From the NCBI RefSeq assembly GCF_002272135.1, contig NZ_NPBF01000025.1, forward strand, positions 62,001 through 126,000: DNA of 64,000 nt. The letters are read 5' to 3'. The notes under the pieces are model-generated. The model was not told where the DNA came from, did not search any database, and worked only from the letters and a program-made list of their open reading frames with translations. The stretch comes from Virgibacillus sp. 7505 (GTDB lineage: Bacteria > Bacillota > Bacilli > Bacillales > Amphibacillaceae). Of the stretch, positions 1-64,000 are shown in pieces (the first letter of the stretch is position 1; each line of letters opens with the position of its first letter). A program made the translations under genes and the position numbers.

Positions 1-179
1 ACTATTTCTTGTTCAGGGATTACAGCAGCACCCTGAATCATTACATTCCTTACATGTTCTGGGCCATTCCGTACATCGATTAGAAAGTATTTTTCCGGAT
101 TGGCTTGATTTGATCTCATGTAATCCATTGGGCTTATTGTAGCTTCCAGACGTGCATTGAAATATTCTAGTGCATTCAT
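1..179 (-). CDS. Rhodanese-like domain protein, N-terminal part (cut by window edge)
   Basis: The gene reads leftward from an ATG at 179-177 and runs off the window, so only about 59 residues are visible. The segment KYFLIDVRNGPEHV followed by IQGAAVIP matches the start of a rhodanese fold, where the conserved aspartate-valine-arginine sits ahead of the active-site loop. The catalytic cysteine loop lies outside the window, so sulfurtransferase activity cannot be judged. An AGGAGAG ribosome binding site precedes the start. The MarR gene ends 15 nt upstream on the same strand, so the two are probably one operon. Confidence 0.75.
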   Translation of the reverse strand, partial: MNALEYFNARLEATISPMDYMRSNQANPEKYFLIDVRNGPEHVRNVMIQGAAVIPEQEI

Positions 180-194
180 TTATATACTCTCCTT

Positions 195-614
195 TTATAA
201 TGACTTCCAAATTTTAATGAGATAATCTTTCAATAATTGTCTTTCCTGCTGGTTTAAAGGGTTTAAAACTTCTGATTCTATATCAGTCAGGAATTCCCAG
301 CGAGAAGTTAAAACCTCGTTGCCTTTTTCCGTAATGAGAAGACTATAGGATCTTCTATCATTCGGATTTCTTGTCCTTTCCACGAATCCCAACCCTTCCA
401 AGTGATCGATATGACTAACCATTGTTGTACGATCGATTTGGAGATTTTCTGAAATATCTTTTTGCGCGGTATAAGGGTTTTCCAGCACATATAAAAGAAC
501 ACCATATTGTCTGGCATTAATGTGGAAGGGGACAAGACCTTCTGCAAATTTATTTTCCATTTGCTGCAAAACCTTCCCAAGTAAGAAGCCATAAGATTGA
601 TTCCATTTATTCAT
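195..614 (-). CDS. MarR family transcriptional regulator
   Basis: 139 residues, the normal length for a MarR winged-helix repressor. A helix-turn-helix core is visible around residues 45-75 (TAQKDISENLQIDRTTMVSHIDHL), followed by the wing with NPNDRRSYSLLITEKG, a family hallmark (D-x-R-R-x-x-x-L-T-x-x-G). Such proteins bind as dimers to inverted repeats and release on binding small ligands or on cysteine oxidation. This one has no obvious cysteine pair, so ligand binding is more likely. It precedes the rhodanese-domain gene by 15 nt and has a dyad-rich region immediately upstream, suggesting autoregulation. The ligand is unknown. Confidence 0.88.
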   Translation of the reverse strand: MNKWNQSYGFLLGKVLQQMENKFAEGLVPFHINARQYGVLLYVLENPYTAQKDISENLQIDRTTMVSHIDHLEGLGFVERTRNPNDRRSYSLLITEKGNEVLTSRWEFLTDIESEVLNPLNQQERQLLKDYLIKIWKSL

Positions 615-632
615 TGTTACTCACCTCGGATG

Positions 633-671
633 ATTAATCAGTTAATTATATAATCAGTTTAACTGATTAAT
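633..671. promoter_or_regulatory. Repeated ATCAGTT dyads, probable MarR operator
   Basis: Just upstream of the MarR start lie three copies of the half-site ATCAGTT/AACTGAT. The right-hand pair forms AATCAGTTTAACTGATT (652-668), symmetric around a single central base. A third copy lies at 638-644. MarR proteins normally bind such dyads over their own promoter. The assignment to this MarR is inferred from position. Confidence 0.6.
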
Positions 672-808
672 TTATAAAAAGCAATTGTTAAAGAAAATGT
701 GTATTCTACATTGCACGAGATCGATGGAAACATTGTGAAAAGTATCAAGAAATATAGAAAGCAATATTTTACCCTTATTTCAGTTTTATTTACCATTGCC
801 ACTCAATG

Positions 809-822
809 TGTAAGCGCTTTAA
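809..822 (+). promoter_or_regulatory. cre-like CcpA site upstream of melA
   Basis: TGTAAGCGCTTTAA matches the catabolite-responsive element consensus (TGWAARCGYTWNCW) except for the C near the 3' end. It lies about 60 nt upstream of melA in a 266-nt intergenic region. The expected effect is glucose repression of the alpha-galactoside genes. Confidence 0.7.
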
Positions 823-880
823 CATTGACTAAGGCAATGATTGAAAAAGTGAATCTTTTCATTATCCAGGAGGCTGTCAG

Positions 881-2212
881 ATGAAAAAAATTACGTTTAT
901 CGGAGCGGGGAGTACAATTTTCACAAAGAACGTATTAGGTGATTGCATGTTGTCTCCTGCACTGCAAGGATTCGAATTTGCTTTATTCGATATCAACGAG
1001 GAGCGGTTGGAGGAGTCAGAGCTGTTGTTAAATGCATTGAAGTTTTCATTGCAGGCAGATGTCACCATCAAGGCATATACAAATCGAAAAGAAGCGCTAA
1101 AGCAAGCGAGTTACGTTATTAACGCGATACAAGTGGGCGGTTATAAGCCGAGTACTGTAATCGACTTTGAGATTCCGAAGAAGTATGGGCTCCGGCAGAC
1201 AATCGCCGATACGGTTGGGATAGGGGGTATATTCCGGTCGCTGCGGACAATTCCGGTAATGCTTGATATCGCCAAGGATATCGAGGAAGTCTGTCCAGAT
1301 GCTTGGTTATTAAATTACACGAATCCAATGGCAGCTCTTACAGGTGCGGTTTCTCGTTTTACGAATGTGAAAATGGTCGGGCTGTGTCATAGTGTGCAGG
1401 TGTGCACGAGGGATCTGCTGAGGGATCTTAATATTCCGCATGATAATATTGAGGAGCGAATCGCCGGTATTAACCATATGGCTTGGCTGCTTGAGATCAA
1501 ATCGAATGGCAAGGACTTGTACCCTGAGATCAAAAAGCGTGCTAAAGCAAAACAAACAGAAAAGCATCATGATATGGTTCGCTATGAGTTAATGGACAAA
1601 TTCGGCTATTACGTAACGGAATCCTCTGAGCACAATGCGGAGTACCATCCGTATTTTATCAAAGATAAGTATCCGGAATTGATTGATCGGCTGAATATTC
1701 CGCTCGATGAGTACCCGCGTCGTTGTGAGGCACAAATTGACAATTGGCAGAAAACCAAAAGCGAGCTGATGAACAATCAAGGTTTAACCCATAAGCGTTC
1801 TCGAGAATATGGGTCGCGGATCATTGAAGCCATGGAAACAAATGAACCGTTTGTATTTGGCGGGAATGTCGTGAATACGGGGGGACTGATCAGCAACTTA
1901 CCTGTAAAAGCGGTTGTAGAAGTGCCTTGTATAGCGAACCGAAATGGAATTACACCAGCCTATATGGGCGAATTGCCGGAACAGCTGGCGGCTTTAAATC
2001 GCACAAATATCAATACACAGCTCGTAACGATTGAAGCTGCAATGACAAAATCAAAAGAAAAAATCTATCAGGCAGCGCTGCTTGATCCGCACACCGCTGC
2101 TGAGCTTTCTATGGAGGATATTATCAGTATGTGTGATGATTTAATTGAGGCACATGGTGAGATGCTGCCAGCGTACCATTCTGAAAGTGAAACGGTCAGC
2201 CTTAGAAATTAA
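881..2212 (+). CDS. melA: Alpha-galactosidase, glycoside hydrolase family 4
   Basis: 443 residues, typical of GH4. The N-terminus carries the NAD-binding GAGST loop (residues 8-12) of a Rossmann fold. NYTNPMA (around 146-152), GLCHSVQ (around 167-173) and INHMAW (around 197-202) hold the metal-binding cysteine and histidine of the family. GH4 enzymes cleave melibiose, raffinose and related sugars by an NAD- and Mn-dependent oxidation-elimination route in the cytoplasm. The start follows AGGAGG with good spacing. The downstream sugar ABC transporter fits an alpha-galactoside role. Other GH4 specificities (alpha-glucosidase, galacturonidase) are not fully excluded. Confidence 0.88.
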   Translation: MKKITFIGAGSTIFTKNVLGDCMLSPALQGFEFALFDINEERLEESELLLNALKFSLQADVTIKAYTNRKEALKQASYVINAIQVGGYKPSTVIDFEIPKKYGLRQTIADTVGIGGIFRSLRTIPVMLDIAKDIEEVCPDAWLLNYTNPMAALTGAVSRFTNVKMVGLCHSVQVCTRDLLRDLNIPHDNIEERIAGINHMAWLLEIKSNGKDLYPEIKKRAKAKQTEKHHDMVRYELMDKFGYYVTESSEHNAEYHPYFIKDKYPELIDRLNIPLDEYPRRCEAQIDNWQKTKSELMNNQGLTHKRSREYGSRIIEAMETNEPFVFGGNVVNTGGLISNLPVKAVVEVPCIANRNGITPAYMGELPEQLAALNRTNINTQLVTIEAAMTKSKEKIYQAALLDPHTAAELSMEDIISMCDDLIEAHGEMLPAYHSESETVSLRN

Positions 2213-2236
2213 AGGCTGTTAGTTTCTGAATATAAA

Positions 2237-2250
2237 TGTAAGCGCTTTAA
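2237..2250 (+). promoter_or_regulatory. cre-like CcpA site between melA and msmE
   Basis: A second exact copy of TGTAAGCGCTTTAA lies in the 77-nt gap between melA and the binding-protein gene. It may act as an internal roadblock or mark an independent promoter for the transporter genes. Confidence 0.65.
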
Positions 2251-2289
2251 AAATGGTGGTCTATCAAAAATAGAAATGTGAGGGATATC

Positions 2290-3537
2290 ATGAATAAGAA
2301 AATGACATTACTTCTAGTTTCTTTATCAGCGGCTTTTGTACTGTCGGCGTGCGGAAACGGTGCAAGTGGGGATGGACAAACGAAATTAACGCTCATGTCA
2401 ACAGCAACGAATAAGGCAGACCAAGAAATTTTTAAGGAAGTCGTGTCTGAATTTGAAGAGGAAAATCCGGATATCGATATTGAAGATACGTATCCAACCG
2501 ATGGGTATGAAGAGATGGCACGCGTCAAGATGGCAGCAAACGATATGCCAGACCTATTTGATACACATGGCTGGTCAACTACTCGTTATGCCGAATATAC
2601 CGAGGATCTAAGTGATATGGAATGGACAGGGAATTTGGATGAAGCAATGGCTGATATTTTAACAGATGAGACTGGAAAGCTGAATGCTTATCCGATAAAC
2701 CAAGCACTTGATGGACTGACCTATAACAAAAATCTGTTGGATGAGTATGGGATCGAGCCGCCAGAAACGTTTGATGAGTTTATGACAGCACTCGAAACAG
2801 TGAAAGAAAAGAGTAACGGAGAGGTTGTGCCTTTCTGGCTGGGCGGTTCAGATAAAAGCCAATTTGGTCAGTACTTCGATCAGTTCGCAACTCCGCTGTT
2901 GATCACATCGCCTTCCAACAGCCATGGTGATGCTTTGCTGGATGGATCCTTTGATTGGTCAAATTACACGTATCTGCCGGAGAAGCTGAAAGAGATGAAT
3001 GATAAAGGATTGCTGAATAAGGATGCAGTTACGGCACAAATAACACAGGTTGCGGAGCTGCTAGCTCAGAACAAAGTGGCCTTTATTATGATGAGTGGCT
3101 CGATAGGACGTGAGGTATCCGAGCTTAATCCAGATGTGCAGCTGGGCACGATGCCGGTTCCAGCGATACATGAAGACGATAAACCGAGCTGGATTGGCGG
3201 CGAACGATTTACTTTAGCTATTTCTAAGGACTCCGAGCATAAGGAAGAAGCCAAGAAATTCATCGATTATATTGCACAGCCGGAAGTAGCGAAAAAGTTT
3301 GCGGAAGGAACGTCACTGCCTGATGCGTTAACGAATGTTGATGCCGAGAATTATTTTGCCGATTTCTACAGCCAGTATGAAGGTACACGGATTGAGCCTT
3401 ATTTTGACCGTGCTTACTTGCCAAGCGGCATGTGGGATCCAATGGGAGCAACAGGTCAGGAGCTTATCTCAGGAGCAATGGCGCCGGAACAAGTATCAAA
3501 GAAAATGAGCGAAGAATATAGTCGCTTAGTGAAATAA
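2290..3537 (+). CDS. msmE: Sugar ABC transporter substrate-binding lipoprotein (MsmE-like)
   Basis: 415 residues from the ATG at 2290, which has GAGGG a few bases upstream. A GTG in frame at 2278 overlaps that ribosome binding site and is less likely. The N-terminus is a lipoprotein signal (hydrophobic stretch then LSAC lipobox). The rest is a family 1 extracellular solute-binding fold, with the DLFDTHGW and FAEGTSLP segments seen in this class. It should capture an alpha-galactoside, probably raffinose or melibiose, and deliver it to the two permeases downstream. No ATPase is encoded here; a shared MsmX-type ATPase elsewhere is the usual solution in Bacillaceae. Confidence 0.85.
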   Translation: MNKKMTLLLVSLSAAFVLSACGNGASGDGQTKLTLMSTATNKADQEIFKEVVSEFEEENPDIDIEDTYPTDGYEEMARVKMAANDMPDLFDTHGWSTTRYAEYTEDLSDMEWTGNLDEAMADILTDETGKLNAYPINQALDGLTYNKNLLDEYGIEPPETFDEFMTALETVKEKSNGEVVPFWLGGSDKSQFGQYFDQFATPLLITSPSNSHGDALLDGSFDWSNYTYLPEKLKEMNDKGLLNKDAVTAQITQVAELLAQNKVAFIMMSGSIGREVSELNPDVQLGTMPVPAIHEDDKPSWIGGERFTLAISKDSEHKEEAKKFIDYIAQPEVAKKFAEGTSLPDALTNVDAENYFADFYSQYEGTRIEPYFDRAYLPSGMWDPMGATGQELISGAMAPEQVSKKMSEEYSRLVK

Positions 3538-3569
3538 CAAACTGAGGGAGCGGATGCTCCCTTTGTTTA
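3537..3569 (+). terminator. Hairpin between msmE and msmF
   Basis: The inverted repeat GGGAGC-GGAT-GCTCCC, extended outward by AACAAA/TTTGTT pairing, sits right after the msmE stop. It lacks a strong T-run, so it more likely stabilises the msmE end of the message or partly attenuates. That is a common way to make more binding protein than permease. Confidence 0.55.
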
Positions 3570-3588
3570 CTAAAAGGAGATGAAGAGA

Positions 3589-4503
3589 ATGGATCAGCCT
3601 TTATCATCGACTGCACAAGCGAAAAAAGCGAAAAAACGCAGAAAAGAATCCTCTCTTTGGTGGATGTACCTGCCAAGTGTCTTGCTCGTCCTGCTGTTTA
3701 TTGTGTATCCCTTTTTAGATGGCATCCGAATATCCTTAACGAACTGGAATGGATTTTCACAAGTCTATGATTATATTGGGCTTGAGCAATACAAGCGAAT
3801 GTTTGCAGATCCGGACACATGGCTTGTTGTAAAGAACACCCTGCTGTACGGAATTGGGAGTACATTACTGCAAAATATTATCGGGCTGGGCTATGCATTA
3901 TTGCTTAATCAGCAACTGAAGGTACGGACCTTAACGCGCACGATCATTTACTTACCTGTTATTATCAGCCCGCTTGTCATGGGTTACATCTGGTACTTCT
4001 TCTTTGCCTATCAAGGAGGAGCGCTGAACGATATTTATAACTGGCTTGGTTTGGATCCAGTCAATGCGCTAGGGAACCCAGAGGTGAACCCATACATTAT
4101 CGTTTTCGTTAATACATTTCAGTTTGTGGGTGTTGCGATGATCATCTATTTGGCTGGTTTGCAGAGTATTTCCAAGGAATATTATGAAGCGGCGAATATA
4201 GATGGTGCGTCAAGCTGGTCTAAATTCAAAAATATCACGCTGCCATTGCTGGCACCTGCGATTACCATCAATGTGGTTATCAACATTATTGGTGGATTGA
4301 AATTATTCGATGTAATTGTCTCGCTGACAAATGGCGGACCGGGAAATGCCTCTCAATCGATGTCGACATTTATGTATTCCCTTTATTTTGCGCGGCAGGA
4401 TGCCGGTTATGCAGCAACGCAAGGGGTATTAATGGCACTGATTATCCTAGTGCTTAGTTTGGGAGCACTTCTCTACTTAAAACGAAAAGAGGTGGAAGCA
4501 TAA
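3589..4503 (+). CDS. msmF: Sugar ABC transporter permease (MsmF-like)
   Basis: 304 residues with six predicted membrane helices. The EAA loop [22 protein letters not shown], which docks to the ATPase, is clear. The ATG at 3589 is chosen because AGGAG lies 9 nt upstream; the in-frame ATG at 3580 directly abuts that site. It belongs to the MalF-type permeases for oligosaccharides. It overlaps the next gene by one base (TAATG), indicating translational coupling with msmG. Confidence 0.85.
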
Positions 4504-5333
4504 TGAATCAAGTATCCAAAAGAGCCAAATGGTTTTTAACAGCTGTGGCTTTAGTGATAACTTTGCTCCACTTAATTCCTTACTACATTTTATTAACTAC
4601 CTCTTTTAAACGAGCCGGCGATTTTTCATCAAAATGGCTGTTCCCGGATTACTTTAGCTTCGAAAACTTTACAAATGCTTGGGAACAGGCGAATTTGTCT
4701 AATGCGTTAATGAATACCTTTGTCATTACTTTCTTTGCGGCAGCAATGCTCATATTGTTCGGTTCCTTGGCAGCCTATGCACTGGCAAGGCGTCAAACAA
4801 AGCTGAATAAGTATGTGTATATGCTGTTTGTTGCAGTGATGGTCATCCCGCCGCTGACGGCTCTTGTACCGTTGTATCAGCTCGTCGTAGACGTTGGTCT
4901 TATGAATACACGCCTGGTTGCAGTACTCAATAACGTAGCCGCATTTTTGCCATTAACCATCTTCCTGTACGCTGGTTTTATTCGTTCCACAGTACCGAAA
5001 GAATTGGAGGAAGCCGCGAAAATGGATGGTGCCAGCACGATTGGAATCTTCTTTCGCGTAGTGTTCCCGCTGCTGAAGCCAATTACGGCAACAGTATTAA
5101 TCCTGTCCTGTGTATATATTTGGAACGACTATCAATTTGCTATCTTCTTCTTACAAGATTCCGATATGCATACATTGACTGTAGCCCTGTCAAGCTTCTT
5201 CGGGCAAAACACCAGCCAACTCGGCCTTGTCGGAGCAGCTGCACTGATTGCATCGCTACCAATGGTTTTCTTGTTTCTGTTCCTGCAGCGCTTCTTTATT
5301 GAAGGACTTGCAGCGGGAAGTGTCAAAGGGTAA
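4503..5333 (+). CDS. msmG: Sugar ABC transporter permease (MsmG-like)
   Basis: 276 residues, MalG-type inner-membrane permease with about six helices. The EAA motif reads EAAKMDGASTIGIFFRVVFPLL and the protein ends in AAGSVKG, a typical MalG-family C-terminus. It pairs with msmF to form the channel of the alpha-galactoside importer. The last gene of the transport unit, it is followed by a weak hairpin and the AraC regulator. Confidence 0.86.
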   Translation: MNQVSKRAKWFLTAVALVITLLHLIPYYILLTTSFKRAGDFSSKWLFPDYFSFENFTNAWEQANLSNALMNTFVITFFAAAMLILFGSLAAYALARRQTKLNKYVYMLFVAVMVIPPLTALVPLYQLVVDVGLMNTRLVAVLNNVAAFLPLTIFLYAGFIRSTVPKELEEAAKMDGASTIGIFFRVVFPLLKPITATVLILSCVYIWNDYQFAIFFLQDSDMHTLTVALSSFFGQNTSQLGLVGAAALIASLPMVFLFLFLQRFFIEGLAAGSVKG

Positions 5334-5369
5334 GGAAAAGTCTTATCAAAAGCATAAGCAAGCAAAAGT

Positions 5370-5394
5370 AAAGCGGCTATTTTCCAGTCGCTTT
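5370..5394 (+). terminator. Weak hairpin after msmG
   Basis: AAAGCG and CGCTTT form a six-base stem, extended by CT/AG pairs, followed by GTTTGTGTTT. It is a plausible partial terminator between the transporter genes and the AraC gene 93 nt downstream. Confidence 0.4.
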
Positions 5395-5426
5395 GTTTGT
5401 GTTTATAGTTGGATCGGAGGAGGATT

Positions 5427-6323
5427 ATGTCTGTTAATCGGCGTGAGGAAGGGTACGGTGTATATGGTTTTCACTTTTACGACGCACTCTTTAATGAGAT
5501 GGCAAACATTTTACTGCTTGGAAAAGATAAAAAAGTGCCTGGCACTATCTATGATTGGTATGGCATGCAGCGAGAGGACGTAGGGACTTACGTATTCCAA
5601 TATACATTATCAGGAACAGGACAAATTCAGATTGAAGGAACTAACTATACGTTGGGGCCAGGAGAAGCATTTATGGTGGAAATACCAAGTGATCATCGTT
5701 ATTATCTGCCAAAGGACAGTGACGGATGGGAATTCATTTTTATTACGTTAGTAGGCAGCAAAGCAGCCGAATGCTGGAGATTTGCTAAAGCGCAAAGCGG
5801 ATCTGTGTTAAAAATTTCCCCTGATTCAAAATTGATTCATCTGTTGTTCCGTATTTATCAGGATACGGCTGATCAGAAGATTACCGATGTCTATCATGCC
5901 TCGGCAAAAGCCTATGAGTTTATGATGGAAGTGTACCGGTTTATTAGAAACATCGAAAAATCACCAAACGATCTTTCTTTCCAAATAGCTAAAACACTCT
6001 CCTATATCCAAACGCAATATGCTGACCCTCTTACATTGAATGATATTGCAGCTGTTTCTGGCTACTCACGTTATTATTTTCTGAAGCAGTTTCAGAAGGA
6101 GCTGCATATGACTCCGATTCAGTATCTAACCAAGATTAGAGTGCAGAAAGCAGCCGATCTCCTGCTTGCGACAACTTATTCTGTTAACGAAATTGCTGTG
6201 AAAGTAGGCTACGCCAATGCTAATTATTTCAATAAGGTCTTCCGTAAAGCAGTGGGGATGTCTGCCGGTAAGTTCAGGAGGAGCAAGGATGCATCTAAGA
6301 TTGATCATTTGATTATTGATTAG
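5427..6323 (+). CDS. AraC family transcriptional regulator (MsmR-like)
   Basis: 298 residues from the ATG at 5427, which is preceded by GGAGGAGG; an upstream TTG frame extension would place the ribosome site inside the coding region. The N-terminal half is a cupin-like sugar-binding domain (TLGPGEAFMVEIPSDHRYYL). The C-terminal 100 residues are a double helix-turn-helix of AraC type, with LNDIAAVSGYSRYYFLKQF and VNEIAVKVGYANANYFNKVF. It most likely activates the melA-msmEFG genes on sensing an alpha-galactoside. The order is like streptococcal msm loci, where the regulator is also linked. Confidence 0.85.
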   Translation: MSVNRREEGYGVYGFHFYDALFNEMANILLLGKDKKVPGTIYDWYGMQREDVGTYVFQYTLSGTGQIQIEGTNYTLGPGEAFMVEIPSDHRYYLPKDSDGWEFIFITLVGSKAAECWRFAKAQSGSVLKISPDSKLIHLLFRIYQDTADQKITDVYHASAKAYEFMMEVYRFIRNIEKSPNDLSFQIAKTLSYIQTQYADPLTLNDIAAVSGYSRYYFLKQFQKELHMTPIQYLTKIRVQKAADLLLATTYSVNEIAVKVGYANANYFNKVFRKAVGMSAGKFRRSKDASKIDHLIID

Positions 6324-6337
6324 GTGCGGCTTAAAAG

Positions 6338-6373
6338 GCAATAACCCCTATTGAGTAAAATAGGGGTTATTGC
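6338..6373. terminator. Hairpin between the convergent AraC and fbp genes
   Basis: GCAATAACCCCTATT and its inverse complement form a near-perfect 15-base stem with a short loop in the 85-nt space between convergent genes. T-runs on both sides are short, so it may work in both directions with modest efficiency. Confidence 0.65.
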
Positions 6374-6408
6374 AAATTACGTATTGGGGAAATAGGTATC
6401 TTTCATTC

Positions 6409-8340
6409 TTACTTCATATACCGATATTCCATCAAATCCTTAAGTATATTGATCTCCTGGCATAATTCCTCACCAACATTCGTCTCCAGAACCTTTTTCC
6501 GCTCCAGTTCTTTATCCACCAGTCGCTTAACGGATAATACATCTGTTCCGTCATGCAGCACTTCGTTCTTGGAGTTGAAATGCTTATGGGCGACGAGCTT
6601 CATGCCGTAGGAGTTATACAATAATGTGTATCCAGCGATGCCTGTCTTCGATTGATAGGCTTTGGAAAATCCGCCATCGATAACGATTATTTTCCCGTTC
6701 GCTTTGATCGGATTTTCTCCTTCAATCTCTTTTACAGGTGTATGACCATTAATGATGTGGCCATGCTCCGGATCTAAATCAAATTCTATCAGGATCTTTT
6801 CGCAGGTTTCCTCGTTTTCGCGCAGGTGGTAATAATGGTTTTTGATTTCTTTATGGGTCACTTTATCACTGATAAAATAACGCTCAAAGGTTGTCATCGC
6901 TCTTTTACCGAATAGGGAAGAGTATTCACCTGTCCATAAGTACCAGACCATATCTGTCGCCAAATCATCTGTTTCTTCTGGATGAGCAAATGAGTGACGA
7001 AGATATTGCTCGAATCTATCCAGCAGCTCGCGGCCTGCGTAGCTCTTACCATCAATCTCCATTTTCTCCATATTGCCATTTTCATCTACCGGTATGCATC
7101 CATGAATCAATAGGTTGCCGTTATATCGCAGATAAAGACTGCCTTTCCTCATAAGGAAGTTCATATGACGAGCCAGCTTTTCGGAATGCTGCACAGAGAA
7201 TAGCAGCTTGTCGATCACTTGCTGTTCTTCCTCCAGCAGCATGTCAGGCTGCTTAGGATTGATTGTGGTGAAGCATGTATTTTCTAATGGGTAAGACTTG
7301 CCATTCAATGTAATCTCGTTTGTGTCAAAATCGATCTTCTCAAGCAGCAATCGTTCTTCCATATTGAAAAACTTTCTTCTTTTGATAATTGGGCTTTCCA
7401 GCTTGAATTGAATCATGGAAATGGCCTGATGCATTTTAGTTATTTGTATAATTTCTTCTTCAGATGTTTTCTTATCTGCTTGCGTTTTAGGACGGAAAGC
7501 AGGGTTATCGTCATAATATTTCTCTGCTAGATTCAATAGCGGACGCAGGTTGATGCCATACACATCTTCGATAATGTCCAAGTTGTCATAGCGCGCACAA
7601 ATTCGAAGGATATTCGCCAGGCAAACCTTTGATCCGGCAAAGGCACCAATCCACAGGACATCGTGATTGCCCCATTGCACATCAACAGAATGATAATTGA
7701 TGAGTTCTTCCATAATTTTATCCGGTTCAGGTCCGCGATCATAAATATCACCTACGACATGCAGATGATCCACTACCAGCTGATGCGTACTGTAGGCAAG
7801 CCCTGTTATAAGCTTATCAGCTTGTCCGAGCGAGATGACTTGCTCGAGAATCTCGTGATAATACTGCTCCTTATTTCCGGATTCCTCTGTTTTATATAGA
7901 AGTTCTTCAATAATATAAGCAAATTGATTAGGTAACGCCTTGCGCAATTTCGAACGCGTATATTTGGAAGAGGCATACGAGATAAGCTTGATCATCCGTT
8001 TGATCGTCTTTTTGTACCACTCGTTTAGATCTTCTTCCTGATTAAAGTCATTTTTAATGATTTGCAGTTTCTCTTCTGGATAATAAACCAAAGCAGCCAG
8101 CTCATCGATTTCTTTTTCAAAGATAACGCCGCTGAAGATATCCCTGATTTTTTCTTTTACTCTTCCAGAGCCGTTTCGCAGCACATGCTGGAAGGCTTGA
8201 TATTCTCCATGTAAGTCACTGACAAAGTGCTCCGTACCCTTAGGGAGATTGAGAATTGCTTTTAGGTTGATGATTTCAGTGACTACTTTTTCTTCCGTGT
8301 CATATTTCTGAGCTAGTAAGTCTAAGTATTTGGTGTTCAA
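6409..8340 (-). CDS. fbp: Fructose-1,6-bisphosphatase class III
   Basis: 643 residues, matching the unusually large Firmicutes class III enzyme. It hydrolyses fructose 1,6-bisphosphate to fructose 6-phosphate in gluconeogenesis. Metallophosphatase motifs are visible: [10 protein letters not shown] (41-50), [15 protein letters not shown] (around 193-207) and WGNHDVLW (around 222), then INGHTPVKE near residue 550. The start is a TTG ten bases after AAAGGAG. It stands alone, flanked by a hairpin and a long non-coding stretch. Bacillus fbp is usually controlled post-translationally, for example by phosphoenolpyruvate; nothing here shows transcriptional control. Confidence 0.95.
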
Positions 8341-8880
8341 GATTATGTATCTCCTTTCAGAATTACTAACTTTTACATAATTTTACTTCTTCCATTATAA
8401 AATAAATTTGCAAGTATAGGTGGAATTTGTGCTATTGTATCGAATTTTAATAGTTACATAATTGATAGTATCTTATTTTTCCCTTTCTGAACAAGCTGTG
8501 AAACAGGATAAGATTTACAGTTATATTCTGAAATATAACTCGTTTGTTGATATGGTTGTTTTCATAGATAAAGAGGATCTGACAGAAATGTAAGCATGGG
8601 TATTGAACAGCAGGCAGTGTCGCAACTTAACAGGTAATCAGTTCGCGGAAAATCGTTGTCAGAATGCAAGCGAAGGAATAGATGGAAGAGGATGTCTTAT
8701 TTATAAAACGATAAAATATATGGTGAAGAAACAAAGAGAAAGGAAGGCAATCCCTTAAGAGGAAATGACCTTTCTTTTTTTGTATGTAGATTGGAGTCTC
8801 CACCTATACTGGAAATTAGCAGAGGTCATACTGCTTGTGGTAAAATTATAAGGTTAAAAATTTTAGAATGAGGTATTTGT
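8341..8880. other. 540-nt non-coding stretch between fbp and yitT, possible small RNA
   Basis: No convincing gene was found. Two structured pieces stand out. A perfect hairpin with 9-base arms and a CTGA loop lies at 8519-8540. A terminator-like element lies at 8737-8781 (AGAAAGG paired with CCTTTCT, then six further T). The segment between them, 8541-8736, could be a small RNA ending at that terminator, or the remnant of a lost gene. Only very short reading frames without good ribosome sites occur in it. Confidence 0.3.
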
Positions 8881-9753
8881 ATGAGCAAAATCAGAAAGCG
8901 TAACCGAAGTAAGTTATTCATTTTGTTACGAGGACTGTTCGTCATCCTCGGAGGATTCATCGCAGCATACGGCTTGGAAACCGTCCTGATCCCAAACAAC
9001 GTATCAGACGGAGGCGTCACTGGTATCAGTATCGTCATTTCTCAACTTGCCGGTTTGCCGCTAGGTGCACTAATCGCTATTATCAACCTTCCGTTTGTAT
9101 GGTTGGGTTATAAACAGATAGGGAAAAGCTTCGCGATTTATTCCATTATCGGAATCGCGTCATTATCAATAGGTACGGTTCTCATGCATCATACTCCAGC
9201 AATTATCGAAGGAGACACTTTGCTCGTCACCGTTGTCGGAGGTATTATCCTAGGTTTAGGTATGGGTCTTGCATTGCGTAATGGCGGAGCAGTAGACGGC
9301 ATTGATATGCTGGCAGTTCTTCTATCACGTAAACTACCATTTGGAACAAGTGATTTGATCTTATTCCTTAATATGTTTGTCTTCATCTTTGTTTCCACTG
9401 TATTTGGTCTGACGGGAGCCATTCTCTCAGCAATCGCCTACTTTATCGCATCCAAAGTCATCCACATTGTAGAAGAAGGTTTAAGCGGTTCGAAAACCTT
9501 CAAGATCATTACAACCGAGCCGAAGTTAATGGTGGAAACCATTCGTGACCGGCTTGGACGAAGCGCTACCTATAAGGAAGCTTACGGCGGATATACACAT
9601 GAGAAATTCATGGAAATCACTTGTGTCATTAACCGTCTAGAGGAAAGTAAGCTGAAAGAAATCATCAATGATATTGATGATGGAGCTTTTGTTACGATTT
9701 ATGATGTAGCGGAAGTAAAGGGTGGTACCTTTAGGAAGAGTGATATTCACTAA
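8881..9753 (+). CDS. yitT: YitT family membrane protein (DUF161 + DUF2179)
   Basis: 290 residues. About five membrane helices fill residues 15-195, with the family signature of an early helix followed by NNVSDGGVTGISI. The C-terminal 80 residues form the soluble DUF2179 domain (KTFKIITTEPKLMVETIRDRLGRSATYKEAYGGYT). Bacillaceae have several paralogues (YitT, YqfU, YpjC, YvjA), so the symbol marks the family, not strict orthology. Function is unknown; a transport role is often suggested. GAGG precedes the ATG. Confidence 0.85.
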   Translation: MSKIRKRNRSKLFILLRGLFVILGGFIAAYGLETVLIPNNVSDGGVTGISIVISQLAGLPLGALIAIINLPFVWLGYKQIGKSFAIYSIIGIASLSIGTVLMHHTPAIIEGDTLLVTVVGGIILGLGMGLALRNGGAVDGIDMLAVLLSRKLPFGTSDLILFLNMFVFIFVSTVFGLTGAILSAIAYFIASKVIHIVEEGLSGSKTFKIITTEPKLMVETIRDRLGRSATYKEAYGGYTHEKFMEITCVINRLEESKLKEIINDIDDGAFVTIYDVAEVKGGTFRKSDIH

Positions 9754-9777
9754 GGTTCTAGAATGTAATCAGTTTTT

Positions 9778-9810
9778 AAAGCGTCAAACAGTCTAGTTTG
9801 GCGCTTTTTA
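9778..9810. terminator. Rho-independent terminator after yitT
   Basis: AAAGCGTCAAAC and GTTTGGCGCTTT form a stem with one G-T pair, followed by TTTTTAT. It lies between convergent genes and the reverse strand also shows a short T-run, so it may be bidirectional. Confidence 0.85.
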
Positions 9811-9854
9811 TATGTATAGGTTAACTCCTTAAGTAGAGATGAAAGAAAAGCCTT

Positions 9855-10502
9855 TTACGATAATCCAAATTGTTGTTTTATTATCTTAACATTATCATGA
9901 ATAGAGAAACTACCATCTACGTTTAATGTCTGAAGACCCATATCTTCTGCATCTCTTATAATCTTCAGAGCAAATCCATTATCCCTCTTCATCCAATTAG
10001 AAAAAGCTAAATCAGGATTTTCATACTGATCAAGTATCCCATGAATCCACTCTCTATTCTTATAATGCTTTATCTGAAATTCTGGTGTCGGAACCATCCA
10101 AATTGCATGGTTCAAGTCAGTAAGAAGTGGAGCTACCTTATGTGGCAGCAGTGCTGCTCCTTCCGCAATAATAGGTGTTGTTTTAGGTCGTGATAACAAG
10201 TCCTCCAGTATCAGACTATTCTGCTCCTCATACACACGAACTACATCTTCAATTTGCTCCTTAATAGATAAAGAACAAAACTGTGTAGACCAGACCTGAT
10301 TCCATGTCAGGTCTTTTATTTTGTACATATTTGGGTGCTGATCAGGTGTACTGCGGCACATATGGTCATCATAGCAATCATCGCATTTATAATAGGTAAA
10401 TCCATATTCAGCGGCCAGCTTTCGGGCAATGGTTGTTTTACCGGCACACGGAGAGCCGCCTATCCAATAGATATGTGAGAGTTCTTGTGCGAGATTAACC
10501 AA
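9855..10502 (-). CDS. P-loop kinase-like ATPase of unknown function
   Basis: About 215 residues. A Walker A motif GGSPCAGKTT near the N-terminus is followed by KLAAEYGF, as in nucleoside, shikimate and adenylylsulfate kinases. YKCDDCYDDHMC just after it is cysteine- and aspartate-rich and may bind metal or substrate. The later part (IIAEGAALLP, then KNREWIHGILDQYEN) fits a small-molecule kinase with a lid. The substrate is not recognisable. The TTG at 10502 is preferred because AAGGTGG lies nine bases upstream; a GTG at 10514 overlaps that site. It stands alone on the minus strand. Confidence 0.6.
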   Translation of the reverse strand: MVNLAQELSHIYWIGGSPCAGKTTIARKLAAEYGFTYYKCDDCYDDHMCRSTPDQHPNMYKIKDLTWNQVWSTQFCSLSIKEQIEDVVRVYEEQNSLILEDLLSRPKTTPIIAEGAALLPHKVAPLLTDLNHAIWMVPTPEFQIKHYKNREWIHGILDQYENPDLAFSNWMKRDNGFALKIIRDAEDMGLQTLNVDGSFSIHDNVKIIKQQFGLS

Positions 10503-10575
10503 CGGAATACCCACCTTTTCGATACTTTAATGAGGATTCATTATAGCTTAATTCGAGAAGTTGTATCTAATGGTT

Positions 10576-10605
10576 ACACTTTGTCACTTCAGCTTAACAC
10601 TTTGT
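10576..10605 (+). promoter_or_regulatory. Direct repeats ACACTTTGT upstream of rutA-like gene
   Basis: ACACTTTGT occurs at 10576-10584 and again at 10597-10605, 21 bp apart, so on the same face of the helix. A possible -10 (TATACA) lies at 10631-10636. The repeats end just upstream of where the -35 would lie. This is the layout of an activator site. The PucR-type regulator at the other end of the cluster is the obvious candidate, by inference only. Confidence 0.45.
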
Positions 10606-10678
10606 AATCTCCTTTTATTTTCTGAATAATTATACAATTTGATTAGGTTAAATACACAACACAAAAGGAGCGATACAA

Positions 10679-11743
10679 ATGGACTTCGGAATTTTCTTGC
10701 CAATAGCGAATAATGGGTGGATCATGTCGAATAACTCACCGCAGTATATGCCAACGTTTGAATTGAATAAGGATATTGCGCTGCGGGCGGAGAATATGGG
10801 GTTGGATTTTGTGTTGTCGATGGTGAAATATCGTGGGTATGGCGGAAAGACGGAGCATTGGGATTATGCGATGGAGTCTTTCAATTTGATGGCAGGGCTG
10901 GCAGCTGTCACAGACAGGATCGGGATTTACGCATCGGTGCAGCCGCTCACATATAATCCGGCAATGGCAGCTCGGATGGCGGCGACAATTGATGATATCA
11001 GTGACGGACGCTTCGGCTTGAATGTCGTGGCGGGCTGGAATAAGTATGAGTATTCCCAAATGGGATTATGGCCTGGTGATGAGTTTTATGGCGATCGCTA
11101 TGAATACGCGGATGAGTGGCTGACGGTTGTGAAGCAGCTGTGGGATAAAGGGAGACTGACACATAAGGGCAAATATTTCGGGCTGGAGGATTGCATGTGT
11201 CAGCCGACACCTAAAACAAAGCCGAATCCGCCGATTGTTTGTGCAGGTATGTCAGATAAAGGCTTGGAATTCACGATTAAGCATGGTGATATCAATTTCG
11301 TTGCAGGTGACTTTGACCGCATTGCGGAGCTTAGTGCCAAGGGTAAAGAAATGGCGGCAAGTATGAACAAGTCGATCAAGACATATGCCGTGTATACAAT
11401 CATTTCTGCTGAAACGGATGAAGAGGCGGAAGATATCTACTTGAACTTTATTGAAGGAACGGATAAAGGCGGGTTCGATGGACTGCAAAACGCGCGTGAT
11501 AATGATAAAACAGGCTCGACAATGGAGCTTCTAGGGGAGATTTTCATCGTACCAACGCTTGTCGGATCACCGCAGACGATAGCTGCGCAGATTGAAAAAA
11601 TCGAGAAGGAAACGATGATAGATGGCTTGCTGTTCACATTCCCTGACTTTGTGACAGATATGAATTTCTTCGAAAGTGACATCGTTCCATTGCTGGATGC
11701 GAAAGGACTTCGGAATACAGTCGTAAAAGAAATCATCGGGTAA
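10679..11743 (+). CDS. rutA: RutA-like flavin-dependent pyrimidine monooxygenase
   Basis: 354 residues, luciferase-like fold. Long stretches match the RutA family of uracil-opening monooxygenases: PIANNGW near the N-terminus, PQYMPTFELNK, RGYGGKTEHWD, ARMAATIDDISDGRFG, GLWPGD, and ICAGxSD-like VCAGMSDKG. RutA uses FMNH2 and oxygen to cleave the pyrimidine ring between N3 and C4, giving ureidoacrylate peracid. AAAAGGAG lies eight bases before the ATG. Downstream genes supply an FMN reductase and amidohydrolases, as expected for such a route. The classical rutC, D, E, F and G are absent, so the substrate may be uracil or a related N-heterocycle. Confidence 0.8.
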   Translation: MDFGIFLPIANNGWIMSNNSPQYMPTFELNKDIALRAENMGLDFVLSMVKYRGYGGKTEHWDYAMESFNLMAGLAAVTDRIGIYASVQPLTYNPAMAARMAATIDDISDGRFGLNVVAGWNKYEYSQMGLWPGDEFYGDRYEYADEWLTVVKQLWDKGRLTHKGKYFGLEDCMCQPTPKTKPNPPIVCAGMSDKGLEFTIKHGDINFVAGDFDRIAELSAKGKEMAASMNKSIKTYAVYTIISAETDEEAEDIYLNFIEGTDKGGFDGLQNARDNDKTGSTMELLGEIFIVPTLVGSPQTIAAQIEKIEKETMIDGLLFTFPDFVTDMNFFESDIVPLLDAKGLRNTVVKEIIG

Positions 11744-11756
11744 GGAGGAAGATCTA

Positions 11757-12656
11757 GTGAAGGAAAGCATGGTGATTGCCGGGCTGCAGAATGGTGCGTA
11801 TGCAGGAGATGTTGAAACGAATTTAGAAAGGATAGTGGCAGAATGCAGACGGGTTATTGCGGCAGATAAGCCGGATTTGCTTGTTTGTGCTGAGCTGATG
11901 ACGGCCCCGTATTTTGCGGCAGTCACAACGCCGGATGAGACTTTCTTCGACTTTGCTGAGCCTATGGATGGACCTACAGTGACAGCTATGGTCGCTTTGG
12001 CTGAGGAGACAGGAACACATCTGATCGGAACAGTTTTCGAGAGAGCAGAGGAAGGTGAACACACGAATTATTACAATACAGCGTTTGTCTGTTCCCCAAC
12101 AAGAGGACTGATCGGCAGCTATCGAAAAGTCCATGTGCCGAAAGTCGATGATGCGACGATGAAGACGGATGAGAAATATTATTTTGAACAGTACGGCGGC
12201 GGAGGAAATGCGTTCCCAACGTTCCCCCTGGACAATGGCTGGAAGATTGGCATCCTCATTTGCTTTGACCGGTCGTTCCCAGAAGCGTGGCGTTCCTTGC
12301 GTGTGCAGGATGTGGATGCGATCGTCGTGCCGACAGCGACTTACGGCTTCCGCAAGGATCTGTATGTGGCAGAGCTGCGAGTGAGGGCCTTGGAAAATAA
12401 TCTGTTTGTCATGGGTGTGAATAAAGCAGGAGCAGAACAGCTGCAGGGCGAGGAGGTGCTCCGCCATCACTTCGGACAGTCTTGCATTCTCAATCCATTC
12501 GGGGACGTGATGGCAATAGCCGAAGATGGAGAGTGGCAGCATGTATCTGCAGAGATCAGTAAAGCTACACTTGTTGAATCGCGTAATCGTGTCGACTGGC
12601 TGGCCAACCGGAAACTGGAAGTCTATGAACGCTATCAAACGGAAGTAGTAAACTAA
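11757..12656 (+). CDS. Carbon-nitrogen hydrolase (nitrilase superfamily), N-carbamoyl amidohydrolase-like
   Basis: 299 residues from a GTG with AGGAGG eight bases upstream. The nitrilase triad is visible: Glu46 (CAELMTAPYF), Lys124 (SYRKVHVPK) and Cys169 (LICFDRSFPE). The flanking sequences resemble beta-ureidopropionase and N-carbamoyl-amino-acid amidohydrolases, which release CO2 and ammonia from carbamoyl groups. Placed 13 nt after the RutA-like gene, it could process a ureido intermediate. It is not part of the E. coli rut operon. The exact substrate is an inference. Confidence 0.75.
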   Translation: MKESMVIAGLQNGAYAGDVETNLERIVAECRRVIAADKPDLLVCAELMTAPYFAAVTTPDETFFDFAEPMDGPTVTAMVALAEETGTHLIGTVFERAEEGEHTNYYNTAFVCSPTRGLIGSYRKVHVPKVDDATMKTDEKYYFEQYGGGGNAFPTFPLDNGWKIGILICFDRSFPEAWRSLRVQDVDAIVVPTATYGFRKDLYVAELRVRALENNLFVMGVNKAGAEQLQGEEVLRHHFGQSCILNPFGDVMAIAEDGEWQHVSAEISKATLVESRNRVDWLANRKLEVYERYQTEVVN

Positions 12657-12675
12657 CCAAATGGAGGGCGATAAG

Positions 12676-13218
12676 ATGACGAAAGCAGTTGTGATTACAG
12701 GCAGTCCGAAGAAAACATCCCGATTGAATGGACCCGTGGAGTATGTGATTGCTGATTTGGAAAGCAAAGGCTGTGATGTATCACATGTTGTAGTTGCAGA
12801 TTTGCCGGCGGAGGATCTGCTGTATGCCAACTTCACGAGTGATGCGATTATCCAGGCTACACAGCAGGTGAAGAATGCAGATGTCGTTGTAGTGGCAACG
12901 CAGGTGTATAAAGCTTCCTATACTGGTGTATTGAAATGCTTCCTGGATCTGATTCCGGAAAGAGGGTTGGCTGGCAAAAAGGTGCTGCCGCTAGCAATGG
13001 GCGGAACGACAGCGCATTTGCTGATGCTGGAATTTTCTCTGAAGCCGGTGCTATCTGTATTGGGTGCCAATGCAATTGAACAGGGCGTATTCATTCAGGA
13101 TAAGCAAGTAGTCCGAGACGTGGACAACAGCTTTGAGATTGGGGAAGACTGCAAGCTAAGACTGGATCAAGCAGTCGAGGGGCTTTTGGAGGGTGTGACG
13201 ATCGAACAGGTTGTATAA
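12676..13218 (+). CDS. NAD(P)H-dependent FMN reductase (SsuE-like)
   Basis: 180 residues from the ATG at 12676. An upstream in-frame ATG at 12661 contains the GGAGGG ribosome site and is unlikely to be used. A flavodoxin-like fold begins VITGSPKKTSRLNG, the phosphate-binding loop for FMN. TQVYKASYTGVLKCFLDLIP is the typical SsuE/azoreductase-family segment. Its likely task is to supply FMNH2 to the RutA-like monooxygenase. Classical rut loci use an unrelated reductase, RutF, so this is a functional replacement. Confidence 0.78.
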   Translation: MTKAVVITGSPKKTSRLNGPVEYVIADLESKGCDVSHVVVADLPAEDLLYANFTSDAIIQATQQVKNADVVVVATQVYKASYTGVLKCFLDLIPERGLAGKKVLPLAMGGTTAHLLMLEFSLKPVLSVLGANAIEQGVFIQDKQVVRDVDNSFEIGEDCKLRLDQAVEGLLEGVTIEQVV

Positions 13219-13257
13219 TCCCTACACTAATATAAATAGAAAAGGTCGGAACGTATC

Positions 13258-13995
13258 ATGATGCTGGCGACGATGTTTGCATTAGGACTGCTGTTGGGCT
13301 TTGCCGGCGGTGGTGGATCTGGATTTGTGCTGGCACTATTGATTAGTGTTTTCCAGATTCCGATTCATACCGCACTCGGCACGAGCACAACAGCCATGAT
13401 TTTCACCGTTATTTCCGGATCGATCAGTCATTTTAAAGAAGGCAATATGCAGCTGAAAACTGGCGCAATGGTCGGAGCATTCGGTGGCGTAGGTGCTTAT
13501 CTGGGTACAAAAGTAGCGGCTCAGCTGCCAGAGACTCCGCTAATTGTCATTTCAGCTCTTCTTTTATTCGTTTCTTCTATCCTGCTGTTTTTCCGTACCA
13601 GGCTCAGCGGCAGTATAAAGGTGGAGAAAGTGTTCAGCAAAAAGCAATATCTGCTGCTGGCGATAGGAGTCGGGGGCAGTACTGGGTTCTTGTCCGGATG
13701 CTTTGGCATCGGGTCGACACCCTTGATTCAGTTGGGATTGATGATCTTTTTCGGGCTAAGTATACAGCAGGCGGCAGCGACAAGCATGTTTGTACTGATC
13801 CCAATTTCATTTCTTGGATCATTCGGTTTTGCTCAAGCTGGGTTTGTCGATATCTCTTTGCTCGTACAAGTGGTCGCTGGTACGATGATAGGCTCGTTCA
13901 TTGGAGCGAAATTCACTCGTCTTGCACCAGTGCAGGTGCTGCGGACAGTTATTATTTTGCTGCCGATCTTCGGCGGTATTCTATTGCTTACATAA
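13258..13995 (+). CDS. TSUP family membrane permease (TauE/SafE)
   Basis: 245 residues with about seven to eight membrane helices arranged as two similar halves: GLLLGFAGGGGSGFV at the start and GVGGSTGFLSGCFGIGS in the middle. TSUP proteins move sulfite, sulfoacetate and other small anions. In this cluster it may import the substrate or export an acidic product. Classical rut loci use RutG, an uracil permease of another family, so the cargo here is an open question. The AAAGGTCGG upstream is a weak ribosome site. Confidence 0.75.
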   Translation: MMLATMFALGLLLGFAGGGGSGFVLALLISVFQIPIHTALGTSTTAMIFTVISGSISHFKEGNMQLKTGAMVGAFGGVGAYLGTKVAAQLPETPLIVISALLLFVSSILLFFRTRLSGSIKVEKVFSKKQYLLLAIGVGGSTGFLSGCFGIGSTPLIQLGLMIFFGLSIQQAAATSMFVLIPISFLGSFGFAQAGFVDISLLVQVVAGTMIGSFIGAKFTRLAPVQVLRTVIILLPIFGGILLLT

Positions 13996-14011
13996 AACAG
14001 GAGGGATGTAT

Positions 14012-14656
14012 ATGGCGGATAAACTGTCAGTCTATCAGCAAGCAGGTTATGGTCAGAAGCAAGTAGGGTTCGGAGAGAAGCCGGCACTTTTACTAGTCGA
14101 TTTTCAGCATGCATTTACGAATAGTGAATATCCGACGGGAAAAAGTCCCCTTATTAAGCAGGCTGTGACTGAAACAGCGGAGCTCCTTGAGTTAGCCCGC
14201 AAGAAGGACATTCCAGTTATCTATACAGTCGTCGGCTACAGGGATGATAAGTGGGATACAGGAAATTGGAAAACAGATATCAGCTGGATTTCTATCGGGT
14301 CACATGCAGCCGAAGTAAGTCCGGAAGTAGAACCAGTTACAGGAGAGCCAATTGTGTTGAAAAAGTATCCATCGGCATTCTTCGGTACAGAGGTGCTGTC
14401 GCTGCTGACGACAAAGCAAGTGGATACCGTCATTGTCACAGGCTGCACGACAAGCGGTTGTGTACGGGCAACGATCATTGACGCGTTTTCCTATGGATTC
14501 AAAACGATTGTGCCGGAGGAGTGTGTCGGAGATCAAGCAAAGGAATCACATGATGCGAATTTGTTTGATGTGGATGCACGATATGCCGATGTGCTGCCGA
14601 AGCAGCAGGTAGTGGATTATTTGACGGCGTTGAAAGCTGCGCCAATAACAACATAA
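14012..14656 (+). CDS. Cysteine hydrolase, isochorismatase superfamily (RutB / maleamate amidohydrolase-like)
   Basis: 214 residues from the ATG after CAGGAGGG. The catalytic triad is Asp30 (LLLVDFQHAF), Lys117 or 118 (VLKKYPSAFFGT) and Cys150 (TGCTTSGCVRAT). The last motif is closer to N-carbamoylsarcosine amidase and maleamate amidohydrolase than to E. coli RutB. It may nonetheless do the RutB step, cleaving the carbamoyl group from a cis-enoic ring-opening product. It closes the operon and is followed by a strong terminator. Confidence 0.78.
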   Translation: MADKLSVYQQAGYGQKQVGFGEKPALLLVDFQHAFTNSEYPTGKSPLIKQAVTETAELLELARKKDIPVIYTVVGYRDDKWDTGNWKTDISWISIGSHAAEVSPEVEPVTGEPIVLKKYPSAFFGTEVLSLLTTKQVDTVIVTGCTTSGCVRATIIDAFSYGFKTIVPEECVGDQAKESHDANLFDVDARYADVLPKQQVVDYLTALKAAPITT

Positions 14657-14659
14657 GTG

Positions 14660-14697
14660 AAAAAACACATCTCTATGAAAGAGATGTGTTTTTTTTA
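14660..14697. terminator. Terminator after the rutA-like operon
   Basis: AAAAAACACATCTCT and AGAGATGTGTTTTTT form a long perfect stem with an ATGAA loop. A-run and T-run on both sides make it work for both this operon and the convergent regulator gene. Confidence 0.92.
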
Positions 14698-14702
14698 TTT
14701 AC

Positions 14703-16139
14703 TTACATACTAATAGGGTAAATATATGCGTTCTTCTGCATGCTGCCCAAATTTTCTACAGCTGTTTTCAGCTCCTGGACACGCAGCTCAAGCGAAAGAG
14801 CGAAGCGTTTTTCAGGATCAGTCAGTAAGCCAACCAATGCCTCTATTCGTTCCAGATGACCATACACAGTTTGTCTGGATACACCTAAATGGTTTGCAAC
14901 TGTAGTAACAGATAAACCGTGATCCAGCAGCAGTCGCAACACTTCCAGCAGCTTGGCTGTATTACGATGTCCGAAAAGCGGGAGAAGCAGTTTTATTTCT
15001 GGAACGGATTCCCTACGTACAAGTGGCAGCAGCATGTGATACGGACTGTTATGGTCTAGAAGGCAGATAGTTTCGGGTGAATTGGAATGCTTGGCAAGCT
15101 CCAGTGCAATCTGTGCTTCCCGTATTTTATCAGCTGGATCTTCAGTCCAGGATGTTTCGGAGCTGATACCAGCCATAAGATCAGGTATAGCTTTGAGAAA
15201 TTTTAATCGTTCTCCTATTTGGTTTGAGTCCGTGGAAAAAAATAGCACATGAGCTCGCTTCTTTCGGATAGAGTAAACAAGATTTTCTCCACAGTCAGCT
15301 TCCAGTTGATCCAGGGAGGAAGTTAAATGTCCAATTCCTTCTTTACTCTCCAGGACGCCTATGGATAGATAGGGATTTTCCTTACAATAAGCTGGTACTT
15401 TCAATGGATATAGAAAATCATCAAGCGCAAGTTGACTTTTGCTGCTTTTATGAGATTGAATGGGTTGGCGTATCCATGGTGAACCTGATAACGAAGTAGA
15501 TTCATATGCATCAAGTGGGTGACGCATGAATTCCTGCGCCCATTTTCTAGTAACCTGTTCTATCTCCATTTGAGAGGACTCCAAGCGGGCCACATGCTCC
15601 AATATTTTTATGATAGAATCTTTCGAATGAAGAAAAACGGAAGGTATCTCTAATTGATCAGCGAGGGTGCAAATAAAGCCGCTGCCAATGATAGCATCAA
15701 TGCCGGCTTGTTTGAGTGATGCAAGCAATGCGGCTGCATCATGCTTGGAGCTGTACGCAAAAAACAAATATTCCCCATCCAGATGCTGTACAACATCCTG
15801 ATAACTCTGCAAATCCTCTCCATAATGAATCACAGCAATGAGCCTGCCAAATTGGCGGGCTTGCAAGGCAGCCTGCAGCACATCGTACCGTGTAATGGGA
15901 ATCTGAAGGATAGGCAGCGCTGATTGATAAACACTTTTATCCAGCATCGTCCAATGTGCTCCGCCAGTAATGATCATCTGCGGCCGGATCGTATGCAGAT
16001 GATCGTTCAAGTAATCCACAACATGACCAAAATGGACATCACGGATTGTCACATCCGGCAATTGCTCTGTATTATCCATAACCTGCTGTACAACATTTGT
16101 CAGCTTCGGATGACTGAGAATCAGGACTTTTGATGGCAC
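14703..16139 (-). CDS. PrpR_N-type sensor with PucR C-terminal HTH, transcriptional regulator
   Basis: 478 residues from the GTG at 16139, chosen because AAGGAG lies eight bases upstream; a longer frame from 16196 would bury that site. Residues 1-195 resemble the PrpR N-terminal ligand-sensing domain (SKVLILSHPKL, then DVLQAALQARQFGRLIAVIHY and GIDAIIGSGF). Residues about 270-410 resemble the GGDEF-like middle region of PucR/CdaR regulators (SIGVLESKEGIGHL, then KIREAQIALELAK). The C-terminus is the PucR helix-turn-helix (LLDHGLSVTTVANHLGVSRQT). It faces the RutA-like operon and is its probable regulator. The domain names rest on motif resemblance. Confidence 0.75.
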   Translation of the reverse strand: MPSKVLILSHPKLTNVVQQVMDNTEQLPDVTIRDVHFGHVVDYLNDHLHTIRPQMIITGGAHWTMLDKSVYQSALPILQIPITRYDVLQAALQARQFGRLIAVIHYGEDLQSYQDVVQHLDGEYLFFAYSSKHDAAALLASLKQAGIDAIIGSGFICTLADQLEIPSVFLHSKDSIIKILEHVARLESSQMEIEQVTRKWAQEFMRHPLDAYESTSLSGSPWIRQPIQSHKSSKSQLALDDFLYPLKVPAYCKENPYLSIGVLESKEGIGHLTSSLDQLEADCGENLVYSIRKKRAHVLFFSTDSNQIGERLKFLKAIPDLMAGISSETSWTEDPADKIREAQIALELAKHSNSPETICLLDHNSPYHMLLPLVRRESVPEIKLLLPLFGHRNTAKLLEVLRLLLDHGLSVTTVANHLGVSRQTVYGHLERIEALVGLLTDPEKRFALSLELRVQELKTAVENLGSMQKNAYIYPISM

Positions 16140-16390
16140 TGCATACACTCCTTCACCTTTGTAGTAGCCGTCTTTAATTTCTAAAAAATATAGCATGTCG
16201 CGAAATGGGTTACAAAGCTTCTGTCATGTTAGTTAACAAGAAAATTTATAGGGATGTAAATAAATAGAAACTTTTGGTAATGAGATTCGTAGTACATCTT
16301 AGATCACGCTTTCCAAATCGGTAAAAAGGGAAGGTTAGCCTGAATGAAAGGAAAGGTGTACATATCACGGATTGCAAAGGAGGAATCACG

Positions 16391-16648
16391 ATGGAGTTTT
16401 GGATTATGATCATTCTTTTCACAGCACTTATTATCGGCATTTCTTTATTCTTTAAAAATAAGAAGCCGCCACTTATGTACATCATTCCTTTTGCTTTTAC
16501 GCTAATAAGTATTGTATTACTGATAGCTAGCTTTACAATTGGCGGTTTCAGTGGAATGGGAATGACAGTTAGCAGCATCGGCCTGTTAATTTCTTCGGCA
16601 GCTGCATTAATTGTTGTTAGTTTCTTTGGTTTTTTAGGGAGCGAATAA
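16391..16648 (+). CDS. Small membrane protein, YesK-like
   Basis: 85 residues, almost entirely hydrophobic with three membrane helices (residues 3-20, 27-49, 57-82) and a central GGFSGMGM turn. Length and layout resemble the YesK-like family of Bacillus. An AAAGGAGG site lies six bases before the ATG. Function is unknown. The broken HTH gene follows 32 nt downstream, and the two may share a transcript. Confidence 0.6.
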   Translation: MEFWIMIILFTALIIGISLFFKNKKPPLMYIIPFAFTLISIVLLIASFTIGGFSGMGMTVSSIGLLISSAAALIVVSFFGFLGSE

Positions 16649-16680
16649 AAGTCTTGTGAAGGAATAAAGGAGTGGATTAC

Positions 16681-16968
16681 ATGGAAATAGATTTCTTTTG
16701 GATTGGACTGGGAATAGCAGTGCTTGGTTATTTCATCGGGGATGGATTGAAGAATTTTTAAAATCCCGGTTCTGGTTTTCAGTTTGAGGAATATCCCACC
16801 TTAATTAAAGAGAAAGATTTGCATACATATTTAAATTTGAGCAAAGCAGAAGTAGCGGACTTACTCAATAAGAATCCTAATGCGCCGAAAGTAGTATTGG
16901 ACGGAACGACATATTATCCTTATAAGCCGTTTATGAAATGGATCACGTCGACAGAGATTTACCAATAA
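16681..16968 (+). pseudogene. Membrane-anchored excisionase-like HTH protein, interrupted by in-frame TAA
   Basis: One frame of 96 codons starts at the ATG (16681, after AAAGGAG) and encodes a membrane helix, IDFFWIGLGIAVLGYFIGDG, then LKNF. It hits TAA at 16759-16761 and continues without a frame change into a soluble domain, with YPTLIKEKDLHTYLNLSK, AEVADLLNK and VVLDGTTYYPYKPFMKW, ending in TAA at 16966-16968. The second part looks like a small excisionase-type DNA-binding module. AAA to TAA at the stop would explain the break. Either a pseudogene, a sequencing error or stop readthrough. The 26-residue peptide alone may still be made. Confidence 0.65.
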
Positions 16969-16990
16969 GCACAGAAGGGAGCACTCTGTA

Positions 16991-17431
16991 ATGGGAATGA
17001 TATTAAGAGCTATTGATGCGGATAACTGGCATGCTTGCGTGAAGCTGACAGTAAGTGAGGAACAGAAACAGAATGTAGCTGAAAATGCGGTGTCGCTTGC
17101 GCAGGCCGCTTATGAGAAGCAGTGGTATCCACATGGTATATATGCGGATGATATGCTAGTTGGTTTTCTGATGTTCGGAACGGATCAGGAAACGAAGCGC
17201 GTGGAACTGTGCCGTTTCATGCTTGACAAGCAGTATCAAGGAAAGGGCTATGGGACAGCTGCACTTGTGACGCTATTCGATCTAATTAAAATCAGATACG
17301 GGCCTATTTCTTTCTATACAAGCATTGTGCCAGATAATCTTGCTGCAAAGAAGATCTATGAAAACGCAGGATTCCGTATGACTGGGGAAATCTTGTGGGA
17401 AGAGCTGGTGATGGTGAAACAGTTGGTATGA
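16991..17431 (+). CDS. GNAT acetyltransferase, spermidine/spermine N-acetyltransferase-like
   Basis: 146 residues with the complete GNAT fold. The acetyl-CoA loop is RFMLDKQYQGKGYGTAALV, and the C-terminal NLAAKKIYENAGFRMTGE is typical. The N-terminus (ILRAIDADNWHACVKLTVSEEQ) is close to the BltD/PaiA-type polyamine acetyltransferases of Bacillus, so polyamines are the likely substrate by resemblance. AGGGAGCAC lies before the ATG. It is monocistronic, followed by a terminator. Confidence 0.75.
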   Translation: MGMILRAIDADNWHACVKLTVSEEQKQNVAENAVSLAQAAYEKQWYPHGIYADDMLVGFLMFGTDQETKRVELCRFMLDKQYQGKGYGTAALVTLFDLIKIRYGPISFYTSIVPDNLAAKKIYENAGFRMTGEILWEELVMVKQLV

Positions 17432-17463
17432 ATACTCTTACAGCGATAATATGTTGGTTTTAA

Positions 17464-17496
17464 ACACAATTCTGTGTAGAGAATTGTGTTTTTTTG
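17464..17496 (+). terminator. Terminator after the acetyltransferase gene
   Basis: ACACAATTCT pairs with AGAATTGTGT around a short loop, followed by seven T. Confidence 0.9.
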
Positions 17497-17598
17497 TATT
17501 GTCATGTGAATTTGAAACAATATCAACTGGGCTTTTGCATTAATTTAACATTTATACTGGACATCATTTAAAAATGGAGTTATGATGATTCCAACACC

Positions 17599-17622
17599 AC
17601 TTGTAATACAAGTATACAAGTA
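17599..17622. promoter_or_regulatory. ACTTGT/ACAAGT dyad, probable GntR operator
   Basis: ACTTGTAATACAAGT (17599-17613) is an inverted repeat with a 3-nt centre, overlapped by a second ACAAGTAT unit (17616-17622). It lies about 45-65 nt before the transketolase start. GntR/FCD repressors bind dyads of this size. The linked regulator at 21831-22526 is the likely partner. Confidence 0.5.
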
Positions 17623-17665
17623 TATGAGTTTACAAGAGGATCACTTAGGAACAGGAGTGTGGCAT

Positions 17666-18502
17666 ATGCAGCAAACAAGTGTTGAACAGTTGAAACAGCA
17701 TGCGATTGAATTACGCAAAACAGCAGTCACGATGGTGTATGAAGCACAATCTGGACACCCGGGAGGTTCCTTGTCGGCTGCGGATGTTATTTCTGCTTTA
17801 TATTTCAGGGAGATGAATGTAGATCCGGCCAATCCGAAATGGGAAGATCGAGATCGATTCGTCTTATCAAAAGGGCATGTTGCCCCAATACAATATGCAG
17901 CTTTAGCGTTGCGAGGCTTTGTTCCAAATGAAAGCGTATACACTTTGCGCCAGTATGGTTCACCTTTCCAAGGTCATCCGGATATGAAAAAATGTCCCGG
18001 AATTGATATATCAACAGGGTCATTAGGCCAAGGCTTATCCTGCGCGGTCGGAATGGCAATTGCAGGGCAGCGTGATGAGAAAGACTATCGTGTATTTGCG
18101 ATGGTAGGTGACGGAGAATGTCAGGAAGGACAGATTTGGGAAGCAATCCAAGCTGCAGTCAAATACAAGCTGGATAACTTGATCGTATTCGTGGATAACA
18201 ACCGTCTGCAAATTGATGGTTTCTGTGAGGACGTTATGCCGCTACTCGATCTGGAAAAGAAATTCGATGCATTCGGTTTTGATACGACACGTATTGATGG
18301 ACACAGCATGGAACAAATCGTAGAGACATTGGATACTTTTGCGAAGCGGAAGAACGGCAAGCCGAAGTGCATTGTCTGCGATACCGTTAAAGGAAAAGGC
18401 GTCTCTTATATGGAGGACCAAGCTGCATGGCATGGTACAGCACCGAACAAAGAAGAATTTGAGTTAGCGATCAAGGAACTAGAAGGAGGCTTGCCAGTAT
18501 GA
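17666..18502 (+). CDS. Transketolase, N-terminal subunit
   Basis: 278 residues, the length of the thiamine-pyrophosphate half of a two-subunit transketolase. GHPGGSLSAADVISALYF and LSKGHVAPIQYAAL are the N-terminal hallmarks. The TPP motif GDGECQEGQIWEA ends in DNN around residue 177. The ATG at 17666 has CAGGAG upstream; a longer frame from 17582 would cover the operator region. It overlaps the C-terminal subunit gene by four bases. Split transketolases often serve special sugars rather than the pentose phosphate pathway (apulose 4-phosphate and sulfofructose are known cases). Confidence 0.88.
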   Translation: MQQTSVEQLKQHAIELRKTAVTMVYEAQSGHPGGSLSAADVISALYFREMNVDPANPKWEDRDRFVLSKGHVAPIQYAALALRGFVPNESVYTLRQYGSPFQGHPDMKKCPGIDISTGSLGQGLSCAVGMAIAGQRDEKDYRVFAMVGDGECQEGQIWEAIQAAVKYKLDNLIVFVDNNRLQIDGFCEDVMPLLDLEKKFDAFGFDTTRIDGHSMEQIVETLDTFAKRKNGKPKCIVCDTVKGKGVSYMEDQAAWHGTAPNKEEFELAIKELEGGLPV

Positions 18503-19449
18503 GTGTGACAAAAAAAGCCGTCGAGAAAAAAGCGACAAGAGCTGCATTTGGAGACGAAATTGTCCGTTTGGGTGAGTCAAATAAAGATATTTATGTCGTG
18601 GATATCGATATCGGGAAATCCTGTAAAACAGATAAATTCATTGAAAAATTCCCGATGCAGCATATCAATGTCGGGATCGCAGAACAGAATGGAGCGGGTA
18701 TCGCAGCTGGGCTTGCGACAACAGGAAAGATTCCTTTCATCAGTACGTACGCGGTATTCGGATCTCTTCGCATGGCAGAGCAAATTCGTCAGGAAGTATG
18801 CTATCCGAACTTGAATGTGAAAATCGCTTGCTCCCACGGTGGTCTGACACCAGGTAATGATGGGGGAAGTCACCAGGCAATCGAGGACATGGGCGTCATG
18901 CGATCCTTCCCGAATATGACGGTCATCATGGGCGCGGATTATCATTCCACTCGCAAATTGATCGCCGAAGCAGCTGCCATGTATGGTCCGGTTTACCTTC
19001 GTTTCACACGGGATGCAGTACCATTGATTTATGACGAAAACGAGACGTTCGAAATCGGCAAAGCAAAACAGCTTCGTGACGGCGAAGATATTGCCATCAT
19101 CGCAAATGGTGATACGGTGCGTCTAGCTATTGAAGCGGCTGAGCAGCTGGAGCAAAATGGTGTTTCCGTCAAGCTGCTTGATATGCATACCATCAAGCCA
19201 CTTGATGTAGAAGCAGTCAAAGATTGCCTGGATATCGGAAGAATCATTACCGTCGAAGATCACAATATCTTGAATGGCCTTGGCAGTGCTGTAGCTGAAG
19301 TTATAGCTGAAGCAGGGAAGGGACAGCTGGCAAGAATCGGTGTGCAAGATAGATTCGGTGAATCTGCACCTTATGAGAAGCTGCTGGAAATCAACGGAAT
19401 CACGGTAGAAAACATAGTAGCAACAGCAAACAAATTACTAACAAACTAA
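18499..19449 (+). CDS. Transketolase, C-terminal subunit
   Basis: 316 residues with the pyrimidine-binding domain (HINVGIAEQNGAGIAAGLA, where the glutamate activates TPP) and a C-terminal transketolase domain (DGEDIAIIANGDTVRLAIEAAE). CSHGGLTPGNDGGSHQ is the substrate-loop region. It forms the active site with the preceding subunit at their interface and is translationally coupled to it (ATGA overlap). Substrate cannot be read from sequence; context suggests a keto sugar or sugar acid made by the SDR encoded next. Confidence 0.88.
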   Translation: MSVTKKAVEKKATRAAFGDEIVRLGESNKDIYVVDIDIGKSCKTDKFIEKFPMQHINVGIAEQNGAGIAAGLATTGKIPFISTYAVFGSLRMAEQIRQEVCYPNLNVKIACSHGGLTPGNDGGSHQAIEDMGVMRSFPNMTVIMGADYHSTRKLIAEAAAMYGPVYLRFTRDAVPLIYDENETFEIGKAKQLRDGEDIAIIANGDTVRLAIEAAEQLEQNGVSVKLLDMHTIKPLDVEAVKDCLDIGRIITVEDHNILNGLGSAVAEVIAEAGKGQLARIGVQDRFGESAPYEKLLEINGITVENIVATANKLLTN

Positions 19450-19470
19450 TAGCATAGGAGTCTGGAGAAC

Positions 19471-20229
19471 ATGTTCAAATTGGATGATCGAGTCGCAATC
19501 GTAACAGGTAGTGGATCTGCAAAAGGAATCGGCCGGACTATCGCGCTGACATTGGCTGAGCAAGGTGCAAAAGTAGTTATTGCCGATATGAATAAGGAAG
19601 GCATTGAAGAGACTGTGGCTGTCATAACGGAAGCAGGCGGAACAGCTTTGGGAGTCGAAGTCAATGTGACAGATAAAGTATCTGTTGATGCAATGGTAGA
19701 AAAAACGCTGGATGCCTTCGGGCGTATCGATATTCTTGTTAACAATGCCGGTATCTCGCAAAAAGTCACAGTTGAAGAAATGACAATCGAGGACATCACG
19801 AAGGTCTTCAACGTCAATATGTTCGGTCTGTTCCTATGTACGCAAGCTGTATTAGCGCCGATGCGCGAGCAGAAATTCGGCCGCATCGTCAGTTTATCGT
19901 CTGTTTCCGCTAAGCGCGGCGGCGGTGTGTTCGGAGGAGCGCATTACTCCGCATCCAAAGCAGCTGTACTTGGATTCTCCAAAAACCTTGCACGGGAAGT
20001 GGGACTGGACGGCATCACCGTTAACTGTGTTGCTCCTGGATTAGTCAATACTGATATCTGGAAATCTCTGCCGCAGGAAGATGCTTTGCAAGTCATCTCT
20101 GGTATTCCGCTTGGCAGACCAGGGGAGACGAAGGAAATCGCTTCTGCAGTTGCATTTCTTGCATCAGAAGAATCCTCCTATATTACTGGGGAAGAAATCG
20201 ATATCAATGGTGGCTCGCATATGGACTAA
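19471..20229 (+). CDS. Short-chain dehydrogenase/reductase (SDR)
   Basis: 252 residues, classical SDR. The cofactor loop is TGSGSAKGIGR, NNAG lies near residue 92, and the catalytic pair is YSASK near residue 160, with a serine in SLSSVSA upstream. The C-terminal FLASEESSYITGEEIDINGG is the usual ending. Likely substrates are polyols or aldonates. Together with a split transketolase and an organic-anion-type MFS transporter it should make the ketose or keto acid that the transketolase then cleaves. This pathway role is inferred. Confidence 0.85.
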   Translation: MFKLDDRVAIVTGSGSAKGIGRTIALTLAEQGAKVVIADMNKEGIEETVAVITEAGGTALGVEVNVTDKVSVDAMVEKTLDAFGRIDILVNNAGISQKVTVEEMTIEDITKVFNVNMFGLFLCTQAVLAPMREQKFGRIVSLSSVSAKRGGGVFGGAHYSASKAAVLGFSKNLAREVGLDGITVNCVAPGLVNTDIWKSLPQEDALQVISGIPLGRPGETKEIASAVAFLASEESSYITGEEIDINGGSHMD

Positions 20230-20285
20230 TTAATTTAGGGCGGGCCACTGGCCCCTCCTGCATCTAAATGATTGGAGGAATAAAC

Positions 20286-21617
20286 TTGGAGCAGCACATG
20301 CTTGAGAAATCCACTACCCGGAAAGTTACATTACGTCTGATACCGTTTCTGTTTCTCTGTTTCTTTATCTCGATCCTCGATCGAGTGAACATCAGTTTTG
20401 CAGCTTTACAGATGAATGAAGATCTTGGCTTCTCGAATGCCGTCTACGGCCTTGGAGCGGGTATATTCTTCTTAGGTTACTTCCTGCTGGAGGTACCAGG
20501 AAGTGCAATCATGACCAGGATTGGAGCGCGGCGCTGGATCAGTCGAATTATGATCTCATGGGCAATTATCGCGATCCTGATGGCATTTGTACAGGAACCA
20601 TGGCAGTTTTATACTGCTAGATTCCTATTAGGGGTAGCAGAAGCAAGTTTCTATCCATGTATGGTGTATTATTTGAGTGGCTTCTTCCAATCGAAGCATC
20701 ACGCGAAGGCGATCGCAGCCTTTATGCTGGCGATACCTGGAGCCAATGCGGTTGGGGCGCCATTATCTACATTCTTGATGCAGATTGAGTGGTTGAACCT
20801 TGCAGGCTGGCAATGGTTGTTTATTTTGGAAGCGGTTCCAGCTCTTATTCTGGGAATCATTTGCTTCTTCTATTTGGATGATCGTCTGGAAGATGTGAAA
20901 TGGCTGAAGCCAGAAGAGAAGAACTGGCTGCTGGATGTGACGCAGAAGGAAAAAGAAGCGAAGCAGCAAGTAAAGCATTACACATTTGCGCAAGCATTGA
21001 AAGATCGAGATGTCCTTATTCTTTCTGCAGGCTACTTCTGCTGGATGTTCGGCTACTACGGCATCAATATGTTCCTCCCGACCGTGACAGAGTCTATGTC
21101 GGAGTCCTTGTCGATAAGCACGCAGGGGCTAGGGTGGCTTCTAGGTTTGATGTATGCTATCGCCATGGTGGCAATGATCTTAGTAGGAAACCATTCAGAC
21201 AAAAAGAATGAAAGACGCTGGCATGTGGCTGCTTGTTTAACAACGAGTGCAATCGCTATGATTGCGAGCAGCTATGTGGCTGAATCGAATATCATACTAT
21301 CGTTCGTACTGCTGACAATAGCGCTGTGCGGAGCCTTTGGAGCATATTCTCCGTTCTGGGCAATACCTCCATCCTTCCTAACAGAATCAGCAGCAGCCGG
21401 GGCGATTGCTTTGATCAACAGTATCGGGAATCTTGGCGGATTCTTCGGCCCTTATGCAGTTGGATATATCCGTGATACAACTGGTTCATTCACAATGAGT
21501 ATGATTTTCCTCGGAATCAGCATGATTCTAAGCTCGCTAATCATAATATTCCTAGTGAAGCAGTCCGGAAAAGCAGTGTCCCGGATTGCTGAAAAGAAAC
21601 TCGGTAAATCAAGCTAA
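20286..21617 (+). CDS. MFS transporter, anion:cation symporter family (sugar acid-like)
   Basis: 443 residues with twelve membrane helices. The segment ILDRVNISFAALQMNEDLGFS is the opening signature of the ACS family (hexuronate, tartrate, galactonate and similar carriers). GARRWISRIM and LLGVAEASFYPCMVYYLSGFF are further matches. The TTG at 20286 is preferred because GGAGG lies seven bases before it; an ATG at 20268 precedes that site. A GGGCC-ACT-GGCCC hairpin sits between the SDR stop and this start. It probably imports the acid that the SDR and transketolase use. Confidence 0.82.
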   Translation: MEQHMLEKSTTRKVTLRLIPFLFLCFFISILDRVNISFAALQMNEDLGFSNAVYGLGAGIFFLGYFLLEVPGSAIMTRIGARRWISRIMISWAIIAILMAFVQEPWQFYTARFLLGVAEASFYPCMVYYLSGFFQSKHHAKAIAAFMLAIPGANAVGAPLSTFLMQIEWLNLAGWQWLFILEAVPALILGIICFFYLDDRLEDVKWLKPEEKNWLLDVTQKEKEAKQQVKHYTFAQALKDRDVLILSAGYFCWMFGYYGINMFLPTVTESMSESLSISTQGLGWLLGLMYAIAMVAMILVGNHSDKKNERRWHVAACLTTSAIAMIASSYVAESNIILSFVLLTIALCGAFGAYSPFWAIPPSFLTESAAAGAIALINSIGNLGGFFGPYAVGYIRDTTGSFTMSMIFLGISMILSSLIIIFLVKQSGKAVSRIAEKKLGKSS

Positions 21618-21655
21618 TAAAAGCATGACAAAAAAATCAATCGGAGGCGAAGAAA

Positions 21656-21799
21656 ATGGAAGAAAAATTGAATTCGAAGCAAACGATTATTTGTCAGGAT
21701 TGCGATGATGTGATTGATGTGACAGACAGCCCGGAAGGCGGACGTGTATTATACGGTGTATGTCTGGAATGCCGAGAGGATAAAGGAGCAGCGGAATAA
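21656..21799 (+). CDS. SR1P-like small zinc-ribbon peptide
   Basis: 47 residues. TIICQDC, then VLYGVCLEC, give two CxxC pairs around a short beta region, closely like the GapA-binding peptide SR1P encoded by the B. subtilis dual-function RNA SR1. GGAGGCG lies before the ATG, so it is translated. It sits between the MFS gene and a strong terminator, at the end of the split-transketolase operon. SR1P promotes binding of RNase J1 to GapA in B. subtilis; whether this copy does so is unknown. It could be another small zinc-binding protein. Confidence 0.55.
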   Translation: MEEKLNSKQTIICQDCDDVIDVTDSPEGGRVLYGVCLECREDKGAAE

Positions 21800-21802
21800 A
21801 GA

Positions 21803-21834
21803 AAAAGGAGTCAGCAGCTGCTGACTCCTTTTAT
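21803..21834. terminator. Bidirectional terminator at the end of the split-transketolase operon
   Basis: AAGGAGTCAGCAG and CTGCTGACTCCTT make a perfect palindrome flanked by an A-run and T-run. It overlaps the stop of the convergent GntR gene and can serve both. Confidence 0.92.
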
Positions 21835-22526
21835 ACTTTCCAATAGCGTTCATATAGGTTATCCATGTGAAGCTTCATTAAGGCCTCTGCTTTTTCCTCA
21901 TCATGATCCTCAATTGCTTCGATTAAGTTCTTATGCTCATGGAAGTTCACGCCGCGGAAATCAGGTCTTGTTACTGTGCGATCGCGGATGAAGGTCCACA
22001 TTTGCTGCTGCTTCATGGCGCTGCTGATAGTCGCCATGAATTGGATGTAGAGGTCATTATGGGATGCTTTTGCGATACCGTTATGCAACCGTTCATCCGT
22101 CTCCGGAGCGTATATGCCTTCATTCGTTTCCTTCTCCATTTGCTTGATTGTTTCGTTCAGCTCTTTCAAATCTTCATCCGTCGCGCGCAAGGCAGCGAAT
22201 CGAACGATGAGCGGTTCAATGTTCATCCGAGCTTCCACGATGTCCTCTGGAGAAACATTGGATAAGAAAGCAGGGGAATAGATTTCATCTGCCGGCAAAG
22301 ATTTTATGAAAACACCCTCGCCTTGTCTGGAATATGTGAATCCGTTCATTTCCAATGCACTCATTGCTTGGCGCACCGGAGCTCTGCTTACGCCGAATTG
22401 CTCACACAGCTCTCGTTCTGAAGGAAGCTTATCGCCAATCTTGAAAGCACCGGATTTCATCTGCTCAACAATTTGTTCATAAATCTGTATGTATAAGCGT
22501 TTGTTTGTTACTGGATTAAAGTTCAT
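21831..22526 (-). CDS. GntR family regulator, FadR/FCD type
   Basis: 231 residues. The N-terminal winged helix carries KLPSERELCEQFGVSRAPVRQAMSALEMNGF. The C-terminal all-helical FCD domain has EARMNIEPLIVRFAA, then the metal- and ligand-binding residues in ERLHNGIAKASHN and HEHKNLIEAIEDHDEEKAEALMKLHM. FCD regulators sense sugar acids or carboxylates. Its convergent position next to the split-transketolase operon, with an ACTTGT/ACAAGT dyad before that operon, makes it the likely repressor. Confidence 0.87.
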   Translation of the reverse strand: MNFNPVTNKRLYIQIYEQIVEQMKSGAFKIGDKLPSERELCEQFGVSRAPVRQAMSALEMNGFTYSRQGEGVFIKSLPADEIYSPAFLSNVSPEDIVEARMNIEPLIVRFAALRATDEDLKELNETIKQMEKETNEGIYAPETDERLHNGIAKASHNDLYIQFMATISSAMKQQQMWTFIRDRTVTRPDFRGVNFHEHKNLIEAIEDHDEEKAEALMKLHMDNLYERYWKV

Positions 22527-22714
22527 GATGACCCACCTCGTTATAGAAGTTCCTACTTAAATTATAATGCTTTGCGGGCGTTCCGGCAAAAGAGGAGTGA
22601 GCTACAGTGTGCAGGAAATCGCCTCATTTGAGATTAATGCAGAAAAGTTATTTAAGTCCTACATCATTTTGGAAAAATATGGACTATAGTAACGTATGTT
22701 CGGCCTTTGACCTC

Positions 22715-22723
22715 TGATATAAT
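22715..22723 (+). promoter_or_regulatory. Extended -10 promoter of the toxin gene
   Basis: TGATATAAT is an extended -10 (TG-N-TATAAT). No good -35 is visible, which is tolerated for this class. Transcription would start near 22730, leaving a leader of about 70 nt before the toxin start. Confidence 0.6.
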
Positions 22724-22798
22724 GGTAGGACAATAGCATAGGTGACTCAAGGGTGGTTTGCGCATTACTCTTTCCTTTAACGGAGGGTGGTGTAGCGG

Positions 22799-22885
22799 AT
22801 GACGGTGGCTGAGGCGTTGAGGTTGATGATCGGATTTGGAACGTTGATTGTTGCGATCTTGTCGCAGAAGAACGAGAAAAAATAA
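22799..22885 (+). CDS. Holin-like small toxic peptide (type I toxin)
   Basis: 28 residues: MTVAEALRL, a single hydrophobic helix (MIGFGTLIVAILS) and a charged tail. This is the form of the putative holin-like toxins of Firmicutes type I systems. GGAGGG lies upstream with a rather long 12-nt spacing. The 5' leader segment 22745-22758 is perfectly complementary over 14 nt to 22884-22897 just after the stop. Such long-range pairing keeps toxin messages folded and poorly translated. An overlapping antisense RNA is likely on the other strand. Confidence 0.72.
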   Translation: MTVAEALRLMIGFGTLIVAILSQKNEKK

Positions 22886-22919
22886 CCACCCTTGAGTTGG
22901 CAGCTCGAGAAGGGTGGTT
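22884..22919. terminator. Hairpin just after the toxin gene
   Basis: AACCACCCTT pairs with AAGGGTGGTT over 10 bases. On the minus strand it ends in TTATTTTTT and looks like the antitoxin terminator. On the plus strand the T-run is poor, so the toxin message probably reads on. The left arm can instead pair with the toxin leader. Confidence 0.65.
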
Positions 22920-22971
22920 ATGTTACCTCTTTTTCGCGCAGATCCCCTAGGGAATCATGCTATTACTGGAC

Positions 22972-23010
22972 AGACCGATTGGTGTTGGCAGCACCGGACG
23001 GTCTTTTTCT
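22972..23010 (+). terminator. Terminator of the toxin transcript
   Basis: AGACCG pairs with CGGTCT, with an inner GGTG/CACC stem, followed by TTTTTCT. It would end the toxin message about 120 nt after the stop codon, giving the overlap with the antisense RNA. Confidence 0.7.
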
Positions 23011-23074
23011 GTGCACAAATATTATAGTAACGCAATTGGAAGGGATTGTCATGTGACTATTGGAGTAAAAGCTG

Positions 23075-24766
23075 TTACTTCTCCATTTCTGTCATCAGTT
23101 CGTCAAGCTTGGCCAGGTCTGCTTCTGATGTGCTCCAGCCCTCAGCGTATATATTCGATACAGTGCCGCTGGTTACGCCAATGATCGCCTGCACATCTTC
23201 TTGTTCGTTCGTAACGAGTGCATACGTGATAGGAAGACCTTTATAAGGCTCTATTTCTTTCGTGATTTCAGCAGCTGCAATAGCTTGTATAAAAGGTGAG
23301 TCCATATTATCCAGGATGGTGCTAGAGTAGTCACTGGAAACAAGCTCTGTCAGCTGCTCTTCCGTTGCATCTTCCTTCAGAAGGTCGATAAAATGCTGTA
23401 CAACGTCGTCGTTGGCCTCTGTATCAAAGGTAAAGTCCTCTGGCTTTGCTTCCTGAATGGATTCCTGCAAGTCGGTATCCGCAGCAACAGGCTCGGGCCC
23501 ATTATCAAACATGGGCAGGGAGCGGACGCCGAAGAGAATAAGAACTGCTGCAAACATTACAAAGAATGGCCACTGGCTGTATTCCTGCGGTGGTGCAGGT
23601 CTGAATGGTGCCAGTGGTTTCTTATCCGTAGTATCTTCTGTTTCTTTATCTTCCATGCGAGCCTTAACCGCAGAGATATTCTCTGTCTGCCACATTTTCG
23701 CGAGCTGCTGTTCAAGCTCTTCCTGTGTCAAACTAGGATCATTATTTTCGGGTTGAGCAGCGGAAGCAATAGCTGCTCGCATTTCTTGGATAGCAGCTTT
23801 CTGATTTTTCTCTGTCTGCTCCTTCATGAGAGTCTCTTCTTTATCTGTGATGCCGCTCTTTTCCAGCATAGATCGTTTGATTCGATGTGTTATATAGAAA
23901 GAAGCAGCATAGGCACCAATCAAAATAAGCGAAGAAGGCCCTAAGAGTAAGTAAAGAACTGTGCTTTCTATAAAGAAAAGAAACAGCAGGATCCAGAAGA
24001 TATTCACTTTTTCCTTGAAGGCTTTCCAAATCCATTTTCCAGGAAGGATGAGTGCAAAGTAATCCAAGTCATTCTTCGTCCGGACAACTATATTCCTTGT
24101 CGGGTGGATACGTGCGTATGCCTGTCGTACTTCTTCATTATCAGGTGCAAGCCGTATCGCTTCGTCCATCAGCATTTGCGCCTTTTTGTACTTTCTGTGA
24201 TTGAAGGCTATCTCAGCAAACCGAAGCAGATGCTGGACATGCTCTGGATTGATGCTCAGGGCCAGCTGTTCATATTTTTCAGCTTCTTTTTTTCTGCCTA
24301 AGTGATACAGGAGCATGCTATAGTTGGCCAAATAGTCCTCTTGCTGCGGATCAAGCCGAATGGCTTCTTCATATGCTGCAAGGGATATTTCATGATCTTT
24401 ATTCAGGTGGGCTTGCGCATACTGGTAATGAAAGTAGGAGTTATCAGGATAATGCTTTATTCCTGTAAACACCAATTCCCGCCATTTGTCGGGATTAATC
24501 CCGCTAAAGAAAAGATAATGTGTATATGTGGAAAGCACATCCTCATTTGTCGGTGCTAAGGCTAAGGCCTTGTCCCACCAAACTAGTGCTTCATCCTGCT
24601 GATTGATGAAATGATGATAAAGACCAAGTAAAAAATAGCCTCGGGGAGCTTCCGGGTTTTCACGGATAGCATCCTCCGCAAGCTCTTCAGCCCGGACATA
24701 TTCGCCTTGCTTAATATAATGTCCGAGCAGCATTACTTCGTTTGAGCTAGGTTCGTATAGTGACAT
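23075..24766 (-). CDS. Membrane-anchored tetratricopeptide repeat protein
   Basis: 563 residues. Residues 1-215 hold about six TPR units (for example PRGYFLLGLYHHFINQQDEA). Two membrane helices follow near 247-285 (IFWILLFLFFIESTVLYLLL), then a charged stretch of about 110 residues rich in glutamate and glutamine. A single helix near 400 (WPFFVMFAAVLILFGV) leads to a C-terminal domain of about 145 residues that resembles no family I know. The gene starts 11 nt after the AAA ATPase gene, so the ATPase probably acts on or through this scaffold. Function unknown. Confidence 0.7.
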   Translation of the reverse strand: MSLYEPSSNEVMLLGHYIKQGEYVRAEELAEDAIRENPEAPRGYFLLGLYHHFINQQDEALVWWDKALALAPTNEDVLSTYTHYLFFSGINPDKWRELVFTGIKHYPDNSYFHYQYAQAHLNKDHEISLAAYEEAIRLDPQQEDYLANYSMLLYHLGRKKEAEKYEQLALSINPEHVQHLLRFAEIAFNHRKYKKAQMLMDEAIRLAPDNEEVRQAYARIHPTRNIVVRTKNDLDYFALILPGKWIWKAFKEKVNIFWILLFLFFIESTVLYLLLGPSSLILIGAYAASFYITHRIKRSMLEKSGITDKEETLMKEQTEKNQKAAIQEMRAAIASAAQPENNDPSLTQEELEQQLAKMWQTENISAVKARMEDKETEDTTDKKPLAPFRPAPPQEYSQWPFFVMFAAVLILFGVRSLPMFDNGPEPVAADTDLQESIQEAKPEDFTFDTEANDDVVQHFIDLLKEDATEEQLTELVSSDYSSTILDNMDSPFIQAIAAAEITKEIEPYKGLPITYALVTNEQEDVQAIIGVTSGTVSNIYAEGWSTSEADLAKLDELMTEMEK

Positions 24767-24777
24767 CGTATCCTTCC

Positions 24778-25716
24778 TTACTTCACATTGTGCTGGTAAA
24801 TATAATCCAGCACGTCCTGATATTCCTGATTGGCATCACTGAATTTGGCATAGCTTTTTGCAGTGGAGAACCATTCTAGCGTTGTTGCTTTTCGCTTTTC
24901 CAGTGCATGCAATAAGTCTTCATTTGTCATTGGCTGGATGGCACCTGTTTCAAAAGAACGTGTAATCGCCGAATCGACAGCATCTTTTACGAGATATTCC
25001 AGATCTGCTCCTGAAAAATGCTCGGTATATTTAGCAACCAAGTCAAGCTGCAGTGCCTCTGCTGGCTTGCCTTTCGTCTTGATCGAAAGGATTGCTTTCC
25101 GTTCCTCTAAATCTGGCGGAGGAAGGAAGATGAGGGAATCGAACCGTCCAGGACGACGAAGTGCAGGATCCAAGTACCAAGGTGTATTCGTTGCGCCTAT
25201 AATATAGACTCCATCGTTGTTTGACATGGAACCGTCCATTTCCACTAGAAGCTGATTCACAAGAGTGCGGCTGTGATGGCTCACTTTCTGGCGGTTTCCG
25301 CCAAGCGCATCCAGTTCATCGATGAACAGCACACAAGGCGTCTGTCTTCTGGCATCCTCAAACAACTCATGCAAATTCTGCTCCGATTCACCCATCCATT
25401 TGGACAGGATCGCTTGAATGTCCAAATGGATGAAATTGGCGTTTATTTCTCCGGCTACCGTCCGTGCCAAGAAAGTTTTCCCACATCCTGGCGGGCCATA
25501 AAAGAGCAAGCTGCCGCCTGCTTTCTTCCCGAAAGCCTCGAAAATCTCAGGGTTTTGGATTGGCATGATAAAATCGGTCCGGATCTTCTTTTTCACATCC
25601 TCCAAACCACCAACATCCTCAAACGTCTCCAAACGCTGATCAATTTCAACCATCTTTTTCTTTTCATTATCGTACATGATGGTCTTCGTTCTGCCTGGTT
25701 TCATCTCTCTATCCAT
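24778..25716 (-). CDS. AAA ATPase (classical AAA, single ring domain)
   Basis: 312 residues. Walker A is GPPGCGKT (74-81), the pore loop KWMGESE (106-112), Walker B LFIDELDALG (130-139), sensor ATNTP and the arginine fingers in RRPGR. The short N-terminus has no transmembrane or protease domain, so it is neither FtsH nor Lon. It resembles CDC48/VPS4-like unfoldases. AGGAGGAG precedes the ATG. The following gene encodes a TPR membrane protein, suggesting an ATP-driven remodelling pair at the membrane. The substrate is unknown. Confidence 0.78.
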   Translation of the reverse strand: MDREMKPGRTKTIMYDNEKKKMVEIDQRLETFEDVGGLEDVKKKIRTDFIMPIQNPEIFEAFGKKAGGSLLFYGPPGCGKTFLARTVAGEINANFIHLDIQAILSKWMGESEQNLHELFEDARRQTPCVLFIDELDALGGNRQKVSHHSRTLVNQLLVEMDGSMSNNDGVYIIGATNTPWYLDPALRRPGRFDSLIFLPPPDLEERKAILSIKTKGKPAEALQLDLVAKYTEHFSGADLEYLVKDAVDSAITRSFETGAIQPMTNEDLLHALEKRKATTLEWFSTAKSYAKFSDANQEYQDVLDYIYQHNVK

Positions 25717-25870
25717 AAGGCTCCTCCTCTGTATCTCTAGTCAATAGTGTAATAGATGGTGGTTGTTTTTTCCATGTGAAACATAAAGAAGGGTGAGAAA
25801 TGGTGCTACAGTCATATAGAAAATAGACCTATCCGCTCACAGGAAAATAATTGAAAAAGATAAGGAACCT

Positions 25871-25900
25871 TTGGTACTATAAAAGTATTCTTAGTACCAA
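25871..25900. promoter_or_regulatory. TTGGTACT/AGTACCAA dyad, probable TetR operator
   Basis: TTGGTACT (25871-25878) and AGTACCAA (25893-25900) form an inverted repeat just before the TetR gene start at 25913. TetR repressors normally bind such dyads over their own promoter. Confidence 0.6.
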
Positions 25901-25912
25901 GAGGGAGAACTG

Positions 25913-26488
25913 ATGAAGAAAAGAATTATAGAAGAGACTATTAAACTGATAAAAATAAGAGGCTTGTCATTTACGATTTCCGAGCTGGCTCAAATTTTAG
26001 GCACGAGCAAACGAACCATTTACCAGCATTATGATTCCAAGGCTAGTTTGGTTGAAGAAATAATAAGACAGCTTATGCAGCAAATAAAACAAATGGAACA
26101 AACAGTCATGGCAGACGAAAAGCTACATACAGCAGAAAAACTCCGTCGATTGCTGGCGATGCTTCCGGTTGGCTATGGTGTACTAGATGTAAGGCTGTTA
26201 TCAGATTTAAAGCGATATTATTATGAGCAATGGAAAGTACTTGATCAATTCATAAACGAAGAATGGGATTCTGTCAGGAAAATAATAAGTGATGGAGTTA
26301 ACGAAGGAAGTATTCGGCCGATACAGCCAGAGGTTCTAATTGATTTATATATAGGTGCCTTAAACGAAATGTCCGCCAAGAATCAAGAGCAGAGCAGGCA
26401 GATGAACATGCAGGAGAAATTCAGCGAATTAGTTGATATTCTGCTGTGTGGAGTTCTATCTGATGATGGAAGAAAGGTAATGGACTGA
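25913..26488 (+). CDS. TetR family transcriptional regulator
   Basis: 191 residues. The N-terminal helix-turn-helix (FTISELAQILGTSKRTIYQHYDSKASLVEEII) is standard. The C-terminal ligand domain is not of a recognisable class. GAGGGAG lies before the ATG and a dyad overlaps its promoter. It overlaps the YvaD-like gene by one base (TGATG), so the two are coupled, and the pair is probably autoregulated. A similar TetR partner for YvaD-like proteins fits a small stress or drug-response unit. Confidence 0.85.
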   Translation: MKKRIIEETIKLIKIRGLSFTISELAQILGTSKRTIYQHYDSKASLVEEIIRQLMQQIKQMEQTVMADEKLHTAEKLRRLLAMLPVGYGVLDVRLLSDLKRYYYEQWKVLDQFINEEWDSVRKIISDGVNEGSIRPIQPEVLIDLYIGALNEMSAKNQEQSRQMNMQEKFSELVDILLCGVLSDDGRKVMD

Positions 26489-26889
26489 TGAAATATCTTA
26501 AGCCATTTTTTCTCGTAACTGATATTGGCTTCATCATCTACTGGATAGTTACTTATCTGCATATCATCCCAAAAAGCTGGGCATTCAAGGATTACAATAA
26601 TCCCCTAACCATTGCCTGGAACTGGTCTTTTCTCCCGCTTGATATCCTTATCTCCATTACAGGTCTCTATAGCCTCTATTTGTACGAGAAGAATGCCGAA
26701 CAATGGAAAATGATTGCACTTGTTTCCTTGGTTCTTACTTTTTGCTCCGGTCTTCAAGCTATTGCCTATTGGTCTTTTAATGGTGATTTTGATATGTCAT
26801 GGTGGATTATGAATCTCTATTTATTGATTTATCCTATCTTTTTCATCGTACCTCTAGTGAAACAATCAGAAAAGAGGGCTGTTCAATGA
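26488..26889 (+). CDS. YvaD family membrane protein (DUF5360)
   Basis: 133 residues with four membrane helices and short loops. The opening FFLVTDIGFIIYWIVTYLHIIP, the KDYNNPLTIAWNWSFLPLD segment and the WWIMNLYLLIYPIFF ending match the YvaD-like family of Bacillus. Function is unknown. It is translationally coupled to the upstream TetR gene, which probably controls it. Confidence 0.75.
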   Translation: MKYLKPFFLVTDIGFIIYWIVTYLHIIPKSWAFKDYNNPLTIAWNWSFLPLDILISITGLYSLYLYEKNAEQWKMIALVSLVLTFCSGLQAIAYWSFNGDFDMSWWIMNLYLLIYPIFFIVPLVKQSEKRAVQ

Positions 26890-26964
26890 GCAGTTCGCGT
26901 GCTTCCTAACGCATAGTTATTTTCCCTAATATAAGAGCAATCACTAAAGTAAAGGAGGAAAGAC

Positions 26965-27678
26965 ATGTTTTTAAAAAGAGTAAAGCTGCTGCGCGATGGC
27001 AGATTTGATACTGATACCTACCCATTCTCCATACCGGCTATCCGACAACTGGATGAGTTTAATTTCACAAAAGCCGTTACCTTCTTTGTCGGGGAGAACG
27101 GCAGCGGCAAATCGACATTGATGGAAGCAATCGCAGATATATGCGGATTCAACACAGCGGGTGGAGGACGTAATAATACATATGATTTGGAAGCAGCCGA
27201 AGCAGCACTTGCCGATCACATCCGGCTATCCTGGCTGCCGAAGGTGACGAATGGCTTCTTCCTCCGGGCAGAATCCTTCTATCACTTTGCTTCGCATATT
27301 GATGATATAGGATCTATCCATGCCTACGGAGGAAAATCACTGCATCATCAATCCCATGGAGAAGCCTTTCTTTCCTTGTTTGAAAACCGTTTCGGCGGTC
27401 GGGCGATTTATCTGCTGGATGAGCCGGAGGCAGCACTATCGCCGCAGCGTCAGCTTACCTTTCTCCGTATCATCCATGATTTAGAGAGAACAGGAGAAGT
27501 GCAATTTATCATCGCTACCCATTCGCCGATCTTGCTTGGTTATCCAGGAGCTGAGATCCTGCATTTCAGTGAGGAAGGAATTCGGTCTGTGGATTATGAA
27601 GAAACAGAGCATTATCAGATTACGAGAGGTTTTTTGGAGAATAGGGAAGGGTATTTGAAGCATTTGTTTCAAGATTGA
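26965..27678 (+). CDS. ABC-type ATPase, AAA_21-like
   Basis: 237 residues. Walker A GENGSGKST (43-51) and Walker B with D-loop YLLDEPEAALSP (near 148-159), then the switch histidine in IATHSPILLGYPG. The segment between resembles an ABC signature region (GEAFLSLFENRF). Proteins of this class are soluble, without a partner permease, and many act on nucleic acids or in defence. Nothing here points to a specific role. AAAGGAGG precedes the ATG and a terminator follows, so it stands alone. Confidence 0.78.
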   Translation: MFLKRVKLLRDGRFDTDTYPFSIPAIRQLDEFNFTKAVTFFVGENGSGKSTLMEAIADICGFNTAGGGRNNTYDLEAAEAALADHIRLSWLPKVTNGFFLRAESFYHFASHIDDIGSIHAYGGKSLHHQSHGEAFLSLFENRFGGRAIYLLDEPEAALSPQRQLTFLRIIHDLERTGEVQFIIATHSPILLGYPGAEILHFSEEGIRSVDYEETEHYQITRGFLENREGYLKHLFQD

Positions 27679-27689
27679 TAAAGAATACG

Positions 27690-27721
27690 TAAGCCTGCCT
27701 AATTTTAGGTGGGCTTTTTTT
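27690..27721 (+). terminator. Terminator after the ABC-type ATPase gene
   Basis: AAGCCTGCCTAA pairs with TTAGGTGGGCTT (one G-T pair), followed by a T-run of seven. Confidence 0.88.
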
Positions 27722-27778
27722 CTATATGTTGTTCCTGTACAATAAAATGAAAAATATGGAATTTAGGAGGCATGCTTT

Positions 27779-28246
27779 ATGCCAGTCACTTTCAAAGAAA
27801 TGAATACAGAAGAAGTACAGCGTTATATTGAATTTGAAATTCCCAACTATGCGGAGAGTGTATCTGCTAATCTCGGAATCCCAAAAGAAGCAGCTCTCAA
27901 GGATGGGGAGAAACAGCTGCATAATTTATTAACAGAAGAAAACAGAAAGAAAGATCATTATATTGGTAACGTATTTTGTGAAGAGCAGAAAGAGAATGTC
28001 GGCATCATTTGGTACAACATTCAGCGAGAAAGGGACAGGATATTTATTTTTCATATCTACATAGATGAAGCATTCCGGAAGATGGGCTACGCCAGTGCCG
28101 CGCTTACTCTATTAGAAGAGGTAGCGAGGCAAGAAAAGATTGGCGCAATAGCACTTAATGTATTTGCTAACAACGCGGGTGCACAGCATTTATATAGTCG
28201 GTTAGGATACGAGACAGCATCAATGGTGAAGACGAAGAAACTTTGA
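27779..28246 (+). CDS. GNAT family N-acetyltransferase
   Basis: 155 residues. The acetyl-CoA binding region is IYIDEAFRKMGYASAALTLLEEVA and the C-terminal NVFANNAGAQHLYSRLGYET is a standard GNAT ending. The N-terminal helix pair (VQRYIEFEIPNYAESVSANLG) suggests a small-molecule acetylase of the YycN-like kind. The substrate is unknown. It is followed 12 nt later by another GNAT gene, and both precede a DJ-1/PfpI gene, as a probable three-gene unit. Confidence 0.82.
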   Translation: MPVTFKEMNTEEVQRYIEFEIPNYAESVSANLGIPKEAALKDGEKQLHNLLTEENRKKDHYIGNVFCEEQKENVGIIWYNIQRERDRIFIFHIYIDEAFRKMGYASAALTLLEEVARQEKIGAIALNVFANNAGAQHLYSRLGYETASMVKTKKL

Positions 28247-28258
28247 GGTGGGAATGGT

Positions 28259-28687
28259 ATGGATATACGGTTATGTAAAGAGAAGGATGTAAAAGCATGC
28301 GGTGATACCTATTCGAAAGTTTTCAATGAAGCACCATGGAAGGAAGCTTGGACTACAGAATCTGCATTTTCCTATTTGAATGATTTTTATCATACACCTG
28401 GCTTTACGGGTCTAGTTGCGGTAGAGAACGAGGAAGTGATTGGATTTCTCTTCGGTGTAAAAAGGAAATGGTGGTCTGGTGATGAATTCTTTATAAATGA
28501 GATGTGTGTACGAGCTGACCAGCAGAATAAAGGCGTCGGCAAAGCTCTTATGGATCACCTTATTAGAATGACAGATGCAGAGACGATCTCCTTGCTGACA
28601 GACCGTGGGTTACCAGCGGAAAACTTCTATAAAAGATCTGGATTCAAGGAAGTAGAGAGACTCATGTTCCTCAGCAGGGACGTATAA
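28259..28687 (+). CDS. GNAT family N-acetyltransferase (second copy)
   Basis: 142 residues with the GNAT core EMCVRADQQNKGVGKALMDHLIR and a C-terminal LPAENFYKRSGFKEVERL. The N-terminal half (YSKVFNEAPWKEAWTTESAFSYL) resembles aminoglycoside 6'-type and related small-molecule acetylases of Bacillaceae, too weakly to assign a substrate. It is not a close paralogue of the preceding gene. GAGGTGGG lies before the ATG. Confidence 0.8.
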   Translation: MDIRLCKEKDVKACGDTYSKVFNEAPWKEAWTTESAFSYLNDFYHTPGFTGLVAVENEEVIGFLFGVKRKWWSGDEFFINEMCVRADQQNKGVGKALMDHLIRMTDAETISLLTDRGLPAENFYKRSGFKEVERLMFLSRDV

Positions 28688-28712
28688 AACTAGTAGAAAA
28701 GAGGATGCATGA

Positions 28713-29300
28713 ATGAAAAAAACAGTCCTTATCTTTCTTATCGATCAATACGCAGATTGGGAAGCAAGCTATGTAGCGGCGGAACTGCAAGCACCGCATT
28801 CAGAGTATCACGTAAAGACCGTCACGCTGGATGGACAGCCAGTTTCATCTATCGGAGGATTCAGGGTTCTCCCGGATTATAGTTTGGCAGATGTAAAGAC
28901 TATCGACTTTCACATGCTTATCCTGCCTGGCGGAAACACATGGAGGCAGCCTGAAACTGTCCCAGTAAAAGAGCTGGTTGCACTTTGTGTTAAAAACAGT
29001 ATTCCTGTGGCAGCCATTTGTGATGCAACTGTTTTCCTTGGAAGGTATGGTTTTTTGGATAGCAGGAAGCATACGAGTAACAGCCTGGAAAATCTGAAAG
29101 AAGGCGCTCCAAATTATAGGAATGATAGCTATTATATTCATGCGCAATCAGTCCGGGACGAGAACCTGATCACTGCGAATGGGACTGCACCTTTGGAATT
29201 TGCGCAAGATATCTTAAAACTGCTGGCTGTTCGGGAAGACGAGAAGATTGATACGTGGTATAGGTTTTTTAAAGAAGGGTCTATTGCTTTTTCGAAGTAG
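28713..29300 (+). CDS. DJ-1/PfpI family protein (glutamine amidotransferase-like)
   Basis: 195 residues. The nucleophile elbow carries a cysteine in VAAICDATVFLG, preceded by the LILPGGNTW acid region, as in DJ-1/PfpI proteins such as Bacillus YoaZ. Members act as glyoxalases, chaperones or deglycases, so the activity is not fixed. GAGGATG precedes the ATG and a terminator follows the stop. Confidence 0.8.
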   Translation: MKKTVLIFLIDQYADWEASYVAAELQAPHSEYHVKTVTLDGQPVSSIGGFRVLPDYSLADVKTIDFHMLILPGGNTWRQPETVPVKELVALCVKNSIPVAAICDATVFLGRYGFLDSRKHTSNSLENLKEGAPNYRNDSYYIHAQSVRDENLITANGTAPLEFAQDILKLLAVREDEKIDTWYRFFKEGSIAFSK

Positions 29301-29314
29301 GGCGCTTGTCTGTG

Positions 29315-29344
29315 AAGAGGCATTTACTAAATATGCCTCTTTTC
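29315..29344 (+). terminator. Terminator after the DJ-1/PfpI gene
   Basis: AAGAGGCAT pairs with ATGCCTCTT, loop of nine bases, followed by TTC. Confidence 0.75.
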
Positions 29345-29416
29345 TATGGTATATAAGTTAAATATATTGTCGGAATCGTTATGTATGAGCGGATTAATAG
29401 ATAGGGGTGATAGAAT

Positions 29417-31288
29417 TTGCTGTCAAAAAGACAGATTGAAATTCTTGAATTAATGGAACACGTGGACGAGTATACTGGTGAACAGATTGCAGGTATGCTA
29501 GGCGTTACAGCGAGAACAGTAAGAGCTGATATGCGCGTGTTGTCTAGGACGGTATCCAGTTTCGGAGCAGCCATCGATTCGAAAAGGGGGAAGGGTTATA
29601 GACTGATCGTGTATGATCCTAAAGCCTTTAATCGCATGAAACTGGAGACGCAAGAGATGGAGGATCAATCCGACCGTATTGGAAAATTAGCCCTTTTGCT
29701 GTTGCAAAGGAAGACCTTCTTGAAATTAGAGGAAGCAGCAGAAACATTGTATGTTAGTGAATCTACCGTTAAGAATGATCTGAGAGTGCTAAAAAAAGAT
29801 TTGGAATCCAGAGGTCTGGAGGTTATCACAAAGCCTAGATATGGGATACGTGTCATTGGGTCGGAACGACAGCTGAGAAATGTATATCGTTCATTTCTTG
29901 AAGCAGATGCCATTTTGCCTGGGCTTAAGGATAAACGGTATCAAGAGCTTCGGGAGTTGGTAGTTTCAGTACTCAAGGAAGAAGATACATTAGTAACAGA
30001 TATAGGTGTGGATAATCTAGTAATTCATATTTGGATTGCTAGTGAACGAATAGATGCAGGTTTAGTTGCAGATATATCCCAATCGGATAAGGAATCTATT
30101 ACTCGATCGAAGGAATACCAAGTGGCAGAAAAGCTTGCTGAAAGTGTTGGGATTGTACTGGGAGTAGACCTGCCAAAAGATGAGATTGTATACATGACAA
30201 TGCATTTACTAGGAGCCAAGTCGGTTTCTTATGAAGAAAAAGGAGTGGAAGATTTTACGAAGCTAGTGGATCCCCACGTCATGGAAATCTCGACAGAGCT
30301 GCTGCGTATCGTGGATGACCATATGCAGCTTTCGCTTTCGAAGGATAACGAGCTGCTCTGTGGTATTGCTCTGCATCTTAAACCAGCATTGAACCGCTTC
30401 AAATACGGACTCACGATTCGGAATCCAATGCTTTCAGAGATCAAGCAAGCATATCCAGAAGCGTTTGATGCCAGCGTATTGATGGGGAAGAAATTGCAGG
30501 AACTTACAGATGTAGCGATTAATCAAGATGAACTAGGCTACTTAGCTTTGCATGTCGGAGCTGCAATGGAGCGACAAGGAAGTCAGCGTGTGAAGAAACG
30601 AGCTTTGGTCGTATGTGCAACTGGTATAGCTAGTTCGCAGCTCCTGTACTATAAATTGCGAGCCCGATTTAGCGGGAGGATGGAAGTTGCAGGTACGTGC
30701 AGTGCTGCAGATTTACAAAGAAGGTCACTTGAAGATATTGATCTTATAATCAGCACTGTACCGTTGCCGAGTACACTTTCTACACCAATTGTTAACGTTC
30801 ACACGTTACTGCGGGAGTCTGATGCAGGGCAGATTGAACGTATTCTAACAGATAGAAAGCAAACACTCTCAGCCTATATCCGGGCCGATCATATCTTTTT
30901 ACAACAAACCTTTACCAAACGGGATGATGTTTTGCAGTTTCTGGTTGCGGAAATGGAAAATCGCTTCGCGGTCCCATCTAATCTACTGGCACTTATAAAG
31001 GAAAGAGAAGAGATGGCTCCGACATTCCAGGAAAATCTCGTTGCTGTCCCGCATCCTATTTATCCAGTCATGGATGAACCGGTGGTGCTTCTCTGTACGT
31101 TGCAGCAGTCAATTGATTGGGGAGGAAACGAAGTACAAGTCATATTCCTTTTCTGCATACCAAAACAATATAATGAGAGTTTGCAGCAGCTTTATGAAAG
31201 TATGGTCGTTTTCATCGAAGATAGACAGAGAGTGAAACAGCTTATACAAGCACAGGATTCAGCAGCCTGTCTCCCCCTGTTAAGCTGA
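29417..31288 (+). CDS. PRD-containing transcriptional activator with PTS EIIB and EIIA domains (LicR/MtlR type)
   Basis: 623 residues. Two N-terminal helix-turn-helix modules (IAGMLGVTARTVRADMRVL and ETLYVSESTVKNDLRVL) are followed by two PTS regulation domains at roughly 180-390, an EIIB-like domain (VVCATGIASSQLLYYKLRARF, with a cysteine) and a C-terminal EIIA-like domain. Such proteins are switched by phosphorylation from HPr and the cognate EII. The adjacent PTS genes are its natural target. The start is TTG after AGGGGTGA. Confidence 0.88.
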   Translation: MLSKRQIEILELMEHVDEYTGEQIAGMLGVTARTVRADMRVLSRTVSSFGAAIDSKRGKGYRLIVYDPKAFNRMKLETQEMEDQSDRIGKLALLLLQRKTFLKLEEAAETLYVSESTVKNDLRVLKKDLESRGLEVITKPRYGIRVIGSERQLRNVYRSFLEADAILPGLKDKRYQELRELVVSVLKEEDTLVTDIGVDNLVIHIWIASERIDAGLVADISQSDKESITRSKEYQVAEKLAESVGIVLGVDLPKDEIVYMTMHLLGAKSVSYEEKGVEDFTKLVDPHVMEISTELLRIVDDHMQLSLSKDNELLCGIALHLKPALNRFKYGLTIRNPMLSEIKQAYPEAFDASVLMGKKLQELTDVAINQDELGYLALHVGAAMERQGSQRVKKRALVVCATGIASSQLLYYKLRARFSGRMEVAGTCSAADLQRRSLEDIDLIISTVPLPSTLSTPIVNVHTLLRESDAGQIERILTDRKQTLSAYIRADHIFLQQTFTKRDDVLQFLVAEMENRFAVPSNLLALIKEREEMAPTFQENLVAVPHPIYPVMDEPVVLLCTLQQSIDWGGNEVQVIFLFCIPKQYNESLQQLYESMVVFIEDRQRVKQLIQAQDSAACLPLLS

Positions 31289-31326
31289 TAGTTTTCCTAT
31301 GAATGAGGAAAAACAATGTATGTAAA

Positions 31327-31340
31327 TGTAAGCGCTTTTA
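31327..31340 (+). promoter_or_regulatory. cre-like CcpA site before the PTS genes
   Basis: TGTAAGCGCTTTTA lies 37 nt before the EIIC start, in the 88-nt space after the regulator gene. It differs from the consensus only near its 3' end. It implies catabolite repression of the PTS genes. Confidence 0.7.
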
Positions 31341-31376
31341 TAATAGACTCTGGTATAAGCGAAGGGGGAGAGTCAG

Positions 31377-32714
31377 ATGGGCAAGAAAATGGATAAATTT
31401 ACAGGTGCCTTGGAAAGCGTAGCTTATACCATATCCAATCAGAAGCACATAAAGGCGATTAAGCAATCATTCGTCACCTTGATGCCAGTCATTATTGTCG
31501 GTGCGTTTGCAGTCCTGGTCGAGAATATGATTCTGGATCCAGAGACTGGTTTAGCAGCCTTCAGTATGTTTTCATTCTTAGCTGAATTACAAGGAATCAT
31601 GGGCGCAATAAATTATGCGACATTGAACTTCATTACCATTGCAGCAGTGGTACTGATCGGGATAGAGCTTGGGAGAATCAATGGTCACAAATCATTATTC
31701 CCAGGCTTAATGGCCTTGATCTCGTATATCTCTGTCATACCAACAACGGTATTTCTGGAGGTAGACGGTTCTTTGCAGGAAGTGGTCAATGTATTAGCTA
31801 GGGAGTTCTCAGATCCGAAAAGTCTTTTTCTTGGCATGTTCATTGCTCTCATATCTGTAGAGCTGTTCACTTGGTTTTCCAAGATGGATAAACTTACCAT
31901 TAAGATGCCTGATAGTGTTCCATCCAATGTAACGACATCTTTTGCTTCTTTATTTCCATCGATTATCACGGTAACGATTATTGCCAGCTTCGGGTTTGCC
32001 TTCCATCGTCTGACAGGAATTTATTTGCATGAAGCAGTCTACAACCTGATACAGCGTCCCTTGGAGTCTGCTATCCAAGGGTTACCAGGAATCTTACTGC
32101 TTATGTTCGTAGCTCAATTCTTCTGGGTGATCGGTATCCATGGAAACCAGATGATCAAGCCGATCCGGGAACCGCTTTTGCTCGGGTCTATAGCAGTCAA
32201 TATGAATGCTTACGCTGCCGGTGAGGAAATACCGAATATCATCACGATGCCTTTCTGGGATGTTTACATGAATATCGGAGGCTCCGGTGTCACAATTGGA
32301 CTTCTAGCTGCGATATTCATTGCCGGGAAAAAGCAGGAGATGCGCAGTATTGCAAAGCTATCCGCAGGACCGGGTGTGTTCAACATTAATGAGCCTGTCA
32401 TTTTCGGTGTACCTGTCATGCTTAATCCAATTCTGGCGATTCCATTCATCATTACTCCGTTAATTACGGGTACAATTGGGTATATCGCAACATTTATCGG
32501 ATTTGCAGATAAAGCTGTCGTCATGGTTCCTTGGACAACGCCGCCGATCATTAATGCATGGTTATCTACAGGCGGCAGCTGGGGAGCGGTTGTTACCCAA
32601 TTGATTTGTATAGCTGCTTCCATTTTGATATACCTGCCTTTCATTTTCATCGCGAATCGCACCCGCAGAATAGATGAAGGCAACAAAGATGAAAGTAGTG
32701 CCAAGATAGTGTAG
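31377..32714 (+). CDS. PTS EIIC, lactose/cellobiose (chitobiose) family
   Basis: 445 residues with about ten membrane helices. FAVLVENMIL, GAINYATLNFITI, FWVIGIHGNQMI and FNINEPVIFGVPVMLNPILAIPF are hallmarks of the EIIC-Lac family. It is the sugar channel. GGGGGAG precedes the ATG. Cargo is a beta-disaccharide or related aryl glucoside, as for CelB or LicC; no glycosidase is encoded alongside to narrow it. The EIIB gene follows after a 116-nt gap containing a small GTGTA/TACAC dyad. Confidence 0.9.
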   Translation: MGKKMDKFTGALESVAYTISNQKHIKAIKQSFVTLMPVIIVGAFAVLVENMILDPETGLAAFSMFSFLAELQGIMGAINYATLNFITIAAVVLIGIELGRINGHKSLFPGLMALISYISVIPTTVFLEVDGSLQEVVNVLAREFSDPKSLFLGMFIALISVELFTWFSKMDKLTIKMPDSVPSNVTTSFASLFPSIITVTIIASFGFAFHRLTGIYLHEAVYNLIQRPLESAIQGLPGILLLMFVAQFFWVIGIHGNQMIKPIREPLLLGSIAVNMNAYAAGEEIPNIITMPFWDVYMNIGGSGVTIGLLAAIFIAGKKQEMRSIAKLSAGPGVFNINEPVIFGVPVMLNPILAIPFIITPLITGTIGYIATFIGFADKAVVMVPWTTPPIINAWLSTGGSWGAVVTQLICIAASILIYLPFIFIANRTRRIDEGNKDESSAKIV

Positions 32715-32830
32715 GTAATGAATTTTATTACACTGTCATTCATCGAATTTAAACAGACGGCACATGTTGAAGTACATGCAAGGCTACTGAACTGTGCAGA
32801 TAAGGAATACAAATAATAGGGGGTAACAGT

Positions 32831-33163
32831 ATGAAGCGAATTTTACTAGCCTGCTCAGCAGGTATGTCAACATCGATGGTTGTATCTAAGATGAAAAAGG
32901 CAGCAGATGCTTTAGGAGAAGAGCAAGAGTATTATATTTATGCTATCCCGGAAGGGGCAATAGAAGAAGAATTGCAGGCACATCATGATGAAGTGGTTGT
33001 CATCATGTTAGGTCCTCAGGTTAGATTTGCTAAACGAGCGACAGAAAAACGAGCAGCACCATATGGTATTCCCGTGGATGTAATGGATGTAAAATTGTAT
33101 GGCACTGCTGATGGAGAGAAGTTATTGGAAAAAGCGCTGCAGTTAGCAAGTCAGCGACAATAG
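32831..33163 (+). CDS. PTS EIIB, lactose/cellobiose family
   Basis: 110 residues. The phosphorylated cysteine is Cys8 in ILLACSAGMSTSMVV, the diagnostic P-loop of EIIB-Lac. It carries phosphate from EIIA to the incoming sugar at EIIC. It lies between the EIIC and EIIA genes and is 12 nt from the latter. Full length and intact. Confidence 0.92.
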   Translation: MKRILLACSAGMSTSMVVSKMKKAADALGEEQEYYIYAIPEGAIEEELQAHHDEVVVIMLGPQVRFAKRATEKRAAPYGIPVDVMDVKLYGTADGEKLLEKALQLASQRQ

Positions 33164-33175
33164 GGAGGGGCTCTG

Positions 33176-33523
33176 GTGAAAGAGACATTAGAAGAAATGC
33201 AGCAGGCTGCCTTCCAGATCATCGCCCATGCGGGGGATGCTCGCAGTCATTACGTAGAGGCCATGCGATTGGCTAGAAGCAGGGATTTTGAGGGAGCAAA
33301 ATCTGCAATGGCATCAGGAGATAAAGCATATAACCAGATTCATAAAGTGCATGTTTCCTTTATTCAAAGAGAAGCAACAGGGGAAATGCTGCCATTTTCA
33401 CTGCTTCTTGCACATGCGGAGGATCAGATGTTATCGAGTGAAACTATCAAGATAATGGCGAGTGAATTTTTGGCACTGTGTACAGAGTTACTTCCGGTCA
33501 AAATTGATCAACACTCAAAATAA
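33176..33523 (+). CDS. PTS EIIA, lactose/cellobiose family
   Basis: 115 residues. The phosphorylated histidine is His80 in FSLLLAHAEDQM, and the N-terminal IIAHAGDARSHYVEAM is typical of the trimeric helical EIIA-Lac proteins. A GTG start follows GGGAGGGG. It is the final gene of the PTS unit and is followed by a terminator. Confidence 0.92.
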   Translation: MKETLEEMQQAAFQIIAHAGDARSHYVEAMRLARSRDFEGAKSAMASGDKAYNQIHKVHVSFIQREATGEMLPFSLLLAHAEDQMLSSETIKIMASEFLALCTELLPVKIDQHSK

Positions 33524-33531
33524 TAGAAAGC

Positions 33532-33566
33532 AATAGACTCAAGCCAATTGGTTGAGTCTATTCTTC
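33532..33566 (+). terminator. Terminator after the PTS genes
   Basis: AATAGACTCAA and TTGAGTCTATT form a perfect stem with a nine-base loop, followed by CTTCATTT. A TATAAT follows at 33606-33611, so the next gene has its own promoter. Confidence 0.82.
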
Positions 33567-33648
33567 ATTTACAGTAAACGACTAAATTTTCAGAATTATA
33601 AATGTTATAATGAGGGGTGAACAATTCCACTATCAGGAGGAACCTCTA

Positions 33649-35064
33649 TTGCAAACAAGTCATGATCTGTACACGGAAATATCGAAAATTCTGGAAGGCA
33701 AAAGAAACAAGCTGACTGCTGTCAGCGATCGAATATGGGATTTTGCGGAGACGAGATACGAAGAGGTTCAATCTGCGGAAATACTAGCGATGACTTTGGA
33801 AGAAGAAGGTTTTGAAGTAGAGCGAAATGCAGGTGAGATTGAGACTGCATTTGTTGCTAGCTTCGGAAGCGGGGAGCCTGTCATTGCATTCCTAGGCGAG
33901 TATGATGCATTGTCTGGTTTGAGCCAGCAGGCAGACAGCGCAACAAAGGATCCGATAGAAGAAGGCGGCAACGGACATGGCTGCGGACATAACCTGCTTG
34001 GCACAGGTGCGATGGCTGCTGCGATTGCAGTAAAGCAGCTTATGGAAGAAACCGGGCTGGAAGGAACAGTGCGGTATTATGGCTGTCCGGCAGAAGAAGG
34101 CGGAGGCGGGAAGGCTTTTATGGCCCGAGCAGGTCTTTTCAATGATGTGGATGTGGCACTGACTTGGCATCCATGGGATGAAAATCAGGTCTATCATGCT
34201 AGAATGCTAGCAACATGCCAAGTGTATTTCCGTTTTACCGGTACAAGCAGTCATGCAGCATTCAGCCCGCACCTCGGCAGAAGTGCATTGGATGCAGTAG
34301 AGCTGATGAACATCGGTTCCAACTTCCTTAGGGAGCATATCATTCCAGAAGGGCAGCTGCATTACGCAATTACGGATGCTGGTGGGATGAGTCCCAATGT
34401 TGTTCAGCCAAATGCGGAGGTACTTTACAAAATCCGTGCCCCGAAAATGGGTCAGGTCGAAGACATTCTCGAGCGCGTCAAAGACGTTGCAAGAGGAGCA
34501 GCCTTGATGACAGGTACCAAATTGGAAATCAAATTCGATGCTGCTTCAGCGGATTTGATTCCAAATGAAACGCTAGGAAAGCTGATACATAAGCATTTGG
34601 AAGCAACCGATGCACCAACTTATTCGGAAGAGGAATTGGCATTTGCCAAAGAGGTACAGCAAACATTCAGCGCTGAAGAAAAAGCTGTGATACAGAAAAA
34701 TGATAATAAAGTGATTGCACAGGGTATTCTAGACTTCCCTCGAGTACCAGGCTTCTTCAAAGGATCGACAGATGTTGGTGACGTCAGCTGGCTTGTCCCG
34801 ACAGGTCAGATCTATGTCACCACTTGTGCTTATGCAACACCGTTCCATAGCTGGCAGCTTGTTACGCAAGGGAAAACATCCATCGCCCATAAGGGAATGC
34901 TGTTCACAGGTAAAGTTTTAGCAGCATCAGCGGTTGAATTGCTGGAAAAGCCAGAGCTGCTTGAAGGAATAAAAGCAGAGCACCAGGCTAATCTTGAGGG
35001 AGAAACGTATAGATCACTGATACCGTCTGATACAAAACCAGCTCCTATAAAAAGAAAAAAATAA
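33649..35064 (+). CDS. M20 family amidohydrolase/peptidase (AbgB-like)
   Basis: 471 residues from the TTG at 33649, which has AGGAGG eight bases upstream; an upstream in-frame ATG at 33610 lies within the promoter and is unlikely. Metal ligands are visible in FLGEYDALSG, GHGCGHNLLGTGA and YGCPAEEGGGGKAFMARAG, and a late histidine in ATPFHSWQ. It resembles p-aminobenzoyl-glutamate hydrolase subunit B and other M20D amidases, which cleave N-acyl or aromatic amides. It has its own TATAAT promoter after the PTS terminator, so a link to the PTS sugar is not certain. Confidence 0.8.
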   Translation: MQTSHDLYTEISKILEGKRNKLTAVSDRIWDFAETRYEEVQSAEILAMTLEEEGFEVERNAGEIETAFVASFGSGEPVIAFLGEYDALSGLSQQADSATKDPIEEGGNGHGCGHNLLGTGAMAAAIAVKQLMEETGLEGTVRYYGCPAEEGGGGKAFMARAGLFNDVDVALTWHPWDENQVYHARMLATCQVYFRFTGTSSHAAFSPHLGRSALDAVELMNIGSNFLREHIIPEGQLHYAITDAGGMSPNVVQPNAEVLYKIRAPKMGQVEDILERVKDVARGAALMTGTKLEIKFDAASADLIPNETLGKLIHKHLEATDAPTYSEEELAFAKEVQQTFSAEEKAVIQKNDNKVIAQGILDFPRVPGFFKGSTDVGDVSWLVPTGQIYVTTCAYATPFHSWQLVTQGKTSIAHKGMLFTGKVLAASAVELLEKPELLEGIKAEHQANLEGETYRSLIPSDTKPAPIKRKK

Positions 35065-35118
35065 TCTAAAGAAGGCATTTCCGAGGAAATGTCTTCTTTT
35101 TTTATGCAAGTTATGCAA

Positions 35119-35206
35119 CTTGTACGTTTATGTTGAGAAAAAGTAATTGATTGTACGTACATATTAAGGTAAAATCACAATATGAAATCAAATATACGTA
35201 CAAGAA
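35119..35206 (+). promoter_or_regulatory. araD promoter with AraR-like operators
   Basis: A promoter with -35 TTGATT (35147-35152), 17-nt spacer and -10 TAAAAT (35170-35175) is flanked by AraR-like palindromes built on TGTACGTACA. One (35149-35164) overlaps the -35 and spacer. A second (35191-35206, TATACGTACAAG) is centred 41 bp downstream. A partial third (35119-35130) is centred 31 bp upstream. Spacing of about four helical turns fits cooperative looping by AraR, as described for B. subtilis ara promoters. Confidence 0.8.
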
Positions 35207-35218
35207 GAGGTGAGCCTG

Positions 35219-35917
35219 ATGCTGGAGGAATTAAAGGAACAGGTGCTTCAAGCGAATTTGGACCTTCCTAAGCATGAGCTGGTAACTTTTACGTGGGGAA
35301 ATGTAAGCGGTATCAACAGGGAAGCCGGGCTGGTTGTCATCAAGCCAAGCGGTGTGGCATATGAGAAGCTGACGGTAAAGGACATGGTAGTTGTCAATCT
35401 GGACGGCGAAGTAGTTGAAGGTGATATGAAGCCTTCGTCGGATACAGCGACTCATTTGGTTTTGTATAAGCATTTCGAAAATATTGGCGGAATCGTCCAT
35501 ACGCATTCTACGTGGGCTACATCCTTTGCGCAATCTGGTAAAGGAGTTCCTGCTCTTGGCACAACTCATGCGGACTACTTCTACGGAACTGTCCCTTGTA
35601 CCCGACCGATGACCGGACAAGAAATACAGCAGGACTATGAGCTGGAGACAGGCAATGTAATTGTCGAGACTTTCCGGACGAAGGGGCTTGATCCAAACCA
35701 GGTGCCGAGTGTGCTCGTTCACAAGCATGCGCCTTTCAATTGGGGAAAAACACCAGCAGAAGCGGTCCATAACGCTGTAGTGCTGGAGGAAGTGGCAAAG
35801 ATTGCACATTTGTCCTATCAGCTGGATCAGCAGGTGGAGGATATGGACCAGCATCTGCTGGATAAGCATTATCTACGAAAACACGGCGTTGACGCATACT
35901 ACGGACAGACCAATTAG
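35219..35917 (+). CDS. araD: L-ribulose-5-phosphate 4-epimerase
   Basis: 232 residues from the ATG at 35219. The start MLEELK aligns with Bacillus AraD; a GTG nine bases upstream overlaps the GAGGTGA ribosome site. [24 protein letters not shown] is the aldolase-type substrate loop and [18 protein letters not shown] carries the metal-binding histidines, with a third in [12 protein letters not shown]. It converts L-ribulose 5-phosphate to D-xylulose 5-phosphate, the last step into the pentose phosphate pathway. It is the first gene of an araDBA operon, whereas B. subtilis has araABD. Confidence 0.95.
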
Positions 35918-35929
35918 GGGGAAGATTCC

Positions 35930-37624
35930 ATGGGTACGGACAAATTTTCAATTGGAATTGATTATGGAACACAATCCGGCAGAGCAGTCCTCGTCCGGCT
36001 TCAAGATGGGATGGAGATAGCGGAGCACGTGACGGAATATCGTCATGGTGTAATGGATGTGAAACTGCCGCATTTAGAGAAAGCGCTTGGCTATGAATGG
36101 GCACTGCAGCACCCGATGGACTACCTCGATGTACTGCGACAATCAGTTCCAGCTGTGATGCAGGCCGCTGGGGTAGATCCGGCAGATGTTATCGGACTCG
36201 GGATTGACTTTACTGCTTGTACGATTTTACCGGTAGATGTGAATCTGGAGCCGTTGTGCTTTGATCCGGCATTTCGTGACAATCCACACAGTTGGGTGAA
36301 GCTTTGGAAGCATCATGCTGCGCAGGAAGAAGCAAATAAGCTGAATGAAATTGCCGGCGAGCGTGGAGAGGCCTTCCTTGCTCGCTACGGCGGAAAAATC
36401 AGCTCAGAATGGATGATACCAAAAATCTGGCAAATTGTTGATGAAGCTCCTGAAATATATGAAGCTGCCGATCAATTTATCGAGGCTGCAGATTGGGTCA
36501 TCTCTCAGCTGACCGGAGAACTGAAACGAAATAGCTGTACAGCTGGATATAAAGCAATTTGGCATAAGCAAGACGGATATCCAACTGCGGACTTCTTCGA
36601 AAGCCTGCACCCGGCAATGCGGGATTTGGCTGATACGAAGCTGCGAGGAGAGGTTTATCCGCTCGGAACAAAAGCTGGAGAACTCCAAGACTCATTTGCA
36701 GCCTCTATGAATCTATCACCAGGAATCGCAATTGCAGTAGGAAACGTCGATGCTCATGCGGCAGTTCCGGCAATGGGTGTCGTAACTCCAGGTAAACTCG
36801 TGATGGCAATGGGCACATCCATTTGTCACATGCTGCTTGGGACAGAGGAGCGGACGGTCGAAGGGATGTGCGGTGTCGTCGAGGATGGGATAATTGAGGG
36901 TTATTATGGCTATGAAGCTGGGCAGTCAGCTGTAGGAGATATTTTCGGCTGGTTCGTCGATGAGCAAGTGCCGGCTTATGTCCATCGTCAGGCGGAAGCT
37001 GCCGGACAAAATGTGCATCAATGGCTGGAGGAGCGAGCTAGTACGTATCGACCTGGGGAGACTGGGCTGCTGGCACTGGACTGGATGAATGGCAACCGTT
37101 CTGTGCTTGTTGACACAGAATTAAGCGGTGTGGTGCTAGGGTTAACGCTGGCGACAAAGCCGGAAGAAGTATATCGCGCATTACTCGAAGCAACGGCATT
37201 CGGGACGCGAAAAATTGTAGACGCTTTTCATCAAAGCGGCGTCGCAGTTGAGGAGCTGTATGCATGTGGCGGTTTGCCGCAGAAGAATAAGCTGCTCATG
37301 CAGATTTTTGCAGATGTGACGAACCGACCAATTTATATTGCCGATTCTGTACAAACGCCAGCTGTCGGAGCTGCGATGTTCGGTGCCGTAGCTGCTGGTG
37401 CAGAAGCAGGCGGATATGACAGCATCCTTGATGCGGCTGACAGAATGGCCAGAGTGAAGGAAGAAGTCATCCAGCCGATACCGGAAAATGTTGAAATCTA
37501 TGAGCTGATTTATCAGGAATATAACACATTGCATGATTACTTCGGCAGGGGAGCCAACGATGTGATGAAGCGTCTGAAAACGATCCGGTCACAGTCTGAA
37601 AGAAAACTAACAGTACAGAAATAA
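35930..37624 (+). CDS. araB: L-ribulokinase
   Basis: 564 residues, usual length. [14 protein letters not shown] is the N-terminal phosphate loop of FGGY kinases; [15 protein letters not shown] and the late [17 protein letters not shown] are further family marks. It phosphorylates L-ribulose in the cytoplasm. GGGGGAAG precedes the ATG, 12 nt after araD. Confidence 0.95.
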
Positions 37625-37636
37625 GGGGGAGCTATC

Positions 37637-39109
37637 ATGCTGCAAGTAAAACCATATGTATTTTGGTTCGTGACAGGAAGCCAGCACTTATACGGAGAAG
37701 AAACGCTCAATCAGGTACAAAGGAACTCTGAGGATTTGGTAAATAAGCTGAATGAACAAGGATCGCTGCCGTTTCCGATCGAGTTTAAAGAAGTGCTGAC
37801 GAATGCGGCTGATATCCAGCGGGTAAGTCTGGAGGCGAATGCGGATTCGGAATGTGCCGGGTTGATTACCTGGATGCACACATTTTCACCTGCAAAGATG
37901 TGGATCGGCGGATTGAAGACATTACAGAAGCCACTGCTGCATTTGCATACGCAATACAACCGTGATGTGCCTTGGGATTCGATAGATATGGACTTTATGA
38001 ATTTAAACCAATCCGCTCATGGTGATCGCGAGTATGGCTTCATGGGAACACGCCTTAATAAAGCCAGAAAAGTCATTGTAGGATATTGGGGCAATAAAGA
38101 AGTACAAACTAGGGTTGCAGATTGGATGACGACTGCCGTCGGATTCAATGAAAGCCAGCAAATCAAAGTAGCTCGCTTTGGCGATAATATGCGCACCGTA
38201 GCAGTTACAGACGGTGATAAAGTCGAAGCACAGATCAAATTCGGCTGGACAGTCGATTATTACGGTATTGGCGATCTTGTTGCCGAAATGAAGGAAGTTT
38301 CCGATACAGATGTAGAGGAGCTGCTCGGAGCATATAAGGAAGCCTATGATCTCTCGACAGAAGAAGATCAGCTAGCCTCCGTGCGGGAGCAGGCACGCAT
38401 TGGTGTTGCGTTAAAGCGTTTCTTGGATCGCGGTGGCTATCAGGCATTCAGCACTAACTTTGAAGATTTGCATGGTATGAAGCAGCTCCCGGGTCTTGCT
38501 GTCCAGCATCTGATGGCACAGGGCTATGGCTTTGCCGGAGAAGGAGACTGGCGCACAGCAGCACTCGTACGCTTGCTGAAGGCGATGGCGAATAATGAGA
38601 AAACGTCCTTCATGGAGGATTACACATATCATTTAGAAGAAGGCAATGAACTGATTCTAGGCTCCCATATGCTGGAGGTCTGCCCGACAGTGGCAGTGAA
38701 TCGACCGTCCATCCAGGTGCATCCGCTTGGCATCGGTGGGAAGGAAGATCCGGCCCGAATTGTATTCGATGGCATCGCTGGCGAAGCGGTCAATGTCTCC
38801 ATCATCGAGCTGGGTGGACGCTTCCGTATGATCATCAATAAAGTGGACGCAGTCGAATCGCAAAATGACACACCGAATCTGCCGGTTGCCAAAGTACTTT
38901 GGAAGCCGCAACCGTCCTTAAGTGAAGCTACGGAAGCATGGATCTATGCAGGCGGCGCCCACCATACGGCACTTTCGTTTGCACTGACAGCAGAACAGCT
39001 GGAGGACTTTGCGGAATTGGTCGGCATCGAATGTGTGACGATTGATAATAATACAGTTCTGAAGCAATTCCGGAAAGAACTGCAGTGGAACCAGGCGTTA
39101 TGGAAATAA
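37637..39109 (+). CDS. araA: L-arabinose isomerase
   Basis: 490 residues, close to the usual 495. VFWFVTGSQHLYGEETL is the conserved start and the metal site residues lie in GFAGEGDWRTAAL and MEDYTYHLEEGNELILGSHMLEVCP. It isomerises L-arabinose to L-ribulose and is the first step of the pathway although third in the operon. GGGGGAG precedes the ATG 12 nt after araB. A terminator follows. Confidence 0.96.
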   Translation: MLQVKPYVFWFVTGSQHLYGEETLNQVQRNSEDLVNKLNEQGSLPFPIEFKEVLTNAADIQRVSLEANADSECAGLITWMHTFSPAKMWIGGLKTLQKPLLHLHTQYNRDVPWDSIDMDFMNLNQSAHGDREYGFMGTRLNKARKVIVGYWGNKEVQTRVADWMTTAVGFNESQQIKVARFGDNMRTVAVTDGDKVEAQIKFGWTVDYYGIGDLVAEMKEVSDTDVEELLGAYKEAYDLSTEEDQLASVREQARIGVALKRFLDRGGYQAFSTNFEDLHGMKQLPGLAVQHLMAQGYGFAGEGDWRTAALVRLLKAMANNEKTSFMEDYTYHLEEGNELILGSHMLEVCPTVAVNRPSIQVHPLGIGGKEDPARIVFDGIAGEAVNVSIIELGGRFRMIINKVDAVESQNDTPNLPVAKVLWKPQPSLSEATEAWIYAGGAHHTALSFALTAEQLEDFAELVGIECVTIDNNTVLKQFRKELQWNQALWK

Positions 39110-39135
39110 GATCGGCTTATGCCGGTCTTATTCTT
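39108..39135 (+). terminator. Terminator after araA
   Basis: AAGATCGGC pairs with GCCGGTCTT (one G-T pair), TTAT loop, followed by ATTCTTT. Confidence 0.75.
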
Positions 39136-39145
39136 TGTATCGATT

Positions 39146-39160
39146 ATAACCAATTGTTAT
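39146..39160. promoter_or_regulatory. CcpC-type dyad before the aconitase gene
   Basis: ATAACCAATTGTTAT fits ATAA-N7-TTAT, the dyad bound by the LysR-type regulator CcpC at citB and citZ in B. subtilis. It lies about 90 nt before the aconitase start. A nearly identical copy precedes citM at 43536-43550. Confidence 0.65.
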
Positions 39161-39242
39161 ATCTAATTATAAAAAAACGATATTTTTATTCATCGTTCAC
39201 ATGCATTATGATACACCTAAGCAAGAGGAGAGGGGTATCCTT

Positions 39243-41948
39243 ATGGCATCCGGAATAGAAACAATGAGTGATAGTCTGAAATCCGTCCTGCATTTTGATG
39301 GAAACAGATACACATATTATGACCTTCAAAAGGTAGATAATCATTTTCAGAGTAATGTGGCACGTTTACCTTATACGTGGAGAATACTCCTGGAATCCAT
39401 GATCCGGAATTATGATGGCAGTGCAATCACCCGCCAGCACATAGAAGCATTATTAGCCGACAATACGAAAGAAGATCAAGAGATCCCTTTTAAGCCTGCG
39501 CGTGTACTGCTGCATGATACGACAGGTGTTCCGGCAATTGTTGATTTAGCATCATTAAGGCAGGCTGTCAGTCGAGCTGGAGGCAATGAACATAAAATAA
39601 ATCCGCAAATCCCGGTCGATCTCGTCGTGGATCATTCCGTGGTAGTCGATTACTATGGCGTAAAAGAGTCCATTCAGCTGAATGAAAACTTGGAATTTGA
39701 ACGAAATAAAGAACGTTTTCGTTTTCTGCATTGGGCAAAAAAGTCTTTCGATAACTTCCGCATTTTCCCGCCATCTACTGGTATCATGCATCAAATCAAT
39801 CTGGAGTACCTGTCGTCCGTAGTAGCACGAAAACAGGTGGGCGAGGAAACAGTTCTATTTCCTGATTCACTAGTAGGAACAGATTCTCATACAACGATGA
39901 TCAATGGTTTAGGAGTATTGGGATATGGTGTCGGGGGCATTGAGGGAGAAGCTGCTATATTGGGGCTCCCTTTGTATTCAACGATTCCGGAAGTAGTCGG
40001 CTTTGAATTGACGGGTGAGCTGTCAGAGACAGCTACTGCCACAGACTTAGCTTTAACGATTACGAGCATACTCCGAAAGAAAGGCGTCATCGGAAAAATA
40101 GTGGAGTTCTACGGTCAGGGTGTGAAACATCTGACAGTATTTGATCGTGCCACCATTGCGAATATGGCACCGGAGTACGGCGCAACAATGGGCTATTTTC
40201 CGGTGGATGAACGAACGCTTGAGTACTTAGCTTATATCGGCAGAAGTCAGCATGATATACAATTGGCAGAACACTATTACAAAGCGCAGAAATTGTTTTA
40301 CAATGACGAAGAAAATAAACGCATACATTATGAAGATACTGTTGCATTGGATTTGGCAAAGGTGGAGGCATCACTTGCCGGGCCTAAGCGGCCGCAAGAC
40401 AGAATAGGTCTGGGGGAAGTGCAGCACAACTATCAGCAATTGCTGCATAAGTCTTTGGAAGACGGCGGCTTCCAAATGAAAGAGAATAATAGAGAAGGAT
40501 ATGATAATGCTGTCAAGCCAGGTGACGTCGTGATAGCAGCGATTACAAGCTGTACTAATACGTCCAACCCTCATGTGCTCATGCAGGCTGGTCTTATCGC
40601 CAAGAGAGCGCGGCAGTTAGGGATGAAGGTTGCTCAGCATGTAAAAACATCGCTCACACCAGGATCTAGAGTTGTGACAGATTATTTACGCGCTTCTGGC
40701 TTGCTTTCTGATCTGGAAGCATTAGGCTTCCACATTGCTGGATACGGGTGTGCAACGTGCATCGGTAATTCAGGTCCTTTGGATCAAGACATCGAGGCAT
40801 ACATCGAAAAAACAGGTATACCTGCTGCTTCTGTCATTTCCGGCAATCGCAATTTTGAAGGAAGGATTCATCCCCTTGTCAAAATGAATTATCTTGCTTC
40901 TCCTCCGCTCGTCGTAGCTTATGCATTAGCGGGTACGATTGATAAGGACCTCACGAAGGATCCGATAGGATATACTCAAAATGGCAGCCCAGTTTATTTA
41001 AAGGACCTTTGGCCAGATAAACAGGAAGTCGAAGCGTATATCGCTACCTATATCAAAACGGAAATGTTTGAGGAAAGGTACAGCAATATGGATCAACTGA
41101 ATCCAAAATGGGACGCGATGGATTCCCCTGATGCCGCCTTATATGACTGGGATAACAATTCCACATATATTCAAGAGGCCCCATTCATTGACGAAGCTTC
41201 CCATTCTGAGCCCGGAAAGAGAATAGAAAATGCAAAAGTACTGGCGCTTTTAGGAGACAGTATTACAACCGATCATATCTCCCCGTCAGGCGCTATTCGG
41301 GTGGATAGTCCAGCTGGAAGATATCTCAAAACGAAAGGCGTACCAAGATCTGAATTCAATTCTTTCCCGTCACGAAGAGGAAATCATTTGGTTATGGAAC
41401 GGGCTGCTTTTGGGAATCCGCGATTGTACAATAAGCTTGCGCCTGAAAAGCAAGGCGGTTTTACAAGGTATCTTCCTTCGGCGGAAACTATGTCCATCTA
41501 CGAGGCTGCTACTCTTTATAAAAACACACAAACACCTTTGATCGTTATAGCAGGAAAAGAGTATGGAACTGGGAGCTCTCGTGATTGGGCGGCAAAAGGC
41601 CCCGTATTGCTTGGCGTAAAAGCAGTGCTTGCTGAAAGCTTTGAACGAATCCATCGCAGCAATCTTGTCGGGATGGGAATCCTGCCTTTGCAGTTCACGC
41701 CAGGCAGCTCTGCAGACACGCTGGGAATCACCGGAGAAGAAACATTTACCTTTGAGCAGATTACCAGCAGCAGTAGACCGAAAGAATTATGCAGCGTTCA
41801 GATGATTAGGAAAGATGGTTCGACAGTCCAATTCGATACAATTGTACGGCTGGACAGTATCATTGATCTGAAATATTATCTCAAGGGGGGCATATTACCC
41901 CATATGTTTGAGTACTTCATGAAGCAAGAAGAGGGTTCGCATGTCTGA
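39243..41948 (+). CDS. acnA: Aconitate hydratase (AcnA/CitB family)
   Basis: 901 residues from the ATG at 39243 after GAGGAGAGGGG. The three cluster-ligand cysteines are Cys437 (ITSCTNTSNP), Cys503 and Cys506 (GYGCATCIGNSG). SLVGTDSHTTMINGLGVLG, YGTGSSRDWAAKGP and ESFERIHRSNLVGMGILPLQF are further hallmarks. It interconverts citrate and isocitrate using a [4Fe-4S] cluster. The neighbouring LysR, RraA and citrate-transporter genes suggest a citrate-uptake aconitase, possibly a second copy beside a housekeeping citB. Sequence alone cannot settle whether this is the only aconitase in the genome. Confidence 0.93.
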   Translation: MASGIETMSDSLKSVLHFDGNRYTYYDLQKVDNHFQSNVARLPYTWRILLESMIRNYDGSAITRQHIEALLADNTKEDQEIPFKPARVLLHDTTGVPAIVDLASLRQAVSRAGGNEHKINPQIPVDLVVDHSVVVDYYGVKESIQLNENLEFERNKERFRFLHWAKKSFDNFRIFPPSTGIMHQINLEYLSSVVARKQVGEETVLFPDSLVGTDSHTTMINGLGVLGYGVGGIEGEAAILGLPLYSTIPEVVGFELTGELSETATATDLALTITSILRKKGVIGKIVEFYGQGVKHLTVFDRATIANMAPEYGATMGYFPVDERTLEYLAYIGRSQHDIQLAEHYYKAQKLFYNDEENKRIHYEDTVALDLAKVEASLAGPKRPQDRIGLGEVQHNYQQLLHKSLEDGGFQMKENNREGYDNAVKPGDVVIAAITSCTNTSNPHVLMQAGLIAKRARQLGMKVAQHVKTSLTPGSRVVTDYLRASGLLSDLEALGFHIAGYGCATCIGNSGPLDQDIEAYIEKTGIPAASVISGNRNFEGRIHPLVKMNYLASPPLVVAYALAGTIDKDLTKDPIGYTQNGSPVYLKDLWPDKQEVEAYIATYIKTEMFEERYSNMDQLNPKWDAMDSPDAALYDWDNNSTYIQEAPFIDEASHSEPGKRIENAKVLALLGDSITTDHISPSGAIRVDSPAGRYLKTKGVPRSEFNSFPSRRGNHLVMERAAFGNPRLYNKLAPEKQGGFTRYLPSAETMSIYEAATLYKNTQTPLIVIAGKEYGTGSSRDWAAKGPVLLGVKAVLAESFERIHRSNLVGMGILPLQFTPGSSADTLGITGEETFTFEQITSSSRPKELCSVQMIRKDGSTVQFDTIVRLDSIIDLKYYLKGGILPHMFEYFMKQEEGSHV

Positions 41949-41977
41949 TCCCTCTTCTTAGCAAGGAGGTAAACGGA

Positions 41978-42829
41978 TTGGATGAGAGAGATTGGCTTAT
42001 ACTGAAGTATTTGAAAGAATATCAGAATATTACACAAATAGCGTCATTACTGTACATCTCACAGCCTTCCGTTACGAAAAGATTGAAAAAGATTGAGAAG
42101 TTTTTCGGAGCAAGTATCATTGAGAAGAAAAGCAACGGAATCATTCTGACGGAATTTGGACGCTATATCGTTTCCTGTGCGGGCACTATGCTGGAAGAGT
42201 ATGAGTTAGTTAGAAGAGAATTAGCGGAGCTAAAAGAGAGGATAAGCGGGACATTGCGTCTTGGCACGACGAATTTGTATGCAAAATACTGCTTGCCGAC
42301 TATTTTGAAAATCTTTAAAGAAAAATATCCGGACGTATCTCTGGATATCGTGACGGACTGGAATAAGGAAATCAAAAAAGCTTTTATACATAACAAGATT
42401 GAGCTCGCTATCATGGAGGCTGAATTACCGGATTGGAAAGGCGAAAAGGAGTTATTGTTTACGGATAGACTATGCATTGCTTCGAGGGAAAGGATTGACG
42501 CAGCTGACCTTCCCAAGCTTCCCCAAATCCACTATCGGATGGATAAGGAGATGGAGGAACTCATTGCTGGCTGGTGGGATGCAAACTACGGTCAAAAAGC
42601 TGCAATCAGCGTGGAGGTCGATGACATCGACTCCTGCAAAGAAATGGTAGTACAAGGGCTGGGCTACGCCATCCTTCCGAAGCTGGCATTGAGCAGTCAC
42701 GAACATATATTTTTGGATGATATCCTATTGGACGATAAAAAGCCTTGTGAAATCCATACGTGGATCTATTTTGAAAGGAGCAGCTTGAATGCACCATCTG
42801 GCGAGTTCATCGGCATGCTGCTCAATTGA
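41978..42829 (+). CDS. LysR family transcriptional regulator (aconitase-linked)
   Basis: 283 residues from a TTG with AAGGAGG eight bases upstream. The N-terminal winged helix is NITQIASLLYISQPSVTKRLKKIEKFFG. The effector domain has the two-lobed LysR form. It follows acnA by 29 nt and its 3' end overlaps the convergent RraA gene by eight bases. It is a distant paralogue of the LysR encoded at 44959-45834: both share QPxxTKRLKxIE and a WW followed by LGxxILPxL. A citrate sensor of the CcpC kind is the natural guess. Confidence 0.85.
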   Translation: MDERDWLILKYLKEYQNITQIASLLYISQPSVTKRLKKIEKFFGASIIEKKSNGIILTEFGRYIVSCAGTMLEEYELVRRELAELKERISGTLRLGTTNLYAKYCLPTILKIFKEKYPDVSLDIVTDWNKEIKKAFIHNKIELAIMEAELPDWKGEKELLFTDRLCIASRERIDAADLPKLPQIHYRMDKEMEELIAGWWDANYGQKAAISVEVDDIDSCKEMVVQGLGYAILPKLALSSHEHIFLDDILLDDKKPCEIHTWIYFERSSLNAPSGEFIGMLLN

Positions 42830-43442
42830 TGACATTATTTAAGTAGGCGCGAACACTTTCCTGATCTTTTCCGTATTTTTCTTCTCGGATTTGATCTTTT
42901 TCCAGCTTTTCCGATGCGGCCTGGATGACGTCGTTCACCTTATCCTGCGGAATGACAATGACGCCATCTGCATCGCCGACAATGTAATCACCATGTCTGA
43001 CAATACTTCCGCCACAGGAAATAGTCGATTTGATTGTTCCAGGAATATTCTTTTTCCCAGCGGCCATCGTTGTCCCAAGGCAGAATACCGGATAATTAAG
43101 ATCTAATACGCCGTGTAAATCCCTCACTGCGCCATCTGCAACGACACCTCGGATACCAAGTGTCTGCATCAAGCCGATAATGAAATCTCCCGCAAATGCA
43201 TAACGTGTTTCATTTTTATAGCTTAATACAAGAATATCGTCTTCGCCTGCTTCATTTATTGCTTCGAATAACGTCTTGTTCTCTCCGGCAGGCAGATCTA
43301 CTGTAAATGCCTTGCCGCATACTTTGTGTGCAGGATTGAGAGGCTTGATGTTACTATCCATATTATGCGTTATATCCAATGCATCAGATAGGCTTGTAGT
43401 CGTTAGCTGACTGAGTTTTTCCAGAATATTATCCAATTCCAT
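42822..43442 (-). CDS. RraA family protein, HMG aldolase/oxaloacetate decarboxylase-like
   Basis: 206 residues. VVADGAVRDLHGV carries the metal- and substrate-binding arginine-aspartate, and YIVGDADGVIVIPQDKV is the C-terminal family mark. RraA relatives with these residues act as 4-hydroxy-4-methyl-2-oxoglutarate aldolases and oxaloacetate decarboxylases. In a citrate cluster, oxaloacetate decarboxylation would be sensible. It is divergent from citM and its end overlaps the LysR gene by eight bases. CTGGAAGGAG lies before the ATG. Confidence 0.8.
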   Translation of the reverse strand: MELDNILEKLSQLTTTSLSDALDITHNMDSNIKPLNPAHKVCGKAFTVDLPAGENKTLFEAINEAGEDDILVLSYKNETRYAFAGDFIIGLMQTLGIRGVVADGAVRDLHGVLDLNYPVFCLGTTMAAGKKNIPGTIKSTISCGGSIVRHGDYIVGDADGVIVIPQDKVNDVIQAASEKLEKDQIREEKYGKDQESVRAYLNNVIN

Positions 43443-43490
43443 CTGCTCCTTCCAGTTTGTGATATACCTAGTATACTGCTGAATCTAGTA

Positions 43491-43511
43491 AACTTTAAAT
43501 AGTTTAAAGTT
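43491..43511. promoter_or_regulatory. Perfect 9-bp inverted repeat in the RraA-citM intergenic region
   Basis: AACTTTAAA and TTTAAAGTT flank a TAG centre, giving a 21-bp palindrome about 50 bases upstream of the RraA start. It is probably an operator; neither its protein nor its direction of action is known. Confidence 0.5.
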
Positions 43512-43535
43512 ATACCTGCACATAACTTCATACAG

Positions 43536-43550
43536 ATAACTAATTGTTAT
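43536..43550. promoter_or_regulatory. CcpC-type dyad before citM
   Basis: ATAACTAATTGTTAT fits ATAA-N7-TTAT and differs from the copy before acnA (39146-39160) at one base only. It lies about 90 nt before the citM start, the same distance as at acnA. Confidence 0.68.
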
Positions 43551-43605
43551 CGCTATGGATGAATATACGATATTTCCGTCTCTCAGCATAATCCTATATA
43601 TTCTT

Positions 43606-43619
43606 TGTAAGCGATTACA
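43606..43619. promoter_or_regulatory. cre-like CcpA site before citM
   Basis: TGTAAGCGATTACA is a symmetric cre-like site, in register with the consensus except one central base, 20 nt before the citM start. It fits glucose repression of citrate uptake, as known for B. subtilis citM. Confidence 0.65.
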
Positions 43620-43638
43620 AAGAAGGGGTGGGTTGGAA

Positions 43639-44943
43639 ATGATTGCATTGCTAGGGTTTGCGATGATGTTTATGTTTATCCTGCTTATTGTGACGAAACG
43701 TTTATCGGCTTTGCTGGGACTGATTTTAGTACCAATCATCTTCGCTATTATAGGAGGATTTGGCTTGGAGCTTGGACCGATGATTCTGGATGGACTTATA
43801 GGGGTAGCTCCGACTGGGATCATGCTGTTGTTTGCTGTTATGTATTTTGGCATTATGATTGATGCTGGATTGTTCGATCCTTTGATAAATAGAATTTTGG
43901 CTATCGTAAAGGGTGATCCGTTAAAGGTTGTCATCGGTACAGCAGTTTTAGCAACGATGGTTGCACTGGACGGAGATGGGACCACAACCTATATAATCAC
44001 AGTATCTGCCATGCTCCCGCTCTATAAAAAGCTTAAAATGAATCCGCTTGTACTGACATGCACAGCGATGATGGCTTTTGGCGTCATGAACATCGTTCCG
44101 TGGGGCGGGCCGACAGCAAGAGCAATTTCTTCCTTGAATCTGGATGCGTCAGAGGTATTCCCGCCGCTTATCCCTGTCATGGTGGCTGGATTAGGCTGGG
44201 TATTCCTTACAGCCTTCATCCTTGGAAAAAAAGAGCGGAAAAGGCTGGGCATCATCGAGCTGGAATCCGGATTTATGAATGATTTGCGCACCGAGGAAGC
44301 TGCAACGCTGGAGGCAGGCAGCTCGACTAAGCGTCCAAAGCTTATCTTGTTCAACTTTGTACTCACTGTTTTATTGATTGTTGGACTTGTCACTAGTGTC
44401 CTTCCGCTTCCTGTTCTGTTTGTAATTGCATTTGGAATAGCGCTGTGCGTTAATTATCCTAATCTGGAGGAACAAAAGAAACGGATGGAATCACATGCAC
44501 CTAACGTTTTGATCGTTGTTTCCCTTATTTTTGCTTCGGGTGTTTTCACTGGTATACTTTCTGGTACGCATATGGTCGATGAAATGGCTGGTTCATTGGT
44601 TTCGATCATTCCTGAACAGTTCGGCTCCTGGTTCGCAATCATTACAGCTGTAACTAGCATGCCGCTGACTTACTTTATGGCGAATGATCCCTATTACTTT
44701 GGTGTCCTTCCAATCATTGCTGAAACCGCTGCAGCTTACGGAGTGGACCCAGTACACATCGCCAGAGCTTCTGTGCTAGGACAGCCATTGCATGCCATGA
44801 GCCCGTTAATTGCCTCCACCTACTTGCTAGTAGGGATGGCTGGTGTAGAATTCGGTGATCATCAGAAATTCATCCTAAAATGGGCAGTCGGTACAAGCGT
44901 AGTCATGATACTAGTCGCAATACTTTTCGGTATCATTATTTGA
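43639..44943 (+). CDS. citM: Citrate transporter, CitMHS family
   Basis: 434 residues from the ATG at 43639 after GGGGTGGG; a longer frame from 43555 would include the cre and dyad. About twelve membrane helices. DGDGTTTYIITVSAMLPLY and TMVALDGDG are the hallmark of the Mg-citrate/H+ symporters. ANDPYYFGVLPIIAET lies in the second half. It imports citrate complexed with divalent metal. The promoter carries a CcpC-type dyad and a cre. Confidence 0.9.
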   Translation: MIALLGFAMMFMFILLIVTKRLSALLGLILVPIIFAIIGGFGLELGPMILDGLIGVAPTGIMLLFAVMYFGIMIDAGLFDPLINRILAIVKGDPLKVVIGTAVLATMVALDGDGTTTYIITVSAMLPLYKKLKMNPLVLTCTAMMAFGVMNIVPWGGPTARAISSLNLDASEVFPPLIPVMVAGLGWVFLTAFILGKKERKRLGIIELESGFMNDLRTEEAATLEAGSSTKRPKLILFNFVLTVLLIVGLVTSVLPLPVLFVIAFGIALCVNYPNLEEQKKRMESHAPNVLIVVSLIFASGVFTGILSGTHMVDEMAGSLVSIIPEQFGSWFAIITAVTSMPLTYFMANDPYYFGVLPIIAETAAAYGVDPVHIARASVLGQPLHAMSPLIASTYLLVGMAGVEFGDHQKFILKWAVGTSVVMILVAILFGIII

Positions 44944-44958
44944 TAAAGGAATGATTTG

Positions 44959-45834
44959 ATGAAGTTTTCCACTCTGCTGACACTGCAGGATCTTTATAAG
45001 AGCCGGAATATCACAAAAACTGCACATAATCTTGGATTGACACAGCCTGCTCTTACGAAGCGGTTAAAACAAATAGAGACGGAATATGGCATCACATTAG
45101 TGAAAAGGGAGCGGAGAGGGATTAGCTTTACGACAGAAGGAGAGTTCCTCGCCAGCAAAGCGAAATCACTTTTAAAAAAACAGCAAGAAATAAGGGAAAT
45201 CGGCTGGAGTATGCAGCCTGAGCCTAGTGGAACAATCAAAGTAGGTATCTCTAATTTCTTCACGAAGTTCCTATTCCTTGATGTCCTGCGCGATTTTCAG
45301 GCTCTTTATCCACGTATTCATTTTCAGATTGAGACAGGGTGGAGCAGGGATATATTCGATTTACTGGTGAAGGATGAATTACATGTAGCATTTGTCAGAG
45401 GGGATTATGGCTGGGCAGGAATGGGGCAGCTTCTATTTGAGGAGGATATGGTGGTCGTCTCCAGCAAACCATTAATGATTGACTCTTTGCCTCAGCTTCC
45501 AATGATCAGCTATAAGACGGATATTAAGCTGAAGAACATGATAGATAAATGGTGGTATGAACATTTTACTGTAGCACCACAAGTCATAATGGAAGTCGAT
45601 CGTGCAGACACTTGTCTTGATATGATATCGAATAACTTAGGGTTCTCGATCCTGCCTGGTTTAGTAGTCCGGAATCATAATGAACTCCATAAGATCCCGA
45701 TACAAGATAAAGAAGGAAACAAAATAACGCGCAACTCCTGGATGTTCTCGAAGCATGAGAGACATGAACAGTTCTTTGCTTTACGTCAATTTACCGAATA
45801 TGTCCAAAACTATTTGCATGAGAGAGCATTGTAA
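44959..45834 (+). CDS. LysR family transcriptional regulator (citM-linked)
   Basis: 291 residues from the ATG at 44959 with AAAGGA upstream. The HTH is NITKTAHNLGLTQPALTKRLKQIETEYG. The effector domain resembles that of the LysR encoded next to acnA, so the two are paralogues. It follows citM by 15 nt and is probably cotranscribed with it. A terminator follows. Confidence 0.86.
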   Translation: MKFSTLLTLQDLYKSRNITKTAHNLGLTQPALTKRLKQIETEYGITLVKRERRGISFTTEGEFLASKAKSLLKKQQEIREIGWSMQPEPSGTIKVGISNFFTKFLFLDVLRDFQALYPRIHFQIETGWSRDIFDLLVKDELHVAFVRGDYGWAGMGQLLFEEDMVVVSSKPLMIDSLPQLPMISYKTDIKLKNMIDKWWYEHFTVAPQVIMEVDRADTCLDMISNNLGFSILPGLVVRNHNELHKIPIQDKEGNKITRNSWMFSKHERHEQFFALRQFTEYVQNYLHERAL

Positions 45835-45839
45835 ATAAA

Positions 45840-45871
45840 AGGAAGATGTGCTGATTGCACATCTTCTTTTA
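45840..45871 (+). terminator. Terminator after the citM-linked LysR gene
   Basis: GGAAGATGTGC and GCACATCTTC form a stem with a TGATT loop and a TTTT tail. Confidence 0.9.
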
Positions 45872-45965
45872 ACATCCACAGCCTTATATACTATCGAGAG
45901 AAGTTGGAGAAAAGGGTGTAGGATATAAGATTTTTAAAACCACACCATTATCCATGGATGTTCGA

Positions 45966-46673
45966 TTATAAGTTAACTGCGTTTTCTCTTAGTATACTTA
46001 GCAGTTCCTCTAATTTAGTTATTTCGTAATCCGGATGAAGCGGGAGATGGTTAGGCAGTCTGCCAGGGTTGAACCAGCAAGTATCCATGCCTGCCATATT
46101 TCCTCCTTGGATATCGGCCACTAGGGAATCACCGATAATCAATGAACGCTCTGGCTTAATTCCAGGAACGCGTTCAAACACATAGTCAAAGAACCCTGCC
46201 ATCGGTTTCTGGTATCCAGTATCTTCTGATACGAAAACTGATTGGAAGTAAGGAAGCAGTCCGGTCGCTTTCAGGCGGCGGAATTGTGTCTCGGAAACAC
46301 CGTTTGTCACGATATATAAAGGATAATCCTGGGATAGTTTCTCCAATACTTCTGCAGCACCAGCTATCATATGTCTTCCTTGTGCGAGCAGCTCTCGATA
46401 AGCGGCATCCAGATCAGCTCCATCTACTTGTTTATCGTAGAGGGCGAAGAACTCAGTAAATCTGGAACTGACAACATTATCGCGATCGATTTCCCCTTTT
46501 TCAAAAGAACTCCAAAGTCTGTGGTTGATAGTGCGATACGCAGTCATCGCTGCTTCGTCTGTTGGCAGGCCATGCTGGCTGAATAGAAGCGGCAGAGCTT
46601 CCTGCTCGGTTTTTGTGAAGTCTAGAATAGTGTTGTCAACGTCAAAAAATAAAGCATCATATCGCTTTGTCAT
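45966..46673 (-). CDS. HAD hydrolase, YjjG/YfnB-type nucleotidase
   Basis: 235 residues. Motif I is ALFFDVDNTILDF with both aspartates, motif II in YIVTNGVSE, motif III and IV in FVSEDTGYQKPMAGFFDYV and LIIGDSLVADIQGGNMAGMDTCWFN. The whole pattern matches YjjG, a noncanonical pyrimidine nucleotide phosphatase. CTGGAGG precedes the ATG. It starts 18 nt after the Crp/Fnr gene on the same strand, so they form an operon. Confidence 0.85.
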   Translation of the reverse strand: MTKRYDALFFDVDNTILDFTKTEQEALPLLFSQHGLPTDEAAMTAYRTINHRLWSSFEKGEIDRDNVVSSRFTEFFALYDKQVDGADLDAAYRELLAQGRHMIAGAAEVLEKLSQDYPLYIVTNGVSETQFRRLKATGLLPYFQSVFVSEDTGYQKPMAGFFDYVFERVPGIKPERSLIIGDSLVADIQGGNMAGMDTCWFNPGRLPNHLPLHPDYEITKLEELLSILRENAVNL

Positions 46674-46691
46674 GTTGTCTACCTCCAGTTA

Positions 46692-47318
46692 TTAAGCATA
46701 AATTGATCGACTTGCTAGCTGTTCAAGTTTTTCCCAGTCTTTTATGGATATTGCACTGTTGCTGCGCTCGATAATACCTTCTTTAGCTAACGTAGTAAGT
46801 AAACGGTTCACATGCCGGGAGGTCGTCCCGATATGATCCGCGATGTCGCCTGTCCGGTTAATGGGCAGGGAACCAGTCAGCCGTTTTCCGTCATACTCTG
46901 ACATAATACGGAATAGGTAGCTCGCTAACCTGGTAAGGGCGCCATGGGTCAGACTGAAGCTGAACGCTTTTGATTTCAGCTGGAACTTCTCTGTTACCTC
47001 GCGCAGCAAAAGCTGAAGGAAAGGCGGATATGACGCCGCATATGTATGTAGTGAATCAATTGGTATCCCGATCAAATATACTTCACTCGCAGCCTCTACC
47101 GTATGTAATGCATCCATCTGCTTGATATATTCTATATCACCAAATAATTCAAAAGCTTGCTTGAATGAAACGATCAGTTTATTGCCATTCTCTGCAATGT
47201 AAGAGACGGTTGCTTTTCCCTTTACGAGCAGATACAGCTGCGATACATGTTCTCCTTGTTCACAGATAGCATCACCGTTACCGGCACGGTATAAACGGAA
47301 ATGGCTTCCTGATATCAT
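46692..47318 (-). CDS. Crp/Fnr family transcriptional regulator
   Basis: 208 residues. The N-terminal cyclic-nucleotide-type beta barrel is clear (DAICEQGEHVSQLYLLVKGKATV). The C-terminal winged helix is NRTGDIADHIGTTSRHVNRLLTTLAKEG. There is no FNR-like cysteine cluster and no obvious cAMP-binding arginine, so it resembles YeiL-type members. The ligand is unknown. It is the first gene of a two-gene unit with the nucleotidase. Confidence 0.82.
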   Translation of the reverse strand: MISGSHFRLYRAGNGDAICEQGEHVSQLYLLVKGKATVSYIAENGNKLIVSFKQAFELFGDIEYIKQMDALHTVEAASEVYLIGIPIDSLHTYAASYPPFLQLLLREVTEKFQLKSKAFSFSLTHGALTRLASYLFRIMSEYDGKRLTGSLPINRTGDIADHIGTTSRHVNRLLTTLAKEGIIERSNSAISIKDWEKLEQLASRSIYA

Positions 47319-47560
47319 ACTTTTCTATATAAGATTCAAGAAGAGTCTCATTATGTACAGGTTGCATAAGCAGGCCTGCCTTCCAGCTATATTATATGTC
47401 CGTTATTTGCAAAGGAAAGGACATATGTCCCGATCGTATCATATCGTTATCTGATCGGCAAAGGAAGGTAGACATCTCCTTACCGCCATCTGACTTTACG
47501 TGATTGGACTTTTATTTTAAAGCAACATAGTGCGCCAGCCCCTTTGCATGTGTTATGCTA

Positions 47561-47575
47561 ACTTATACGAACATG
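47561..47575. promoter_or_regulatory. AraR-like operator before araR
   Basis: ACTTATACGAACATG lies 22-36 nt before the araR start. Its first 13 bases recur in inverted orientation at the araN promoter (48807-48819). A single operator over araR implies autoregulation. Confidence 0.7.
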
Positions 47576-47596
47576 TCAAGGAAGCTGGTGTAAGTT

Positions 47597-48727
47597 ATGC
47601 AGACAAAATATGCAATTGTTAAACAGGCAATCAAATCTAAAATCCTCGATGGTACGTATGAGCCGCATGCAAAAATTCCATCTGAGAGCGAGATGATGAA
47701 GCAATTCGACGTGAGCCGTCATACAGTGCGGCTGGCAATTGGAGAACTAGTGACAGAAGGATGGCTCTACCGCGAGCAGGGAGCGGGTACTTTCTGTGCC
47801 GATCGTTCGAAGCAGCAATTGCAGCACAATGGTACACAAAATAAAAATATTGCCATCGTAACTACGTACATTTCAGATTATATATTCCCATCGATCATTC
47901 GTGGAGCAGAAGCTTATTTAAGCGATCATGGCTATAATGTAAGCTTGTTTAATACGAATAACAATCATGAAAAAGAGCGGGAGTATCTCGAGCGGATCAT
48001 CACTACTGGTTTTGACGGCGCAATTATTGAGCCGACCAAAAGTGCTTCAGCTAACCCGAATATAAACTACTATTTGAACTTGGAGCGGCTGCAGATTCCG
48101 TATATCATGATCAATGCTTATTATGATGCATTGGAACCGTACCGGGTGCTTGTCGATGATGAGCGTGGTGCTTTCCTGCAAACAGAGCACCTCATCAAGC
48201 AAGGGCATAAGGATATTATCGGTTTCTTCAAAACGGACGACATGCAGGGAACGCTGCGGATGAAAGGATATTTGAAGGCGCACCGTGAATATAAGGTGCC
48301 AATTAATCCGAAGCATATCGTGACATACAGTACGGAGGAAAAGCATGATAAGCCAATACAAGAGCTTGAAGCATTATTGAATCAGACAGATGCCAAGCCG
48401 ACTGGATTGGTATGCTATAACGATGAACTGGCCATCAAACTGATCAATGTGCTGCGGGAACACAATATGAAAATTCCACAGGACATGTCAATTGTGGGCT
48501 TTGATAATTCCTTCCTGACCGAATTGTCGGAAGTGAAGCTTACTTCTGTTGAACATCCAAAGTCAGAGCTTGGCAAGGCAGCAGGTAAATTGATCCTGGA
48601 TTTAATCGAAAGTAATCACGGCAAAGGCTCTGAAGGGGCAATCGAGAGTATTGTCTTTCCGACTAAGCTGGTAGCGAGGCAGTCGACACAAGCTATACAG
48701 GCAGATGCGTTAGAAAAGATAAAGTAA
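47597..48727 (+). CDS. araR: Arabinose operon repressor AraR
   Basis: 376 residues. The N-terminal GntR-type winged helix (KIPSESEMMKQFDVSRHTVRLAIGELVTEGWLYREQGAGTF) is fused to a LacI/GalR-type effector domain (IAIVTTYISDYIFPSIIRGAEAYL and later PTGLVCYNDELAIKLINVL). This chimeric arrangement is diagnostic of AraR. L-arabinose releases it from DNA. It lies between the citrate cluster and araN, with an AraR-like operator in its own promoter. Confidence 0.94.
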   Translation: MQTKYAIVKQAIKSKILDGTYEPHAKIPSESEMMKQFDVSRHTVRLAIGELVTEGWLYREQGAGTFCADRSKQQLQHNGTQNKNIAIVTTYISDYIFPSIIRGAEAYLSDHGYNVSLFNTNNNHEKEREYLERIITTGFDGAIIEPTKSASANPNINYYLNLERLQIPYIMINAYYDALEPYRVLVDDERGAFLQTEHLIKQGHKDIIGFFKTDDMQGTLRMKGYLKAHREYKVPINPKHIVTYSTEEKHDKPIQELEALLNQTDAKPTGLVCYNDELAIKLINVLREHNMKIPQDMSIVGFDNSFLTELSEVKLTSVEHPKSELGKAAGKLILDLIESNHGKGSEGAIESIVFPTKLVARQSTQAIQADALEKIK

Positions 48728-48759
48728 ACAGAGCTGGAACGGTCAGCTCTGTTTTTTTA
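48727..48759 (+). terminator. Terminator after araR
   Basis: AACAGAGCTG pairs with CAGCTCTGTT, followed by a T-run of seven. Confidence 0.9.
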
Positions 48760-48804
48760 TACGACTTGTTAAATAAGTGTTATAGATAATTGATATATTA
48801 ATAT

Positions 48805-48873
48805 CTTGTTCGTATAAGTTATGAGGATAATAAACCAAAACTTATTGACTGATTGTTTCTGCGATGATACCAT
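48805..48873 (+). promoter_or_regulatory. araN promoter with AraR-like operator
   Basis: A promoter with -35 TTGACT (48845-48850), 17-nt spacer and extended -10 (TGATACCAT, 48865-48873) follows an AraR-like operator CTTGTTCGTATAAGT (48805-48819). The operator is upstream of the -35. This 302-nt non-coding gap also holds a GAGGT-ATG-ACCTC hairpin (48961-48973) and a cre, so the araN leader is about 150 nt long. Confidence 0.65.
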
Positions 48874-48976
48874 GTTCATAACACGCATCGTATAGGCTGA
48901 CGCATCCAAATGTATGCGCTATCATCCAGAACAATCCTCAGTTAGCCGATTACGGAAAGGGAGGTATGACCTCTTT

Positions 48977-48990
48977 GGTAAACGCTTTCA
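48977..48990 (+). promoter_or_regulatory. cre-like CcpA site in the araN leader
   Basis: GGTAAACGCTTTCA matches the cre consensus except the first base. It lies about 100 nt downstream of the predicted transcription start, where CcpA acts as a roadblock. Confidence 0.65.
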
Positions 48991-49029
48991 ATAACTGCTT
49001 TGAAATGAAAAAATGAGGGGGTAGCTTTG

Positions 49030-50373
49030 ATGAAGAAAGTCTTGAAGACGCTGATGATTGGTTTGATGATCATTGTATTGGTCGCTTGCAGCAAGGGCGG
49101 CAGTGGAGGCGGAGGCAGTGAGGCGGATGAAACAGAAGTTGTCGGTGCAGACTTGGAGAACGCAACTGAATTGACTTATTGGACTTTTGTCGGTCAGCAT
49201 ATGGATTTATTCAAGGATTCAGCGGAACGCTGGAATGAGGAATTTCCTGATCGGCCTATCAAGCTCGTAGCCGAAACATATCCATACGATAATATGCACA
49301 ATAATCTGCTGCTTAGTCTGCAATCAGGTAAAGGTGCACCGGATATAGCGGATATCGAATTGAGTAAGTTTCCGAACTTTTTACAAGGAACACCGCAGCT
49401 TGAACCAATGAACGAATATGTAGAACCAGTACTTGCTGATTCTGTAGAGGCTCGTTTTGACCTATATGCGAAAGAGGGCGACTATTACGGCGTTCCAACT
49501 CACGTAGGGGCAACTGTCATGTACTATAATACAGAAATTATGGAGCAAGCAGGAGTTGATATCGATTCCATCAAGACATGGGATGACTTCGTAGAAGCCG
49601 GTAAACAAGTGACAGAAAAAACAGATGCAGTTATGTGGAACGTCGGTACAGGTGACTTCCTGATGGATTTGTGGCCGATGGTTTCACAGCAGGATTCGGA
49701 CTTCTTTGATGCCGAAGGAAATTTGACATTGGATAACGAAACCAATGTAAAGACCCTTCAATTCTTGTATGATGCTATTTATACAGAGAAAATTGCTGAA
49801 CTTACTCCTGGTGGTATGAACCAATCAGAGGATTTTTATAAGTATTATTCAGAAGGAAAGTCAGCTGCCATACTAGCGCCGCTTTGGTACATGGGACGCT
49901 TCCTTGATAATATGCCGGAAATGGAAGGTAAAATTGCCATCAAACCGCTTCCTGCTTGGGAAGAAGGCGGTAAGCGTTCCGCTGGTATGGGTGGTACAGG
50001 AACAGTCGTAACCAATCAGTCAGAAGAGACGGACTTGGCGAAGGAATTCCTGGCATACACCAAGCTTTCGGAAGAAGGAAGCATCAATCTGTGGAAGGTT
50101 CTCGGATTTGACCCGCCTCGCTGGGATGTATGGGAAAGTGAAGCAGTCAGAGAAGATAATAAGTATTATCAATTCTTCGGTGACGGTATCTTCGATATGC
50201 TTTTAGAGGTGAAGGATGAGATCAACACATTGAATATCACCGAAAATACACCAGATGTTTCGACGGAGTATAATACAATAATTGCAGATTCTGTGCTGAG
50301 GCAGAAGAATAAGTCGCCTGAGGAAGCCATGAAAGAAGCTGCTGATAAGATCGAAAGCACGATGCAGGAATAG
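49030..50373 (+). CDS. araN: Arabinooligosaccharide-binding lipoprotein
   Basis: 447 residues from the ATG at 49030 (GAGGGGG upstream; the preceding TTG is ignored). A lipoprotein signal with LVAC lipobox is followed by a glycine-serine linker and a family 1 solute-binding fold (ELTYWTFVGQHMDLFKDSAERWNEE). It should bind alpha-1,5-arabinooligosaccharides and deliver them to AraP/AraQ. It has its own promoter and is followed by a terminator, so here araN is transcriptionally separate from araPQ. Confidence 0.88.
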   Translation: MKKVLKTLMIGLMIIVLVACSKGGSGGGGSEADETEVVGADLENATELTYWTFVGQHMDLFKDSAERWNEEFPDRPIKLVAETYPYDNMHNNLLLSLQSGKGAPDIADIELSKFPNFLQGTPQLEPMNEYVEPVLADSVEARFDLYAKEGDYYGVPTHVGATVMYYNTEIMEQAGVDIDSIKTWDDFVEAGKQVTEKTDAVMWNVGTGDFLMDLWPMVSQQDSDFFDAEGNLTLDNETNVKTLQFLYDAIYTEKIAELTPGGMNQSEDFYKYYSEGKSAAILAPLWYMGRFLDNMPEMEGKIAIKPLPAWEEGGKRSAGMGGTGTVVTNQSEETDLAKEFLAYTKLSEEGSINLWKVLGFDPPRWDVWESEAVREDNKYYQFFGDGIFDMLLEVKDEINTLNITENTPDVSTEYNTIIADSVLRQKNKSPEEAMKEAADKIESTMQE

Positions 50374-50385
50374 AACAGACTCCCT

Positions 50386-50426
50386 AAAAACCCCAAGCAG
50401 CACTATCGCAGCTTGGGGTTTTTATA
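50386..50426 (+). terminator. Terminator after araN
   Basis: AAAAACCCCAAGC and GCTTGGGGTTTTT form a 13-base stem with a T-run, separating araN from the abfA operon. Confidence 0.92.
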
Positions 50427-50453
50427 ATATTTGTTTCTGGGTTCAAAAAACGC

Positions 50454-50551
50454 TTGTTTTTACAGACACATCTGTCTATACTGAATATATAAACTTATAC
50501 GTACATATTTCTGGATGTGGAGATTAAAGGTGGAATATGTTCGTACGTGAT
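50454..50551 (+). promoter_or_regulatory. abfA operon promoter with two AraR-like operators
   Basis: A promoter with -35 TTGTTT (50454-50459), 17-nt spacer and -10 TATACT (50477-50482). Two AraR-like operators follow: ACTTATACGTACATAT (50493-50508) and ATATGTTCGTACGTGAT (50535-50551), centred 42 bp apart. That equals four helical turns, as for paired AraR sites in B. subtilis. Confidence 0.8.
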
Positions 50552-50584
50552 GCGATGTGTGTCACCTTCTTTTTTTACCTTAAT

Positions 50585-50598
50585 TGTAAGCGTTATCA
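50585..50598 (+). promoter_or_regulatory. cre site before abfA (perfect consensus match)
   Basis: TGTAAGCGTTATCA matches TGWAARCGYTWNCW at every position, 25 nt before the abfA start and downstream of the promoter. Confidence 0.8.
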
Positions 50599-50622
50599 AA
50601 AAAGAAAGAGGAGTGGGGATAA

Positions 50623-52143
<1,521 letters not shown>

Positions 52144-52161
52144 GGGTGAGGGGGGATTGTG

Positions 52162-53100
52162 ATGAATACAGTTACACCAGTGACACCGGTGAGAGCACGG
52201 AAGAAACAGAATAAGTTCCTCCGGTTTCTAAATTCAAAGAAAGTAGTCCCGTTCGTTTTCATTTCGCCATTTGTCCTGTCTCTGCTTCTTTTCACAGTGT
52301 ATCCTGCAATCCAGGGAGTGATCATGAGTTTCCAGCGTGTGCTTCCTGGACAGGTGGAATTCATTGGAATGAGCAACTATGAGCGCGTTTTTAACCCTAC
52401 GTTTTACAGAGCTGTTTCCAATACGACAGCTTATGTCGTACTTACCGTATTGATTTTGACTATCATACCGATGGTGCTCGCGGTAATTCTTAATTCGAAG
52501 CATGTCCGCTTCCGGACGCTTTTCCGGGCTTCACTCTTTATCCCGGCACTTACATCGACCATTGTCGGCGGTATGATTTTTCGCTTCATGTTCAGTGAGC
52601 AGGAAGGCGCTGTTGCTAACCAGCTAATCGGGCTGTTTGGCTTCGATCCAATCAAATGGATGTTTACACCTTGGGCGGCGATCGGACTGATGGTCCTGCT
52701 AGCCAGCTGGCGCTGGATCGGCGTAAATATTCTTTACTTCCTGGCAGCCTTGCAAAATGTGCCAGATGAAATGTATGAAGCAGCCCAAATTGATGGTGCC
52801 ACTAGATGGCAGCGCTTCCGTTTCATTACGATGCCAATGCTGAAGCCGATCATCATTTTTGTCAGTACGATCACAATCATCAACGGCTTTCGAATGTTTG
52901 AAGAAAGCTATGTTTTCTGGGCAGTTGGTTCACCAGGTAACATCGGTTTATCGATTGCAGCTTATATTTACCAGCAGGGGATCCAGCAGAATGATATGGG
53001 CTTCGGGGCTGCGCTCGGCGTCGTGTTAATGCTCATTATCTTCGTTATCAGCATTATCTATTTAATTGCTACCGGCACATTCAAGAAGGAGGATAGATGA
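52162..53100 (+). CDS. araP: Arabinooligosaccharide ABC permease
   Basis: 312 residues with six membrane helices. The EAA loop is EAAQIDGATRWQRFRFITMPML. It is a MalF-type permease. The ATG at 52162 follows GAGGGGGG; a GTG directly upstream is less likely. It overlaps araQ by one or four bases. No ATPase gene is near, so MsmX elsewhere is the expected partner. Confidence 0.88.
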   Translation: MNTVTPVTPVRARKKQNKFLRFLNSKKVVPFVFISPFVLSLLLFTVYPAIQGVIMSFQRVLPGQVEFIGMSNYERVFNPTFYRAVSNTTAYVVLTVLILTIIPMVLAVILNSKHVRFRTLFRASLFIPALTSTIVGGMIFRFMFSEQEGAVANQLIGLFGFDPIKWMFTPWAAIGLMVLLASWRWIGVNILYFLAALQNVPDEMYEAAQIDGATRWQRFRFITMPMLKPIIIFVSTITIINGFRMFEESYVFWAVGSPGNIGLSIAAYIYQQGIQQNDMGFGAALGVVLMLIIFVISIIYLIATGTFKKEDR

Positions 53101-53939
53101 TGAAAAAATCCAACAGCAAAGCACTCGGTTTCATCGCCACTCTTGTTATGGCCATTGTCAGCTTGATTGCGCTTTTCCCGATCATAAGCTTGGTGCTTTC
53201 GTCGTTTATCCCGTCATCTTCCATGATGCGAAACGGCATATCATTCAGCTTTCCTTGGGATGAATTGACGCTAAGCAATTACACTTACATCTTCACACAA
53301 TCGGCAGAATACTGGACGTGGTATGGAAACAGTCTTTGGATTTCTGCATTGATGATTGTTTTGTCCTTGTTCTTTTCTTCCATGGTTGGCTACGCGCTGG
53401 CGATGTATGACTTTAAAGGAAGCAATATTTTCTTCGTCGCTGTTGTGTTCATCCTGATGGTGCCATTTGAGATTCTGATGCTGCCGTTATTCCAGTTTAT
53501 GATCGATATGATGTTGATTGATACGTATCTGGGCGTGATTCTCCCAGGTGTCGTTGCTCCGGTAGCAGTCTTCTTCTTCCGGCAATACGCACTTGGTCTG
53601 CCGAAAGAGCTGATGGATGCAGCACGGATTGACGGGTCGACAGAATATGGCATCTTCTTTAAAATCATGCTCCCGTTGATGGGACCTTCCCTGGCAGCGA
53701 TGGCAATCCTGCAAGGGCTTGGCAGCTGGAATAACTTCCTGTGGCCATTGCTCGTGCTCCGTTCGAATGATATGTTCACGCTGCCGCTCGGGCTGGCAAC
53801 ACTGCTTACGCCTTACGGGAATAACTATGATGTTTTGATTGCAGGGTCTGTTATGACAATTGTTCCGATTGTGATTCTGTTCATCTTCTTCCAACGCTAT
53901 TTCATTTCCGGATTGACTGTGGGCGGCGTCAAAGGCTGA
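53100..53939 (+). CDS. araQ: Arabinooligosaccharide ABC permease
   Basis: 279 residues, MalG-type permease with six helices. DAARIDGSTEYGIFFKIMLPLM is the EAA loop and the C-terminal YFISGLTVGGVKG is typical. Two adjacent ATGs exist (53097, 53100); AGGAGG lies seven bases before the second. It pairs with AraP. Confidence 0.88.
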   Translation: MKKSNSKALGFIATLVMAIVSLIALFPIISLVLSSFIPSSSMMRNGISFSFPWDELTLSNYTYIFTQSAEYWTWYGNSLWISALMIVLSLFFSSMVGYALAMYDFKGSNIFFVAVVFILMVPFEILMLPLFQFMIDMMLIDTYLGVILPGVVAPVAVFFFRQYALGLPKELMDAARIDGSTEYGIFFKIMLPLMGPSLAAMAILQGLGSWNNFLWPLLVLRSNDMFTLPLGLATLLTPYGNNYDVLIAGSVMTIVPIVILFIFFQRYFISGLTVGGVKG

Positions 53940-53964
53940 GCCTGATTAGAAAGGAGTTAAAACC

Positions 53965-54588
53965 ATGCTGAAGAAAGCGATGAGTAATCTCGATAAGTCT
54001 CTTTTGTGGATCACCCGTTTTGCACACTTGAATGCACTGTTCCTGTTGTACAGCCTCTTAGGACTGATCGTTGCCGGAGTAGCTCCAGCAACGGTAGCTG
54101 CATTGCAGGTTTCCCGCCGGATTTTGAATGGAGAGGAAGTAAAGGTGAACCAAGCATTCCGCAAAGCATTTAAACAGGAGTTTTGGTCAGCAAACAAGTT
54201 AGGGTGGTTCCTTGGAGCAGTGGGTTTCATCCTGTATACAAACTATCTGCTTATCAGACAAGCGGATGGACAGTTATTCTTCCTGGTGCCCTTCCTTTTC
54301 TATGTGCTCATTTTCTGCTATATGACGGTTGTGCTCTGGAGCTTCCCACTGCTGGCGAATTACAAGGCAGGTACATTCCAGGTTATCAGGAGTGCGTTCA
54401 TCATTGGGCTGACGAGGTTTCATATCACGCTGTCGATCGGTGTACTTCTGTTTGCGCTTTTGTATCATAGCATCGGCTTGCCGGTGCTGCTGCTGTTCTT
54501 CTGCTTCAGTATCAGCGCGTTTGGCTGGATGTGGCTGAGCATGAAGGTGTTCTCTACGATGAAGCACGCCGAACAGTTAGCCAGCTAG
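53965..54588 (+). CDS. YesL family membrane protein (DUF624)
   Basis: 207 residues with five to six membrane helices. LNALFLLYSLLGLIVAGVAPATVAAL and the NQAFRKAFKQEFWSANKLGW motif are DUF624 hallmarks. These proteins are common in glycan-uptake operons of Bacillus and Paenibacillus, with no established function. It lies between the transporter genes and the second arabinofuranosidase. Confidence 0.85.
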   Translation: MLKKAMSNLDKSLLWITRFAHLNALFLLYSLLGLIVAGVAPATVAALQVSRRILNGEEVKVNQAFRKAFKQEFWSANKLGWFLGAVGFILYTNYLLIRQADGQLFFLVPFLFYVLIFCYMTVVLWSFPLLANYKAGTFQVIRSAFIIGLTRFHITLSIGVLLFALLYHSIGLPVLLLFFCFSISAFGWMWLSMKVFSTMKHAEQLAS

Positions 54589-54617
54589 TTTACTTTTGAT
54601 AGATTGGAGCGATAAGC

Positions 54618-56108
54618 ATGTCGACTAAATTGATCATTCAAGCTGATGTCACAGAAGGGAAAATCAATAAAAATATTTACGGTCATTTCGCTGAGCATCT
54701 TGGCAGAGGTATATATGAAGGGATCTGGGTCGGGGAGGACTCTTCGATACCGAATACAAAAGGCATCCGCAATGATGTACTGGAAGCTCTTCAAAAGCTT
54801 AATATACCGGTATTGCGATGGCCAGGCGGCTGCTTTGCCGATGAATATCACTGGAAGGATGGCGTTGGTCCGCGTGAAGAGCGTAAGCGAATGGTCAATA
54901 CCCATTGGGGAGGAGTCGTAGAGAATAACCATTTCGGAACTCATGAATTCTTCACGCTTTGCGAGCTGCTCGGAGCAGAGCCGTATATTTGCGGAAACGT
55001 CGGCAGCGGCACCGTCCAGGAAATGTCGGAGTGGGTTGAGTACATGACATTCGATGGTGAATCGCCAATGACGGCTTGGCGCCAGGAAAACGGCCGCGAG
55101 GAGCCATGGAAGCTGACGTACTTCGGTGTTGGAAATGAAAACTGGGGCTGCGGCGGGAATATGCGGCCGGAATATTATGCAGATTTATATCGCCGTTATC
55201 AAACTTATGTACGTAATTATGGAGACAACAAGCTGTATAAGATTGCAGGCGGGGCTAATGTCGATGATTATAATTGGACAGAGACACTCATGCAAGAAGC
55301 AGCATCTATGATGGATGGATTGAGTCTGCACTACTACACGATTCCAGGTGATTTCTGGCTTGGTAAGGGCTCTGCTACTCATTTTTCCGAAGACGAATGG
55401 CATCTGACGCTGAAGCGTGCACTTCATATGGAAGAGTTGATTGAAAAGCATGGCACGATCATGGATAAATACGATCCTGATAAACGCGTTGGGCTGATCA
55501 TCGATGAGTGGGGAACGTGGTTCGACGTGGAACCTGGCACTAACCCAGGATTCCTGTATCAGCAAAATACAATCCGTGATGCGCTCGTAGCTGGTGCTTC
55601 ACTCAATATCTTCAACAATCATAGTGACCGGGTCCAAATGGCTAATATCGCGCAAACAGTCAACGTTTTGCAGGCGATGATCCTGACAGAAGGACAGGAA
55701 ATGATCAAGACACCGACGTACCATGTATTTGATTTGTACCAAGTGCACCAGGATGCAGAACGTCTTTCCTCTCACCTGGAATCAGATGAAATAAAGCATG
55801 GCGATTTGGTATATCCAGCTGTCAGTACTTCTGTATCAAAAGGAAAAGATGGCAAGATTCATGTGAGCTTCTGTAATCTGGATCATACAAATGAAGTTGC
55901 AATAAATACAGAGTTTCGCGGTGCGGCATTAGGAACTGTTAGCGGCAAGATTCTCACTTCTGACAAAAGAGATGCCCGTAATACATTTGATGCGCCAAAT
56001 CAAGTGGAGGTAGTGCCATTTACAGATTTCGCCGAGCAGGATGGCGGATTACAGGTTACGTTACCGCCAATGAGCGTGACAGTTTTGACAATCAAGGAGG
56101 GAATCTGA
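54618..56108 (+). CDS. abf2: Alpha-L-arabinofuranosidase, GH51 (second)
   Basis: 496 residues, intracellular. The acid/base lies in [12 protein letters not shown] (Glu near residue 174) and the nucleophile in [10 protein letters not shown] (Glu near 296). It shares the fold with abfA but is clearly divergent, as is Abf2 from AbfA in B. subtilis. The two probably split work on linear and branched oligosaccharides. It overlaps araM by one base (TGATG). Confidence 0.9.
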
Positions 56109-57322
56109 TGCAGTTATCTGCTGATATGCTGACATTGGCAGAGGAGTTCGGGATAAATCCGGATACTTTTCCGCTCTTGCAAGTGGAAGCTGGCGCACTT
56201 GCATCGATTGGAGATTACTTGAATGAGAAAGGTTTGAGTAAAGCTGTCCTTATTATGGATGCTCAGACTAGAGCAGCCGCAGGGGAGCAATTGGCAGCAC
56301 TGCTAGAAAAGGATAATATCCATGTCCAAACGATCGAACTTTTAGCAAATCACCATGGTCAAGTAAATGCCGATGAAGCCTCGCTTGTGCAGGTACTAGT
56401 TGAAACACCGGTGGATACAGATGTCCTGTTGGCAGTAGGGGCGGGAACGATCCATGATATTACGCGTTTCTGCAGCCAGAAGCTCTCCATTCCATTTGTG
56501 GCAGTTCCGACAGCAGCATCAGTCGATGGTTTCACCTCCAAAGGAGCGCCACTGATCTTGCGGGGAGTGAAGCAGACAATCCAGACAGCCGCCCCGGTGG
56601 CTGTGTTTGCCGATTTGAATGTGTTATGTGCGGCTCCTCGATCGCTTACAGCAGCTGGCTTCGGAGATATCCTTGGAAAATTCACTTCTTTGCTCGATTG
56701 GGAAATATCCGCCAGAGTAGGAGGAGAACCATACAATCCGCTTGCAGCTAAAATGACGAGACACTCACTGGACACATGTGTCGAACATGTCGAGGAAATA
56801 GCCAAGGCGGATGAAGCGGGCATACGAATTTTAATGGAAGCACTAATCGAATCTGGTCTCATCATGCAGGTGTTGGACTTCTCCCGCCCTGCTTCAGGAG
56901 CAGAGCATCACTTGTCCCATTATTGGGAGATGCAGTTACTCGAGACAGATAAACGACAGCTTCTTCATGGAGCCAAAGTCGGTGTTGCTTGCAGCATCAT
57001 TACGGAATTATATAAAGATTGGATTGAGCAGTTTGATCCTTCAGAATCAACAGGAGCTTATGCGGCTTCCTTGCAGGAAAATTGGGAAGAAATCCGTCTG
57101 AAGATTGCGGCACTCCCGACGCCGGAAGCATTGCAATATTACCTGTTGCAGGTCGGAGCACCTGCTTCAGCTGAGGAAATTGGCATAGGATCACAACTTG
57201 TACAGGATAGCTTGAATGAAGCTTACCATTTGCGTGATCGCTGTACGGGTCTTCTTCTTATCAATCAATTCAAGAAAGAGCAGATCAGCTACCCGCTGCA
57301 GGATCGGATCGGCAGTCGATGA
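56108..57322 (+). CDS. araM: Glycerol-1-phosphate dehydrogenase
   Basis: 404 residues, iron-containing alcohol-dehydrogenase-like fold. GAGTIHDITRFCSQKLSIPFVAVPTAASVDGFTSKGAPL is the NAD and substrate region; GFGDILGKF, GAEHHLSHYWEM and LLHGAKVGV hold the metal ligands. B. subtilis AraM makes sn-glycerol 1-phosphate, which PcrB uses for archaeal-type ether lipids. Why it lies in ara operons is not known. Its stop overlaps the next start by four bases. Confidence 0.9.
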   Translation: MQLSADMLTLAEEFGINPDTFPLLQVEAGALASIGDYLNEKGLSKAVLIMDAQTRAAAGEQLAALLEKDNIHVQTIELLANHHGQVNADEASLVQVLVETPVDTDVLLAVGAGTIHDITRFCSQKLSIPFVAVPTAASVDGFTSKGAPLILRGVKQTIQTAAPVAVFADLNVLCAAPRSLTAAGFGDILGKFTSLLDWEISARVGGEPYNPLAAKMTRHSLDTCVEHVEEIAKADEAGIRILMEALIESGLIMQVLDFSRPASGAEHHLSHYWEMQLLETDKRQLLHGAKVGVACSIITELYKDWIEQFDPSESTGAYAASLQENWEEIRLKIAALPTPEALQYYLLQVGAPASAEEIGIGSQLVQDSLNEAYHLRDRCTGLLLINQFKKEQISYPLQDRIGSR

Positions 57323-57576
57323 CTTGCCGGACTTGCCAGCAAAAGAAAAGCTTTACAGTGGAGGAGGCTGCAGCGCTTGTTGCAGATCAATTAGCATTGG
57401 AGCCTGTATTGGCTGAAGAAGACACCGTGTCTGCTCGTTTAGCAATATGTTCGGCTTGTCCGTCACTTACAGCGGATCATACGTGTGCACACTGCGGCTG
57501 TTTTGTTGTATTCCGAGCCTCCCTTCCGGATAAACGCTGCCCATATCCTGACGGAGATCGCTGGCAGCGGGTATAA
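57319..57576 (+). CDS. DUF6171-like zinc-ribbon protein
   Basis: 85 residues with four cysteine pairs or clusters: CRTC near the N-terminus, ICSACPSL, CAHCGC and a final KRCPYP. The pattern indicates one or two zinc ribbons and resembles DUF6171. It overlaps araM by four bases (ATGA) and precedes araL, so it is translationally coupled in the ara operon. I know of no counterpart at this place in the B. subtilis operon. No function can be assigned. Confidence 0.62.
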   Translation: MTCRTCQQKKSFTVEEAAALVADQLALEPVLAEEDTVSARLAICSACPSLTADHTCAHCGCFVVFRASLPDKRCPYPDGDRWQRV

Positions 57577-57598
57577 TCAAAGCAAGGAGGCGATGGAT

Positions 57599-58384
57599 GT
57601 GACTTACTACCAAGCAATGGATAGCATTCTATTCGATTTGGACGGAACAATATGGAAGGATTTTACATTGATAGATGGAGCTGCTGAAACGATCAGGACC
57701 CTGCAAGAAGCTGGTAAACGGGTGATTGGGCTGAGCAATCGAGGCACGCATTCCCGAAATCAGATTGCAGCATATTTCAGGGAGCAAGGTATTCAGTGGG
57801 AAAAGGAAGATATTATTCTTTCCTCCTATCTTGCAGCGGATTATCTGCAGACCCATTATCCGAAGCTGCCTGTGTGGGTGCTGGGCGAAGAAGGGCTGCG
57901 GGAAGAACTTGCTGAAGCTGGGCTGACGCTTGCAGCAGAACCAGAGGATGCCGATTGGCTCGTGATTTCCTTGCATACTGGTGTTACATATCATGATCTG
58001 AACCAGGCATTCCGAGCTGTCATTCACGGCGCCAGGATTCTCGCCACCAATCAGGATCCTGTTTTCCCGGGAAAGAATGGCTTGCAGCTGGATGTGGGTG
58101 GACTGATCGGAGCGATTGAAGCGTCAACAGGCAAGAAAACCGATATTATCGTCGGCAAGCCATCGCATTTTATGTACCAAAAGGTAATGCAGCAAGCTGG
58201 AAGTCAACCAGAAAAGACGATGATCGTCGGAGACAGTCTGACTTCCGATATCGCAATGGGAGCTATGTTCGGCTTAAAAACAGCATTAGTGCTCACCGGA
58301 AATACAACAAAAGAACAGGCGGATATTTCTAGTATCAAGCCCGATCTGATCCTGCCGTCCATCAAGGAGCTTCCATTCACATAA
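57599..58384 (+). CDS. araL: HAD sugar phosphatase AraL
   Basis: 261 residues from the GTG at 57599, which has AAGGAGG nine bases upstream; an ATG at 57593 is in frame but only three bases from it. HAD motifs are LFDLDGTIW, LSNRGTHSR, the lysine in IIVGKPS and VGDSLTSDIAMG. Close resemblance to B. subtilis AraL (DWLVISLHTGVTYHDLNQAF), a promiscuous phosphatase of sugar phosphates that may relieve their toxicity. It sits in the ara operon as in B. subtilis, though after the zinc-ribbon gene. Confidence 0.88.
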   Translation: MTYYQAMDSILFDLDGTIWKDFTLIDGAAETIRTLQEAGKRVIGLSNRGTHSRNQIAAYFREQGIQWEKEDIILSSYLAADYLQTHYPKLPVWVLGEEGLREELAEAGLTLAAEPEDADWLVISLHTGVTYHDLNQAFRAVIHGARILATNQDPVFPGKNGLQLDVGGLIGAIEASTGKKTDIIVGKPSHFMYQKVMQQAGSQPEKTMIVGDSLTSDIAMGAMFGLKTALVLTGNTTKEQADISSIKPDLILPSIKELPFT

Positions 58385-58402
58385 GAATATGGAGGAGATA
58401 GG

Positions 58403-59548
58403 ATGAAAACAATTGATGTCCAACATATAGAGGTTCGCGCGAAGCAAGGAGAGCTTGTGGAGCTTCCGAAGACAGTCGACGTATGTATTGAAGAGGGCGT
58501 ACAAGCTGCATACCGTGTAAGCTGGCCGAATCTGCCAGATCTTAGTGAAGCTGGGACATACGAAATAGAAGGAAAGATTGAAACGGAGGCTTTCCCGGAA
58601 CCGTTCATCGAGCAGCGCGCTGATCCATATATTCTGAAAGCAGAGGACGGATTCTACTATTTCACCGGCTCCTATCCGAAGTACGACAGAATTGTCCTGC
58701 GCCGCGCCAAGACATTGGAAGGTCTTCGTGAGGCAGAGGAATATACGGTTTGGAAGGCGCGTGAATCCGGCATATTGTCAGAGCATATCTGGGCTCCGGA
58801 GCTGCATCGAATAGATGGCAAATGGTACATACATTTTGCAGCTGGAGAAAAAGAGGATGTGTGGGCAATACGTCCATATGTGCTGGAATGTACAGGTGAT
58901 CCTTTTTCCCATGAATGGACGGAAAAGGGAGCAATCAATACAGATTTTCAAAGCTTCTCATTGGACGCCACGACGTTCGAACATCGAGGCAGAAGGTATC
59001 TTGTGTGTGCTCAAAAAACAGAGAATGATACAATCTCTAATCTTTATATTGCCGAAATGAAAAATCCATGGACGATCAAGGGTGAGCAAGTGCTACTGGC
59101 AGAACCTGAACACCCATGGGAGACAGATGGTTTCAACGTTAACGAAGGCCCTGCATTTCTGCATCGACACGGAAAAGTATTCCTGACATTTTCTGCTAGT
59201 GCAACGGATGACCGCTATGCGATGGGGCTGTTATATGCAGATGAAGACGCTGATCTGCTTGATCCTGCCTCATGGACAAAGCTGCCAGATCCTGTGCTGA
59301 CAAGCTCGGAGACTACCGGTCTTTATGGACCTGGTCATAACAGCTTTACTGTGACGGAAGAGGGTTTTGATCTGCTTGTCTACCATGCTAGATCCTATAA
59401 GAAGATTGAAGGAAACCCACTATACGACCCAAACCGTCATGCAAGGATCCAGCGTTTCTTCTGGAAGGATGGGATGCCATACTTCGGTGAACCAGGATAT
59501 AGGCTTCAGAATTCGAGCAACATAAAAGCAACAATAATAATTGAGTAA
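58403..59548 (+). CDS. GH43 family arabinosidase with N-terminal Ig-like domain
   Basis: 381 residues. Residues 3-60 resemble a bacterial Ig-like Big_4 domain (VRAKQGELVELPKTVDV, then GTYEIEGKIE). The rest is a five-bladed GH43 fold with Asp74 (RADPYI), a second acid in SLDATTF near 188 and a catalytic Glu in NEGPAF near 248. No signal peptide is present, so it should act inside the cell on imported arabinooligosaccharides. Exo-arabinanase or arabinofuranosidase activity is likely. It is the last gene of the operon and is followed by a terminator. Confidence 0.85.
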   Translation: MKTIDVQHIEVRAKQGELVELPKTVDVCIEEGVQAAYRVSWPNLPDLSEAGTYEIEGKIETEAFPEPFIEQRADPYILKAEDGFYYFTGSYPKYDRIVLRRAKTLEGLREAEEYTVWKARESGILSEHIWAPELHRIDGKWYIHFAAGEKEDVWAIRPYVLECTGDPFSHEWTEKGAINTDFQSFSLDATTFEHRGRRYLVCAQKTENDTISNLYIAEMKNPWTIKGEQVLLAEPEHPWETDGFNVNEGPAFLHRHGKVFLTFSASATDDRYAMGLLYADEDADLLDPASWTKLPDPVLTSSETTGLYGPGHNSFTVTEEGFDLLVYHARSYKKIEGNPLYDPNRHARIQRFFWKDGMPYFGEPGYRLQNSSNIKATIIIE

Positions 59549-59553
59549 ACGTG

Positions 59554-59584
59554 AATCCTTATACAGTTGTATAAGGATTTTTTT
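59554..59584 (+). terminator. Terminator of the abfA-GH43 operon
   Basis: AATCCTTATACA pairs with TGTATAAGGATT around a two-base loop core, followed by a T-run. Confidence 0.92.
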
Positions 59585-59693
59585 ATGTCAAATGTGTGAA
59601 GAGAATACGATTAATCTTGATTGCATCGTGAAAGGGAGAAAAACATTGTTGACTTCATTAAGAAAGTGAAATAAGATATTAGTTGCTCTAACA

Positions 59694-59717
59694 AAAGTAC
59701 TCTGATTTGAGTACTTT
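59694..59717. promoter_or_regulatory. Perfect AAAGTACTC/GAGTACTTT dyad, probable PadR operator
   Basis: Two 9-bp arms are separated by six bases, 43 nt before the YhgE-like gene. PadR proteins bind short symmetric sites of this size. The linked PadR gene at 60984 is the candidate. Confidence 0.6.
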
Positions 59718-59759
59718 AAATAAACTAAAATAATCTCTTACTTAAGGAAGGATGCAATT

Positions 59760-60941
59760 ATGAAATATACACACTTCATAAAATCTAAAGGAGCTATCGG
59801 CGCCATTTTCATGGGTATTCTATATGCTGTCTTCATGCTGGGAATATTCCTGCCTGGGTATTCCGCAATACCAGGGAACGTCGATCAGTTAAAGGTTGCC
59901 ATCGTAAATGACGATGCTGGAGAAGTTGGTGCTACAATCGCAGATCAGCTGACAGAAAAGCTGCCTTTTAAGGATATCGAAACCGATATGACGAATGAGC
60001 AAGCACTAGATGATTTGGAGAAAAATGATTTGGCATTAGTTGTCCATATCCCGGATAATTTCTCGGAGAATGTACAAAGTGGAGAAGCTTCCTCTAGTAT
60101 CGACTTCACAATGAATGAAGCTGGTGCAACGACTGTTTCCTCTACGATGCGCTCAGTAGTTGGGCAGATTAATAACCAATTGAGTGCACAGTTCTCGCAG
60201 CAGACAGCTGAAGGTGTATTGATGAACTTCAACGTACCTGAGGATCAAGCTGCAGCACTAAGCGATAAAATTGAAACTGCATATCAAGGTAATATTGTAA
60301 CGATCAATGAAATGCCGGACGGTATGAATAACAACATGCTGCCTATGTTCTTAACAATGGCTGGATATGTTGGTGCAATGATCGGAGCAATGCAATTAGT
60401 TGGTGCATTTAAAGCCAGCCAAGGAAAAGCAAGTAAAACCCGTCTATTCCTATATGTACAATTGACTGCTTTAATCATTGCAGTTGCTGCTGCATTCGTA
60501 GCTACAGGAATTGTCTATCTAGTGAATGATCCTAGCGGTGATTTGTTCTTTGGTATGCTAGGGCAGCAAATTTTGAACTATATGGTGTGCTTCAACTTTG
60601 CTGCCATCTTCATCTTCTTGCTTGGTCAAGCTGGTATGATCCTAAACTTGCCAATCCTGTTGATGCAAACACTAGCAAACGGTGCTACAATGTCTCGCGA
60701 TATGATGTATGCGCCATATGAATGGATGAGTCATATCTCACCAATGTATTACTCTGTGCAAGCATACTTTGCTAATCTGTTCGGAAGCACAAGCCCAAGT
60801 CCATTTATCTGGTCGATGGTTGCGGTAGGTGCGGCTGCAATGCTGATTAACATTATCATCATTGCTTTCGTTCATAAACCGAAGGCGGCAGAAGGCGGAA
60901 ATAGCAGCGAAGAAACAGAAGCTATTAAAGTGACAGTTTAA
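59760..60941 (+). CDS. YhgE/Pip-type membrane protein (ABC-2-like)
   Basis: 393 residues. An N-terminal helix (about 12-32) is followed by an extracytoplasmic region of about 165 residues (LKVAIVNDDAGE, ALVVHIPDNFSENV) and then five to six helices. LPMFLTMAGYVGAMIGAMQLV and SPMYYSVQAYFANLFG fit the YhgE/Pip family, which includes phage-infection and drug-efflux-linked proteins. A PadR regulator follows 42 nt later, as in many multidrug response units. No ABC ATPase is adjacent. Confidence 0.78.
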   Translation: MKYTHFIKSKGAIGAIFMGILYAVFMLGIFLPGYSAIPGNVDQLKVAIVNDDAGEVGATIADQLTEKLPFKDIETDMTNEQALDDLEKNDLALVVHIPDNFSENVQSGEASSSIDFTMNEAGATTVSSTMRSVVGQINNQLSAQFSQQTAEGVLMNFNVPEDQAAALSDKIETAYQGNIVTINEMPDGMNNNMLPMFLTMAGYVGAMIGAMQLVGAFKASQGKASKTRLFLYVQLTALIIAVAAAFVATGIVYLVNDPSGDLFFGMLGQQILNYMVCFNFAAIFIFLLGQAGMILNLPILLMQTLANGATMSRDMMYAPYEWMSHISPMYYSVQAYFANLFGSTSPSPFIWSMVAVGAAAMLINIIIIAFVHKPKAAEGGNSSEETEAIKVTV

Positions 60942-60983
60942 ATTTGATATAATAAGATCATTCTGCTTGAGGGAGCAAAGAGA

Positions 60984-61523
60984 ATGTCCATTCAAATTTT
61001 CATACTCAGCAAACTGATGGAGGATAATAACTATCCTTATAAACTAAAAAAACAGCTATCCGAGCCTATCCCATTAGATCAACTTGGCGGGCTGACTGAA
61101 AGCAAGCTTTACTATCATTTCGATGCCTTAGCTAAGCAAGGATTAATTGAAGCAGTGGAAATCATAAAAGAAGAACATCGCCCCGATAAGCAAGTATTTC
61201 AGATTACAGAAAAGGGTCGCGAAGAGCTGCCGAAAAAGATCTATAAAGTCATGAAAAATGCAGATAAGATAAGTGACATGGTCGTTTGCTTGGCTAATAT
61301 CAAATATGTCGATCGTGACAAAGTAGTCAGTATTCTCGAAGATAAGCTAGAAAGAATCAATGATCGCTGGGAGCAAATCAAAACATTCGATAAGCTTGTC
61401 CAAAAAGATGAAGAAAAAGAAAAATTCATTGATTTTATGAGTGGCTATGTAACAACAAGAACGGAACATACCATTCACTGGTTGGAAGAGTTGATCAAGC
61501 GAGTTAAACAAGGGGATTTTTAA
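60984..61523 (+). CDS. PadR family transcriptional regulator
   Basis: 179 residues. The winged helix (LGGLTESKLYYHFDALAKQGLIEAVEI, KQVFQITEKGREEL) and a long C-terminal dimerisation helix (DKLERINDRWEQIKTFDKLVQKDEEKEKFI) are PadR subfamily 2 features. GAGGGAG precedes the ATG. It probably represses the YhgE-type gene through the dyad at 59694-59717. Confidence 0.85.
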   Translation: MSIQIFILSKLMEDNNYPYKLKKQLSEPIPLDQLGGLTESKLYYHFDALAKQGLIEAVEIIKEEHRPDKQVFQITEKGREELPKKIYKVMKNADKISDMVVCLANIKYVDRDKVVSILEDKLERINDRWEQIKTFDKLVQKDEEKEKFIDFMSGYVTTRTEHTIHWLEELIKRVKQGDF

Positions 61524-61535
61524 ACATTGTTTGAG

Positions 61536-61575
61536 ATACACCGCAGAAGCCATAGCTTTTGCGGTGTATTTTTTT
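61536..61575 (+). terminator. Terminator after the PadR gene
   Basis: ATACACCGCA pairs with TGCGGTGTAT, with an inner AGC/GCT stem, and a T-run of seven. Confidence 0.92.
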
Positions 61576-61818
61576 GTGGAGAAAGATAGAGACAGTAATT
61601 GATTGGAAGAAAGTGAAAGGTAAAACCGAATAATACTCCTTGTCAGTACTGATTTCCGCTTGTTCTATAGTGTAATAAAGCGAAAAATAAAAATTAAACG
61701 AATCTTAATGAATGAATCATGAAAAAAGTTCGGTTTTTACTCGATAAAACACTTTTTACTATTGACTTTATTCTGTATGAATAGTTAAATTAATCTTAAT
61801 TGTTAAAATATTTAGCGA

Positions 61819-63114
61819 ATGGGGGCGGCATTTCTGTTAAATACATATTACGAGGAAATTAAGAAACTTGGAGAATCCATTTACGAGAGTCCTGAATTAG
61901 GTTACAAAGAGGAACACACAAAACAAGCGGTCATGGACTATCTGATTAAAAGTAATCCGGAGTGTTCCATTCAAGAATTCAGCACAACTGGTTTGCGAAC
62001 AACACTTGGTGAAGGAAAGCCTATACATATTGCTTTTTTGGCTGAATTAGACGCCGTGTATGCACCGTCACATTTCCGGGCTGATCCAGAAACTGGTGCT
62101 GCTCATAACTGCGGGCATTACACACAGGTTGCCATTGCCCTTTCCCTTTATCGCCAGCTAGTCGATTCAAAGGCATATGAACAATTCGATTATACAATCA
62201 GTTTTATTTTTGTTCCTGCAGAGGAATATCTGGATCTTGCTTTTCGTGATGAGCTGATGCAAAAAGGAATCATTTCACATTACGGCGGAAAACCGGAAGC
62301 AATGAAGCTTGGTGTGTTCGATGATATCGATGTGAGTATTTGTGTGCATGCGATGGGCGGTGAATTTTCGAAACGGACCATCGAAATTGATTGTGATTTG
62401 GCAGGTTTCCTATATAAGCGTTACACCTTTAAAGGAAAGTCTACACATGCTGGCTTCGATCCATTTTCTTCTGTCAATGCCTACAACATGTCTACGTTGT
62501 TTCATACGGCGATAAGTCTCAGCCGGCAGCAGCTGGATGAAAAAGAAAAAGTCCGACTGAATCCAATTGTGATGGAATCTGATATGTCGACAAATGTCAT
62601 ACCAAATCATATTAAAGTAGGAACTGATTTACGCACGTTATCGACATCATATATGCTGACAGTCGCAAAGCGATTGGATGCTGCGGCACAAGGCAGTGCA
62701 ATGGCGCTCCAGGGTGAAGTTGAAATTGATACCCAATTGGGGTATTTACCGTTTCAGCAAAATCGTTATTTATCATCTTTTGTAAAGGAAGCTTTTGAAG
62801 AAGAGGAACAGATTGAGGATATTTGGGAAGACAACAGCATTAGTGCAGCGGGCGATATTGGGGATTTGTCCTATATGATGCCGTGTATACAAATTGGCTA
62901 CAGTGGTTTTACAGGTACGATTCATGGTGATGATTTCATCGATATCGACCCGGAATATATCTATGATATCTTCCCGAGGTTTTTGTTCCAGGTGCTTGAA
63001 AAGTTGAATGGCAAGATAGATAGAACAAAGCTGTACAAAAGGTCTTACGCGGAATATGTACAGTTGATTTCATCTATTTTAGAAAAAAAGGAGGAGCATG
63101 GTATTGAAGCGTAA
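61819..63114 (+). CDS. M20 family metallopeptidase/amidohydrolase
   Basis: 431 residues. Metal ligands lie in IAFLAELDAVYAP, AAHNCGHYTQVAIAL and FVPAEEYLDLAF, with a late TGTIHGDDF histidine. It is diverged from the M20 protein at 33649-35064. The start is uncertain: the ATG at 61819 has no good upstream site, while GGGGGCGG lies inside the frame, so a non-standard start just downstream is possible. It overlaps the next gene, giving an M20 plus membrane-protein unit. Dipeptide or N-acyl amino acid hydrolysis is likely. Confidence 0.75.
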   Translation: MGAAFLLNTYYEEIKKLGESIYESPELGYKEEHTKQAVMDYLIKSNPECSIQEFSTTGLRTTLGEGKPIHIAFLAELDAVYAPSHFRADPETGAAHNCGHYTQVAIALSLYRQLVDSKAYEQFDYTISFIFVPAEEYLDLAFRDELMQKGIISHYGGKPEAMKLGVFDDIDVSICVHAMGGEFSKRTIEIDCDLAGFLYKRYTFKGKSTHAGFDPFSSVNAYNMSTLFHTAISLSRQQLDEKEKVRLNPIVMESDMSTNVIPNHIKVGTDLRTLSTSYMLTVAKRLDAAAQGSAMALQGEVEIDTQLGYLPFQQNRYLSSFVKEAFEEEEQIEDIWEDNSISAAGDIGDLSYMMPCIQIGYSGFTGTIHGDDFIDIDPEYIYDIFPRFLFQVLEKLNGKIDRTKLYKRSYAEYVQLISSILEKKEEHGIEA

Positions 63115-63928
63115 TTATGTCATTTTACTTGTCTTCGCACTTATTGTTATTACCGCAGCAGAAATGATCGGGACACAATCCCTTTCGTTCGGAGCATTCT
63201 CTGTTTCACTGCTGCCGCTTGCTTTTGCGATTCTGATTACGATGATTCTTGGCTTACCATTCATTCGGAAAGGTTTTTTGAAAAAAATATACAGCAAAGT
63301 GAATGTGCAGTTTTCCAGCAAATATTTAATCTTTATCATGCTGCCGCTAATGGCAAGGTACGGAGCGGATGTTGCGCCGCAGCTGAGGGAAATCCTCAAT
63401 GTCGGATGGGTATTCATTGCTCAGGAACTTGGAAATCTTGGGACTGTATTATTAGGTTTGCCGGTGGCATTGCTTATCGGTTTGCGGAGAGAAGCTATTG
63501 GAGCGACACTAGGTCTTGGCCGGGAAGGGGAGCTTGCATACATATCGGAAAAGTACACACTGGAATCGAAGGAAGGGCAAGGAGTTTTGTCACTTTATAT
63601 TATCGGAACACTTTTCGGTACCATTTTCTTTAGTTTGATTGCACCGATTATGCTTGATATTGGTTTTCGTGTAGAAGCATTGGCGATGGCATCCGGAGTT
63701 GGTTCCGCGAGCATGATGACTGCCTCATCTGCAACGTTGATCGAACGGGTTCCTGAAATGGAAAGCACCATCCTTGGTTACGCCGCAGCAAGTCAGCTGC
63801 TCACCAGTTTCCTCGGAACTTTCACAATGGTGTTCCTGGCCGTCCCATTGCAGCGTTTCCTTTACAACAAACTGACGAGAACGAAAAAACAGCAGGAGGT
63901 GCCAACAGATGTCCGTGCAGCTGAATAA
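63104..63928 (+). CDS. DUF3100 family membrane protein
   Basis: 274 residues from the TTG at 63104, preferred because AAGGAGGAG lies seven bases before it; the ATG at 63098 nearly touches that site. About eight membrane helices. FIMLPLMARYGADVAPQLREIL and GVGSASMMTASSATLIERVPEME match DUF3100, a membrane family of unknown function. It overlaps the M20 gene by 11 bases and the next gene by 20. A transporter for the M20 substrate is the natural guess. Confidence 0.75.
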   Translation: MKRNYVILLVFALIVITAAEMIGTQSLSFGAFSVSLLPLAFAILITMILGLPFIRKGFLKKIYSKVNVQFSSKYLIFIMLPLMARYGADVAPQLREILNVGWVFIAQELGNLGTVLLGLPVALLIGLRREAIGATLGLGREGELAYISEKYTLESKEGQGVLSLYIIGTLFGTIFFSLIAPIMLDIGFRVEALAMASGVGSASMMTASSATLIERVPEMESTILGYAAASQLLTSFLGTFTMVFLAVPLQRFLYNKLTRTKKQQEVPTDVRAAE

Positions 63929-64000
63929 ATACGTTAAATATGGCCTTATCATTCTGCTTAGTACAGCTCTGATCCTCTTCACCCAGCAAATCAAGCTGCT
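63909..64000 (+). CDS. Membrane protein, N-terminal part (cut by window edge)
   Basis: The ATG at 63909 follows CAGGAGG with nine bases between. About 30 residues are visible, with a first membrane helix (YGLIILLSTALILFTQQI). It overlaps the DUF3100 gene by 20 bases and so is coupled to it. Too little is visible to name a family; it may be the partner subunit of the DUF3100 protein. Confidence 0.6.
   Translation, partial: MSVQLNKYVKYGLIILLSTALILFTQQIKL

Follow-up and report, generated by a model that had tools for sequence, protein, structure and literature searches.

A Terribacillus gene row combining a RutA-like monooxygenase with non-Rut partner enzymes: a candidate route for nitrogen release from a ring compound

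In this work, we analyzed a 64,000-nucleotide stretch of the genome of the soil bacterium Virgibacillus sp. 7505 (contig NZ_NPBF01000025.1; hereafter the window), in which positions 10679-14656 hold an unbroken row of five genes, referred to below as the Terribacillus row. We consider it probable (roughly 0.6) that this row encodes a catabolic, nitrogen-releasing route opened by RutA-type oxygenolytic ring cleavage and continued by non-Rut amide hydrolysis. The usual setting for RutA chemistry is the rut operon known from Escherichia coli; the presence of a RutA-like key enzyme beside helpers of other types suggests, as far as sequence can tell, a variant route for obtaining nitrogen from uracil or a similar ring. 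Counted in favor of this reading were (i) RutA as the top relative of the monooxygenase by both sequence and predicted fold, together with its pocket residues, (ii) the score of the SsuE-type reductase and the N-carbamoyl hydrolases among the relatives of the nitrilase, (iii) purifying selection, a gene order kept in 3/10 genus genomes and short intergenic gaps, and (iv) recurrent gene pairs and an upstream motif in common with a Bacillus metagenome-assembled genome (MAG). Counted against it were a shortfall on the RutA equivalog model, the position of the monooxygenase in the tree, the presence of W139 in distant homologues, the column aligned to E292, one amidase more than uracil would need, the occurrence of the amidase pair without a RutA-like gene in another genome (G444) and the lack of a uracil permease in the row.

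Organization and putative control of the gene row

The first-pass annotation had described a five-gene cluster with a RutA-like monooxygenase, and this description stood: all named genes are present and open at their places, the quoted RutA motifs occur in the translation and RutA is the top relative. It had passed over a sixth gene within the same interval, a minus-strand regulator with PrpR_N and HTH_30 domains that lies downstream of the row and converges on it. The genes run in the order monooxygenase, nitrilase-type hydrolase, SsuE-type FMN reductase, TSUP permease and isochorismatase-fold amidase, with gaps of 13, 4, 39 and 16 bases when the amidase start is taken at 14012 (Table 1). Three starts differ from the listed frames: the reductase frame opens at 12661, with an ATG preceded by GGAGGG at 12676 (in the listed frame, alignment with its Terribacillus relatives begins at residue 5); the amidase frame opens at 13901, with AGGAGGG ahead of the ATG chosen; and the regulator frame, listed from 16196, is here taken from the GTG at 16148, the start retained by the related locus L008.

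Table 1 Features of the Terribacillus row and its surroundings (positions within the window).
Feature	Position	Strand	Basis
Candidate operator TTAACANNTTGTAA, 5' of the row	10594..10607	+	exact match upstream of RutA-like gene
RutA-like group C flavin monooxygenase, 354 aa	10679..11743	+	sequence and predicted fold
Nitrilase-superfamily (CN_hydrolase) amidohydrolase, 299 aa	11757..12656	+	PF00795; E46, K124, C169, R172 invariant
SsuE-type NADPH:FMN reductase	12676..13218	+	TIGR03567
TSUP (TauE/SafE) permease, 245 aa	13258..13995	+	PF01925
Isochorismatase-fold amidase, N-carbamoylsarcosine/maleamate amidase group, 214 aa	14012..14656	+	PF00857
Terminator-like hairpin between convergent row and regulator	14659..14695		stem of 16 pairs
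Regulator, PrpR_N sensor domain and PucR-type HTH_30	14703..16148	-	Pfam domains; GTG start kept in L008

A perfect copy of the motif TTAACANNTTGTAA lies 5' of the RutA-like gene in the window, in L008, in a further related locus (L009) and in the Bacillus MAG (L010). It matches 12 of 106 loci, every one a copy of those four regions, and was not found upstream of the RutA-like gene of another genome, G412. The motif is post hoc, since it was picked by eye from the same four sequences, and 31 of 100 shuffles of the window contained one or more matches when a single mismatch was allowed. A hairpin similar to that of Table 1 separates row and regulator in L008; the hairpin scan returned 4 sites overall versus 4.7 expected from shuffles, so that its stem length and its place are what back it. 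The PrpR_N/HTH_30 protein would probably control the row in those strains that have it, in contrast to the Rut pathway, whose regulator is RutR.

The monooxygenase and its relation to RutA

Among solved structures, the best relative of the monooxygenase by sequence is RutA (PDB 5wan; 305.6 bits, E 4.3e-90, residues 1-353). Ordered by E-value, the search with its predicted structure placed RutA entries first (6sgl, TM 0.84, 42% identity), followed by SfnG (TM 0.77, 24%), with MsuD likewise ranking after RutA. It is a full-length homologue of E. coli RutA, 42% identical and with a shared predicted fold, but its reductase partner differs and it stands apart from the true RutA clade. In the tree it falls in a Bacillota clade (support 100), outside the group (support 91) that holds the RutA proteins of E. 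coli, Moraxella and the Rhizobium locus L080, all from annotated rut operons, along with proteins of Stenomitos, Arthrobacter sp. AK-1 and Rhodococcus. On the RutA equivalog model TIGR03612 it scored 368.7 bits against a cut-off of 498.3, about 130 bits short, compared with 700.4 for Moraxella RutA, from an annotated rut cluster, and 409.7 for the Stenomitos protein. E. coli RutA also carries a four-residue insertion after FCFG, which is absent from the monooxygenase and from the Stenomitos and AK-1 proteins.

According to the alignment, the O2-pocket residues L65, N134, V136 and F224 and the si-face residue W139 are retained, and T105 is replaced by S; the roles of these residues are as given in published RutA studies (PMC10005588, PMC7662398, PMC8234197). 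One of them reports that T105S keeps about 80% of activity and that other tested changes at T105, N134 and V136 abolish it (PMC7662398), and the motif published in another permits T or S at 105 (PMC8234197). Serine is also found there in five Caulobacter-type RutA-like proteins of the same alignment. In favor of the RutA reading, five homologues at a greater distance (from Acinetobacter, Paraburkholderia, Cupriavidus, Agrobacterium and Neorhizobium) have S or N in place of W139. This residue is also retained in two Peribacillus proteins and a paralogue from the same genome at 25-31% identity, so that W139 alone is no marker of uracil use. The column of E292, the second si-face residue named for RutA, reads N in a badly aligned loop where other RutA proteins vary too.

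The row could instead be an operon for sulfur scavenging, in which an alkanesulfonate or sulfone monooxygenase of the SsuD/SfnG type works with SsuE and a sulfite-exporting TSUP permease. The reductase does exceed the SsuE cut-off (TIGR03567, 193.9 versus 164.05 bits), PF01925 is named for sulfite exporters, SfnG and MsuD rank behind RutA by predicted fold, and beside the RutA-like gene and SsuE-related reductase of G412 (67% and 46%) lies an ABC transporter binding protein whose best match is the SsuA subfamily (72.1 of 163.5 bits; NMT1 in Pfam). The monooxygenase, however, stays far under the cut-offs of SsuD (TIGR03565, 101.7 of 518.2 bits) and SfnG (159.1 of 382.95) and by these scores is much nearer RutA; in addition, desulfonation offers no role for two amidases and the Terribacillus row lacks an ABC transporter. 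We regard this explanation as highly unlikely.

Partner enzymes and candidate substrates

The proposed first chemistry would resemble that of the Rut pathway (rutABCDEFG), in which a flavin-dependent enzyme, supplied by a separate reductase, splits a ring amide oxygenolytically. Beyond it, the Terribacillus row has the nitrilase, a NicF-type amidase, SsuE and TSUP, and lacks RutB, C, D, E, F and G. The replacement of rut partners proposed in the first-pass annotation was borne out by the reductase score, by Pfam matches for the other three proteins and by the lack of any match to the RutC, D, E, F or G models (E up to 0.001) among eight neighbouring proteins scanned; its list of missing partners had left out RutB, which is missing as well. 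RutB belongs to the isochorismatase fold, and the amidase of that fold scored 35.6 bits on the RutB model, whose cut-off is 377.95.

The Glu-Lys-Cys triad of the nitrilase (E46, K124, C169), with R172, is invariant in the five sequences aligned. Many of its nearest solved relatives are N-carbamoyl hydrolases: among the matches listed, the fold search (predicted model of mean pLDDT 68.4) gave D-carbamoylases first, then a Helicobacter pylori CN hydrolase, N-carbamoylputrescine amidases, formamidases and NIT2, and beta-ureidopropionases occur among its sequence matches. The nitrilase has in common with the beta-ureidopropionase/D-carbamoylase/N-carbamoylputrescine amidase group the triad and an Arg three residues past the catalytic Cys, as in 2vhh, but is 17-26% identical in the 50 fold matches listed and reaches no named equivalog cut-off (best TIGR03381, 101.4 of 410.25 bits).

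For the amidase, sequence supports a closer kinship to N-carbamoylsarcosine/maleamate amidases than to RutB, as the first-pass annotation had held, and its motif TTSGCVRAT...HDANLFD narrows this to the maleamate-amidase (NicF) type. The motif test used TTSGCVRA...HEANLFD and an alignment to 3ot4, which we take to be NicF and which the listing names a putative isochorismatase, and to two nicotinate-type plasmid clusters reading STSGCI/VRA. A 1nba-type N-carbamoylsarcosine amidase was rejected, as TAAGCVRHT and WNLYD would be expected there; ATACACVRHT and EWNLFD occur in G475, where the neighbouring genes look like a hydantoinase pair. The amidase is 41-42% identical to five plasmid homologues aligned, but lies outside any nic or hydantoinase cluster, with no NicX, NicD or NicE among the neighbouring proteins scanned, and its placement within the NicF/N-carbamoylsarcosine group has a tree support of 26-55.

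The route would start with RutA-type oxygenolytic ring opening. The nitrilase-type enzyme, replacing RutB, would then take a carbamoyl or amide group off the carboxylated intermediate. In the third and weakest step, the NicF-type amidase might hydrolyse either another amide or a different intermediate, and the carboxylate so formed might be moved by the TSUP permease.

Uracil or thymine is the likeliest single substrate, at somewhat less than even odds; about the same probability falls to all other cyclic imides and lactams combined. A strict uracil/thymine route, to which we give the same slightly-under-even chance, would have the RutA-like enzyme and SsuE produce ureidoacrylate, one of the two amidases act as RutB, 3-aminoacrylate decompose to malonate semialdehyde and housekeeping enzymes finish. 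The retained O2-pocket residues and W139 agree with it, as does the frequency of N-carbamoyl hydrolases among the solved relatives of the nitrilase. In one study, RutC and RutD are reported dispensable for growth of E. coli on uridine and YdfG able to reduce malonate semialdehyde in vitro, in place of RutE (PMC8113886); on that account the missing RutC, D and E are weaker evidence against uracil than they appear, and most missing partners would be unneeded. Also favorable is a locus of the cyanobacterium Stenomitos frigidus. Its RutA-like protein is 51% identical, the nearest named one outside Bacillota among those found, and is encoded next to an aldo/keto-reductase-like gene and a RutB-like one (328.9 bits against a cut-off of 377.95), with no nitrilase beside it among frames of at least 140 aa; if this is a Rut route, Rut function reaches beyond the RutA cut-off. 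Against the uracil route stand the missed cut-off itself and the absent FCFG insertion. Moreover, uracil would need one carbamoyl hydrolase, which leaves one of the two amidases unexplained, and the row holds no uracil permease.

The amidase and nitrilase also occur as a pair in G444, in this case without a RutA-like gene, which likewise speaks against uracil. There they adjoin a CoA-transferase, a MaoC hydratase, a CitE/RipC-like lyase, MmgE/PrpD, a DctP-type binding protein and a sigma-54 regulator carrying a PrpR_N domain, a cluster that looks like C5-dicarboxylate catabolism of the itaconate/mesaconate type. This setting points to half-amides rather than ureidoacrylate. It favors, together with the maleamate-amidase motif and the RutA-like genes found with swapped partners in several bacteria, a cyclic imide that is not a pyrimidine, or another N-heterocycle (e.g. 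a substituted maleimide or glutaconimide), which the RutA-like enzyme would open to a half-amide and the amidase and nitrilase would convert to a dicarboxylate, a reading that we hold tentatively, at rather below even odds. Nevertheless, the Terribacillus row lacks downstream dicarboxylate genes, the RutA-type pocket residues are unchanged, and the conjunction of a PrpR_N regulator with the amidase pair amounts to two cases, L009 being without the regulator at that place. The maleate isomerase/Amdase family PF17645 matched 0/10 genus genomes, a search whose controls were equally silent and which is thus uninformative. An unlikely version is a separate, hitherto undescribed pathway in which a RutA-type N5-peroxide enzyme oxygenolytically opens a non-uracil cyclic imide and a dedicated pair of amidases, related to the G444 pair, turns the half-amide into dicarboxylate and ammonia; substituted maleimide, one such imide, arises naturally when tetrapyrroles are broken down.

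Conservation and significance

The survey of the five-gene set, named beforehand in the first-pass annotation as a test, gave a divided answer: the whole set occurs in the same order in 3/10 genus genomes and is absent from the others, with a decayed remnant in one same-species genome, and beyond the genus only gene pairs were seen together. The RutA-like gene itself is rare (4/159 family genomes). This patchiness would fit genes that were acquired independently, lie together by chance and serve no common pathway, but the constant order and the dN/dS values of 0.02-0.07 among three Terribacillus genomes, indicating strong purifying selection and hence more than chance open frames, argue against it, as do the pairs RutA-like plus nitrilase (Bacillus MAG), RutA-like plus SsuE (G412) and amidase plus nitrilase (G444) in three other genomes; we regard a chance neighbourhood as very unlikely. 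A related association is the pSI-1 LLM locus of Arthrobacter sp. AK-1, where a RutA-like protein (42% identity), a CN hydrolase (25% over 239 residues, nearest model deaminated-glutathione amidase) and an SsuE-related reductase (89.4 bits, below the SsuE cut-off) lie in one row, with a flavin reductase, an FAA hydrolase and a permease in addition.

Altogether, if this Bacillota row keeps RutA oxygen chemistry with a swapped reductase, amidohydrolase, transporter and regulator, ring opening would be a movable module. The enzyme set named is small, two for the first step plus two amidases, and its substrate should be findable by ordinary assays. A non-pyrimidine substrate would make the row a new entry in aerobic N-heterocycle catabolism; uracil would mean a Rut-like route, with a replacement for RutB, for some Bacillota.

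Layout of the row and its conservation in Terribacillus

Five plus-strand genes (the row), encoding in order a RutA-like monooxygenase, a nitrilase-type hydrolase, an SsuE-type FMN reductase, a TSUP permease and an isochorismatase-fold amidase, are followed by one convergent minus-strand regulator of the PrpR_N/HTH_30 type, and the whole is bordered by a kinase-like gene and a GNAT gene. The intergenic gaps in the row measure 13, 4, 39 and 16 bases. The last figure takes the ATG at 14012 as the amidase start; the second becomes 19 bases if the reductase starts at 12676. The last row gene ends at 14656, ahead of a terminator-like hairpin; terminator-like sites numbered 4 in the whole scan and 4.7 in shuffles, and promoter-like sites in 10400-16400 numbered 19 versus 10.6. 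No RNA element was detected across 9700-17600, where all Rfam families scored under threshold. We read the five genes as one predicted operon.

Features bordering the row and following its last gene
Feature	Coordinates	Strand	Remarks
P-loop kinase-like gene	9855-10514	minus	AAA_18 and Zeta_toxin matches, both below their cut-offs
Terminator-like hairpin, 16 pairs	14659-14695		after last row gene; similar hairpin in L008
GNAT gene	16991-17431	plus	far border of row and regulator

The sequence TTAACANNTTGTAA ends 71 bases ahead of the RutA-like start codon in the window and also precedes the RutA-like gene in the Terribacillus loci L008 and L009 and in L010, a locus of a Bacillus MAG (there at 130 bases); it is absent from the stretch of G412, a genome outside the genus. 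With at most one mismatch it has a sole match in the window, 0.41 being expected and at least one match occurring in 31 of 100 shuffles. Because the motif was chosen by eye from the very sequences compared, we regard it as a lead and not as a test.

Within the genus, three of the ten genomes carry the RutA-like gene, at 97-100% identity; the closest named relatives are the proteins of T. saccharophilus DSM 21619 and 7517-1 (97%), and in two of the three genomes, G398 and G399, the RutA-like proteins match the L008 and L009 proteins exactly. The first-pass annotation had expected the five genes to stay together in relatives. This holds for L008 and L009, where the window's order is kept, but outside the genus pairs only were recovered. 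Five flanking genes are 97-99% identical to L008, where the regulator adjoins the row; on these matches and the 97% protein relatives, we take the window's genome to be a Terribacillus. In L009, transposase-like and MFS-like frames named by eye (12161-15523) occupy the place of the regulator, with the row on one side and the GNAT gene on the other. We considered whether the L008 regulator is broken, counting an in-frame stop, and rejected this, since the stop precedes the GTG that opens an intact frame of 480 aa. Across three genomes, dN/dS was 0.020-0.022 for the RutA-like gene, 0.042-0.064 for the nitrilase, 0.021-0.053 for the reductase, 0.040-0.052 for the permease and 0.037-0.066 for the amidase, with three dS values in these comparisons above 1 and therefore rough; a single pair gave 0.145 for the regulator.

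In G402, a genome of the same species, no RutA-like gene was found, the best match being a 29% homologue. There, a fragment matching residues 1-69 of the reductase directly abuts one matching residues 125-214 of the amidase, and we infer from this junction that the row was lost by deletion. In G400, also of the genus, nothing matches 10584-16389, and fragments of the neighbouring kinase gene are present. The kinase-like gene is likewise fragmentary in G402, so that in both genomes it accompanies a lost or absent row; the L008 and L009 copies are no more than 75-80% identical to that of the window. PF17645 had no match in the ten genus genomes, nor in 14 controls. Further along (17582-19449), the window carries a transketolase-like protein split over two adjacent half-genes, then an SDR and an MFS gene, an order also present in loci L048, L049 and L051 and in as much of L047 as was read.

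The RutA-like monooxygenase and its distribution

The kinship with RutA proposed in the first-pass annotation was borne out, as RutA is the top PDB match both by sequence (305.6 bits; next distinct protein 3rao, 137.8) and by fold. A search with the predicted structure (mean pLDDT 80.2, pTM 0.81, 13 sequences) placed five RutA entries first (TM 0.84, 41-42% identity), followed by SfnG (TM 0.77, 24%). Nevertheless, the protein scores 368.7 bits with the RutA equivalog model TIGR03612, whose cut-off of 498.3 is not reached. Two Bacillota relatives score 383.8 and 376.0, the Rhodococcus, Arthrobacter AK-1 and Stenomitos proteins 392.1, 376.2 and 409.7, and RutA of an annotated Moraxella rut cluster 700.4. 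In a tree of 25 proteins, those from Terribacillus, the Bacillus MAG and G412 make up a single clade (support 100) that lies outside the group (support 91) of the Stenomitos, Arthrobacter AK-1, Rhodococcus and RutA proteins. A reading as an alkanesulfonate or sulfone monooxygenase was considered as well and is held unlikely from the family scores.

At the level of residues, K69 and E143, positions which we take to have a role in RutA, are present, as is W139, where five of the remoter homologues have S or N, and two Peribacillus proteins and the own-genome paralogue have W; E292 is not kept, in a loop that aligns badly. The oxygen-pocket residues of RutA, whose roles are described in the available text of PMC10005588, PMC7662398 and PMC8234197, are present in the alignment except that T105 is replaced by S; T105S is reported to keep about 80% of RutA activity (PMC7662398), and the published motif gives position 105 as T/S (PMC8234197). 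The row probably works like RutA, yet its monooxygenase stays under the equivalog cut-off and its gene set does not fit the definition of a Rut operon.

Wider sampling showed the RutA-like gene to be rare outside the genus. It occurs in 4/159 family genomes (E 1e-50), and even samples of the order (1e-60) and phylum (1e-50) returned the window's own genome as the single hit among 397 and 398 genomes, respectively. The family of the Bacillus MAG has it in 2/193, one of these with 32-33% relatives only. At E 1e-30, four of the 159 family genomes have the nitrilase and 14 the amidase, the G402 remnant counted. For the nitrilase at 1e-45, two of 397 order genomes matched, the second through a 40% relative in another context, and a plasmid search at 1e-30 found none.

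Other plasmid line-ups were seen. Acinetobacter and Paraburkholderia plasmids (L025 7116-11610; L026 6666-11559) have in common a further RutA-like system, whose genes encode an MFS protein, a RutA-like protein (with W139 as S), an isochorismatase-type hydrolase, an M20 peptidase/hypothetical protein and a flavin reductase. The Cupriavidus NH9 plasmid (L078 5863-13123) has a RutA-like gene (W139 as S), two reductases, and a RidA protein and alpha/beta hydrolase in a RutC/RutD-like line-up, with ABC genes and a ring-hydroxylating dioxygenase alongside. A Peribacillus plasmid (L024 5992-9607) encodes, in tandem, two luciferase-family monooxygenases distant from RutA, with an ArsC/Spx-family gene after each; genes for CaiB, isopropylmalate dehydratase and HMG-CoA lyase are close by.

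Partner enzymes and recurring pairs

The reductase is SsuE-type by curated model score. In the nitrilase, the Glu-Lys-Cys triad, as described for a Medicago enzyme (PMC4812014, available text), corresponds to E46, K124 and C169, invariant in five aligned sequences. Its solved sequence relatives include beta-ureidopropionase and N-carbamoylputrescine amidase, and a fold search placed D-carbamoylases on top, with a model of mean pLDDT just 68.4. An Arg stands three residues past the catalytic Cys, where in carbamoylases it binds a substrate carboxylate; Drosophila beta-ureidopropionase (2vhh) shares it, whereas N-carbamoylputrescine amidase lacks it. A PDB profile search with five nitrilases gave no match at 1e-25; at 1e-12 it returned 24 sequences, whose functions vary.

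The amidase best matches 26st, named N-carbamoylsarcosine amidohydrolase (157.7 bits), followed by 4l07, 1nba (124.7) and 3ot4 (114.3); RutB reaches 29.4 bits. The kinship suggested earlier with maleamate or N-carbamoylsarcosine amidases is supported. The motif agrees with 26st and with 3ot4, which we take to be NicF, and nearly so with the amidases that two nicotinate-type plasmid clusters encode, but it differs from that of 1nba, so that an N-carbamoylsarcosine amidase of the 1nba type is rejected on the active-site motif. With support of 26-55 at the deciding nodes, the amidase-group tree does not place the Terribacillus enzyme nearer to nicotinate-type or to hydantoinase-linked relatives.

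The pairs outside the genus differ in composition. In the Bacillus MAG locus, a RutA-like gene (73%) precedes a nitrilase (63%) inside which the contig stops. G412 has a RutA-like gene (67%) and an SsuE-type gene (46%), then an ABC transporter with an NMT1-type binding protein, which scores 72.1 of 163.5 bits with the SsuA subfamily model. This locus also encodes a CN hydrolase with 30% identity to that of the window, an aldehyde dehydrogenase whose first half is missing and an AA_synth-family protein; its remaining ABC genes and an IclR-like gene were named by eye. In G444, likewise outside the genus, the amidase (54%) adjoins the nitrilase (54%) with no RutA-like match at 1e-50, which indicates that this pair can travel without RutA.

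The G444 cluster (L100 1973-17474) includes a sigma-54 regulator with a PrpR_N domain, a CitE/RipC-like lyase, a DctP binding protein, MmgE/PrpD, an acyl-CoA dehydrogenase, a family III CoA-transferase and a MaoC hydratase (RipB closest model, 136.7 of 340 bits), together with MFS, other TRAP and EtfBA genes named by eye. It may be a C5-dicarboxylate-like route, apparently fed by amide hydrolysis; none of the scanned neighbours scored at the cut-off of any itaconate or mesaconate equivalog.

Uracil or a cyclic imide as possible substrate

As the first-pass annotation had noticed, RutC to RutG are missing; RutB is absent from the cluster as well. In the proposed route, a flavin N5-peroxide would open the ring, the two amidases would act one after the other, the TSUP permease would serve transport and the PrpR_N/HTH_30 regulator would control the row. 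E. coli on uridine reportedly does not require RutC and RutD, and YdfG can reduce malonate semialdehyde in vitro (PMC8113886, available text); therefore, a uracil route with the row's partners, in which a single amidase takes the part of RutB, is chemically possible. The published uracil route of Mycobacterium smegmatis is, in the available text, reductive. A cyclic-imide route stays nearly as likely, given the one amidase left over, the motif of NicF type and the arrangement in G444.

By titles and abstract openings, in sources without most subscription journals, no such operon was found in print. Searches for Terribacillus with pyrimidine returned nothing related by title, those for a RutA operon in cyanobacteria with pyrimidine or uracil returned none, and the matches listed for cyclic imides concerned chemistry. 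A paper on tetramethylpyrazine, from the literature on pyridine monooxygenases in Arthrobacter, offered nothing that helped with the sequences. That the substrate of the Terribacillus row may not be a pyrimidine is argued most strongly by the amidase-nitrilase pair, which occurs without RutA in G444 and has a PrpR_N regulator nearby in two settings.
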